A stretch of 33,962 bases of DNA from a virus. Position 1 is the first letter of the stretch. Every line of letters begins with the position of its first letter. Shown here piece by piece: positions 1 to 33,962 of this stretch. The stretch covers positions 1 through 33,962 of the IMG/VR virus record IMGVR_UViG_3300045107_000567; one strand, given 5' to 3'. Under the pieces are notes generated by a model. It had not been told where the DNA came from. It saw nothing but the letters and a program-made list of their open reading frames with translations, and searched no databases. The translations under genes and the position numbers were made by a program.

Positions 1-164
1 TGGCTGGGCGGGAAGTGCTTCACCACCGTCTCGAACATCGTCAGGAACTGCTCGATGTTCTTCGGCGGCGGCATCTCGTACTCCACCTCCACCGGCCCGG
101 CCGGGGTCTTGATCGTGTGCTGAAACCGGCAATTCGGAATCTCGGGGGGCGGGGGCGGCTTCAC
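1..164 (-). CDS. Partial hypothetical phage protein, truncated by window edge
   Basis: This reading frame on the minus strand starts at a GTG at 164 and stays open to the left edge, giving 54 visible residues. The product begins with a proline run (VKPPPPPEIP) and continues with an acidic stretch and EQFLTMFETVVKHFPP. It lies 29 bp after the stop of the helicase-loader gene, in the same direction, so it is probably the next gene of the leftward early operon. No clear Shine-Dalgarno is seen, and an earlier non-ATG start is possible. The function is not recognised. Confidence 0.45.
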   Translation of the reverse strand, partial: MKPPPPPEIPNCRFQHTIKTPAGPVEVEYEMPPPKNIEQFLTMFETVVKHFPPS

Positions 165-193
165 CTGTAGTTTTCTGCACCATAGCTGTGCTT

Positions 194-1090
194 TCAGCCG
201 CCACGAGCGCTCTCCCAGTCGAAGTTCGCGATCCGCGCGCCACCCTCGCGCAGGCGGTCGTACGCGGCGGCACCGAGCGCGCGCTGCAGGCCTTCCTTGT
301 CGAGGTTGCTGATGGCGATGGTCGGCAGCACGGCGCGGTAGCGCTGGTCGATGACCTTGAACAGCTCCAGGCTGTCGCTGCCGTCCTTGGCCTGGTAGTG
401 CCGGCCCACCTCATCGATGATGAGGAGGTCGATCTCCGCGAATCGGCGCACCACCTGCGCCTCGCTCTCCGTTGACCGCGGGTTCCAGGACTCGCGGATG
501 CGGTCGATGATGTCGAAGGCCGTGGCGTTCAGCGCGGTGAAGCCCTGGGCGAGCACGGCGCGCGCGATGGCGGTGGCGAGGTGGTTCTTCCCGGTGCCGG
601 GGTTGCCGCGCAGGATCAGGCAGGTGCCGCGCTCGCGGTTCGTGCGGAACTCGCGGGCGTAGGCCTCGCACGCCTCAAGCGCGGCGCGCTGCGCCGGCGT
701 GTCGGCGCGGAAGCCGGCGAAGGTGCAATGCGCAAACCGGGGGCTGATCGCGGCGCGCTCCAGCAACCGGTCCACCGCGGCCTGGCGCGCGCAGGCCGGG
801 CAGCCGATACCGTGCCAGCGCTCCGTGCCTTCCGAGTCCAGGAAGTTTTGCGCGTATTCGCCGTGCGACGGGCAGGCGCCCATCACCGGGACGAACGGGC
901 GACCCGCCGGCGGGCGGGCCGGACCGGCGGCGGCCTGGTGGCGCTGCGCGCCGGTGCGCATGCGCTCCATGGCGTCGCGGCCCATGCGCTCGACCTCGGC
1001 GCGCTGCTCCGCCGTCCAGTCCTTGGGGCTGGTGGCGTCGGCCGGGCGCGGCGCGTACTCAGGCTGCTTCGACGGCTGGTCTTTGGACAT
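194..1090 (-). CDS. DnaC-type replicative helicase loader (AAA+ ATPase)
   Basis: This 298-residue protein should load the host replicative helicase DnaB at the phage origin, using ATP. A Cys pair (GIGCPAC) in the N-terminal half follows an earlier CPSHGEY segment and may bind zinc. The C-terminal half is an AAA+ domain with Walker A GNPGTGKN, Walker B LLIIDEVG, a sensor-like AISNLD and a C-terminal FDWESAR. GTGKNHLA, with Asn after the Lys, and the FxWxS ending are also found in E. coli DnaC, so the unusual Walker A is normal for this family. Its start overlaps the end of the upstream O-like gene by 32 bp. This is the lambda O-P arrangement with a DnaC homologue in the P position. Confidence 0.9.
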   Translation of the reverse strand: MSKDQPSKQPEYAPRPADATSPKDWTAEQRAEVERMGRDAMERMRTGAQRHQAAAGPARPPAGRPFVPVMGACPSHGEYAQNFLDSEGTERWHGIGCPACARQAAVDRLLERAAISPRFAHCTFAGFRADTPAQRAALEACEAYAREFRTNRERGTCLILRGNPGTGKNHLATAIARAVLAQGFTALNATAFDIIDRIRESWNPRSTESEAQVVRRFAEIDLLIIDEVGRHYQAKDGSDSLELFKVIDQRYRAVLPTIAISNLDKEGLQRALGAAAYDRLREGGARIANFDWESARGG

Positions 1091-1778
1091 GGCTTGCGGC
1101 TTTCACGTTGTTGCTCTGGGCCCACTCGGTTCGCAGGCCTTCGGCATCAGCGAGCATGGGTTGCAGGGCGTGGCTCTTTTGGACGTGGAACGGCTTCTGG
1201 CTGGTGAGGTAGAACGCAGCGACTGCCGGCGCCTCCGCGCCCAGCCGCTGAACGAACTGCCGGATGAGTGAGTTCGCCTTGGCATCGCGCACCGGATCCA
1301 CCCGGTACTTGCCGACAAAGGCGGCCTTGTAGGCCTTCCAGGTGTTGGCGTTCAGAGGATTGGGCTCTTCCGGCTTGGCAGCGGCGGGCTTGCCCGTCGC
1401 ACCATCTGCCTCTCCCTCTTTCTCTCCTCTGTCTCTCCTCTCCTCTGGGGCAGCATGTTGCTGGCGAGGTGCTAGCGGCTTGCTAGCGCCGGATTCAAGG
1501 TCTATGAAAAAGTCCTTCTCGATCAGGTCTTTAACCGCAGACTCAAGCTCTTCGGTAGTGCAGCGAAGGCGGAAAGCAATGTCGTCAGCCGACTCCTCGA
1601 TCACCCCGTCCTTTTTCTCGCTCGCGAGCAACCACAACAGGGGCGCTATCGCTCTGCTAGCAAGTTGCAAGCGGTGCCACTTGGGGTTATCCAAGAGGCC
1701 CTTGTGCAGCTTGATCCAGGGCGGCGCGCGGTCCTTGTAGTGCTGAAACTCAGCCCACTTGACGGGTACTATCTTCAT
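1059..1778 (-). CDS. Phage replication initiator, O-like (winged helix N-terminus)
   Basis: This 239-residue protein is predicted to recognise the phage origin and hand over to the DnaC-like loader encoded next. The N-terminal 100 residues (from MKIVPVKWAEFQHYKDR) read like the winged-helix domain of phage replication proteins, with a helix-rich LWLLASEKKDGVIEESADDIAFRLRC segment. A charged low-complexity linker rich in Glu, Lys and Ala follows. The C-terminal NTWKAYKAAFVGKYRVDP block resembles C-terminal regions of phage O/DnaT-like proteins. The start is fixed by an ATGA overlap with the upstream gene at 1775-1778. The open frame extends further upstream, but that part is a shadow of the PAPS-reductase-like gene. 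The assignment relies on position before dnaC and the general domain pattern. Confidence 0.7.
   Translation of the reverse strand: MKIVPVKWAEFQHYKDRAPPWIKLHKGLLDNPKWHRLQLASRAIAPLLWLLASEKKDGVIEESADDIAFRLRCTTEELESAVKDLIEKDFFIDLESGASKPLAPRQQHAAPEERRDRGEKEGEADGATGKPAAAKPEEPNPLNANTWKAYKAAFVGKYRVDPVRDAKANSLIRQFVQRLGAEAPAVAAFYLTSQKPFHVQKSHALQPMLADAEGLRTEWAQSNNVKAASHVQRPAVEAA
1409..1661. other. Candidate phage replication origin within the O-like gene
   Basis: Inside the linker-coding part of the O-like gene there is a 38-nt pyrimidine tract (1409-1446) with a single G interruption. Three exact GCTAGC hexamers follow at 1471-1476, 1482-1487 and 1656-1661. Lambdoid origins lie inside the O gene and combine repeats with a strand-asymmetric tract, so this is a possible origin. 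The repeats are short and the tract also encodes a Glu/Arg-rich linker, so coincidence is possible. Confidence 0.25.
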
Positions 1779-2878
1779 TCGCAGAGCCCATACGCCGACG
1801 AGCACGCCGGCAGTTCTTCGGTGGCGGCGATCAGGTCGAACTGGCGCCCGCCGCGGCCCGTCTTCGCCCACTCGATCACCGAATAGATGCCGTGGTCCTT
1901 CGCCTGGGCCGGCGTGATGCCGGGTGCCGGGATGAAGGTGGCGGCGCGCCGTTTTGATGCTTCGCCCACCAGGCGCTCCCATTGAGCGATGCGCGCAACG
2001 TGCTCTGGAAAGCGGCGGCCGATCTCGCGTAGCTCGCCCTTGTTGGCGTTGATGCATGGCATGCAGCCGACGCGGCCCATACCCTGGGAATAGAGCGGGT
2101 TTAGCAGAATGCCGCGCGAACGCACGTAATCCACTGTCTCCTGCGCGGTCCAGGCCGCGATCGGCCGGTTGACGCTGATGCCGCCGCCCTGATACTCGAA
2201 GTCTGCAACGTTGCGGCGGTTTTGCGATTCGTCGCGGCGAACGCCCTGCCAAGACCAGACCTCGAAGCCCTGGTCCACCAGCGCCATCTGGTATTCCACC
2301 AGAGGGATGGTCTTCAGGTGCTGGGTGCAGAACTGCGCCTTGCGGCTGGGGAAGCGGCCTTTCCACAGGCATAGGTCGAGGAAAGGATTGCCGGTCGGCT
2401 GCAGGATGGCCAGTGCCTCGCGCTTGCGACGGTTGCTCCAGCGAATTTTCTTCCCGCCGTCCCATCCAGAGGCTCGAACAGGGTCCCAACGCAAGACCTC
2501 TTCGGTGTTCTCGCCCTCAGCATCCTTCGCATAGACGGGAATCAGGAGTGGCTTGCCGTCCTTGCCTTTGACCCATACTGGCACTCCAGCAGCGTCGGTC
2601 TTCTCGACCTTGGAATACGTTCGCCGATTCCGCTTGTCGCGCGCGATGAACATACGCTTGGCGGCAATTTCTTGGCTGAAGTCCGCGCGAACCACGTCAA
2701 TCCGAATGTCCAGCGCGAGGCGCAGGTAGTCCAGATAGGCGACCGTCTCTTCGTGCTCATTGCCGGTGTCGGCAAAGACGAAGCGGCAGGCTTCGCGCCC
2801 GTGCCGCGCCAAAGCGAGCAGGGCGGTGGCCGTGCTGTCCTTCCCGCCCGACATGCTTACTACATGGATGATGCTCAC
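1775..2878 (-). CDS. Phage PAPS-reductase-like PP-loop protein
   Basis: This 367-residue protein belongs to the phosphoadenosine phosphosulfate reductase / N-type ATP pyrophosphatase family. The PP-loop SGGKDS is at residues 10-15 and is followed by VFADTGNEHEET. Conserved cysteines lie in KAQFCTQHLK and in GRVGCMPCINANKGEL. At about 367 residues it is longer than classical CysH and matches the type common in phages. The GTG start at 2878 overlaps the stop of the helicase-methyltransferase gene (GTGA), so the two are translationally coupled. CysH reduces PAPS to sulfite, but related PP-loop enzymes such as DndC act in DNA or tRNA thiolation. Coupling to a DNA methyltransferase makes a DNA-modification role worth considering, without proof. 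Confidence 0.85.
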   Translation of the reverse strand: MSIIHVVSMSGGKDSTATALLALARHGREACRFVFADTGNEHEETVAYLDYLRLALDIRIDVVRADFSQEIAAKRMFIARDKRNRRTYSKVEKTDAAGVPVWVKGKDGKPLLIPVYAKDAEGENTEEVLRWDPVRASGWDGGKKIRWSNRRKREALAILQPTGNPFLDLCLWKGRFPSRKAQFCTQHLKTIPLVEYQMALVDQGFEVWSWQGVRRDESQNRRNVADFEYQGGGISVNRPIAAWTAQETVDYVRSRGILLNPLYSQGMGRVGCMPCINANKGELREIGRRFPEHVARIAQWERLVGEASKRRAATFIPAPGITPAQAKDHGIYSVIEWAKTGRGGRQFDLIAATEELPACSSAYGLCE

Positions 2879-5800
2879 GCCGGCTCCTGCTCCTGCTCCA
2901 GGGTGGCAAACAGGTCCGGCATGGCAAGCTCGCGCTCGGCCGCGGCGCAGTAGTGCGCGCCATCGGTGAAGTACTTGGGCGAAAGCTCGCAGGCCCAGGC
3001 CCGGCGCCCCTTCATCAGCGCCCGGTAGGGCACGCTCATGATCCCGCCGAACGGATCGCCCACCACGTCGCCGGGGTTCGTGAAGCGCTCGATCACCCGG
3101 TCCACGATGTCGAACTGCAGGGGGCAGTTCTTGACAATGCATCCCTCGGCGGTGAAGCTTTCGTCCTCCTCTACGCGCAGGCACCAGGTCTCGGCCTCGC
3201 CCGCGTCGGTCAGGGAGCGGACCTTTTTCCAGGCGCCGTCACCCAGGATGAATTGTTTCTTGCGCCGCTCGCTGGGAAGGTCGAAGCACAGAACCCATTC
3301 CTGCTTGCACTTGACCCGGCGTCCTTGGATTTCACCATCACGCGCGGGACGGCCTGCATACAGGCTTGGCACGGCACCGTAGACGCGCTGCGCCAGAAAG
3401 GCCATGCCCAGCAGCAGGTCGCGGCCTACTGCTGTCACCATCCATCGCTGGCGCTTCCGGTTCAGGTGCCCATCGCCGGATAGGTAGCCGTCCAGCAGCG
3501 CGCGCGCCTGGGCAAGCGGCAGGGTGAAGGCTTCTGGCGGCAGATGCTTGCCGTCGGCACCATGACCGCAGCGATGTAGAACCCCTTTCAGGGTGCCGGT
3601 TGGATCGAGCGCCCTGATCTGGTATGCGGTACCGCTAAACGAATAGGCACCAGCGCGCTCGCCGAGCTTCCCTTGCAGCGATTCAAGTTCGTGTGCGCCA
3701 CAGGAAATGATCGCCGAGCCGCGCGCATCCCAATGGCCGTCAGCGAGCCAGCGGCCGACAATCCACCAGTGCTGCTCATCTTCGGTGGCATCAGACTCAA
3801 CTTCCGGCAACTTGAAGTTGACGTAGGCGCCGAGTGTTTGGCCGGCTTCGGTCCAATCCGGCTGTACATATTCCGCGCCTTCGCGCTCGCGCACCCTCGT
3901 AGGCTTGCGGGTCCACATCTTGTGATCCGGCGTCAAGGTTAGACCAGGGACGCCCTGGGCCTGCACGGTGATAACCGGCTGAACGCCGGTGCAACGAGCA
4001 ACCAGTACCTTGCGCCAGCGCCCGCGGTGGGTGAGAGCATGCTCGCCGATCTGGACATCTTCAATCGGGACGTAGCCGCGCTCCTTTGTCAGCACGCGGG
4101 AGCCGCGCGCCAAGCAGAGGTGCTGCTCTTTGCCCTTCTGGTTCTGCAGCATGTTCAGCGTGCGCATGCGCGCCACATCCGTCCAGACCTGGTCGCAGTG
4201 CGAGGGCGGCTGCAGGAGCATGAAGGTAGTGGGCAGCTTGCCCATCGCCGTTAGTTCCGCGCCGATCCTGACGTGGTGCTCGTACTCGTAGACATTGCAG
4301 AGGTTGTAGTCGCGGAACCAGCGGAAGAGCACGTCATGGTCCAGGCCTTCCAACTCCTCTGGCGTGAGCATGCGGTTGCCACCCGAGCGCCAGAAGCTGT
4401 GCGCGTCCACCTGCCAGCGCGCCAGGCTATAGGCGGCCTTGTCCTTCACCACGCGCTCATCGGCGTACGACTTCGAGGTGTCGCTCGGGGTCTTGCGGAA
4501 CAGCAGCAAGTACTCCGGCATGCCGCAGCTCATTTTGCTGCTGTCCTTGCACAGCTCCGACCAGGTGAGGCGGTAGGTCTGGTTGTTCTCGCGCACTACA
4601 TCCGTGACGATGGTGATCATGCCCATGTAGCCGAAGCCGTGGCGGGTGTAGTGGTCGATGCAGCGGGCGTGGAATGGGTAGACGGTCTGGTAGCCCAGGC
4701 CCGTCATACCGCCAGGCACAATCCGGTCTTTGACGTGAATCGCGGCGATGCGCCCGGGCTTCAGCGCGCGCAGCATGTTCGGCGTCAGGAAGTCCATCTG
4801 CGCGAAGAAATGGTCGTTGTTGTCGGTGTGGCCGAAGTCCGCGTAGTTGGGCGAGTACTCGTATTGCGTGCTGAAGGGCACGCTGGTGCACCAAAGATCA
4901 ATCGAGTTTTCTTCGAGCGCAGCCGTTTCCAGTACCGAGTCGTTATTGACGATGCGGTAGTCGCGACCGGTGACCTCGATGCGTTCCACGCCCATCGCGC
5001 GCTTGAGCGTGTCGGCCATGGCGGCGCTGCTGAGCCCGTATTCCCTGATGATTTCAGTCATGCGCGCCCGCGCCTCCCTGTCTTTGTCCCATTTGTCTTC
5101 GAGCGATCGGCGCACGCTGCGCTCGGCCTCGGTGTAAATCAGGTCGATTCGCACGCGGTTCACCTGCAGGAATCGCAAGAGCCTGTGCACCGCCTGGATG
5201 AAATCGTTGAACTTGTGGCCGATGCCCATGAAAATGGCCCAGTGGCAGTGCCGCTGCAGGTTGCAGCCGCTGCCGAGCATCACCGGCTTGGCGGCGATTT
5301 CGCTGATCTGGCCGTCGCTGAAGCCGAGGATGGCGGTCTCGCGTTCGTCAAGCTCCTGGCTGCCGTAGACGGTCACCAGATCCGGGATCACTTTCTCTAG
5401 CGCATGGCGCTCGGCTTCCAGGTCGTGCCACAGCACGCGGTGCGCGGACGGGTCCAGAGCCCGCAATTCCATGAGCTTGGCCAGGCGCGCTGGCAGGCTG
5501 TCCCGCTTCTCGCGCGCGGCCTCCACAACGCCGATTGCCTGCTGCTTGATCAACTGGCCCTGGCCGCGGTAATCGAAGCCGGCATCGCTGTGATCGTCCG
5601 GAATTTCGTGCCAGTGGATATCCAGGCCCGGCAGTTCGTACCCTTCGTCGGAGTGGCCGAGGTCGGAGGGCTTCTGCACGAAGATGGCCCAAGACGCGCA
5701 CCAGAGCCAGAACTCGCGCTCTTTGTGGGGGTGGATCGTCAGCTGGTCGGCCTTCTCGCTGTTGCGCTTGAAGAAGCGGGTCTTGGCCTGGCCAACGTCC

Positions 5801-6450
5801 ATCACCCCAAGGAATGCGCTGTACGCCAGCAACTCGATGAAGTCATTGGGCGAGGGCGTGGCGGTTGCGACAAAGCGGTAAGCCACGCTTTGGCCGATCA
5901 CGCGCTCGTTCATGGTTTTGCGGTCGCCGGCAAACAGAGCCATGAACTCGCGGAAGGTCTTCGTGCCGCCGAAGCCGCGCAGGCAGGAGGCCTCATCCAG
6001 GCTGGCCACGTCGAAGAGGCGCGGGTCCAGCTTGCCGTCGCGCACGCTCTCGTAGTTGGTCAGGTAGATGCCCGGCCCGTCGATTTCTTCACTGCGGCGG
6101 ATGAACCGCAGCGTCACGCCCAGCATGGCGGCGTCACGCATGAATTCCTGGCGCACGCCCAGGGGGATGACCAGCAGGCCAAAGCCGGCGCGCCCGGTGA
6201 TGCGCAGGATCATCATCAGGATGATGCGCAGCACCTCGATCTGGATCACACTCTTGCCGAGACCGAAGGCGGCGAAGCAGGCGGCGCGGCCCATGCGCAC
6301 CAGCCAGCGCACGATATCGCGCTGGTGAGGCTTCAGGAGCGCATTGATCTCCGCATCCTCGACGGCGAAGCCGAATTCTTCGGCCATGCGCACCTTCGCG
6401 CCCAGGAAGTCGCGATAGGCCCGCATGGGCTTCAGGTCCTGGGCGTTCAT
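2875..6450 (-). CDS. Helicase-DNA methyltransferase fusion containing an intein
   Basis: This 1191-residue precursor has three parts. Residues 1 to about 470 form a SNF2/DEAD-like helicase with Walker A FGLGKS (GLGKS at 63-67), a DEAS box (152-155), the motif III-like TATP (196-199) and a late HKFNDFIQAVHRLLRF segment. The second part is an adenine-N6/cytosine-N4 methyltransferase. Its catalytic motif IV reads CTSVPF (521-526), where SPPY is usual, and its SAM-binding DPFGG is at 1132-1136. Motif IV before motif I indicates the beta-type permuted order. An intein at 779-1108 splits the enzyme between these two motifs, so splicing should be needed for activity. The ATG at 6450 is set by an ATGA overlap with the upstream gene. 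Such fusions occur in phages, where they modify DNA and may block restriction. Confidence 0.9.
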   Translation of the reverse strand: MNAQDLKPMRAYRDFLGAKVRMAEEFGFAVEDAEINALLKPHQRDIVRWLVRMGRAACFAAFGLGKSVIQIEVLRIILMMILRITGRAGFGLLVIPLGVRQEFMRDAAMLGVTLRFIRRSEEIDGPGIYLTNYESVRDGKLDPRLFDVASLDEASCLRGFGGTKTFREFMALFAGDRKTMNERVIGQSVAYRFVATATPSPNDFIELLAYSAFLGVMDVGQAKTRFFKRNSEKADQLTIHPHKEREFWLWCASWAIFVQKPSDLGHSDEGYELPGLDIHWHEIPDDHSDAGFDYRGQGQLIKQQAIGVVEAAREKRDSLPARLAKLMELRALDPSAHRVLWHDLEAERHALEKVIPDLVTVYGSQELDERETAILGFSDGQISEIAAKPVMLGSGCNLQRHCHWAIFMGIGHKFNDFIQAVHRLLRFLQVNRVRIDLIYTEAERSVRRSLEDKWDKDREARARMTEIIREYGLSSAAMADTLKRAMGVERIEVTGRDYRIVNNDSVLETAALEENSIDLWCTSVPFSTQYEYSPNYADFGHTDNNDHFFAQMDFLTPNMLRALKPGRIAAIHVKDRIVPGGMTGLGYQTVYPFHARCIDHYTRHGFGYMGMITIVTDVVRENNQTYRLTWSELCKDSSKMSCGMPEYLLLFRKTPSDTSKSYADERVVKDKAAYSLARWQVDAHSFWRSGGNRMLTPEELEGLDHDVLFRWFRDYNLCNVYEYEHHVRIGAELTAMGKLPTTFMLLQPPSHCDQVWTDVARMRTLNMLQNQKGKEQHLCLARGSRVLTKERGYVPIEDVQIGEHALTHRGRWRKVLVARCTGVQPVITVQAQGVPGLTLTPDHKMWTRKPTRVREREGAEYVQPDWTEAGQTLGAYVNFKLPEVESDATEDEQHWWIVGRWLADGHWDARGSAIISCGAHELESLQGKLGERAGAYSFSGTAYQIRALDPTGTLKGVLHRCGHGADGKHLPPEAFTLPLAQARALLDGYLSGDGHLNRKRQRWMVTAVGRDLLLGMAFLAQRVYGAVPSLYAGRPARDGEIQGRRVKCKQEWVLCFDLPSERRKKQFILGDGAWKKVRSLTDAGEAETWCLRVEEDESFTAEGCIVKNCPLQFDIVDRVIERFTNPGDVVGDPFGGIMSVPYRALMKGRRAWACELSPKYFTDGAHYCAAAERELAMPDLFATLEQEQEPA
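3127..4116 (-). other. Intein with LAGLIDADG endonuclease domain (330 aa)
   Basis: The codons 4116-3127 encode 330 residues with all the hallmarks of an intein. Cys1 opens block A (CLARGSRVLTKERGYVPIED). Block B is LTLTPDHK. Two LAGLIDADG-type helices are IVGRWLADGHW (about 119-129) and LLDGYLSGDGH (about 207-217). Block F is CLRVEEDESFTAEG, and the C-terminus is CIVKN followed by Cys as the +1 extein residue. The penultimate residue is Lys where His is usual, which occurs in some active inteins. The acidic residue of each LAGLIDADG motif is kept (ADG, GDG), so the homing endonuclease may be active. Confidence 0.92.
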
Positions 6451-6866
6451 GGCTGGCCCCGATGTTCGGCGTTGAAGTCGGAAAAAAACGACTCCATCTC
6501 GGCCTTGTAGTCCATCCCCATAGGGACCGGGATACCCTTCTGACGCAGCGCAGCCATCATGCAAGCCGGGCAGCCTTCGGTGAGTTCGCGCAGGCGCGGC
6601 ATGGCCGCCTCGACCAGGGCAGTAAGGTTGTTCTGCTCGATTTCCCAGCCGGGGCCGGCCGATGCCGCGTTGAAGGAAGTGGGGTCCGGCAGGATCGCCA
6701 GCATTTCCTCGATGGGCGGCGGCGAACTGCCGTTCATTGCGCACACGCGGCAATCGCGCTTCGGGTTGAGGGTGCAATGCCGCTCGTGCTGTTCCATGGA
6801 GTGGCGGCGCAAGCTTCCCTTTTTGCAGAAGTCGCACCAGTAGCGGGTAACTTGGCGGGACTTCAT
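6447..6866 (-). CDS. Small phage zinc-finger protein
   Basis: This 139-residue protein has an N-terminal metal-binding pattern: WCDFCKKG, then HSMEQHERHC, then RDCRVC. It looks like a C2H2-like finger combined with a zinc ribbon. The rest is mainly helical and contains a further Cys pair in GCPACM. The ATG at 6866 overlaps the previous stop (ATGA) and its own stop overlaps the helicase-methyltransferase start, so all three are translated in series. It may be a DNA- or RNA-binding partner of the modification genes, but no function is recognised. Confidence 0.8.
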   Translation of the reverse strand: MKSRQVTRYWCDFCKKGSLRRHSMEQHERHCTLNPKRDCRVCAMNGSSPPPIEEMLAILPDPTSFNAASAGPGWEIEQNNLTALVEAAMPRLRELTEGCPACMMAALRQKGIPVPMGMDYKAEMESFFSDFNAEHRGQP

Positions 6867-7249
6867 TCGGCCATGACCTTCGCGAGTTCGCGCGCCTCTT
6901 TCAGGTCGGCAACGCGTGACCATGCGGCTCTGGTACTGCCGGCAGGGGTCGAACCTGCATCACCCGTTTTTCCCGAAGGGGCCGGGGCTCTATCCGATTG
7001 AGTTACGGCAGCTTTTTTGGGAAAGTAGGACTCAGGCACCGCCGGCGGCGCCGAGGCGGTAACGTGGTATCCCCAGGAGCCGTTCACGTCCTTGCGCGCC
7101 AGCAGACCGGCGCCGTAGAGGTGCGAGCAATAGCCGCTTACGCTGCCGGGCGGGACGTTGCGCAAGACGCGCTGCAACTGCTTCTGGGTGGCCCAGGGGT
7201 TGGCGCGAATGGCGTCAAGCACCTGCTGCCGGCTGTTGATCTTGTTCAC
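6863..7249 (-). CDS. Winged-helix-like small protein; frame runs through a tRNA-like gene
   Basis: The first 70 or so of 128 residues look like a winged-helix DNA-binding domain (QQVLDAIRANPWATQKQLQRVL, then SGYCSHLYGAGLLARK). The reading frame then crosses the tRNA-like sequence at 6931-7012, giving a Gly/Ala/Ser-rich segment (DAGSTPAGST) typical of translated tRNA T-arms. It ends with a plausible helical tail (VADLKEARELAKVMAE). Start and stop both overlap their neighbours by 4 bp, so the frame has been kept intact despite the embedded tRNA. Whether the tRNA-derived part is functional protein is unknown. Confidence 0.7.
   Translation of the reverse strand: MNKINSRQQVLDAIRANPWATQKQLQRVLRNVPPGSVSGYCSHLYGAGLLARKDVNGSWGYHVTASAPPAVPESYFPKKAAVTQSDRAPAPSGKTGDAGSTPAGSTRAAWSRVADLKEARELAKVMAE
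6931..7012 (-). tRNA. tRNA-like gene with abnormal anticodon arm (Arg-like body)
   Basis: On the minus strand this 82-nt segment has a 7-bp acceptor stem (GCTGCCG with CGGCAGT, one G-U pair). It also has a D arm (ACTC, loop AATCGGATA, GAGC), a perfect 5-bp T stem GCAGG/CCTGC with loop TTCGACC, discriminator A and an encoded CCA. The D and T arms resemble bacterial tRNA-Arg. The region between the D and T stems is 28 nt instead of the usual 22-23. The only sensible anticodon stem is CCCG/CGGG around a 16-nt loop, so no anticodon can be assigned with confidence. It could be a degenerate tRNA, a tRNA-like element or a phage tRNA with an unusual arm. Confidence 0.65.
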
Positions 7250-7623
7250 GCTGCCTCCCGATAGGTCTGGGAGCGCCAGCGCGGGGTAGGGGAGCAGTGG
7301 CGACGCGTGCTATTGCCGTAGCCGTCGCGCTTGATGATTCCTTCCTTCGCCGCCTTCTTGAATACCGGGCCCCAGGCCTTTGAGTTCGACGGTTCGACCA
7401 GACCCCACAGGCGCGCGGCGTCAGTAGCTTCCTCGCTTATGAAGCTGGCGTGCTCGAGCGCGTACTTCCTCAGCCACTCCAGGGCGAGGTCGCCCCAGCC
7501 TTCGCATTGCGCTTCGGCGCCTGCCGCAGCAGCCTCCATGCCGGCGTCGCGCTCGGCGCGCGCGGTAGCCGCGTCGGGATTGGGGCGAGGTGGCATTGGC
7601 ATGCCCAGGGACATCTGGTTCAT
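7246..7623 (-). CDS. Hypothetical phage early protein
   Basis: This is a 125-residue product with the start at 7623 set by an ATGA overlap with the upstream gene. The N-terminal 50 residues are rich in Pro, Ala and Met. The C-terminal half (LALEWLRKYALEHASFISEEATDAARL, then SKAWGPVFKKAAKEGIIKRDGYGNS) looks like a small helical domain resembling a winged helix. A longer frame extends upstream, but it would overlap the membrane-protein gene completely. The function is not recognised. Its position between cro/cII and the replication genes fits an accessory early role. Confidence 0.7.
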   Translation of the reverse strand: MNQMSLGMPMPPRPNPDAATARAERDAGMEAAAAGAEAQCEGWGDLALEWLRKYALEHASFISEEATDAARLWGLVEPSNSKAWGPVFKKAAKEGIIKRDGYGNSTRRHCSPTPRWRSQTYREAA

Positions 7624-7817
7624 CGGCGCGCCCCCGGGGACTGCCGCTGCGTGTTCGCAAAGCGCGAGCCCGTGCGGCGAGCAAAAAAAGGAAGGCGGGG
7701 CACCGGCGGGGCCAGCGACTGGCACGCGGCGATGACGATGGCGAGCGCCCAGACGCAGCAGAGAACGCCGCAGCCGCCGATAAGGGCGATGCAGCCCCAG
7801 GTGTCGGTGCAGTTCAT
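7620..7817 (-). CDS. Small single-span membrane protein
   Basis: This 65-residue protein has one hydrophobic segment at about residues 10-32 (IALIGGCGVLCCVWALAIVI), rich in Cys and Gly, and a basic C-terminal tail ending in RQSPGARR. A Lys/Arg-rich tail after a single span suggests an N-out, C-in topology. It is coupled to both neighbours by 4-bp overlaps, which is the main evidence that it is a real gene. The function is unknown. Confidence 0.6.
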   Translation of the reverse strand: MNCTDTWGCIALIGGCGVLCCVWALAIVIAACQSLAPPVPRLPFFARRTGSRFANTQRQSPGARR

Positions 7818-8293
7818 GCCACTTGCCTCCCGGCCATGGCGCTCACGACCGCGGCGAGCGCCTTCTCGGCCTCGATCCGCTTTTCGCGCTCCTGGCGCAG
7901 CGCCTGCTCGGTTTCGCTCTCGCGCTTGCGGAGCGAGTGCGTGTCATAGCCGCGCTTGTGCACCTGCCAGAGCATCGGAACCTCGTTGCCGCAGAGGTCC
8001 ATCAGCGCGTCGATCTTGTCGGGCGGGAAATGCCCCTTTCCCTTGCGCAGGTTCGACCAGTGGCCGGGGTCGATATCCAGGGAGATATAAAGCTCCTTGT
8101 CTTCCTCCCCCGACATGTCGATGCAGAGATTGATCGCGCCCAGGAGGGACTTGCGGGCGATGATCGCGGCCAGCGGAACCTCGACATTTCGCTCTGCGCG
8201 GGAGAGTGGAAGCTGACCCTGTTCAACCGGGCTCTCAACTTTTGAGCGCGGTTGAGTAGCCTCTTCGGCCAAAAAAAGTGAGGATGCGGCCAT
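7814..8293 (-). CDS. CII-like phage transcriptional regulator
   Basis: This 159-residue protein follows cro by one base and is the second gene of the leftward operon, the position of lambda cII. A central helix-turn-helix-like region (DIDPGHWSNLRKGKGHFPPDK) precedes IDALMDLCGNEVPMLW. The C-terminal third is a charged coiled-coil (SLRKRESETEQALRQEREKRIEAEKAL) that could oligomerise. The ATG at 8293 is chosen because it follows the cro stop directly and has a GAAGGCGG ribosome site. An upstream ATG at 8317 would overlap cro by more than 20 bp. The CII role is inferred from position and domain type. Confidence 0.7.
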   Translation of the reverse strand: MAASSLFLAEEATQPRSKVESPVEQGQLPLSRAERNVEVPLAAIIARKSLLGAINLCIDMSGEEDKELYISLDIDPGHWSNLRKGKGHFPPDKIDALMDLCGNEVPMLWQVHKRGYDTHSLRKRESETEQALRQEREKRIEAEKALAAVVSAMAGRQVA

Positions 8294-8294
8294 G

Positions 8295-8510
8295 TCAGAT
8301 CGCCGCCTTCTCAACAAACATCGATGCGCAGTCCTGCGCCGTCACCTCGCCCTTTGTGAGGCGCACGATTTCAAGCGCCTTGGGGAGCGTAATGCGGGTT
8401 TCGCCGTTGACCCATTGGCTGACAAGCCCCTGCGAAACCGGGGGATCGAAGGATTCGGCGAAGTCCTTCTGGGTCTTGCCCTTCTTTTCCAGCCACTGGT
8501 CCAGCTTCAT
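8295..8510 (-). CDS. Cro-like repressor
   Basis: This 71-residue helix-turn-helix protein (KKGKTQKDFAESFDPPVSQGLVSQWVNG) is the first gene transcribed leftward from the immunity region. Like YdaS/Cro proteins, it is little more than a DNA-binding domain. It is divergent from the CI-type gene, with 107 bp between the two starts. It would be expected to bind the same TAGTC-N-GACTA operators and shut off repressor synthesis during lytic growth. Confidence 0.85.
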   Translation of the reverse strand: MKLDQWLEKKGKTQKDFAESFDPPVSQGLVSQWVNGETRITLPKALEIVRLTKGEVTAQDCASMFVEKAAI

Positions 8511-8541
8511 TTCGGCGCTCGCGTATTAGTCAGTCGCCAGA

Positions 8542-8570
8542 ATATTAGTCGGACTATTTCATTAAGTCAA
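8542..8570 (-). promoter_or_regulatory. PR-like early promoter driving cro and the leftward operon
   Basis: On the minus strand TTGACT (8570-8565) is separated by exactly 17 nt from TAATAT (8547-8542), close to the sigma-70 consensus. The spacer and -10 are overlapped by a perfect palindrome TAGTC-C-GACTA (8546-8556), and a second near-palindrome sits beside the -35 (8571-8581). The promoter is very similar to the one at 12314-12342. Confidence 0.85.
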
Positions 8571-8581
8571 TAGTCGGGCTA
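8546..8581. promoter_or_regulatory. Immunity-region operators (TAGTC-N-GACTA)
   Basis: A perfect 11-bp palindrome TAGTCGGACTA lies at 8546-8556. A second copy with one mismatched half, TAGTCGGGCTA, lies at 8571-8581, where flanking bases extend the symmetry to AATAGTCGGGCTATT. Weaker half-sites are visible near 8524 and 8592. The sites are 25 bp apart centre to centre. They overlap both divergent promoters, as expected for CI/Cro operators. Confidence 0.8.
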
Positions 8582-8582
8582 T

Positions 8583-8609
8583 TTGCATGCTATTAGCCGC
8601 GCTTATAAA
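8583..8609 (+). promoter_or_regulatory. Candidate PRM-like promoter for the repressor gene
   Basis: TTGCAT at 8583-8588 and TATAAA at 8604-8609 are 15 nt apart, a weak promoter pair. Transcription would begin at about 8616-8618, at or next to the repressor ATG. No Shine-Dalgarno precedes that ATG, which suggests a leaderless mRNA as for lambda cI from PRM. The -35 abuts the operator at 8571-8581, so bound repressor could activate it. Confidence 0.5.
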
Positions 8610-8617
8610 TTGTGCTC

Positions 8618-9448
8618 ATGCCCGCCCAACCACTTACTGAAGAGCAACTTGAAGAAGCTGCGCGCCTGAAGGCCGCGTTTCAGCGCGCAAAAGAGCGTGA
8701 CCCAAAAATCACGCAGGAATGGCTGGCCGAACAATGCGGATGGAAAACCCAGGCTGCGGTGAGCCAATACCTGAACGGCAAGATTCCGCTCAACATTGAC
8801 GCACTGAGCAAGTTCGCCAAGGCATTGGACGTGTCTCCGTCGTATATCAGTACAAGGTTGGCCACGAAGATAGCAGGGTTTCTTAAGGAAGCCGATCTTA
8901 CGGACCCTGCACTTGAGCCGCCTTTTTACGGTGAGGCACCCTATCAACATGAGCCGGGTTATTCAAACGGCTTGATGCCCATTCGCGCTTGGGAACACCC
9001 GGAAGACTTGCCGGAAGGCGAGTACGTGTTTATTCCTCGGCTGGCAGTGAACCTGTCGGCCGGAGCTGGCAAAGAACAATTCGAATTAGAGCTCGTGAAA
9101 GAAAAACCTCAAGCCTTCCGGGCGGAGTGGATCCGCCAGCAGAGGCTGAAACCTGACGCCCTGGCCAGCATGACCGCCCACGGCGAGAGCATGGAGCCCC
9201 GCATCTATGAGGGGGATGCACTGATCGTGGATACCTCACAGACCAACGTGATCGATGGCAAGGTGTATGCCCTTTGGTACGACGGCGGCGAGCGTGTGAA
9301 GCGGCTGATTCGCCGGCCAGGCGGCGGCCTGATTATTCGTTCGGACAACCGGGCGCGCTTCGAAGATATCTCGTTGACACCTGAAGAATCTGATCACGTC
9401 CGCATAATTGGGCGCGTGGTGCACATCGCCGGCAACGGTGGCTTATGA
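8618..9448 (+). CDS. CI-type prophage repressor (HTH + S24 peptidase)
   Basis: This 276-residue protein has an N-terminal helix-turn-helix (ITQEWLAEQCGWKTQAAVSQYL). Its C-terminal LexA-like S24 domain has Ser191 in HGESMEP and Lys228 in ERVKRL, a spacing of 37 as in LexA. A candidate self-cleavage Ala-Gly lies in NLSAGAGKE. It should hold the prophage silent by binding the TAGTC-N-GACTA operators and be inactivated by RecA-stimulated autocleavage. The ATG at 8618 is chosen over the in-frame GTG at 8612 because the -10 box places the transcript start there. Its last 10 codons are echoed in an imperfect copy at 10311-10345. Confidence 0.92.
   Translation: MPAQPLTEEQLEEAARLKAAFQRAKERDPKITQEWLAEQCGWKTQAAVSQYLNGKIPLNIDALSKFAKALDVSPSYISTRLATKIAGFLKEADLTDPALEPPFYGEAPYQHEPGYSNGLMPIRAWEHPEDLPEGEYVFIPRLAVNLSAGAGKEQFELELVKEKPQAFRAEWIRQQRLKPDALASMTAHGESMEPRIYEGDALIVDTSQTNVIDGKVYALWYDGGERVKRLIRRPGGGLIIRSDNRARFEDISLTPEESDHVRIIGRVVHIAGNGGL
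9414..9448 (+). repeat. Direct repeat copy 1: 3' end of repressor gene
   Basis: This 35-bp stretch encodes the VVHIAGNGGL ending of the repressor. A copy matching at 28 of 35 positions lies at 10311-10345, after the next gene. The two copies bracket the exported-protein gene. Confidence 0.7.
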
Positions 9449-9459
9449 AGGGGCGAACA

Positions 9460-10287
9460 ATGTTCAGATGGTTCTGTGCCATGGCCATTGCGTGCGCTGG
9501 CGCCGCGCATGCCGCTGGATGCGCCGACGATTACAAGTCCTGTAAGGACAACGCCGATGTTGCGAACAACTACCTTGAGTACCGAAACGCGCGCTCGGCG
9601 TGCACAGCGGCTTTAGCCAAGTCAGTGAGATTTGGAGAACCAACCTACCGGGATGGTCGCCCGTTCATGAGTTTTTTAGTAGGAGATGAAGCAGTAAAGA
9701 CCGGTCGTGCCACTCTGGTGTCGCGCGTGGCATTACAAAATGGTTCAGGCGCAGCCGAGAATGGAGAGCAGAACTGCGAATACGATCTGCAAACCAAACA
9801 GGTAATCAAACTCTATGGCAGCCTAAACAAGCTAGGGGGATATTGGGCACCCCCAAACTACACAGCTTTGAACGCGGAGATTGAGGCGCGCGCCACCTTC
9901 AAGGCCGCAGCAGTGGACCCTAGCGCCGCTGCGATGATCAAACCTCCATTGAACTTTGACCCAGCGGTTCACAACTACAAATCCGGCAGCTCTGGCATCT
10001 ATCAGTATGAAGGCGAAGTTGCTGGCGAGAAGAACCTTGTAACCGTGACCTACTTCGGTCGAGATCCTCGCGGCCAACACCAGATTGGCGCCAAGCGCGA
10101 CGACAAGACGATCGATCTTTACCTTTGCAAGGAACCCTGCGAAAGCCTGACGGTTCAAGTGGTTGACAGAACAGGAGCTATTCTGGCGGAATCTACCGTG
10201 CCCATGCCTCCTCAATCTATGGTTCGCGCGATGATGCGAGACGCCATGGCTGGCAAGCTACAAGTCTCCGCGCCGACTAGGAAGTAG
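9460..10287 (+). CDS. Exported protein of unknown function (moron)
   Basis: This 275-residue product starts with a clear signal peptide: MFRWF, a hydrophobic AMAIACAGAA core and a likely cleavage after AHA or HAA. Paired cysteines are spread through the chain (for example GCADDYKSC and CKEPCES), which suits an oxidised periplasmic or outer-membrane-associated protein. An ATG at 9445 overlapping the repressor stop is in frame, but the ATG at 9460 has a GAAGGGG ribosome site and gives a better signal peptide. It follows the repressor directly and is probably expressed from the lysogen, like lambda rex genes. Lysogenic conversion or superinfection exclusion is possible. The family is not recognised. 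Confidence 0.75.
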   Translation: MFRWFCAMAIACAGAAHAAGCADDYKSCKDNADVANNYLEYRNARSACTAALAKSVRFGEPTYRDGRPFMSFLVGDEAVKTGRATLVSRVALQNGSGAAENGEQNCEYDLQTKQVIKLYGSLNKLGGYWAPPNYTALNAEIEARATFKAAAVDPSAAAMIKPPLNFDPAVHNYKSGSSGIYQYEGEVAGEKNLVTVTYFGRDPRGQHQIGAKRDDKTIDLYLCKEPCESLTVQVVDRTGAILAESTVPMPPQSMVRAMMRDAMAGKLQVSAPTRK

Positions 10288-10310
10288 CCGTGAGAATTTT
10301 CTTCTCGTGC

Positions 10311-10345
10311 GGGCGGTGCATATCGCCGAGAACGGCGGCTTATAA
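10311..10345 (+). repeat. Direct repeat copy 2: remnant of a repressor-gene 3' end
   Basis: The stretch reads as AVHIAENGGL followed by TAA, matching the repressor ending VVHIAGNGGL. It matches copy 1 at 28 of 35 bases and is not part of any larger open frame here. It looks like a scar of recombination that placed the exported-protein gene behind the repressor. Confidence 0.65.
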
Positions 10346-10364
10346 GTCTTAGACAGGAGAGGTC

Positions 10365-10805
10365 ATGGCCACCCAACAAGGCAAGACCCCATCAGCAGCC
10401 CCTTGGATACTTGGCATTCTGATGATAATGGGAGCTGGCATCGGGTGGATGATGGCGAATGAGCCGGAAAAAGCGCCCAACCCAGACGTGCAGAAGGCTA
10501 GTCCGCGATTGTATTCAGATCATTTATTTAAGCCCGAGTCTCTGGTGATCTCGTCGGACACCACTTTCGCTTGCAACTCAAAGGAGTCGCTTGCTCAACT
10601 TGTCGAGCACATGACCAAAGGCGAGGATACGAAGGCCAAGGGCCTCTTTCTTCGAGGGGAATGCGCAACCATTGAACCCAAAACCGTAGTCAAAGTTCTT
10701 GTGCATACCGGCACTGCTATGGAGATTGTTCCGGCCGATTCTGCTGAGACAAATGGTAGTTGGGCCGACCCAAGACTTTTTGCGCCGCTAGGTAAGAAGA
10801 AGTAG
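10365..10805 (+). CDS. Membrane-anchored protein of unknown function (moron)
   Basis: This 146-residue protein has one transmembrane segment at about residues 13-31 (PWILGILMIMGAGIGWMMA) and then a soluble domain with two Cys (TFACNSKES, RGECATIE). A strong AGGAGAGG ribosome site stands 4-5 nt before the ATG. It probably belongs to the repressor transcript and is expressed in the lysogen. A bidirectional terminator follows. The family is not recognised. Confidence 0.7.
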   Translation: MATQQGKTPSAAPWILGILMIMGAGIGWMMANEPEKAPNPDVQKASPRLYSDHLFKPESLVISSDTTFACNSKESLAQLVEHMTKGEDTKAKGLFLRGECATIEPKTVVKVLVHTGTAMEIVPADSAETNGSWADPRLFAPLGKKK

Positions 10806-10925
10806 GAACCGATTTTTCGGCGCCGTGCACGCGCGCGCGCGGATATCCATGGCCGATCGGTGATGTATATCCATCGCGCCCGCGTGGTTACAAGGGATGT
10901 AACTACCGACGCGTGAGCACAAAAG

Positions 10926-10953
10926 AAAAAGCCCGCCGAAGCGGGCTTTTTTT
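10926..10953. terminator. Bidirectional rho-independent terminator
   Basis: A stem of AAAAAGCCCGC (10926-10936), loop CGAA, then GCGGGCTTTTTTT (10941-10953) has A and T runs on both sides. It can stop transcripts of the plus-strand moron gene and the convergent minus-strand Ntn-hydrolase-like gene. Confidence 0.92.
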
Positions 10954-10964
10954 CGCCGAGGCGG

Positions 10965-11696
10965 TTACTGCCCGTAGCGCTTTTTCAGTGCTGCATCAAG
11001 GCGGGCAACATCTGCGTCAGTCCACACCACCGGATCCTTCCCGGCCGGGGCCTGGGCCGATACTGAACCGTTGGCGATCTTATCGACCGCTTTGCGGACA
11101 ATTGGATCATCCTTCATGGCCTCTTGGATGGGTACTTCCTTGTGATTTGTGTACATGACCACTCCGCTATGTAATGCTGCCTTGTTAATTGTTCCTGGAT
11201 CGACCTCGTTGCCTAAGTTGTGAGCCCTTGCATTTAAGTCGAGAAATCGAACTGCGCCACCGCTGAAAACGTCCAATGTATAAGCACTCTTCACCGCGCG
11301 CTGGGCATCGTAGTTAACGCTCCAACAATCGTAAGCACCTTTGGCGCCGGTACCCGCAAATCGATGGTCGGTACCGGTAATTTTTTGCCCATGCTCGAAA
11401 AAAACAGTTTTCGAGGGCACGTCGATCATGCAGATTGAAAAGTCAGTTACCAGACCCGGCCTATTCATAAGCCCGCGCACCGGAAAGCGTGCCCAAGCCT
11501 TCCACTCAGCTATTAACGACGCAGGGCCGGCAAAAATTAAGGCGTCGTCACCAGCCAACTCGATCTTGTCGAACTGCGTGTCATCGACGTAAACGAACGC
11601 ATGCTTGCGGTCGTATCCAATTCCCTCGATCATGAACGACCAGCGAGAATCGCTCGCGAGAGCCTGCTGTCTACCGTCCACCACATTCGTTGTCAT
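10965..11696 (-). CDS. Proteasome/HslV-like Ntn-hydrolase protein (moron)
   Basis: From the ATG at 11696 the product has 243 residues and begins M-TTNVVDGRQQALASDSRWS. Proteasome beta subunits and HslV also start with a processed Thr-Thr and carry a (A)ADSR motif at Asp17. Here Thr1 (after Met removal), Asp15 and a Lys in FDKIELAGDDALIFAG could form the Thr/Asp/Lys active site. The later FAGPASLIAEWKAW resembles the FAGG helix of HslV. The frame is open upstream to 11810, but that part crosses a terminator hairpin and is unlikely to be translated. No ATPase partner is encoded nearby. The gene runs opposite to its flanks, as morons do. The family call is by eye. Confidence 0.55.
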   Translation of the reverse strand: MTTNVVDGRQQALASDSRWSFMIEGIGYDRKHAFVYVDDTQFDKIELAGDDALIFAGPASLIAEWKAWARFPVRGLMNRPGLVTDFSICMIDVPSKTVFFEHGQKITGTDHRFAGTGAKGAYDCWSVNYDAQRAVKSAYTLDVFSGGAVRFLDLNARAHNLGNEVDPGTINKAALHSGVVMYTNHKEVPIQEAMKDDPIVRKAVDKIANGSVSAQAPAGKDPVVWTDADVARLDAALKKRYGQ

Positions 11697-12020
11697 TGTT
11701 AATAAGCACTCGACGTGCCGTAGTAGCGATTTTTGCGATGAAAAAAGACCAGCATGTGTCATGGCTGGTCTTCCTGCAAATAATTGGTGCGCCAAGACTT
11801 GACAAACCAAATTTTTGATAGTTTAAGTCAGCTAAGTACGGTATATCAAGTTAAATTTTGCAATGGAATCAAGGGGTAACGGCGGGTTTGATGCGCGCTT
11901 TCGGCAAGCTAAATGAAAAATTGTCGAATTAAATCAACGTTTCCACAATGTGACGCTGTAAATAAATACAATTTAACAAGCACATTGTAATTGTGTTATT
12001 TACGCAAATAAGTATTTTTT
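11697..12020. other. AT-rich intergenic region with hairpins
   Basis: This stretch holds no convincing gene. It contains a minus-strand terminator (11740-11772). It also contains an interrupted inverted repeat with GTAAATAA (11958-11965) and CAATT (11969-11973) pairing with AATTG (11989-11993) and TTATTTAC (11996-12003). The low GC contrasts with both sides, suggesting recently acquired DNA or a regulatory region for the two minus-strand moron genes. Confidence 0.6.
11740..11772 (-). terminator. Minus-strand rho-independent terminator
   Basis: Read leftward, the stem AAGACCAGC / GCTGGTCTT around a 10-nt loop is followed by a TTTTTT run (11746-11741). It lies between the small membrane-protein gene and the Ntn-hydrolase-like gene. 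It would insulate the latter, whose promoter must then lie in the 44 bp before its ATG unless an attenuator is intended. Confidence 0.7.
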
Positions 12021-12248
12021 TCAGGTCAGCCAGCGCCAAATCCCCAGGCAGCTCGTGAGCGTGAACCCCACCTGCATCACGCTCATCGCCGGCACCCCGG
12101 CCCGGCGGCCGTGGGCGTACCAACACAGGTTGCTCACCAGAAACAGCACGAAGCCCCAGCCTGACCACGGCTGATTTAGGGCGAGCACCCCCGCGCCCGC
12201 GACTCCGGTCGCGCAGCCGATCCAATCGAGAAGATGTCCATGCCGCAT
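12021..12248 (-). CDS. Small integral membrane protein
   Basis: This 75-residue protein has three hydrophobic stretches (DWIGCATGVAGAGVLAL, WGFVLFLVSNLCWYA and VMQVGFTLTSCLGIWRWL), suggesting two or three membrane spans. It is divergent from the PL-like operon and 139 bp from it. Similar small Trp-rich membrane proteins are common in phages, with no certain role. A terminator downstream at 11740-11772 could end its transcript. Confidence 0.7.
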   Translation of the reverse strand: MRHGHLLDWIGCATGVAGAGVLALNQPWSGWGFVLFLVSNLCWYAHGRRAGVPAMSVMQVGFTLTSCLGIWRWLT

Positions 12249-12302
12249 GTCGGCATGGTAGCGGCTATTTCCGCCGGCTCAAAAAAATATTAGTAAAAAT
12301 AT

Positions 12303-12338
12303 TAGTTAGACTATTGACATGATTAAATAGTCGGACTA
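12303..12338. promoter_or_regulatory. Second operator cluster, same sequence as immunity region
   Basis: TAGTTAGACTA (12303-12313, one mismatch) sits just upstream of the -35, and the perfect TAGTCGGACTA (12328-12338) overlaps the -10. Centres are 25 bp apart, as at the cI/cro operators. Further ATTAGT half-sites lie at about 12289-12306. Confidence 0.82.
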
Positions 12339-12342
12339 ATAT
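12314..12342 (+). promoter_or_regulatory. PL-like early promoter driving the rightward operon
   Basis: TTGACA (12314-12319), a 17-nt spacer and TAATAT (12337-12342) form a near-perfect sigma-70 promoter. The spacer and -10 overlap the operator TAGTCGGACTA (12328-12338). It shares its layout and most of its bases with the PR-like promoter at 8570-8542. It should fire on induction and transcribe the recombination and DGR region. Confidence 0.88.
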
Positions 12343-12387
12343 TCTCTCAACGGTGCTCGCTAGGCACCTTCCACCGGAGAGAGAAAA

Positions 12388-12717
12388 ATGCCCTTCGCTT
12401 CCAAGATTGCCCGAGTCGCCGCCGATATCCGCGCGGAAGCCAAAACCGATTCCCTGATCGACGCGGAAGAAAAGCTCAACGAGCTGCGCGAAGAAATCAC
12501 CCACGCGCGCACCATGACCCCGGCCATGGCCGCCATCGTGTTCGGTTCCGACGCCAACTGGCGCATCGCGCTGGCCCGCATGGGCGTAGAAGCCGGTCGC
12601 CGTTCCGGTGAAGTCGAGCGCATGCGCATCGCCAACGGCCAGTCCCTGAACATCGACATGGAGCAGATCGCCCGCCCGGTTGCCACCGGTTCCGGCGTCC
12701 GCTTCACCGGCTGCTAA
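12388..12717 (+). CDS. Hypothetical early protein, first gene of rightward operon
   Basis: This 109-residue, mainly helical protein is encoded directly behind the PL-like promoter with a GGAGAGAG ribosome site. The N-terminal half is charged (DIRAEAKTDSLIDAEEKLNELREEI). It occupies the place of an antitermination gene such as lambda N but shows no arginine-rich motif. The function is unknown. Confidence 0.75.
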   Translation: MPFASKIARVAADIRAEAKTDSLIDAEEKLNELREEITHARTMTPAMAAIVFGSDANWRIALARMGVEAGRRSGEVERMRIANGQSLNIDMEQIARPVATGSGVRFTGC

Positions 12718-12731
12718 GCGAGGGGGCCGCG

Positions 12732-13049
12732 ATGATCACCAAAACCAAACAAGCATGGCTCCCCGGCAACAGCGTCCGGGTGGGCTTTCTTACCCTGGTG
12801 GTGCGCGCCGCCGTTGCCACCCCCGGCGACGGCATGCCGGACGCCTACATCCTCTCCAACGCCACCGGCACGCAGCTCTACAAGTTCGTGCCCCACAACG
12901 GCCTGGAGAAGATCGGCACCGACGAAGCTCGCATCCTGGTCGCCAATGCGCGCCATGCCGAGGCCGCGCGCGCCGCCACCGCTGCCGCGCAGCTGATCGC
13001 AGCCTGCCGCACTTCCGCCGAAGTCGAAGCCATTTTTGCGGAGGTCTGA
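12732..13049 (+). CDS. Hypothetical early protein
   Basis: This 105-residue protein follows the previous gene by 14 bp with a GAGGGGG ribosome site. The N-terminal half looks beta-rich (NSVRVGFLTLVVRAAV, AYILSNATGTQLYKFVPHNG). The C-terminal half is an Ala-rich helix. No known motif is seen. Confidence 0.75.
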   Translation: MITKTKQAWLPGNSVRVGFLTLVVRAAVATPGDGMPDAYILSNATGTQLYKFVPHNGLEKIGTDEARILVANARHAEAARAATAAAQLIAACRTSAEVEAIFAEV

Positions 13050-13052
13050 GCC

Positions 13053-13346
13053 ATGAAGGTCAAGATCGAAGGGCACATCCAGTTGGTGAGCTACAGCTGG
13101 AAGAAAGAGCCCCACTACGATTTCTGCTCCAGCGGCTTCGAGAACGAAGAACGCGTCAACGTCATCCCTCACACCATCGAGATTGATGTTCCCGACCGGT
13201 TCGATCCCAAGCCCGCCTTGGTGAAAGTGCTTCAGGAAAAACAGCGGAAGTTGCGCGCTGAAGCAGAACGCGAAATCAGCTTGCTCGATGAGCGCATCCA
13301 GAACCTGCTGTGCCTGGAAAACAAGGCGGAGGACGGTCATGCCTGA
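13053..13346 (+). CDS. Hypothetical early protein with C-terminal coiled coil
   Basis: This 97-residue protein starts 3 bp after the preceding stop. Residues 1-50 appear beta-rich and the last 45 form a charged helix (KVLQEKQRKLRAEAEREISLLDERIQNLL) with heptad character. The function is not recognised. Its end overlaps the next start by 8 bp. Confidence 0.72.
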   Translation: MKVKIEGHIQLVSYSWKKEPHYDFCSSGFENEERVNVIPHTIEIDVPDRFDPKPALVKVLQEKQRKLRAEAEREISLLDERIQNLLCLENKAEDGHA

Positions 13347-13809
13347 CTTCAATACCGCCGCCCCGAGATTCAGGATGTGCAACCAGCATTTCACTCTCGC
13401 GGAAATGCTGGAAGGCAATGCCGCCGACGAGGAATTCTGCGAGTGGGCGCGGACCGCACAACCGGGTGACGTCTATTCCGGCATCGGCGAGCGCTGCGAG
13501 TGCGTGGCGCCCGCCCACCAAGACAAGGTGAAGGGCAGCCAGGTGGTGCCGAATCCGCCGGCTTTCCCGCACACCGGCGAAGGTCTGGGTGTTGAGTGCG
13601 CCACGTTGGGCATGTCGCTGCGCGATTATTTTGCCGCAAAGGCCATGCACGCCGAACTGGCCACCGCAGGCATGGACGGCCCCGCTGCAATGGCGCTGCT
13701 TGAAGCGGCCGAGGAATGCGGCATGACGCCGGTCCAGCGGATCGCGTTCAACGCCTACGAACTGGCCGATGCCATGCTGGCCGAGCGCGCGAAGGGGGAT
13801 GGCGTATGA
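13339..13809 (+). CDS. Hypothetical phage protein
   Basis: This 156-residue protein starts at the ATG at 13339, overlapping the previous gene by 8 bp with a GGCGGAGG ribosome site. A central segment GMSLRDYFAAKAMHAEL is a motif seen in many phage proteins of unknown role. The C-terminus is helical (IAFNAYELADAMLAERAKG). The frame is open further upstream, but that portion overlaps coding sequence and is not used. Confidence 0.75.
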   Translation: MPDFNTAAPRFRMCNQHFTLAEMLEGNAADEEFCEWARTAQPGDVYSGIGERCECVAPAHQDKVKGSQVVPNPPAFPHTGEGLGVECATLGMSLRDYFAAKAMHAELATAGMDGPAAMALLEAAEECGMTPVQRIAFNAYELADAMLAERAKGDGV

Positions 13810-14030
13810 CTCGCGCCGAAGCTCTAGCCCGCGCCATAGCGATAGCCGCCGAGGCCGCCCCGCGCGTGAAAGCGCGCCGCGACTATGAAAGCGACAACAC
13901 CTTTGCCGTCGCCCACCGCGCAGCCGAGGAACGCGCCATCGCCATGCGCGTGGTCGCCGCCGAAGCCGCCAGCATGGCCCCGCATCACGGCCTGGCGCTG
14001 ATCGCAGCCAAAGAACGGGAGGCAGCATGA
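13806..14030 (+). CDS. Small Ala-rich helical protein
   Basis: This 74-residue protein is coupled by ATGA overlaps at both ends. It is almost entirely helical and rich in Ala, Arg and Glu (MTRAEALARAIAIAAEAAPR). The longer open frame starting at 13716 overlaps the preceding gene and is rejected. The function is unknown. Confidence 0.65.
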   Translation: MTRAEALARAIAIAAEAAPRVKARRDYESDNTFAVAHRAAEERAIAMRVVAAEAASMAPHHGLALIAAKEREAA

Positions 14031-14275
14031 TCCGCGCCCTCCGCATGTGGCTGCTGCGCATGAAGCTGGACCGCAAGCAGCAGGAACTCGAATTCATGAT
14101 GTCCGCAGCACCCGAAATCGAGCGTCGCGTAGTGGAACTCACGCGCGAATGCGCGGTGCTGCAACGCCGCTGTCTGGTGCTGGATGTACCAGCGCTGGAC
14201 CGTCGCACCGCGATTCATCTGGCGTACAGCGCACCCGCGCCGCGTCATCCCCAACAAAAAAGGAAAGCATCATGA
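14027..14275 (+). CDS. Small basic helical protein
   Basis: This 82-residue basic protein (MIRALRMWLLRMKLDRKQQELEFM) has a probable coiled-coil core (PEIERRVVELTRECAVLQRRCLVL). It overlaps both neighbours by 4 bp and immediately precedes the recombination genes. The function is unknown. Confidence 0.65.
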   Translation: MIRALRMWLLRMKLDRKQQELEFMMSAAPEIERRVVELTRECAVLQRRCLVLDVPALDRRTAIHLAYSAPAPRHPQQKRKAS

Positions 14276-15450
14276 ACGAAGTCGTGGAATCCCCGTTCGC
14301 CGGCAGCGGCACTCGCGCCGTCGCTCAGCACGGTAGCGCCGCCGCCGTGGCCAACTCCAACCGCGAAGTCGCGGAAGTGCAAGCCCTGCTGCTGATGGCG
14401 CAGCTGCACCCGCGCAACCAGGTCGCGGCCATGGACCGCATCATCAACGCCTTCACGCGTCCGACGCTGGCCGAAGTCGCCAAGTACCAGTACAGCAAGG
14501 GCGGCACCGATATCGACGGCCCGAGCATCCGCAGCGCCGAAGCCATCGCCCAGATGTGGGGCAACATGGATTTCGGCTTCCATGAGCTTTCGCGCGGTGT
14601 CGGCGAGCGCGGCGTGCCCTACAGCGAGGTCCGCGCCTACGCGATCGACCTGGAGACGCGCACCCGCCGCACGCTCACCTTTGTAGCGCCGCATTGGCGC
14701 GACACCAAAAAAGGCGGCTACGCCCTGAACGATGAGCGCGACATCTACGAGCTGATGTCAAACATGGCGCAGCGCCGCGTGCGCGCCTGCATCCTGGCCA
14801 TCGTCCCCGGCGACGTGACCGAAGCCGCCATGAAGCAGGCGGAGGTCACGCTCAAATCCAAGGCTGACACCAGCCCCGAGGGCCAGGCCAAGCTCGTGGA
14901 GGCCTTTGCGCCCTTCGGCGTGACGAAGGCGCACATCGAAAAGCGCATCCAGCGGCGCCTGGAAGCCATCGTGCCGGCGCAGGTGGTGCACCTCAAGAAA
15001 GTCTACGCCAGCATCCGCGACGGCATGAGCACGGCCGAGGAGTGGTTCGATATCGAGCCCGCACCCGCCGGTACCGAAGGCGCAGCCCCTGCCGAGAAGC
15101 CGGCCTATCCCGATGAACTCTTCAAGAAGAACGTCGAGAACTGGCGCGCCATGATCCAGAGCGGCAAAAAGACGGTCGAGCAGATCGTCGCCATGGTCGC
15201 GTCCAAGGGCGCTCTCACCGAAGACCAGGTGAAGCAGCTGAGCGCGCCCGCCGAGCAGCCCGTCGTGCGTACGGACGATCAGGTAGCCCTGGACTACATC
15301 CGCCAGAAGGCAAAGCTCGCCGCGATCAGCGATGCCGACATTGCCAAGCACCTTGGGCTGGCCAAGCTGGAAGACATTGCGCCGGCGCAGGTGGACGCGG
15401 CCCTGGCCTTCATCGAAGACCCCATCAGCGCTTCCAAGGGGGGCAAGTAA
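14272..15450 (+). CDS. Probable phage recombination protein upstream of YqaJ nuclease
   Basis: This 392-residue protein is coupled to the previous gene by an ATGA overlap, and its stop directly abuts the YqaJ start. Segments such as AEAIAQMWGNMDFGF, YSEVRAYAIDLETRTRRTLTF, and RDIYELMSNMAQRRVRACIL suggest a mixed alpha/beta DNA-binding core. The C-terminal 150 residues hold a Pro/Ala/Glu linker and helical repeats. In phages a single-strand annealing protein (RecT, Redbeta or ERF type) is usually paired with a YqaJ or lambda-exo nuclease, and this gene is in that slot. No RecT or ERF signature is clearly recognised, so the role is inferred from context. Confidence 0.6.
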   Translation: MNEVVESPFAGSGTRAVAQHGSAAAVANSNREVAEVQALLLMAQLHPRNQVAAMDRIINAFTRPTLAEVAKYQYSKGGTDIDGPSIRSAEAIAQMWGNMDFGFHELSRGVGERGVPYSEVRAYAIDLETRTRRTLTFVAPHWRDTKKGGYALNDERDIYELMSNMAQRRVRACILAIVPGDVTEAAMKQAEVTLKSKADTSPEGQAKLVEAFAPFGVTKAHIEKRIQRRLEAIVPAQVVHLKKVYASIRDGMSTAEEWFDIEPAPAGTEGAAPAEKPAYPDELFKKNVENWRAMIQSGKKTVEQIVAMVASKGALTEDQVKQLSAPAEQPVVRTDDQVALDYIRQKAKLAAISDADIAKHLGLAKLEDIAPAQVDAALAFIEDPISASKGGK

Positions 15451-17130
15451 ATGGCTCACATCATCCATGACCTGGCCCAGGGCAGCCCCGAGTGGCTTGC
15501 CCACCGCGCCAAGCACCTGAACGCCTCCGACGCGCCGGTGATGCTCGGCATGTCGCCCTACACCCGCCGCTCGGACTTCCTGCACAGCCAAGCCACCGGC
15601 ATCGAGCCGGAATACGATGAGGCCACCCTCGCGCGATTCGCCTCCGGGCACCGCACCGAGGCCCAGGCGCGGCCGTGGGCGGAAGAAATCATCGGGGATG
15701 ACCTTTACCCGATCGTCGCCTCCCACGAAATCGAGGGCTTGCCGCTGGGCGCTTCCTATGACGGCGTGACCATGAGCGAGGAGGTGATTTTCGAGCACAA
15801 GAAGCTCAACGCCGAACTCGCCGCGAGCCTGCAGATCGGCGTGATCCCCGACACCTACAAGCCGCAGATGGAACAGCAGCTGATGGTGATCGGTGCCAAG
15901 CGCTGCCTGTTCATGGCGTCCAACGGCAGCCGGGAAACCATGCTCTACGCGTGGTACGAGAGCGAGCCCGCATGGCGCGCCAAGATCATTCCCGGCTGGA
16001 AGCAGTTCCTGGCCGACAAGGCGGCGTACACGCCCGCCGAGGTGGTGCCTGCCGCCGTCGCCGCCGCGATCGAAGCGCTGCCAGCGGTGCAGGTGCGCAT
16101 GAGCGGGTCCATCGCCATCACGGACAACCTCGACCAGTTCGCTTTCCGGCTGAAGGCCTTCATCGACAAGCTCAACATGAAGCCGAGCGATGACCAGTCG
16201 TTCGCTGATGCAGAGCGGGCGGTGAAAGCGCTGGAAAAAGCCGAGGAAGCCCTAGTCGCGGCCGAGGCGGCGGCGCTGGCCGAAACCGCCGATATCGAGA
16301 AGATGCGCAAGACCGTGGCGAACCTGGTCGAGGTTGCGCGCACCGCCCGCCTGACGCTGAACCGGGCGGTAGAAGCGCAAAAGACCAACGTCCGCAATCA
16401 GATCGTCCAGAGCGGCAAGGATCGGCTGGCGCAGCACATAGCCGACCTGAACAAGGGGCTTGGCCAAGCCCTTATGCCGGACGTGCCTGCGGACTTCGCT
16501 GCGGCGATCAAGGGCAAACGCCTGATCTCCACGCTGCGCGACGCCGCCGACACCGAGCTGGCGCGCGCAAAGGTGGTCGCCACTGGCATCGCGGACAAGA
16601 TTTACACCAACCTGGAAGCCTTCAAGCTGGTGGCGGAGAAGCACCGCGCCCTGTTTGCCGACCTGAAGACCCTGGTGCTGAAGGCACCGGAGGACTTTGC
16701 CGCCGTGGTGACCCTCCGCGTGCGCGAGGCTGAGGAAGCCGCTGCGCGCCGGGAGGAAGAAGCCCGCGCGCGGATTGCGGCCGAGGAACGCCAGCGCTTG
16801 GAGGCTGAGCAGCGCGCCCAGGCGGCGCAGGCTGCGGCCCCGGCCCCGGCCGCCGTGGTTGCTGCGGCTGCCCAGGTCACTGACGTTGCGGCACGGCAGC
16901 AAGAAAACCGCATTTACCGCGAGCCAGCGCCCGCCGCCGGCCAGCTGTTCGGCACCGCTCCTGCTGCCAGCGATCAGTTCGCCGCTCTGGAGCGCCGACC
17001 CCGCGACATCGACATCGTCAACGTGCTGACAAATCACTTCCAAGCATCCGAGCACGCCGTGATCACCTGGCTGCTTGAAATGGATTTCGAAGCCGTCACC
17101 CAAGAACTGGCCGACGAGGCCAGCGTTTAA
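15451..17130 (+). CDS. YqaJ-type viral recombinase exonuclease
   Basis: The N-terminal 200 of 559 residues form a YqaJ/lambda-exonuclease-like PD-(D/E)XK nuclease: GSPEWLAHRAKHLNASDAPVML, then LPLGASYDG (catalytic Asp), IFEHKKLN (the ExK pair) and YKPQMEQQLMV. It should resect double-stranded ends for phage recombination with the protein encoded just before it. The C-terminal 350 residues, unusual for the family, are a long helical and coiled-coil extension. That extension has an Ala/Glu/Arg-rich segment (about 425-470) and a small end domain (DIDIVNVLTNHFQASEHAVITWLLEM). Confidence 0.85.
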   Translation: MAHIIHDLAQGSPEWLAHRAKHLNASDAPVMLGMSPYTRRSDFLHSQATGIEPEYDEATLARFASGHRTEAQARPWAEEIIGDDLYPIVASHEIEGLPLGASYDGVTMSEEVIFEHKKLNAELAASLQIGVIPDTYKPQMEQQLMVIGAKRCLFMASNGSRETMLYAWYESEPAWRAKIIPGWKQFLADKAAYTPAEVVPAAVAAAIEALPAVQVRMSGSIAITDNLDQFAFRLKAFIDKLNMKPSDDQSFADAERAVKALEKAEEALVAAEAAALAETADIEKMRKTVANLVEVARTARLTLNRAVEAQKTNVRNQIVQSGKDRLAQHIADLNKGLGQALMPDVPADFAAAIKGKRLISTLRDAADTELARAKVVATGIADKIYTNLEAFKLVAEKHRALFADLKTLVLKAPEDFAAVVTLRVREAEEAAARREEEARARIAAEERQRLEAEQRAQAAQAAAPAPAAVVAAAAQVTDVAARQQENRIYREPAPAAGQLFGTAPAASDQFAALERRPRDIDIVNVLTNHFQASEHAVITWLLEMDFEAVTQELADEASV

Positions 17131-17146
17131 CCACCAGGAGCAACCC

Positions 17147-17422
17147 ATGAACACCGAAACCGCAGTCGCCGCGCCGCCCGCCATCGCCATGGATGCGGTG
17201 GAGTCATCCCAGATCAAGGCCATCGGATACGACGCCGCGAGCCGGACCCTAGCCGTCGAGTTCATCAAGCGCGGCAAGAACGTGCCGGCGGGCGCCACCA
17301 GCCTCTACCACTACGCGGAAGTGCCGGCCAGCGAGCACGCCGACTTCATGGCGGCCGTATCGAAGGGCCAGCACCTGGACGCCCACATCAAGGGCAAGTT
17401 CGCCTACACCCGCATCAGCTAA
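17147..17422 (+). CDS. KTSC domain protein
   Basis: This 91-residue protein has the KTSC pattern: SQIKAIGYDAASRTLAVEFIKRG, then YHYAEVPASEHADFMAAVSKGQHLDAHIKGKFAY. The domain is typically found in small phage and bacterial proteins and next to recombination genes, and is proposed to bind nucleic acid. The ATG at 17147 follows a CAGGAG ribosome site. Confidence 0.82.
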   Translation: MNTETAVAAPPAIAMDAVESSQIKAIGYDAASRTLAVEFIKRGKNVPAGATSLYHYAEVPASEHADFMAAVSKGQHLDAHIKGKFAYTRIS

Positions 17423-17431
17423 GGACTGGCC

Positions 17432-17980
17432 GTGGCAGACCTCCAGATCGTCAAAAAGCAGCCGGTCGCGCTCACCGATATCGAGCGCGCGGCCCTGAAT
17501 CGCGTGCTCTACGACGCGATGGGTGGCCTGTCGCCCGACGATAGCAAGCGGTGGGTGAAGTTCTGGCGCAAGTTGATGGGCGCCGAGCCGGGCGAGGTGA
17601 TGTCTATCTCGCTCACCTTCAACCGCGACCCGATCAAGCACCGGAAGTTTTTTGCGCTGCTGAACCTGGGCTTTGAGCACTGGGGCGCGAAGCGCGTGCA
17701 CCAGACCTACAAGGGCATGCCGGTCGAGAAGAACTTCGACACCTTCCGCAAGGACGTGATCAAGCTCGCCGGCTACTACGAGCAGCACTGGAACTTGGAA
17801 GGGCGCATGCAGGTGGTGGCCAAGTCCATCAGCTTCAGCGCGATGGAGGACGATGAATTCGACCGCCTGTACGACGCGGTGGCGACGGTGCTGCTGAACC
17901 GCGTGCTGACCGTCTACGCCGGCCGCGAAGAGCTGGACGAGGTAGTGGACAAAATTCTCAAGTTTACGGAGTACCAGTGA
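17432..17980 (+). CDS. DUF1367 family phage protein
   Basis: This 182-residue protein begins at a GTG. It carries the IKHRKFFALLNLGFEHW block typical of DUF1367, found beside NinB/NinG-like recombination genes in lambdoid phages. Its biochemical role is unknown, although the neighbours suggest a recombination or repair accessory. It is coupled to the next gene by a GTGA overlap. Confidence 0.82.
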   Translation: MADLQIVKKQPVALTDIERAALNRVLYDAMGGLSPDDSKRWVKFWRKLMGAEPGEVMSISLTFNRDPIKHRKFFALLNLGFEHWGAKRVHQTYKGMPVEKNFDTFRKDVIKLAGYYEQHWNLEGRMQVVAKSISFSAMEDDEFDRLYDAVATVLLNRVLTVYAGREELDEVVDKILKFTEYQ

Positions 17981-18282
17981 GCGCCGCCGGCAAACGTCAT
18001 ATGGGCCGCGTGGCCGCCCTGGGCTGCATCTTGTGCCAGCACATGGGCCTCGGCGCCACGCCGGCGGAGGTGCACCACCTGGAGGAAGAGACCGGGGCCG
18101 CGCAGCGCCAGGATGACTGGCTGACGATCCCGCTCTGCCCGCGCCATCACCGCGTCGAGTACCCGGATTCGGTGCACGCGCTGAAGAAGGACGGCATTTA
18201 CCGCCGCTACAAGGTCACGGAATTGGACCTTCTGGCGATGACCCTTGAACTCGCATACGGGCCGATCCAGCGAGCGGCCTAA
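17977..18282 (+). CDS. Ref/HNH-like zinc nuclease-type protein
   Basis: This 101-residue protein has CILCQHMG, then EVHHLEE, then PLCPRHHRVEYPDS. That spacing of Cys pairs and His residues is typical of the Ref / phage HNH-like family, whose prototype is P1 Ref, a RecA-dependent nuclease. It starts with GTG overlapping the previous stop. It probably takes part in phage recombination. Confidence 0.75.
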   Translation: MSAAGKRHMGRVAALGCILCQHMGLGATPAEVHHLEEETGAAQRQDDWLTIPLCPRHHRVEYPDSVHALKKDGIYRRYKVTELDLLAMTLELAYGPIQRAA

Positions 18283-18290
18283 CGATCAAT

Positions 18291-18349
18291 GGGGCGGAGC
18301 GCGCCGGGGATTCTCTCTCCTCAACCTAGCGGCCGGCGCGCCGAGCCCC
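18291..18349 (+). promoter_or_regulatory. Long inverted repeat upstream of rdgC
   Basis: The arms 18291-18307 and 18333-18349 pair as 5 bp (GGGGC/GCCCC), a 3x3 internal loop and 9 bp (GCGCGCCGG/CCGGCGCGC) around a 25-nt loop. No T-run follows, so it is not a standard terminator. It may control rdgC and the DGR behind it. Confidence 0.5.
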
Positions 18350-18372
18350 AACCCCTTACGAAGCCAGAAACC

Positions 18373-19257
18373 ATGTTCAAAAACCTGAATCTCTACCGCC
18401 TGGGCGAAGCCGCGCTGTACAGCGATGCGATCGAGGAAGGGCTTTCCACTTTTCGTTTTACGGAGTGCCTGGCCACGCAGGTGCAATCCGGTGGCTGGGT
18501 GCCGCCGCGCGGCGAGGAAAACGGCGCCCTAGTGGAAGTGGTGGGCGGGCAGTGGCTGCTGCGCTTCAAGCTGGAAACCCGGATGCTGCCCGGCGCCGTG
18601 GTGCGCCGCAAGGCCGAAGAGCGCATGGCCAAGATCGAGGAAATGACCGGCCGCAAGCCCGGCAAGAAGCAGGCGCGCGAGATCCGCGAAGACACGTACA
18701 TGCAGCTGCTGCCGCAGGCCTTCACCAAGCAGGAAAGCATGCTCGTGTGGATCGATCCGCGCGCCCGCCTGCTGGCGATCGACTGCGGCAGCCAGCCGAA
18801 GGCAGAGCAGGCGCTGACGGTGCTGTTCAAGTGCGTCCCCGGCCTGGTCGCCGTGCCGATCGCTACCCAATCCTCGCCGGCATCGTCCATGGGCCTGTGG
18901 CTGGAAGGAAAGGCCGAGCCCGGCGACTTCTACGTGGAGCGGGAATGCGAACTCAAGGCCGCCGACGATACCGGCGCGGCGGTGCGCTATTCACACCACA
19001 ACCTGGACGGCGCCGACGTGCGCGGCCATGTCGCCGCCGGCAAGGTGCCGACGCGCCTGGGCCTGGGCTTGGATGGGCGAATCCGCTTCACCCTCACCGA
19101 CAAGCTGCAGATCAAGAAGATCAAGTTCCTTGACGGCGTGTTCGACACCGAAACCGAAGAGGGAGATCGCTTCGACACCGACACCACGATTGCAACCGCC
19201 GAGATGAGCAAGGTGATTGGCGACCTCGTGCAAGCCCTGGGCGGATACGCCTCCTGA
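18373..19257 (+). CDS. rdgC: Recombination-associated protein RdgC
   Basis: This 294-residue protein matches the length of E. coli RdgC (303) and its style throughout: MFKNLNLYRL at the start, GWVPPRGEENGALVE, a conserved LLRFKLETRMLPG and KLQIKKIKFLDGVFD near the C-terminus. RdgC is a ring-shaped double-stranded DNA-binding protein that limits RecA filament activity, and several phages carry their own copy. The ATG at 18373 is chosen from family length. The frame is open upstream to 18289 through the inverted repeat, but that is not expected to be translated. Confidence 0.92.
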   Translation: MFKNLNLYRLGEAALYSDAIEEGLSTFRFTECLATQVQSGGWVPPRGEENGALVEVVGGQWLLRFKLETRMLPGAVVRRKAEERMAKIEEMTGRKPGKKQAREIREDTYMQLLPQAFTKQESMLVWIDPRARLLAIDCGSQPKAEQALTVLFKCVPGLVAVPIATQSSPASSMGLWLEGKAEPGDFYVERECELKAADDTGAAVRYSHHNLDGADVRGHVAAGKVPTRLGLGLDGRIRFTLTDKLQIKKIKFLDGVFDTETEEGDRFDTDTTIATAEMSKVIGDLVQALGGYAS

Positions 19258-19376
19258 CTATTTCGTAGCACCTCGCGTTGCACCACCTCAGCGCGCGCCG
19301 ACACGCGCAGCGAGGCCAAGCCGGGGCAGGGCCGGCGTAGTTCCAAAGAAATTCAACTTTTCACCGAGGAAACAAC

Positions 19377-19997
19377 ATGAACGCTCCCGCTGCATCCCCG
19401 ATTGTCACCATTCCCGAAGTAATCGGCACGCCCTTCGGCGGTGGTTTCTATGCAGGCCGCTATCTGGAAGGCGATCAACTCTGCCTTCTGATCGTCGCCC
19501 CCAAATCCCTGGGCGAGCACGCCGACACGCCCTGGAGCAAGAAGCTGGTCAAGGTCGCAGGCTCTTTGAGCTACGCCGATGGCTTTTCGAATACCCGTGC
19601 CATGGCCGAGGCCGGCAGCGATATCGCGCAGTGGGCCCTGGGCTTGGACATCAACGGCGAGAGCGATTGGTTCATTCCCGCACGCGACCAGCTGGAGTTG
19701 CTGTATCGCGCCTTCAAGCCAACCGACCGCGAAAACTGGGTATTTCGCAATGGCGACAACCCCAGCAGCGTGCCGCCTGGTTATCCCTATACCGAGGCTT
19801 TCCCGGCCTGCACCACGATCCCCGGCTTTTGTTCCGGGGCTGCCGACGCATTTGATCCGGCCTGGTACTGGAGTTCGACTCAGTACGCCTCGAACCCTGA
19901 CTTTGCCTGGTGCCAGAGCTTCGACGGCGGCAACCAGAACGGCTACCACAAGAACGGCAAGCTCCGCGTTCGGGCTGTCCGCAGATTAAAAATTTAG
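19377..19997 (+). CDS. DGR target protein 1 (DUF1566/C-type-lectin-like)
   Basis: This 206-residue protein carries a DUF1566/Lcl-type domain: DWFIPARDQLELLYRAF and the hallmark YWSSTQY, ending in RVRAVRRL. Its last 38 or so residues are encoded by the variable repeat 19884-19988, which copies the template at 21091-21195 with nine A to G changes. This gives Asn to Ser, Asp or Gly and Tyr to Cys replacements on the predicted binding surface. No signal peptide or membrane span is seen, so it is cytoplasmic or a virion component. A GAGGAAAC ribosome site precedes the ATG. Targets of this fold bind ligands such as receptors, but the ligand here is unknown. Confidence 0.92.
   Translation: MNAPAASPIVTIPEVIGTPFGGGFYAGRYLEGDQLCLLIVAPKSLGEHADTPWSKKLVKVAGSLSYADGFSNTRAMAEAGSDIAQWALGLDINGESDWFIPARDQLELLYRAFKPTDRENWVFRNGDNPSSVPPGYPYTEAFPACTTIPGFCSGAADAFDPAWYWSSTQYASNPDFAWCQSFDGGNQNGYHKNGKLRVRAVRRLKI
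19884..19988 (+). repeat. DGR variable repeat 1 (VR1)
   Basis: These 105 bp align without gaps to the template repeat at 21091-21195. They differ at nine positions, all A in the template and G here. The last 37 bp, ending GCAGATTA, are identical and would serve as the initiation-of-mutagenic-homology region. A shared TTAGTCATTCA lies just after VR1 (20001-20011) and at the VR2 end (20536-20546). Confidence 0.95.
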
Positions 19998-20040
19998 TCT
20001 TTAGTCATTCAACGCTGCAACACAACGCCAAAGGATTTCC

Positions 20041-20550
20041 ATGCAAATCATCACCCAAGGCTCGGTCGAACTGCTTATTGCGGGCGCCCGGGTGCACATC
20101 GAAGCCGAAAGGCTTGCCGACCTCTGGCTGCGCGATCTCCGCCATGGCATTACGCCAATCGCAGCAGCTGCTCCCGCCAAGATCGGCGACACCTGGCAGG
20201 GCGGCATCTACGCCGGCATCTCCTTGGACAGGGAAGGCCGCCCGTGCCATCTCGTTCTCGCGCGCACCGATCGCGGCATCGAAAAGAACTGGGCGGAGGC
20301 CAAGGCCTGGGCCAGCGGGCTGGAGCATGAGGGCCATGCGGACTGGTCCCTGATGAACCGTCACGACGGCCTTGTTCTGTTCAAGAACCTGCGCAGCGAG
20401 TTCGATGAGGCGGTGCATTGGACCGAGGATGAGTACGCCTCGCTCCCTGACTTTGCCTGGTACCAGAACTTCAGCTACGGCGGCCAGTTCTACTACCACA
20501 AGTACGACAAGCTCCGCGTTCGGGCTGTCCGCAGATTAGTCATTCAGTAA
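20041..20550 (+). CDS. DGR target protein 2 (shorter lectin-like)
   Basis: This 169-residue protein has a degenerate DUF1566-like layout (GGIYAGISLDREGRPCHLVLA, ADWSLMNRHDGLVLFKNL) and ends in the same RVRAVRRL block. Residues from 132 onward are encoded by the variable repeat 20434-20538. It differs from the template at eleven adenines, giving Asn to Leu, Tyr, Phe, Ser, Gly and Asp. The usual WSS motif is replaced by HWTEDEY. An AAAGGA ribosome site precedes the ATG. The N-terminal 40 residues are unlike target 1. No signal peptide is visible. It is a second, more diversified target of the same template. Confidence 0.9.
   Translation: MQIITQGSVELLIAGARVHIEAERLADLWLRDLRHGITPIAAAAPAKIGDTWQGGIYAGISLDREGRPCHLVLARTDRGIEKNWAEAKAWASGLEHEGHADWSLMNRHDGLVLFKNLRSEFDEAVHWTEDEYASLPDFAWYQNFSYGGQFYYHKYDKLRVRAVRRLVIQ
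20434..20538 (+). repeat. DGR variable repeat 2 (VR2)
   Basis: These 105 bp align without gaps to the template at 21091-21195. All eleven differences are at template adenines (six to T, four to G, one to C). The 3' end from AAGCTCCGCG to GCAGATTA is identical to the template. Confidence 0.95.
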
Positions 20551-20568
20551 TTCAGCCTTTCACACAGC

Positions 20569-20910
20569 ATGGCACCCCATAGCAAGCTTCCCATCTACCC
20601 GGTGACTCGCCGCCTCTTCGAGATGGCGGTGGGTTTCGCAAGGAAGATGAACCGCGACCTCCGGCCCACGGTCGGCAATCGGCTTCTCAACGACAGTTTC
20701 GAACTCGTCATGTTGGTGTACCGCGCCAACTCGGCGCGCGACAAAGTGCCGTTTCTGACCGAGATGCTGGAACGTGCCGAGGCAGCTAATTTGTTGCTCC
20801 GGCTCTGCATGGACCTCCGGGTCATCACGCAGGCGGAGTACGCGGCGGCGATCGAACTCACAACCTCCATCGGGAAGCAAGCCAATGGCTGGCGCAAATC
20901 TCAACAATAG
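20569..20910 (+). CDS. avd: DGR accessory variability determinant (Avd)
   Basis: This 113-residue, all-helical, basic protein matches the four-helix-bundle Avd family: PIYPVTRRLFEMAVGFARKMNRDLRPTVG, NDSFELVMLVYRAN, then LLRLCMDLRVIT and a final Lys/Arg-rich tail. In Bordetella phage BPP-1, Avd forms a pentamer that binds the reverse transcriptase and template RNA and is needed for mutagenic retrohoming. Here it lies between the second target and the template repeat, the usual order. No strong ribosome site is seen before the ATG at 20569. Confidence 0.9.
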   Translation: MAPHSKLPIYPVTRRLFEMAVGFARKMNRDLRPTVGNRLLNDSFELVMLVYRANSARDKVPFLTEMLERAEAANLLLRLCMDLRVITQAEYAAAIELTTSIGKQANGWRKSQQ

Positions 20911-20927
20911 GGCTCGCCTGCAGCCGG

Positions 20928-21056
20928 ACGGTCAAGGCCGACCGGACCGTGCGATTTTTAATCTGGTCGCGCCGCTGCCTCACGAGGGCACCGCCATGCA
21001 CACCACGGATACCGCCGCGAGTCAGCGGGACCGGTCCGGTGCAGTTTCCCCGCTGA
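20928..21056 (+). ncRNA. Putative structured leader of the DGR template RNA
   Basis: Between avd and the template repeat there are two pairing elements. ACGGTC (20928-20933) can pair with GACCGT (20945-20950). TCAGCGGG (21022-21029) can pair with CCCGCTGA (21049-21056) and contains a GGACCGGTCC palindrome at its base. DGR template RNAs need structured flanks to prime and bind the RT-Avd complex. The exact ends are unknown. Confidence 0.45.
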
Positions 21057-22309
21057 GCAATCGGCTGGGCGACGTGAATAGCGCGAACGGTACGCCTCGA
21101 ACCCTGACTTTGCCTGGTACCAGAACTTCAACAACGGCAACCAGAACAACTACCACAAGAACAACAAGCTCCGCGTTCGGGCTGTCCGCAGATTACTCCT
21201 TTCAATCCGCGCGCCGCCATGCTGATTTCACTTGGGCGGAACTGGTAACCGCCTACTTCGATTGCCGCCGCACGAAGCGCAATAGCGCCTCTGCACTGGC
21301 TTTCGAGGTTGATCTAGAGCGCAATCTCTCACGCCTAGAGCAGGATTTGCGTTCTGGCCGCTATGCGCCTGGGCCTTCTATCTGCTTTGTCATCACCCGC
21401 CCAAAAGCACGCGAGGTTTGGGCAGCAGACTTCCGCGACCGCATCGTTCACCACCTGCTTTACAACCGTGTCGCGGCCCGCTTTCACGCCGGCTTCATCG
21501 CTGATTCCTCGGCCTGTATTCCTGGGCGCGGAACCCTTTACGCCGTCACCAGGATGGAAGCCAAGATCAGGTCCGCCACCCAGAACTGGACGCGGCCGGC
21601 GCACTACCTCAAATGTGACCTTGCCAATTTCTTTGTCAGCATTGACAAGCACATCCTGCTGGACCTGCTACAGAAGAAGATCCGGGAGCCGTGGTGGCAG
21701 GCCCTTGCAGCTGCTGTCCTTTTCCATGACCCGCGCGAGAACTACATCCTCAAAGGTAGCCGCGATCTATTCAGCAGCGTGCCGCCGCACAAGCGCCTGG
21801 AGAACCAGCCGGCGCATATCGGACTCCCGATCGGCAATCTCTCCAGCCAGTTCTTCGCCAATGTACTGCTGAACGAACTCGACCAACACGTCAAGCATGA
21901 CCTTCGGGTTCAGCACTATGGCAGGTATGTGGATGATTTTCTCTGCTTGGGTGACCCTGGCCGGCTAAATGAAATTTTGGCAGACCTCACAACCTGGCTG
22001 CCGGCGAACCTCGGTGTACGCCTGAACCCGCGCAAGACCATTCTGCAGCCCTGCGCGCGTGGCGTTGATTTCGTCGGCCAGCGTATCGAGCCTTTCCGTC
22101 GCCGAATCCGGAAGCGCACCCGTAACGATGCGCTGCAGCGTATCCGGACCATGCCCGCAGAAGAGCTTTTCACTTCCGGCCAAAGCTATTTCGGCCTTTT
22201 TCGGCAGGCCAGCCATTCCCATGGCGACCGCGCTGAACTCGCGAACCTGCTGCGCGCCCGTGGGCATTCTGTGGATCGCAGCCTCACTCACACTTTCAGG
22301 AGATATTGA
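20996..22309 (+). CDS. DGR reverse transcriptase
   Basis: The conserved enzyme runs from about 21200 (FTWAELVTAYFDCRR) to 22309. It contains DFRDRIVHHLLYN, YLKCDLANFFVSIDKHIL with a catalytic Asp, the DGR-type GLPIGNLSSQ (residues 276-285, where group II intron RTs have a QG motif) and the active-site YVDD (311-314). It copies the template RNA with adenine errors. The start is uncertain. The ATG at 20996 has a GAGGG ribosome site 7 nt upstream and gives 437 residues, but the first 65 are low-complexity Thr/Arg/Ser sequence translated from the leader and template repeat. No ATG, GTG or TTG lies in frame just after the template. The stop overlaps the next start. Confidence 0.93.
   Translation: MHTTDTAASQRDRSGAVSPLSNRLGDVNSANGTPRTLTLPGTRTSTTATRTTTTRTTSSAFGLSADYSFQSARRHADFTWAELVTAYFDCRRTKRNSASALAFEVDLERNLSRLEQDLRSGRYAPGPSICFVITRPKAREVWAADFRDRIVHHLLYNRVAARFHAGFIADSSACIPGRGTLYAVTRMEAKIRSATQNWTRPAHYLKCDLANFFVSIDKHILLDLLQKKIREPWWQALAAAVLFHDPRENYILKGSRDLFSSVPPHKRLENQPAHIGLPIGNLSSQFFANVLLNELDQHVKHDLRVQHYGRYVDDFLCLGDPGRLNEILADLTTWLPANLGVRLNPRKTILQPCARGVDFVGQRIEPFRRRIRKRTRNDALQRIRTMPAEELFTSGQSYFGLFRQASHSHGDRAELANLLRARGHSVDRSLTHTFRRY
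21091..21195 (+). repeat. DGR template repeat (TR)
   Basis: This is the 105-bp donor repeat. Read in the VR frame it has nine AAC codons plus adenine-bearing TAC, CAC and AAG codons. AAC codons are typical of DGR templates because adenine randomisation gives many residues and no stops. It lies just upstream of the conserved RT coding region, inside the apparent RT frame but in a different phase. VR1 and VR2 match it everywhere except at adenines. Confidence 0.96.
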
Positions 22310-23250
22310 TGGGTACTAAAAACAATCCCGGGCGCTACGATTGCCACAGCCGCGCCCATCCCGACGAACCGACCTTCACGCTGCTCGGCCGCGATCCGCT
22401 GGCTGCCTCCCTGGTGCACCTCTGGGCAATGGCGCGCACCGCCGCGACCGGCAAGACCGGCGAGGATGAGCAGCAAAAGCAGGAAGAGGCACGAGACTGC
22501 GCCATTTCGATGGAAGCCTGGTGCGCCTCGGTAGGGCGCACGCCGGCCAGCCTGCTGGACTGCCTGCCGGCGGATCTGCTGCTGGAAGCCCTGCGCCGCC
22601 GCGGCGCTACCGTGGTTGACGGTACCGGCGCGCTTTCGGAGGCCGACTATCTCTTGGTCTGCAGCATCGAGGAGGCGTCGGAAGTCATCCAGCGCGGGTG
22701 CAAGTCGCTCCGGTTCGGCGCCCTTGAGGTCCAGCCCGGTCAAGCGCAGAACAATGCCCAGCGCTTCACCGGGGAATTGCTCGATCTGCGGGCCGCACTG
22801 GATCTGCTGCGCGAACGCACCAACTACATCGACGAGGTCATGCAGCGTAAATCCGTGGGCGAGCCCATGGTGGACGCGAAGAAGGCCAAGATCGCCAAGT
22901 TCATGGACCTGTCGCGCGCCGAGGGCCGGCTGCAGGGCGACGCTTCCGCGCCAGCCTGCCCCACCTGCGCCGGCAAGCGCGTCGTGCCCGCCGAGGGCGC
23001 CGGCCAGGTGATCGCGGGCGCGAAGTGCCCGGAGACGCTGCCGTGCCCCGCCTGCAGCCCGTCCGAAGTCGGCCAGCGCCTGCGCGCGCCGGTGCAGCCG
23101 GATGACGTGAAAACGGAGGCCTTCGACGACTCCCCCCTGGCCAGGGCGCGCCGCGCCGTCGCCAGCGAGGGCGTGATCGAGAGCCACGCCTCCTGCCGTG
23201 AGCTGCTGAAGGCGCTGGTGGCGCAGGTAGACGGGGAGACGCTGCCGTGA
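22309..23250 (+). CDS. MazG-like phage protein with zinc ribbon
   Basis: This 313-residue protein begins at an ATG that shares one base with the RT stop. The N-terminal block (GRYDCHSRAHPDEPTFTLLGRDPLAASLVHLWA) is a phage-specific domain. Residues from about 120 resemble MazG-type NTP pyrophosphohydrolases: IEEASEVIQRGCKSLRFG, then NAQRFTGELLDLRAALDLL, giving the EExxE and ExxD metal-ligand pattern. A C-terminal zinc ribbon follows (CPTC and CPAC separated by about 24 residues). MazG enzymes hydrolyse non-canonical or regulatory nucleotides. Confidence 0.65.
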   Translation: MGTKNNPGRYDCHSRAHPDEPTFTLLGRDPLAASLVHLWAMARTAATGKTGEDEQQKQEEARDCAISMEAWCASVGRTPASLLDCLPADLLLEALRRRGATVVDGTGALSEADYLLVCSIEEASEVIQRGCKSLRFGALEVQPGQAQNNAQRFTGELLDLRAALDLLRERTNYIDEVMQRKSVGEPMVDAKKAKIAKFMDLSRAEGRLQGDASAPACPTCAGKRVVPAEGAGQVIAGAKCPETLPCPACSPSEVGQRLRAPVQPDDVKTEAFDDSPLARARRAVASEGVIESHASCRELLKALVAQVDGETLP

Positions 23251-23543
23251 GCGCCATCACCCAGACCTTCCACCTGGTGCTTCGCCGAAAGAAGCGCGGC
23301 ATGTACCAGCCGCTCTCCGCCCGCATCACCGAGCGGGCGCCCGAGCTTGCCGCCGGTGAGGTGGCGCTGGAATTCAAGCTCGAAGTGCCTGAGCTGCTGT
23401 TCAGGCGCCCCGTGCTGTCCGCCAAGGTTGTTATCCCGGAATCCGCCGTCAAGGCGCCCGAGATCAAGAGCGATGTAGCCAACACGATCGAGGCCGCGCT
23501 GCGCAGTGCCGTAGCGCCAGAAATCAAAATCACCATCGAGTAG
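23247..23543 (+). CDS. Hypothetical phage protein
   Basis: This 98-residue protein starts with GTG overlapping the previous stop (GTGA). It reads as beta-rich (QTFHLVLRRKKRGMYQPLSARITER, VALEFKLEVPELLF, AKVVIPESA). The function is not recognised. The next gene begins 10 bp later. Confidence 0.7.
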   Translation: MSAITQTFHLVLRRKKRGMYQPLSARITERAPELAAGEVALEFKLEVPELLFRRPVLSAKVVIPESAVKAPEIKSDVANTIEAALRSAVAPEIKITIE

Positions 23544-23552
23544 CCGCCGAGA

Positions 23553-25739
23553 ATGACCAAACGTAAGATGCCAAGCGCCGACCTGGCGCGCATCCATCAC
23601 CGCGCCCGCGCGCGCCACGAAACACTGCACCGCCGCGAGCCTCAATTCGAGCTTCGCCTGCAGGACGAACTGATCGTGGATCTGTTCGCCGGGGGTGGCG
23701 GCACGTCCACCGGTATCGAGATGGCGTGCGGATTCAGCCCGGATATCGCTGCAAACCACGACCCTGAAGCAGTGGCGATGCACACGCTGAACCACCCGCA
23801 CACGAAGCACTACTGCGAGAACGTGGTGAAGTTGGATATCCAGAAGGTGTGCGGCGGCCGTCCAGTCGGGCTGCTCTGGCTATCCCCGGATTGCACGTTC
23901 CATTCCAAGGCACGCGGCGGCAAGCCCTTCCGCGACCGGAACCATGCACGGCGGCGCCGCGGCCTCGCCTGGGAGGCGATCCGTTGGGCAAAGGCGGTGC
24001 GCCCGCGCATCATCTGCCTGGAAAACGTCGAGGAGTTCGAAGACTGGGGCCCATTGGGCGACGATGGCAAGCCGGACCCGCTGAAGAAGGGAGCCACCTT
24101 CCAGCGCTGGATGCGCCAGCTGCAGAACCTGGGATATGCCGTTGAATACTGGGAACTGAAGGGCTGCGACTACGGCGCGCCCACGATCCGCAAGCGCTTG
24201 TTCCTGGTGGCGCGCTGCGATGGTCAGCCCATTGTGAAACCGGTGCAAACGCACGGCGACCCCAAGAGCGAGGCTGTCAAAGCAGGGCTGTTGCTGCCTT
24301 GGCGCACCACGGCAGAGTGCATCGACTGGAAGCTTGCTTGCCCGTCGATTTTCGAGCGCTCGAAGCCGCTGGCGGAAAACACGCTGAAGCGCATCGCCAC
24401 GGGCATTTTCCGGTACGTGATCAACACGCAAAAGCCGTTCATCGTGCCGGTCACGCATGCGGGCGACAGCCGCGTAAACGACATTGACGCGCCGATGCCC
24501 ACGATCACCTCTGCGCATCGCGGCGAAAAGGCGCTTGTGGCTGCGAACATCGCCCGAATCGGCCAGACCGGAGGTGGGCCTCAAGTCAAGGGTGCAACGG
24601 ACCCGCTGTCCACCATCACCACCAAGGCCGAACACCTTCTAGTCGGCGCCAACCTGGTCGGTGTGGGCGGCCGCGCCGGTCAGAGCCGACCGCGCAGCCT
24701 GGACGAGCCCGCCGCCACCGTTACCAGCAAATACGATACCGCTGTGGTGGCGCCCTTCGTGACCAAGTTCCGGGAAAACAGCGTTGGCTCGAAGATTGAT
24801 GAACCGTTGCACACCATCACCACTGGCGGCGGTGGCGGCAACAGCGTGCATGGCATCGTGGCTCCAATCATGGTCACCTCGGCGCACGGCGAGGTATCGC
24901 CCAAGGGCGTGAAGCGCTGGGGCAAAGGCCATCGTTCCGTCGAAGAGCCGCATCCGACCATCACCACCAGTGGCAGCGACCACAGCTTAGTGGCTTCCAC
25001 ACTCATCCAGTCCGGCTACGGCGAGCGCGAGGGCCAGGTGCCGCGCACGGCTGACCTGGAGGCGCCGGCCAATACCATCGTGGCAGGCGGCGTCAAGCAG
25101 GGGCTGGTGGCGGCGCTGCTCAACAAGCACTACGGCGGCGTGGTCGGCACGCCGATCGACCAGCCCGCCGGCACCGTCACCACGTCGGACCACCATGCGC
25201 TGACCACGGCAACGCTGCTGCACAACACCACCGGAAATGCGCCAACCGACCCCCGCGAACCGCTCAAGACAATCACCACCGGCGGCCAGCACGCGGTTGT
25301 CGCTTCGCACCTGGCAGAACTGCACGGCACCAGCTCCGCGCACCCGGTCGATACGCCGCTGGGCACCGTGGCCGCTCAAGGCACGCACCATGCCGAGGTC
25401 CGTACCTTCCTGATGAAGTATTACGGTCAGGGCGGCCAGTGGTCCAAGGTCAGCGAGCCGATGGGTGCCATCACCACCAAGGACCGCATGGCATTGGTCA
25501 ACGTGGACGGCGCGCCCTACGAGATCGTGGATATCGGCATGCGCATGCTTCAGCCGCGCGAGCTATACCGTGCCCAGGGCTTCCCCGACAACTACAAGAT
25601 TGATGTGGTGCACAACGGCAAACCGTTCACCAAGGAAGCGCAGGTGCGCATGGTGGGGAACAGCGTCTGCCCGCAGCTGGCGGCAGCGATTCTGCGCGCC
25701 AACTTCCAGTTTCAGCCCCGACAACTGGAGGCCGCGTGA
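23553..25739 (+). CDS. Cytosine-C5 DNA methyltransferase with repeat-rich recognition region
   Basis: This 728-residue protein has motif I DLFAGGG (43-49), motif IV with catalytic Cys114 in SPDCTFHS (PDC where PPC is usual), motif VI ENV (157-159) and TIRKR near motif VIII. C-terminal motifs are PRELYRAQGFPDNY and MVGNSVCPQLAAAI. Between motif VIII and the C-terminal motifs, at about 309-652, are ten imperfect repeats. Each carries a D-x-P-x-x-T-(I/V)-T-T core followed by a helix-like LVA segment (for example IDEPLHTITT, VEEPHPTITT, REPLKTITT). This region sits where the target-recognition domain should be and is larger than usual. It probably protects phage DNA from host restriction. Confidence 0.9.
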   Translation: MTKRKMPSADLARIHHRARARHETLHRREPQFELRLQDELIVDLFAGGGGTSTGIEMACGFSPDIAANHDPEAVAMHTLNHPHTKHYCENVVKLDIQKVCGGRPVGLLWLSPDCTFHSKARGGKPFRDRNHARRRRGLAWEAIRWAKAVRPRIICLENVEEFEDWGPLGDDGKPDPLKKGATFQRWMRQLQNLGYAVEYWELKGCDYGAPTIRKRLFLVARCDGQPIVKPVQTHGDPKSEAVKAGLLLPWRTTAECIDWKLACPSIFERSKPLAENTLKRIATGIFRYVINTQKPFIVPVTHAGDSRVNDIDAPMPTITSAHRGEKALVAANIARIGQTGGGPQVKGATDPLSTITTKAEHLLVGANLVGVGGRAGQSRPRSLDEPAATVTSKYDTAVVAPFVTKFRENSVGSKIDEPLHTITTGGGGGNSVHGIVAPIMVTSAHGEVSPKGVKRWGKGHRSVEEPHPTITTSGSDHSLVASTLIQSGYGEREGQVPRTADLEAPANTIVAGGVKQGLVAALLNKHYGGVVGTPIDQPAGTVTTSDHHALTTATLLHNTTGNAPTDPREPLKTITTGGQHAVVASHLAELHGTSSAHPVDTPLGTVAAQGTHHAEVRTFLMKYYGQGGQWSKVSEPMGAITTKDRMALVNVDGAPYEIVDIGMRMLQPRELYRAQGFPDNYKIDVVHNGKPFTKEAQVRMVGNSVCPQLAAAILRANFQFQPRQLEAA

Positions 25740-25741
25740 TG

Positions 25742-26083
25742 CTACATGCCCCGACGCTTGATCATGGGCGGCGACGGTCCGTCCCACGTCTGCCGGATGT
25801 TGTACTTGGCGCGCAGCGGCTCCAGCGCCTTCATGATGCGCGGCCACCATTCCTCGAAGGGGCCATCGAGCCGGCCCTGGTGGCGGCTGAATTCCCAGTT
25901 GCACCCGTCCGCATCGGGCTGGCGCAACAGGTCGGGGCCGTGCATCACCAGCGGCTTGCCCGGCCAGCTGGTGCGCTCGCCGGCCTTCATCTTGGCAGAG
26001 ATGGCCCGAACCTCGGGCAAGGCATCAATGATGGCCTGCGCCTCGATGGTGATGTGGTTGGCGGAGACGAGTTCGCGGGGCAT
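25742..26083 (-). CDS. Hypothetical protein in a reversed two-gene island
   Basis: This 113-residue protein is encoded opposite to the surrounding operon and is convergent with the methyltransferase gene, whose stop lies 2 bp away. Its composition is that of a soluble mixed protein (IIDALPEVRAISAKMKAGERTSWPG, FEEWWPRIMKALEPLRAKYN). No strong ribosome site precedes the ATG. The function is not recognised. The plus-strand frame in the same place lacks protein-like composition. Confidence 0.6.
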   Translation of the reverse strand: MPRELVSANHITIEAQAIIDALPEVRAISAKMKAGERTSWPGKPLVMHGPDLLRQPDADGCNWEFSRHQGRLDGPFEEWWPRIMKALEPLRAKYNIRQTWDGPSPPMIKRRGM

Positions 26084-26092
26084 AAAGAAATA

Positions 26093-26302
26093 CTAGGCGG
26101 TTTTCGAGCGCATCAAAGGCTCCGCCGCAGCCATCCATGCATCGTGCGCGGTCTTGAGGGAATCGCAGATTCTTTTCATCTCCTCCTCACCAACACCCCC
26201 GGTGCGCCAGATTCTCTCGATCATTTCGTTGTACTCAACCTTGGCTTCTTCATGGACGTTGTAAGCCGCCATGTAGGCGTCGTGTTCTTGTTGGGTAGCC
26301 AT
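26093..26302 (-). CDS. Small helical protein in a reversed two-gene island
   Basis: This 69-residue protein starts at the ATG at 26302 behind a GAAGGAG ribosome site. It is fully helical and amphipathic (EEAKVEYNEMIERIWRTG, EEEMKRICDSLKTAHDAWMAAAEPL). It lies 9 bp upstream of the next minus-strand gene and divergent from the plus-strand gene at 26334. The function is unknown. Confidence 0.65.
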   Translation of the reverse strand: MATQQEHDAYMAAYNVHEEAKVEYNEMIERIWRTGGVGEEEMKRICDSLKTAHDAWMAAAEPLMRSKTA

Positions 26303-26333
26303 GCGCGCTCCTTCCTGAAAAGTGAAGCCTAGC

Positions 26334-26795
26334 ATGCCCACCTCCGCCAAGCCCCGCCGCCGCGGCAACCACCTGCGCCTCAAGCGCACGACCCTGGCCA
26401 GGCCTCTCCCGCACGAGGTGGACCTGGTCTTCCGCCCGCTGGACCTGATGTTCGCGCAGCTGCGCGCTGGCGAGATTGACGCGGTGCAGGGGCGCCCCGT
26501 CTTCCGCAGTTTCGAGGGTGAACTCTGCGAGGTCTGCCCGGCGCTGGAAGGCTGGATTGAATCCTGGCGCCTGATCGATCAGCGCTTTGGCCTCGATATC
26601 GGGGTCAAGCCGCTGGAAACCCTGAGGCGAAAGCTGTACTACAGCATCCCGCTTGAAACCGCCGAGGTGGACGCAGCCTGGGCGACGGTTTGCGCCGAGC
26701 GCGTGGCCTACGCGCAGAAGCTGGACGTGCACAAGGTGAAGAGCATCGTGCGCACCGCCGAAATCAAACTCGAAATGGAGTCGATTCATGGATAA
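26334..26795 (+). CDS. Hypothetical phage protein
   Basis: This 153-residue protein has a basic N-terminus (PRRRGNHLRLKR). A middle region (LDLMFAQLRAGEIDAVQGRPVF, EVCPALEGWIESWRLID) and a helical end follow. An in-frame GTG at 26322 is an alternative start. It overlaps the next gene by 8 bp. No family is recognised. Confidence 0.65.
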   Translation: MPTSAKPRRRGNHLRLKRTTLARPLPHEVDLVFRPLDLMFAQLRAGEIDAVQGRPVFRSFEGELCEVCPALEGWIESWRLIDQRFGLDIGVKPLETLRRKLYYSIPLETAEVDAAWATVCAERVAYAQKLDVHKVKSIVRTAEIKLEMESIHG

Positions 26796-27228
26796 CCGTC
26801 GGCTGGACATTACTTCCCAGGGCGAGAAGGCTCTCGCAATCGCGATGGAAATCGCGTGGCCCGGCGCGGCAGGTGGGCACGCCAAGCACTACAAGTTGCT
26901 CAAGCTCAAGCCCGTGACGAATTACTACGGCGATCCGGTTCAACGGCACAACACCGAGCAGAAGGAGTGCGAAGACGGGATTTCGACACTGCTTCTGCTG
27001 TGGCATGAGGAACGCGGCTCGCAGCCGCTGCCGTATGAACTGTCGCTGCCCGAGGCCATCGGCTTTGTTTCAGGCTGGCTCAAGCGAGCCGACTTTGGCG
27101 CAGAGCCAGGCCATGACGGTAGCAACGGCAAGGGATTTCGCGCCTTCACGGAAGCTTGGGGGCATGTCTATGGGCATCACTACGCCATCGTGGCCGTGCA
27201 GCCGGCCTGGGCGTTGTACGGGAAATAA
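26788..27228 (+). CDS. Hypothetical phage protein
   Basis: This 146-residue protein contains GGHAKHYKLLKLKP and a helical ELSLPEAIGFVSGWLKRA, ending with HHYAIVAVQPAWALYGK. The start overlaps the previous gene by 8 bp. Composition and phase fit a real gene, but the function is unknown. Confidence 0.7.
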   Translation: MDNRRLDITSQGEKALAIAMEIAWPGAAGGHAKHYKLLKLKPVTNYYGDPVQRHNTEQKECEDGISTLLLLWHEERGSQPLPYELSLPEAIGFVSGWLKRADFGAEPGHDGSNGKGFRAFTEAWGHVYGHHYAIVAVQPAWALYGK

Positions 27229-27231
27229 AAG

Positions 27232-27642
27232 ATGGCTGAAACCATGTACTACATTGCCAGCCTGAAGCACACCCAGAAGCACCACGAGCACATCACCTTC
27301 TGGGGGCCGAACAACTGCGGCTACACCCTGGTGGTGGGCGAGACCACGGGCCAGTACACGCGCGACCAGGCGCTCAAACTCAATGACGGCTACGACAACA
27401 TCGCGGTACCGGTTGAGTCCGTCAAAGCACTTTGCTCGCCGGAACCTTTCTACCGCCGTGCCAGCGGCCAGGCAGCGCGCTTTTACGACACGCCAGGGCC
27501 TGTGGTGGACAACACGCGCGCGAACTGGAATTTCCTGTTATCCGCGTCGCTGGTCGAAGGGCGGCACCAAAAGCCAAAACCGGAGGTGTATCGCGGCGCG
27601 CGGCGTTCCTTTGCGTTGCCACAGGAGAGCGCCAATGTCTGA
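27232..27642 (+). CDS. Hypothetical phage protein
   Basis: This 136-residue protein starts 3 bp after the previous stop. An aromatic-rich N-terminal region (MYYIASLKHTQKHHEHITFWG, CGYTLVVGETTGQYTRDQA) looks beta-rich. The role is not recognised. It overlaps the following gene by 8 bp. Confidence 0.7.
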   Translation: MAETMYYIASLKHTQKHHEHITFWGPNNCGYTLVVGETTGQYTRDQALKLNDGYDNIAVPVESVKALCSPEPFYRRASGQAARFYDTPGPVVDNTRANWNFLLSASLVEGRHQKPKPEVYRGARRSFALPQESANV

Positions 27643-28156
27643 AGTCACCCTGGAAGAAGCCCTCGCCTGGGCGGAGAAAAGCATCAGCCCGGAGGTGAAA
27701 GCGCTGGCGGCTGAGGTGGCGCGGCTGCGTGGCGCCCCAAAGTGGCAATGCCCCAACAACACGGTCGGCGCGCTGATTGAGAGCCTGCGCACCATTGACC
27801 CGGCCACCAGCATTCACACCGCCTATTTCATCGAACTCGACGGCAAGAAGATCACGCGGGTCACCAGCCCTTCGCTTTCCTACGAGACGGTCAAGGAAGG
27901 AAAGGTGTCGAAATACTGCCGAGATGACCGCGCGGTTGTCATCTGGGCCTCCCATTTTCCCGACCCAGCAACTGGTCCTAGGGAGCCGCAAAGCGCCTTG
28001 GCGCAGGCTGCTGGCATGGGCTTCTGCTGCGCCACGGCCGAGAAGTTGACCCTGGAGAACGCGGATCTGCGCAATGTGGTGCAGGCCGGGTTCAATTCCG
28101 GCGACGCGGCGGTGCGCAAGGCATGGGAGAAGCATTTTCCGAGGGTGCCGGCGTGA
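27635..28156 (+). CDS. Hypothetical phage protein
   Basis: This 173-residue protein starts at the ATG at 27635 with an AGGAGA ribosome site. The N-terminus is an acidic helix (EVTLEEALAWAEKSI). The middle has YFIELDGKKITRVTSPSLSY and the end holds Cys-Cys and helical segments. The longer open frame from 27383 overlaps the previous gene and is rejected. The function is unknown. Confidence 0.68.
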   Translation: MSEVTLEEALAWAEKSISPEVKALAAEVARLRGAPKWQCPNNTVGALIESLRTIDPATSIHTAYFIELDGKKITRVTSPSLSYETVKEGKVSKYCRDDRAVVIWASHFPDPATGPREPQSALAQAAGMGFCCATAEKLTLENADLRNVVQAGFNSGDAAVRKAWEKHFPRVPA

Positions 28157-28524
28157 GAAACATGTCCTTCATGCTCACCACCCAGCAGGTGCGCGAGCGC
28201 AGCAAGACCGTCACGCGGCGCCTCGGTTGGGGCTTCCTCGTCCCCGGCGACCTCGTGCAGGGCGTCGAGAAAGGCATGGGCCTGAAGAAGGGCGAGACGG
28301 TGCAGCGCCTGGCGGTGATCAAGATTCTCGGCACCCGCTGGGAGGCGTTGCGCGCCATGACCGACAACGCGGGCTACGGGCGCGCGGAGTGCGCCGCCGA
28401 GGGCTTCCCGCACCTCACGCCGGCTGAGTTCGTGGCGATGCTCTGCAAGGCGCACCGCGGCACCACGCCCGAAACGCTGGTGAACCGCATTGAGTTCAAC
28501 TATCCGGCGAAGTTGAACCCATGA
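28153..28524 (+). CDS. ASCH-domain-like protein
   Basis: This 123-residue protein begins with GTG overlapping the prior stop. MLTTQQVRERSKTVTRRLGW, a short GDLVQGVEKGMGLKKGE strand region and a C-terminal HLTPAEFVAMLCKAHRG with RIEF fit the ASCH-like (PUA-related) fold common in phages. That fold is thought to bind RNA or modified nucleotides. The call is by pattern. Confidence 0.65.
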   Translation: MRNMSFMLTTQQVRERSKTVTRRLGWGFLVPGDLVQGVEKGMGLKKGETVQRLAVIKILGTRWEALRAMTDNAGYGRAECAAEGFPHLTPAEFVAMLCKAHRGTTPETLVNRIEFNYPAKLNP

Positions 28525-28766
28525 GCTACGCGCTGATCGAGGAATCTTTTCCGGTCGCCCGCAAGCGGCACACCTGCATCTGGTGCGGCGAGAACATCGA
28601 CGTCGGCGAGAAGCACCGGCACGAGAAATCGAACTACTGCGGCGACTTTCAAAACCATCGCTGGCACATGGAGTGCAATCAAGCCGCGCAGGTGCAATTT
28701 GCCGACGAAGGCGATACTGAATTCAGCCCGTACGACAACCCGCGCCCAGAGAAGATTTCGGCATGA
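28521..28766 (+). CDS. Small zinc-binding protein
   Basis: This 81-residue protein has a metal-binding pattern CIWCGENIDVGEKH, then HEKSNYC and HRWHMEC, consistent with one or two zinc sites. The start and stop overlap the neighbours by 4 bp. A nucleic-acid-binding role is likely but unproven. Confidence 0.72.
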   Translation: MSYALIEESFPVARKRHTCIWCGENIDVGEKHRHEKSNYCGDFQNHRWHMECNQAAQVQFADEGDTEFSPYDNPRPEKISA

Positions 28767-29335
28767 ACATCGATTTTCCGTCTGTCCTTGCGGCCGTCGA
28801 ACTGGCGGGGTATGGAGATGACGTACCCTGGGCGGAGAACCTGCACGAGCCCAAGACCGTAGAGCACTTCGCCCTGGAGGTGATCTTCGTCATCTGCAAC
28901 AGCGGCATGCGCTTTACTGTGGCGCGCGGCATCTATGATCGCGTCGAGCAAGCGCTACAGGCTGGGGAGTCGGCAGGCACTGTCTTCGGCCACAAGGGAA
29001 AGTGCGCCGCGATCGATTCCGTGTGGCGCAACCGCGCGCAGCTGCTGGGCGAGTACTTGGCCGCGCCCGACAAGTTGGCGTTCCTAGCCGCGCTGCCGTG
29101 GATCGGCCACATCACCAAGTACCACTTGGCCAAGAACTTCGGCCTGCAATACGCGAAGCCGGACGTGCACCTGCAGCGGCTGGCCGACGCCTTCCAGACC
29201 ACGCCCCAAGCGCTTTGCGAGGAACTGGCGGCTCGGCACGGCCTGAAGGTGGCCACCATCGATACCGTGCTGTGGCGCGCGGCCGCGATCGGCGCGCTGA
29301 ATACCGCAACAGGAAAATTGAACGATGAAAACTGA
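28763..29335 (+). CDS. HhH-GPD DNA-glycosylase-like protein
   Basis: This 190-residue protein has a helix-hairpin-helix FLAALPWIGHITKYHLAKNFG, followed by YAKPDVHLQRLADAF. In endonuclease III and related glycosylases the hairpin LPGVGRKTA is followed by VDTHxxR, where the Asp is catalytic. Here PDVHLQR keeps that Asp. The C-terminal four-Cys cluster of EndoIII is absent. It may excise a damaged or modified base. It shares an operon with a DNA methyltransferase. It overlaps the next gene by 11 bp. Confidence 0.72.
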   Translation: MNIDFPSVLAAVELAGYGDDVPWAENLHEPKTVEHFALEVIFVICNSGMRFTVARGIYDRVEQALQAGESAGTVFGHKGKCAAIDSVWRNRAQLLGEYLAAPDKLAFLAALPWIGHITKYHLAKNFGLQYAKPDVHLQRLADAFQTTPQALCEELAARHGLKVATIDTVLWRAAAIGALNTATGKLNDEN

Positions 29336-29558
29336 ACTGATGCTGCTGGCCATGACCGATGGCCGCCCGACGCTGAACCTTGCGGAAATCGCGGAACTTC
29401 TTGGCCTCACCGAGGCCAGCGCCCGCAATCGCATCTACGCCGAAGACATGCCTTTCCCGGTGTTTCAGTTGGGCACGAAGTGGTGCGCGCACATTGCCGA
29501 CGTGGCGGCTTATATCGACGCTCAGCGCGAACTAGCAGCCGCCGCGCAGCCAGCGTAA
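29325..29558 (+). CDS. PrtN-like regulator, probable excisionase
   Basis: This 77-residue protein has an AlpA/PrtN-type helix-turn-helix: LNLAEIAELLGLTEASARNRIYAEDMPFPVFQLG, then IADVAAYID. It matches pyocin activator PrtN-family proteins in size and end motif. It is the last gene of the rightward operon and abuts the convergent integrase gene. In phages of this layout that position is filled by the recombination directionality factor, so excisionase is the likely role. Confidence 0.75.
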   Translation: MKTELMLLAMTDGRPTLNLAEIAELLGLTEASARNRIYAEDMPFPVFQLGTKWCAHIADVAAYIDAQRELAAAAQPA

Positions 29559-30563
29559 TCAGCGGTCGTGCAGGTTCTTGGCCCGGAGTTGGGTGTAGCG
29601 CATCATCTGCTTCGGGTCTTTGTGGCCGCTCACCAGCATGATCTCGGGGATGCTGTATTTCCCGCTTTCCACAAGCCGGCTGATGGCCTCATGCCGGAGG
29701 TCGTATAACCGGAGGTCTACGATCCCCAATTCCGCGCAGGCGCGCGGGAACAGGCTGCTCCAGCTATCACCGTTGACCGGGAAAATGAATTCGCTGTCCT
29801 TGGGCTGGCGCTTGATCACCGCCATGCAGCGGCCGAGCAGCGGCACCACCTGGTTGTTGCCGATTTTCTTGCGCGGGTCTTTCCGGTCGCGGATGAGAAT
29901 GGTCTTGTCGACCTCGTTCAGGTCTGCCCAGCGCAAGCCGCAAATCTCACTCGGCGGCCGGAACGCCGAATCGAGGATGAATTCGATGTGGTCGCGGGTG
30001 AGGGTGTTGGACCGTTCGTCCAGCCATCCGCAGATCTGATCGAGTTCTTCGGAAGTCGGGCGCCGGTCCCGCTCATTGCTGCGGTGCAGCTTCCCCATCA
30101 TCGTCAGCAGCTCGCGCGCCTCATCGACCACGCCCGGGTGCACTTGCAGCCGCCAGAGCGTGCGGGCGACCTTGAGCACGGTCTTCAGGTAGGTAAGGTC
30201 AATGCTGGCCGTCACGCCGGATATCCGCCGGTCCTTGCCGATGTAGGCGACCAGGCGCTCGGCCGTCAGGGTGTAGGCGTCTTCGCCGCCCAGGTGTGTC
30301 TCAAGGTAGCCGAGCACGGCGGCCTTGTTGCGGCCGAAGGGTTTTGCCGCGGCAAACTCGGCCCGGTAATCCTGGATGAGCTTACGCACCGGCAGCGATC
30401 CCTTCGGCAGCACGCCGGCGCGCCCGGCGTCGATCGCGGCTTCGACGCCGCGAGCCCACTTTTCTGCCAGAATCTTGGTCCCGAAGGTTTTAGTCTGGGC
30501 CGGGTGCCCTTTGCGGCGCACCTGGGCGCGCCACTTGTCTCCGACAGGGATAATCGACGCCAT
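29559..30563 (-). CDS. Tyrosine-family phage integrase
   Basis: This 334-residue protein has an N-terminal arm-binding region (GDKWRAQVRRKGHPAQTKTFGTK), a core-binding SAM-like domain, and a catalytic domain. The catalytic residues visible are Arg in AFRPPSEICGLRW, His-x-x-Arg-type LYDLRHEAISRL, His in VSGHKDPKQ and the nucleophile Tyr in MMRYTQ. It ends directly after the PrtN-like gene in convergent orientation, and its start is 82 bp from dusA. This is the expected arrangement for phages that integrate in the 5' end of dusA. Confidence 0.93.
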   Translation of the reverse strand: MASIIPVGDKWRAQVRRKGHPAQTKTFGTKILAEKWARGVEAAIDAGRAGVLPKGSLPVRKLIQDYRAEFAAAKPFGRNKAAVLGYLETHLGGEDAYTLTAERLVAYIGKDRRISGVTASIDLTYLKTVLKVARTLWRLQVHPGVVDEARELLTMMGKLHRSNERDRRPTSEELDQICGWLDERSNTLTRDHIEFILDSAFRPPSEICGLRWADLNEVDKTILIRDRKDPRKKIGNNQVVPLLGRCMAVIKRQPKDSEFIFPVNGDSWSSLFPRACAELGIVDLRLYDLRHEAISRLVESGKYSIPEIMLVSGHKDPKQMMRYTQLRAKNLHDR

Positions 30564-30720
30564 ACCGTAGCAAATCCGTAGCAGTGGGCGCGTAGATTAT
30601 CATGGCGGAACGTGCTTTTTGATGTAAATTTAAACAGGCTTTTTTGTGGCTTCTGACGTAGCAAGTCCCTGGCGCTTCTGCGTGGCACCCATGATGGACT
30701 GGACCGACCGGCATTGCCGC
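30564..30720. other. Inferred attachment-site region at the dusA 5' end
   Basis: The boundary between phage and host lies between the integrase start (30563) and the conserved DusA motif FCVAPMMDWTD (about 30677-30710). CGTAGCA is present at 30566-30572, 30577-30583 and 30657-30663, with CGTAGA at 30591. These are possible integrase or excisionase arm sites. Integration into dusA by a dedicated integrase family is established. The matching other end is outside the window, so the exact core cannot be fixed. Confidence 0.55.
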
Positions 30721-31659
30721 GTCTTCCATCGCCTCATCAGCCGGCATGCGCGCCTGTACACCGAGATGGTGACCACCGGCGCGCTGCTGCATGGCGATGT
30801 GCCGCGCCATCTCGATTTCAACGAGGAGGAGCATCCGGTGGCCCTGCAACTGGGCGGCAGCGAGCCGGAGGACCTGGCGCAGTGCGCGAAGCTGGCGCAG
30901 CAGTGGGGCTACGACGAGGTCAATATCAATTGCGGCTGTCCGTCCGAGCGGGTGCAGCGCGGCGCCTTTGGGGCCTGCCTGATGGCCGAGCCGGAACTGG
31001 TGCGCGATTGCGTGAAGGCCATGAACGACGTGGTCGATATCCCGGTGACGGTGAAGCACCGTATCGGCATCGACAAGATCGATTCGTATGACTTCGTGCG
31101 CGACTTTGTCGGCATCGTCTCGCAGTCCGGGGCCACCGTGTTCATGGTGCACGCGCGCAGCGCCTGGCTCAAGGGCCTGAGCCCGAAGGAGAACCGCGAG
31201 ATTCCGCCGCTGCGCTACGAATACGCGCAGCGGCTCAAGCAGGATTTCCCGGACTTCACTTTCGTGGTCAACGGCGGCATCACCACCCACATCGGCGTCG
31301 AAGCCCAGCTGGAGCAGGCGGACGGCGTGATGATAGGGCGGCAGGCGTATCACGACCCCTATTGGATGGCTGAGGCCGATGCGCGCTGGTTCAACGACAT
31401 GGGCGTGCCGCTCACGCGCATGGAAGTGGCGCAGGCAATGCGTGACTACGCGGCGCGCGTGGTGGCGGCGAATGCGGGCCGCGAGCATCCGACCACGGTG
31501 CGCCACATCGTGCGCCACATGCTGGGCCTGTTCCAGGGCATGCCGGGCGCGCGCGCCTGGCGCCGCCTGCTGTCGGACGCCGGGGCGCTCGCGGCCAATG
31601 ACCCGGACATCATCCTGCGCGCCGCCGCCTTGACCCAGCCGGCGCGCATGGCTGCCTGA
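30646..31659 (+). CDS. dusA: tRNA-dihydrouridine synthase A
   Basis: This 337-residue flavoenzyme reduces uridine to dihydrouridine in the D loop of tRNAs. Family blocks are clear: RFCVAPMMDWTDRHCR, LYTEMVTTGALLHGD, EEHPVALQLGGS, the active-site NINCGCPSERV with catalytic Cys, SPKENREIPPL, and MLGLFQGMPGARAW. The GTG at 30646 has no ribosome site and the first ten residues are atypical. This fits replacement of the native 5' end by phage DNA during integration, with expression now depending on sequence next to the prophage. The rest is complete. Confidence 0.95.
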   Translation: MASDVASPWRFCVAPMMDWTDRHCRVFHRLISRHARLYTEMVTTGALLHGDVPRHLDFNEEEHPVALQLGGSEPEDLAQCAKLAQQWGYDEVNINCGCPSERVQRGAFGACLMAEPELVRDCVKAMNDVVDIPVTVKHRIGIDKIDSYDFVRDFVGIVSQSGATVFMVHARSAWLKGLSPKENREIPPLRYEYAQRLKQDFPDFTFVVNGGITTHIGVEAQLEQADGVMIGRQAYHDPYWMAEADARWFNDMGVPLTRMEVAQAMRDYAARVVAANAGREHPTTVRHIVRHMLGLFQGMPGARAWRRLLSDAGALAANDPDIILRAAALTQPARMAA

Positions 31660-31683
31660 AATCCGGCAGCCTGAAAGAGGAAA

Positions 31684-32865
31684 ATGCTGATCACCTCCCT
31701 GCTCGATACGGACCTCTACAAGTTCACCATGATGCAGGTGGTGCTGCATCACTTCCCGGCCGCGCAGGTCGAGTACAAGTTCAAGTGCCGCAATCCCGGC
31801 GTGCAGCTGGCGCCCTTCGCCGACGAGATACGCGACGAAATCCAGCAGCTTTCCACCCTGCGCTTCGAGGAGCCGGAGCTGCGCTACCTGCGCGGGCTGC
31901 GCTTCATCAAGAGCGACTTCGTCGATTTCCTCGGCCTGTTTTATCTCAACCGCAAGCACGTCGAGGTGACCCCGCAGCCGAACGGTGAGATCGAGATCAG
32001 GGTACAGGGGCCGTGGCTGCATACCATCCTGTACGAAATTCCGGTGCTGTCCATCGTCAACGAGGTGTACTTCCGCAATACCCAGCCCAGGCCGGACTAC
32101 GCGGAAGGGCGCAAGCGCCTGGATGAGAAGATCGCGCTGGTGGCCGGCAATCCAGCGCTTGCCGACATGCGCATTGCCGATTACGGCACGCGCCGCCGTT
32201 TTTCGAAGACCTGGCACGAGGAAGTGCTTCTCAAGCTGCGCGACGGCTTGGGCACCAATTTCGCCGGCACCTCCAATGTCTACTATGCCTACAAGCACGG
32301 CATGATTCCGCTCGGCACCATGGCGCACGAGTACCTGCAGGCTTGCCAGGCCCTGGGCCCGCGCCTGCGCGATTCGCAAACCTATGCCTTCGAGAAGTGG
32401 GCCGCGGAATACCGCGGCGACCTGGGCATCGCGCTGGCCGACGTGTACGGCATCAATGCCTTCCTCGCCGATTTCGACATGTACTTCTGCAAGCTGTTCG
32501 ACGGCGCGCGCCACGATTCCGGCGACCCCTTCGAGTGGGGCGAGCGTCTGCTGGAGCATTACAGGAAGAACCGCGTCGATCCGCGCACCAAGACCCTTGT
32601 CTTCTCCGACAGCCTGAACGTGCCGCTGGCGATCCAGTTGTACGAACGTTTCCGCGGCCGCTGCGTCACGGCCTTCGGCATCGGCACCAACCTGACCAAT
32701 GATCTGGGCTACACGCCGCTGAACATCGTGATGAAGATGATCCGCTGCAATGGCCAGCCGGTAGCCAAGCTGTCCGATTCTCCTTCGAAGAACATGTGCG
32801 AGGACGAGCGCTACCTGGCCTACCTGCGCCAGGTGTTCAACATTCCCCAGCCCGACGGCGCCTAA
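31684..32865 (+). CDS. pncB: Nicotinate phosphoribosyltransferase
   Basis: This 393-residue enzyme joins nicotinate to PRPP to give nicotinate mononucleotide for NAD salvage. Characteristic segments are [52 protein letters not shown] (with the conserved His that is phosphorylated) and [10 protein letters not shown]. It follows dusA by 24 bp with an AGAGGAAA ribosome site. It could share the dusA transcript and so be affected by the prophage. Confidence 0.96.
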
Positions 32866-32994
32866 GCCGGTTCCGCTACCCGCCTGCCGGATAACCGGCA
32901 TAACCAGGCGATATGGGCGCCATAAAGCGCGGCGAAATGCTTTTTGATCCGGCCGCAACGGGCATAAAATCATTCTCCCGAACAGGAGGACAGT

Positions 32995-33882
32995 ATGCCC
33001 CACGTCAGCGCGCAGGACGGCACCAAGCTCTATTACGAAGAGACCGGCAGCGGCATCCCGATCATTTTCGTCCACGAATTCGCGGGCGACCACCGCACCT
33101 ACGAAACCCAGGTGCGCCACTTCTCGCGCCAGTACCGCTGCATCACCTTCAATGCGCGCGGCTACCCGCCTTCCGACGTGCCGCCGTCCTTCGAGTCCTA
33201 CTCGCAGGACAACGCGCGCGATGACATCCGCGCCGTGCTCGACGGCCTGAAGATCGAGAAGGCGCACGTGGTCGGCATCTCCATGGGCGGATTCGCGGCC
33301 CTGCATTTCGCCATGCAATACCCCGAGCGCACGCTCTCGTCCTCCGTCTGCGGCTGCGGCTACGGCGCGCAGCCCGACAAGCGCGGCCAGTTCCAGGCCG
33401 AAGTCGAGGCCACCGCCAAGAGCATGCTGGAAAAGGGCATGAAGGTCGTCGCCGAGACCTATGCGATCTCCGCCACCCGCGTGCAATTGCAGAACAAGGA
33501 CCCGCGCGGCTTCCTCGAATTCAAGCAGCAGCTGTCCGAACACAGCGACCTGGGTTCGTCGAACACCATGCGCGGCTACCAGGCGCGCCGCCCCTCGCTC
33601 TACGAACTGACCGAGCGCATGGCCAAGATCAGCGTGCCCGTGCTGATCGCCACCGGCGACGAGGACGAGCCCTGCCTGGACCCCGCCCTGCTGATGAAGC
33701 GCACCATCCCCACCGCCTCGCTGGTGGTGTTCCCCAGCACCGGCCACGCCCTCAACCTGGAAGAGCCCGACCTGTTCAACGCCACCCTGGCCCGCTTCTT
33801 CCACCTGGTCGAGTCCGGCCGCTGGACCCCGCGCGATCCGCGCAGCAAGGTGCAATCCATCCTCGGAGAGGCGAAGAAGTAG
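32995..33882 (+). CDS. Alpha/beta-fold hydrolase
   Basis: This 295-residue protein has the hydrolase oxyanion segment VHEFAGDHRTYETQ, the nucleophile elbow GISMGGFAA (Ser), an acid in ATGDEDEPC and the His in STGHALNLEEP. No signal peptide is present, so it is cytoplasmic. The substrate cannot be told from the sequence. It has its own AGGAGGA ribosome site, 129 bp after pncB, and a strong terminator follows. Confidence 0.92.
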   Translation: MPHVSAQDGTKLYYEETGSGIPIIFVHEFAGDHRTYETQVRHFSRQYRCITFNARGYPPSDVPPSFESYSQDNARDDIRAVLDGLKIEKAHVVGISMGGFAALHFAMQYPERTLSSSVCGCGYGAQPDKRGQFQAEVEATAKSMLEKGMKVVAETYAISATRVQLQNKDPRGFLEFKQQLSEHSDLGSSNTMRGYQARRPSLYELTERMAKISVPVLIATGDEDEPCLDPALLMKRTIPTASLVVFPSTGHALNLEEPDLFNATLARFFHLVESGRWTPRDPRSKVQSILGEAKK

Positions 33883-33900
33883 CCGCTTTCCGGAAGTGGA

Positions 33901-33933
33901 AGAACGGCGCGCCCCGGCGCGCCGTTCTCTTTT
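33901..33933 (+). terminator. Rho-independent terminator after the hydrolase gene
   Basis: AGAACGGCGCGCC (33901-33913) pairs with GGCGCGCCGTTCT (33916-33928) and is followed by CTTTT. The very GC-rich stem with a short T-run closes the host operon. Confidence 0.88.
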
Positions 33934-33962
33934 ATGCACCTTCCCTGGACCCAGCGTAGCCT

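Follow-up and report, generated by a model that had tools for sequence, protein, structure and literature searches.

The textbook example of a diversity-generating retroelement (DGR) is that of phage BPP-1 (mtd/avd/TR/brt), the prototype with the most-studied RNA. Its template (TR) abuts avd and a 144-nt structured spacer, in which the Rfam Phage_DGR model falls, separates TR from the reverse transcriptase (RT) gene brt; this spacer, 3' of TR, adopts a folded structure that recruits bRT-Avd (PMC12875486). BPP-1 has one tail target, with the variable repeat (VR) at the 3' end of the gene and a hairpin after it (PMC3240598). DGRs in which TR overlaps the 5' end of the RT gene make up structural group 3 (Schillinger; PMC3521204), described as a cassette pattern in the available part of that source, where neither leader RNA nor phase conservation is reported.

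Closer to the locus studied here are Burkholderia phage Magia, Pseudomonas phages Cruim01, LPPA56 and Haboob and Shewanella phage QDWS, which belong to the same clade (RT 57-61% identical) and have Avd, an RT-15 RNA leader and an early-region placement in common with it. RT-15 is annotated in Cruim01, matched by cmscan in Haboob and QDWS and present as a motif in Magia; the placement of LPPA56 is based on a nearby integrase, because most of its genes are unnamed. Magia also has short lectin-fold targets. In contrast, target N-termini and spacing differ between this group and our locus, the second annotated target of Magia lies about 6 kb off, and the RT of Haboob starts past TR.

The window, by which we mean the whole stretch of DNA analysed, corresponds to an IMG/VR record 33,962 bases long. 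It carries a real and complete DGR, as such one of many, which belongs to a widespread phage clade and whose layout differs from the textbook example. We give a probability of roughly 93% to the reading that this is a phage-borne DGR with one template and two targets. On this reading the DGR RT, together with Avd, would copy a transcript bearing a structured 5' leader (RT-15) and TR into cDNA that has errors at adenines, and this cDNA would replace the 3' end of either target gene; surface residues of two small proteins of predicted C-type-lectin fold would change and TR would stay constant. The features concerned are the following.

19377-19997, plus strand: target gene 1 (206 aa), predicted Lcl_C / C-type-lectin fold, VR1 at its 3' end
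19884-19988, plus strand: VR1, 9 changes relative to TR, all A to G
20041-20550, plus strand: target gene 2 (169 aa), short beta-helix N-terminus and Lcl_C / C-type-lectin domain (predicted), VR2 at its 3' end
20434-20538, plus strand: VR2, 11 changes relative to TR (6 T, 4 G, 1 C), all at TR adenines
20569-20910, plus strand: Avd accessory protein (113 aa; PF22296 bAvd, phrog_3206, NF033474)
20912-21093, plus strand: RNA leader, Rfam RT-15 (RF03018), ending at the 5' edge of TR
20984-20998, plus strand: proposed RT translation start, GAGGG at 20984-20988 and ATG at 20996, within the RNA leader
20996-22309, plus strand: DGR RT open reading frame, 437 aa from ATG 20996, conserved core from about 21230
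21091-21195, plus strand: TR, 105 nt, of which 32 are adenines

Repeats, Avd and reverse transcriptase of the window

TR, VR1 and VR2 form a gapless alignment of 105 nt (106 nt including position 21090), in which TR adenines account for 20 of 20 mismatches while TR and the VRs are identical at all other positions. The alignment confirms, in coordinates and in counts, what an earlier note on this DNA had reported for the repeats. The last 31 nt (21165-21195) are shared exactly by the three copies, and just beyond the VR edges no alignment in register is possible. Avd is expected in most, not all, DGRs; the Avd-like gene that the note had placed beside TR was recovered in profile searches, with 43.3 bits against Pfam PF22296 bAvd (cut-off 40), E 1e-22 against phrog_3206 ("Avd protein of DGR") and E 7e-11 against NF033474, the latter under the cut-off of that model. 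RTs of the DGR group have Gxxx[S/T]Q replacing QGxxxSP, together with YxDD, and the window RT displays GLPIGNLSSQ (21821-21850) and YVDD (21926-21937). It matches PF00078 (E 5e-12) and phrog_1423 (E 5e-105), and its best solved relative is by far the BPP-1 DGR RT (8ub7, E 1.7e-40), the next match being at E 1e-7. By its motifs and closest solved structure the RT classes with the DGR type, as had been proposed, and the open reading frames of RT, Avd and the two targets are all intact. Altogether, anatomy (TR, VRs, Avd and RT) and homology support the claim of a complete DGR with two targets in a prophage.

The window element and that of BPP-1 share the order Avd, TR, RT, a homologous RT, adenine-specific changes, a C-type-lectin target and a VR at the 3' end of the target gene. 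One TR, two open reading frames and C-terminal VRs are likewise shared with the two-VR/one-TR DGRs with DUF1566 targets in the available part of PMC6642488, although the example given there, for which no RNA layout is described, has some non-A substitutions whereas the window has changes at adenines only. Searches with the RT returned 80 viral and 19 genome loci, many of them from Betaproteobacteria by record title.

A structured RNA leader upstream of TR

The leader matches the RT-15 covariance model with 161.7 bits (gathering score 82, E 6e-40). RT-15 was found in 14 of the 17 other loci scanned, ending a few bases from TR where TR was located; in the clade members checked it always precedes TR, and three distant DGRs of lower RT identity (L094, L096 and L097) are without it. 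When 369 genomes from a single class were searched, the seed genome alone matched, and viral contigs were therefore sampled instead. Scanning these contigs for the RT-15 core motif, independently of the RT, gave 78 loci, and a DGR RT lies directly downstream in 74 of the 74 that are testable; in the other four the contig ends 79-312 bases past the motif. Single-sequence folding of the leader was uninformative (z -0.19), so that covariation was needed. The alignment of the leader from 60 relatives has 45 pairs, formed in 96.1% of cells, and 32 of the 45 show compensatory change with both sides altered; none of 500 shuffles and none of the slid controls reaches this covariation. In contrast, RNAalifold found no conserved structure 3' of TR in the relatives (-0.5, 4 pairs). 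RT-15, apparently an unassigned Rfam RNA family, can hence be located as the leader on the 5' side of TR in a DGR common among phages; our literature search for RT-15 returned no matching paper, the original RT-15 description being outside that search. By analogy with the 3' spacer of BPP-1, the leader may recruit the RT-Avd complex. Scans of the DGR for sigma-70 promoters gave no promoter-like site, and terminator-like matches were fewer than the shuffled mean. A CPEB3-ribozyme match at 19334-19411 on the minus strand was dismissed, with 20.6 bits where 35 are needed.

The two layouts can be compared through the gap between avd and TR (first value) and that between TR and the RT core (second value).

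BPP-1: about 0 and 213
BalMu-1: 23 and 221
ACA2: 4 and 154
Bise: 30 and 216
Lagaffe: 28 and 342
Haboob: 152 and 36
Window: 180 and 56
Bacteroides phage F4: 125 and 61

The structured spacer of BPP-1 between TR and RT was not found in the window, where 180 nt of structured RNA stand before TR instead; in BalMu-1, RT-14 comes after TR. Given these gap sizes, and a structure present in the leader and not after TR, the structured RNA of the clade stands on the side of TR opposite to that in the prototype. The gaps of Bacteroides phage F4 suggest that a leader-first layout may be wider than the clade, with a different RNA.

The BPP-1 subtype is further defined by a GC-rich hairpin or cruciform 4-34 bp past VR. 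We observed no inverted repeat past VR1 and a single imperfect palindrome, 41 bases downstream, past VR2; among the 144 VRs of relatives, downstream stems are near chance and no GRNA-loop stem of at least 6 bp occurs. In the absence of this hairpin, target recognition must differ or use other signals. Besides, no IMH/IMH* difference of the BPP-1 type is visible, the 3' ends of TR, VR1 and VR2 being identical. The element is a DGR, but not one of the BPP-1 subtype, and the likeness to BPP-1 that had been drawn earlier stands for the mechanism and not for the layout (hairpin, IMH/IMH*, side of the RNA, RT frame and target location).

The RT reading frame runs through TR

The RT open reading frame of the window traverses TR, which is a further difference from the BPP-1 layout. 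A leader ATG is in frame with the RT in 59 of 70 relatives, and in the sample chosen by the RNA motif it is in frame and open at 70 of 74 loci; the RT coding sequence of Magia is annotated from the equivalent ATG. In about one sixth of relatives an in-frame ATG is found within TR only. The 3' end of TR and the RT core stand in one phase in 70 of 74 relatives, across 11 spacer lengths; in each of the exceptions (L069, L074, L090 and L098) an ATG stands downstream of TR and upstream of the RT core. Among the loci chosen by the RNA motif, 72 of 72 keep one phase. No probability is attached to this conservation, given the overlap of the two samples and the relatedness of their sequences. A codon-position test in the RT frame gave 0.26/0.31/0.32 for the leader, 0.22/0.30/0.22 for TR and 0.23/0.21/0.52 for the RT core, with no third-position excess in leader or TR. 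The RT extension, if made, would therefore not be selected for its residues, and we make no claim of a conserved protein domain in it. The best reading is that RT translation would start in the leader (in TR for the sixth of relatives mentioned) and that the added residues are tolerated; in the window it would probably start at ATG 20996, with TR read in another frame.

Small targets encoded in the early region

Target 1 matches Pfam PF07603 Lcl_C with 41.9 bits, while target 2 (30.9 bits) remains under the cut-off of 34.9, its predicted fold agreeing with Lcl_C. AlphaFold2 models, built from the window and relative sequences, have a pLDDT of 90.5 for target 1 and 91.2 for target 2. The top PDB match of both is the C-terminal domain of Legionella Lcl (8q4e), with Z 12.7 and rmsd 3.4 over 126 residues for target 1 and Z 14.8 and rmsd 2.9 over 120 residues for target 2; many C-type lectins rank beneath it in both cases. 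Both targets are thus predicted to have the C-type-lectin (Lcl_C) fold. A crude hydropathy scan for signal peptides and membrane anchors flagged neither window target and 6 of 108 targets of relatives.

The position of the DGR within the phage genome is framed by two genes.

18289-19257, plus strand: RdgC-like exonuclease (PF04381, E 1e-93), upstream of the DGR in the early/recombination region
29559-30563, minus strand: tyrosine integrase (PF00589, E 7e-14)

The integrase adjoins a dihydrouridine synthase gene (Dus, E 1.5e-83), which marks the host boundary. On one side of the DGR are RdgC/NinB/RecE-like genes, which follow a CI-type repressor, and on the other is the methylase-integrase end; judged by these neighbours, the DGR lies in the early, recombination-to-integrase region and not in a tail module. 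In 22 other loci the neighbours are methylases, PAPS reductase, SSB, ERF, RdgC, HTH and integrase families, with no tail family among the 25 commonest. Conversely, in the distant DGR phages BPP-1, ACA2 and VHML tail genes adjoin the DGR and the targets are longer.

These observations bear on what the targets do. They could be virion adhesins encoded apart from the tail genes and used in host-receptor switching as in BPP-1, a role that we hold to be a serious contender, at slightly less than even odds: Lcl_C is an adhesin domain in Legionella Lcl (PMC11162425), and DGR targets are tail proteins in several other viral clades (PMC8144416), whereas in this clade the targets are small, with a median length of about 155 aa, and carry no obvious tail domain, and the 22 loci and five isolated phages have recombination, regulatory, methylase and integrase genes as neighbours, not tail genes. 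A more far-reaching proposal is that of a permuted DGR, in which the 5' RT-15 scaffold recruits RT-Avd, TR is also translated, in another frame, into the first residues of the RT, a single RNA thus serving as mRNA and template, and the targets are intracellular early proteins recognising molecules of host defence or of rival phages, not receptors. Taken as a whole, this proposal seems doubtful to us. For cells, DGR recognition proteins that act in the cytosol have been put forward (PMC10053308). Under the preferred reading of a phage-borne DGR with one template and two targets, the varied residues would lie on the protein surface and the targets presumably have a variable ligand, most likely a molecule of the host or of a rival phage. 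The comparison with relatives points to many temperate phages, a large group, in which small proteins of the early region and not tail fibres are diversified.

Diversification among relatives

After removal of duplicates, 144 VRs from 73 loci were available for statistics. Adenine specificity, on which the earlier note had staked its reading, holds in these relatives, with 1945 of 2027 TR-VR mismatches at a TR adenine; the second, RNA-motif-chosen sample gave 1538 of 1569. At least two VRs are present in 59 of the 73 loci, typically about 650 and 1,100-1,300 bases upstream of TR, and two targets are therefore the rule in the clade. Several VRs are reported for 28.6% of DGRs in PMC6642488 and for about one seventh in PMC3521204, so that the view of two targets as less usual is right for DGRs overall and wrong for this clade.

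Two metagenomes yielded the loci L038 and L039, which agree fully outside VR over about 2.6 kb (avd, leader, TR and RT); 19 positions differ, every one of them within VR and opposite a TR adenine. Likewise, in the pairs L016/L017 and L067/L075 the VRs are divergent and TR is nearly constant. Isolate pairs with 100% identical RT were excluded as evidence of activity, being mostly the same genome twice. The VR-only adenine changes of L038/L039 show that relatives diversify their VRs in nature with a constant TR; the window copy is presumably functional and may diversify too. A decayed element, dead and with old VR differences, would fit with the exclusively A to G changes of VR1 and the lack of a hairpin downstream of the VRs; we consider it very unlikely, since RT, Avd and both target frames are intact with a catalytic YVDD, TR and VR do not differ outside A positions across 105 nt, and relatives of the same layout, also hairpin-less, diversify in nature.

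Distant RT matches from PADLOC and NCBIfam (DRT models and group II RT, far under the NCBIfam cut-offs) would suggest a retron, a defence RT of the DRT kind or an RT resembling those of group II introns, next to coincidental repeats. This reading is already refuted by the adenine-only TR/VR pairs across the 73 related loci, besides the far better match to the BPP-1 DGR RT, the Avd partner and GLPIGNLSSQ. The notion that the repeats are ordinary paralogous gene ends, produced by duplication and drift without retrohoming, fails equally: targets 1 and 2 do share one domain as distant paralogues, with 62.5% identity in their last 48 residues, but drift would not confine differences to the adenines of a third, non-target copy, the chance of an all-at-adenine outcome under random placement being 9e-6 for VR1 and 5e-7 for VR2, and the copies are out of register just past VR.

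As for the substitutions themselves, G makes up 51% of changes in the 144 VRs of relatives, which gives p of about 0.002 for the all-G set of nine in VR1. We dropped the idea of a separate mutation type and do not regard VR1 as exceptional, because another of the 144 VRs is almost all G, with 17 changes to G and 1 to C.

RNA elements and variable repeats in other DGRs

In the DGR of Bacillus phage BalMu-1 (L226), the Rfam RNA RT-14 lies directly 3' of the TR (2795-2938), which is the position occupied by the structured spacer in BPP-1; because of this placement, RT-14, too, looks like a DGR RNA. Bacteroides phage F4 (L229, 2713-3010) displays the switched layout of the window clade, with gaps of 125 between avd and TR and of 61 between TR and the RT core, but has no match to RT-15. 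In some relatives, additional VRs were found 4.7-9.4 kb from the TR, besides the usual two target genes:

L084, 503-596: remote VR
L009, 1195-1294: remote VR
L016, 404-494: remote VR

As a side observation on target 1, UniProt Q9MBK5 (Pseudomonas phage D3, 186 aa) has a similar fold, with 30% identity.

Other genes of the window

Two further ORFs and the integrase region were also noted:

2875-6837, minus: ORF of 1320 aa that combines helicase-like segments with N6/N4 DNA methylase segments
23553-25739, plus: 728-aa cytosine methylase of the C5 type
29559-31659: integrase adjoining a dihydrouridine synthase (dus) gene, then NAPRTase and alpha/beta hydrolase genes

The methylase match of the 1320-aa ORF is restricted to the last part of the protein (residues 1242-1291), and the segment ahead of it reads like an intein insertion; none of the Pfam intein models matched at E 0.001. 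In the C5 methylase, the catalytic segments are separated by a long insert of degenerate 'P..TITT' repeats; a tandem repeat was sought at the DNA level and none was found. Finally, the NAPRTase and alpha/beta hydrolase genes past the dihydrouridine synthase are host-like, and the dus gene marks the end of the prophage.
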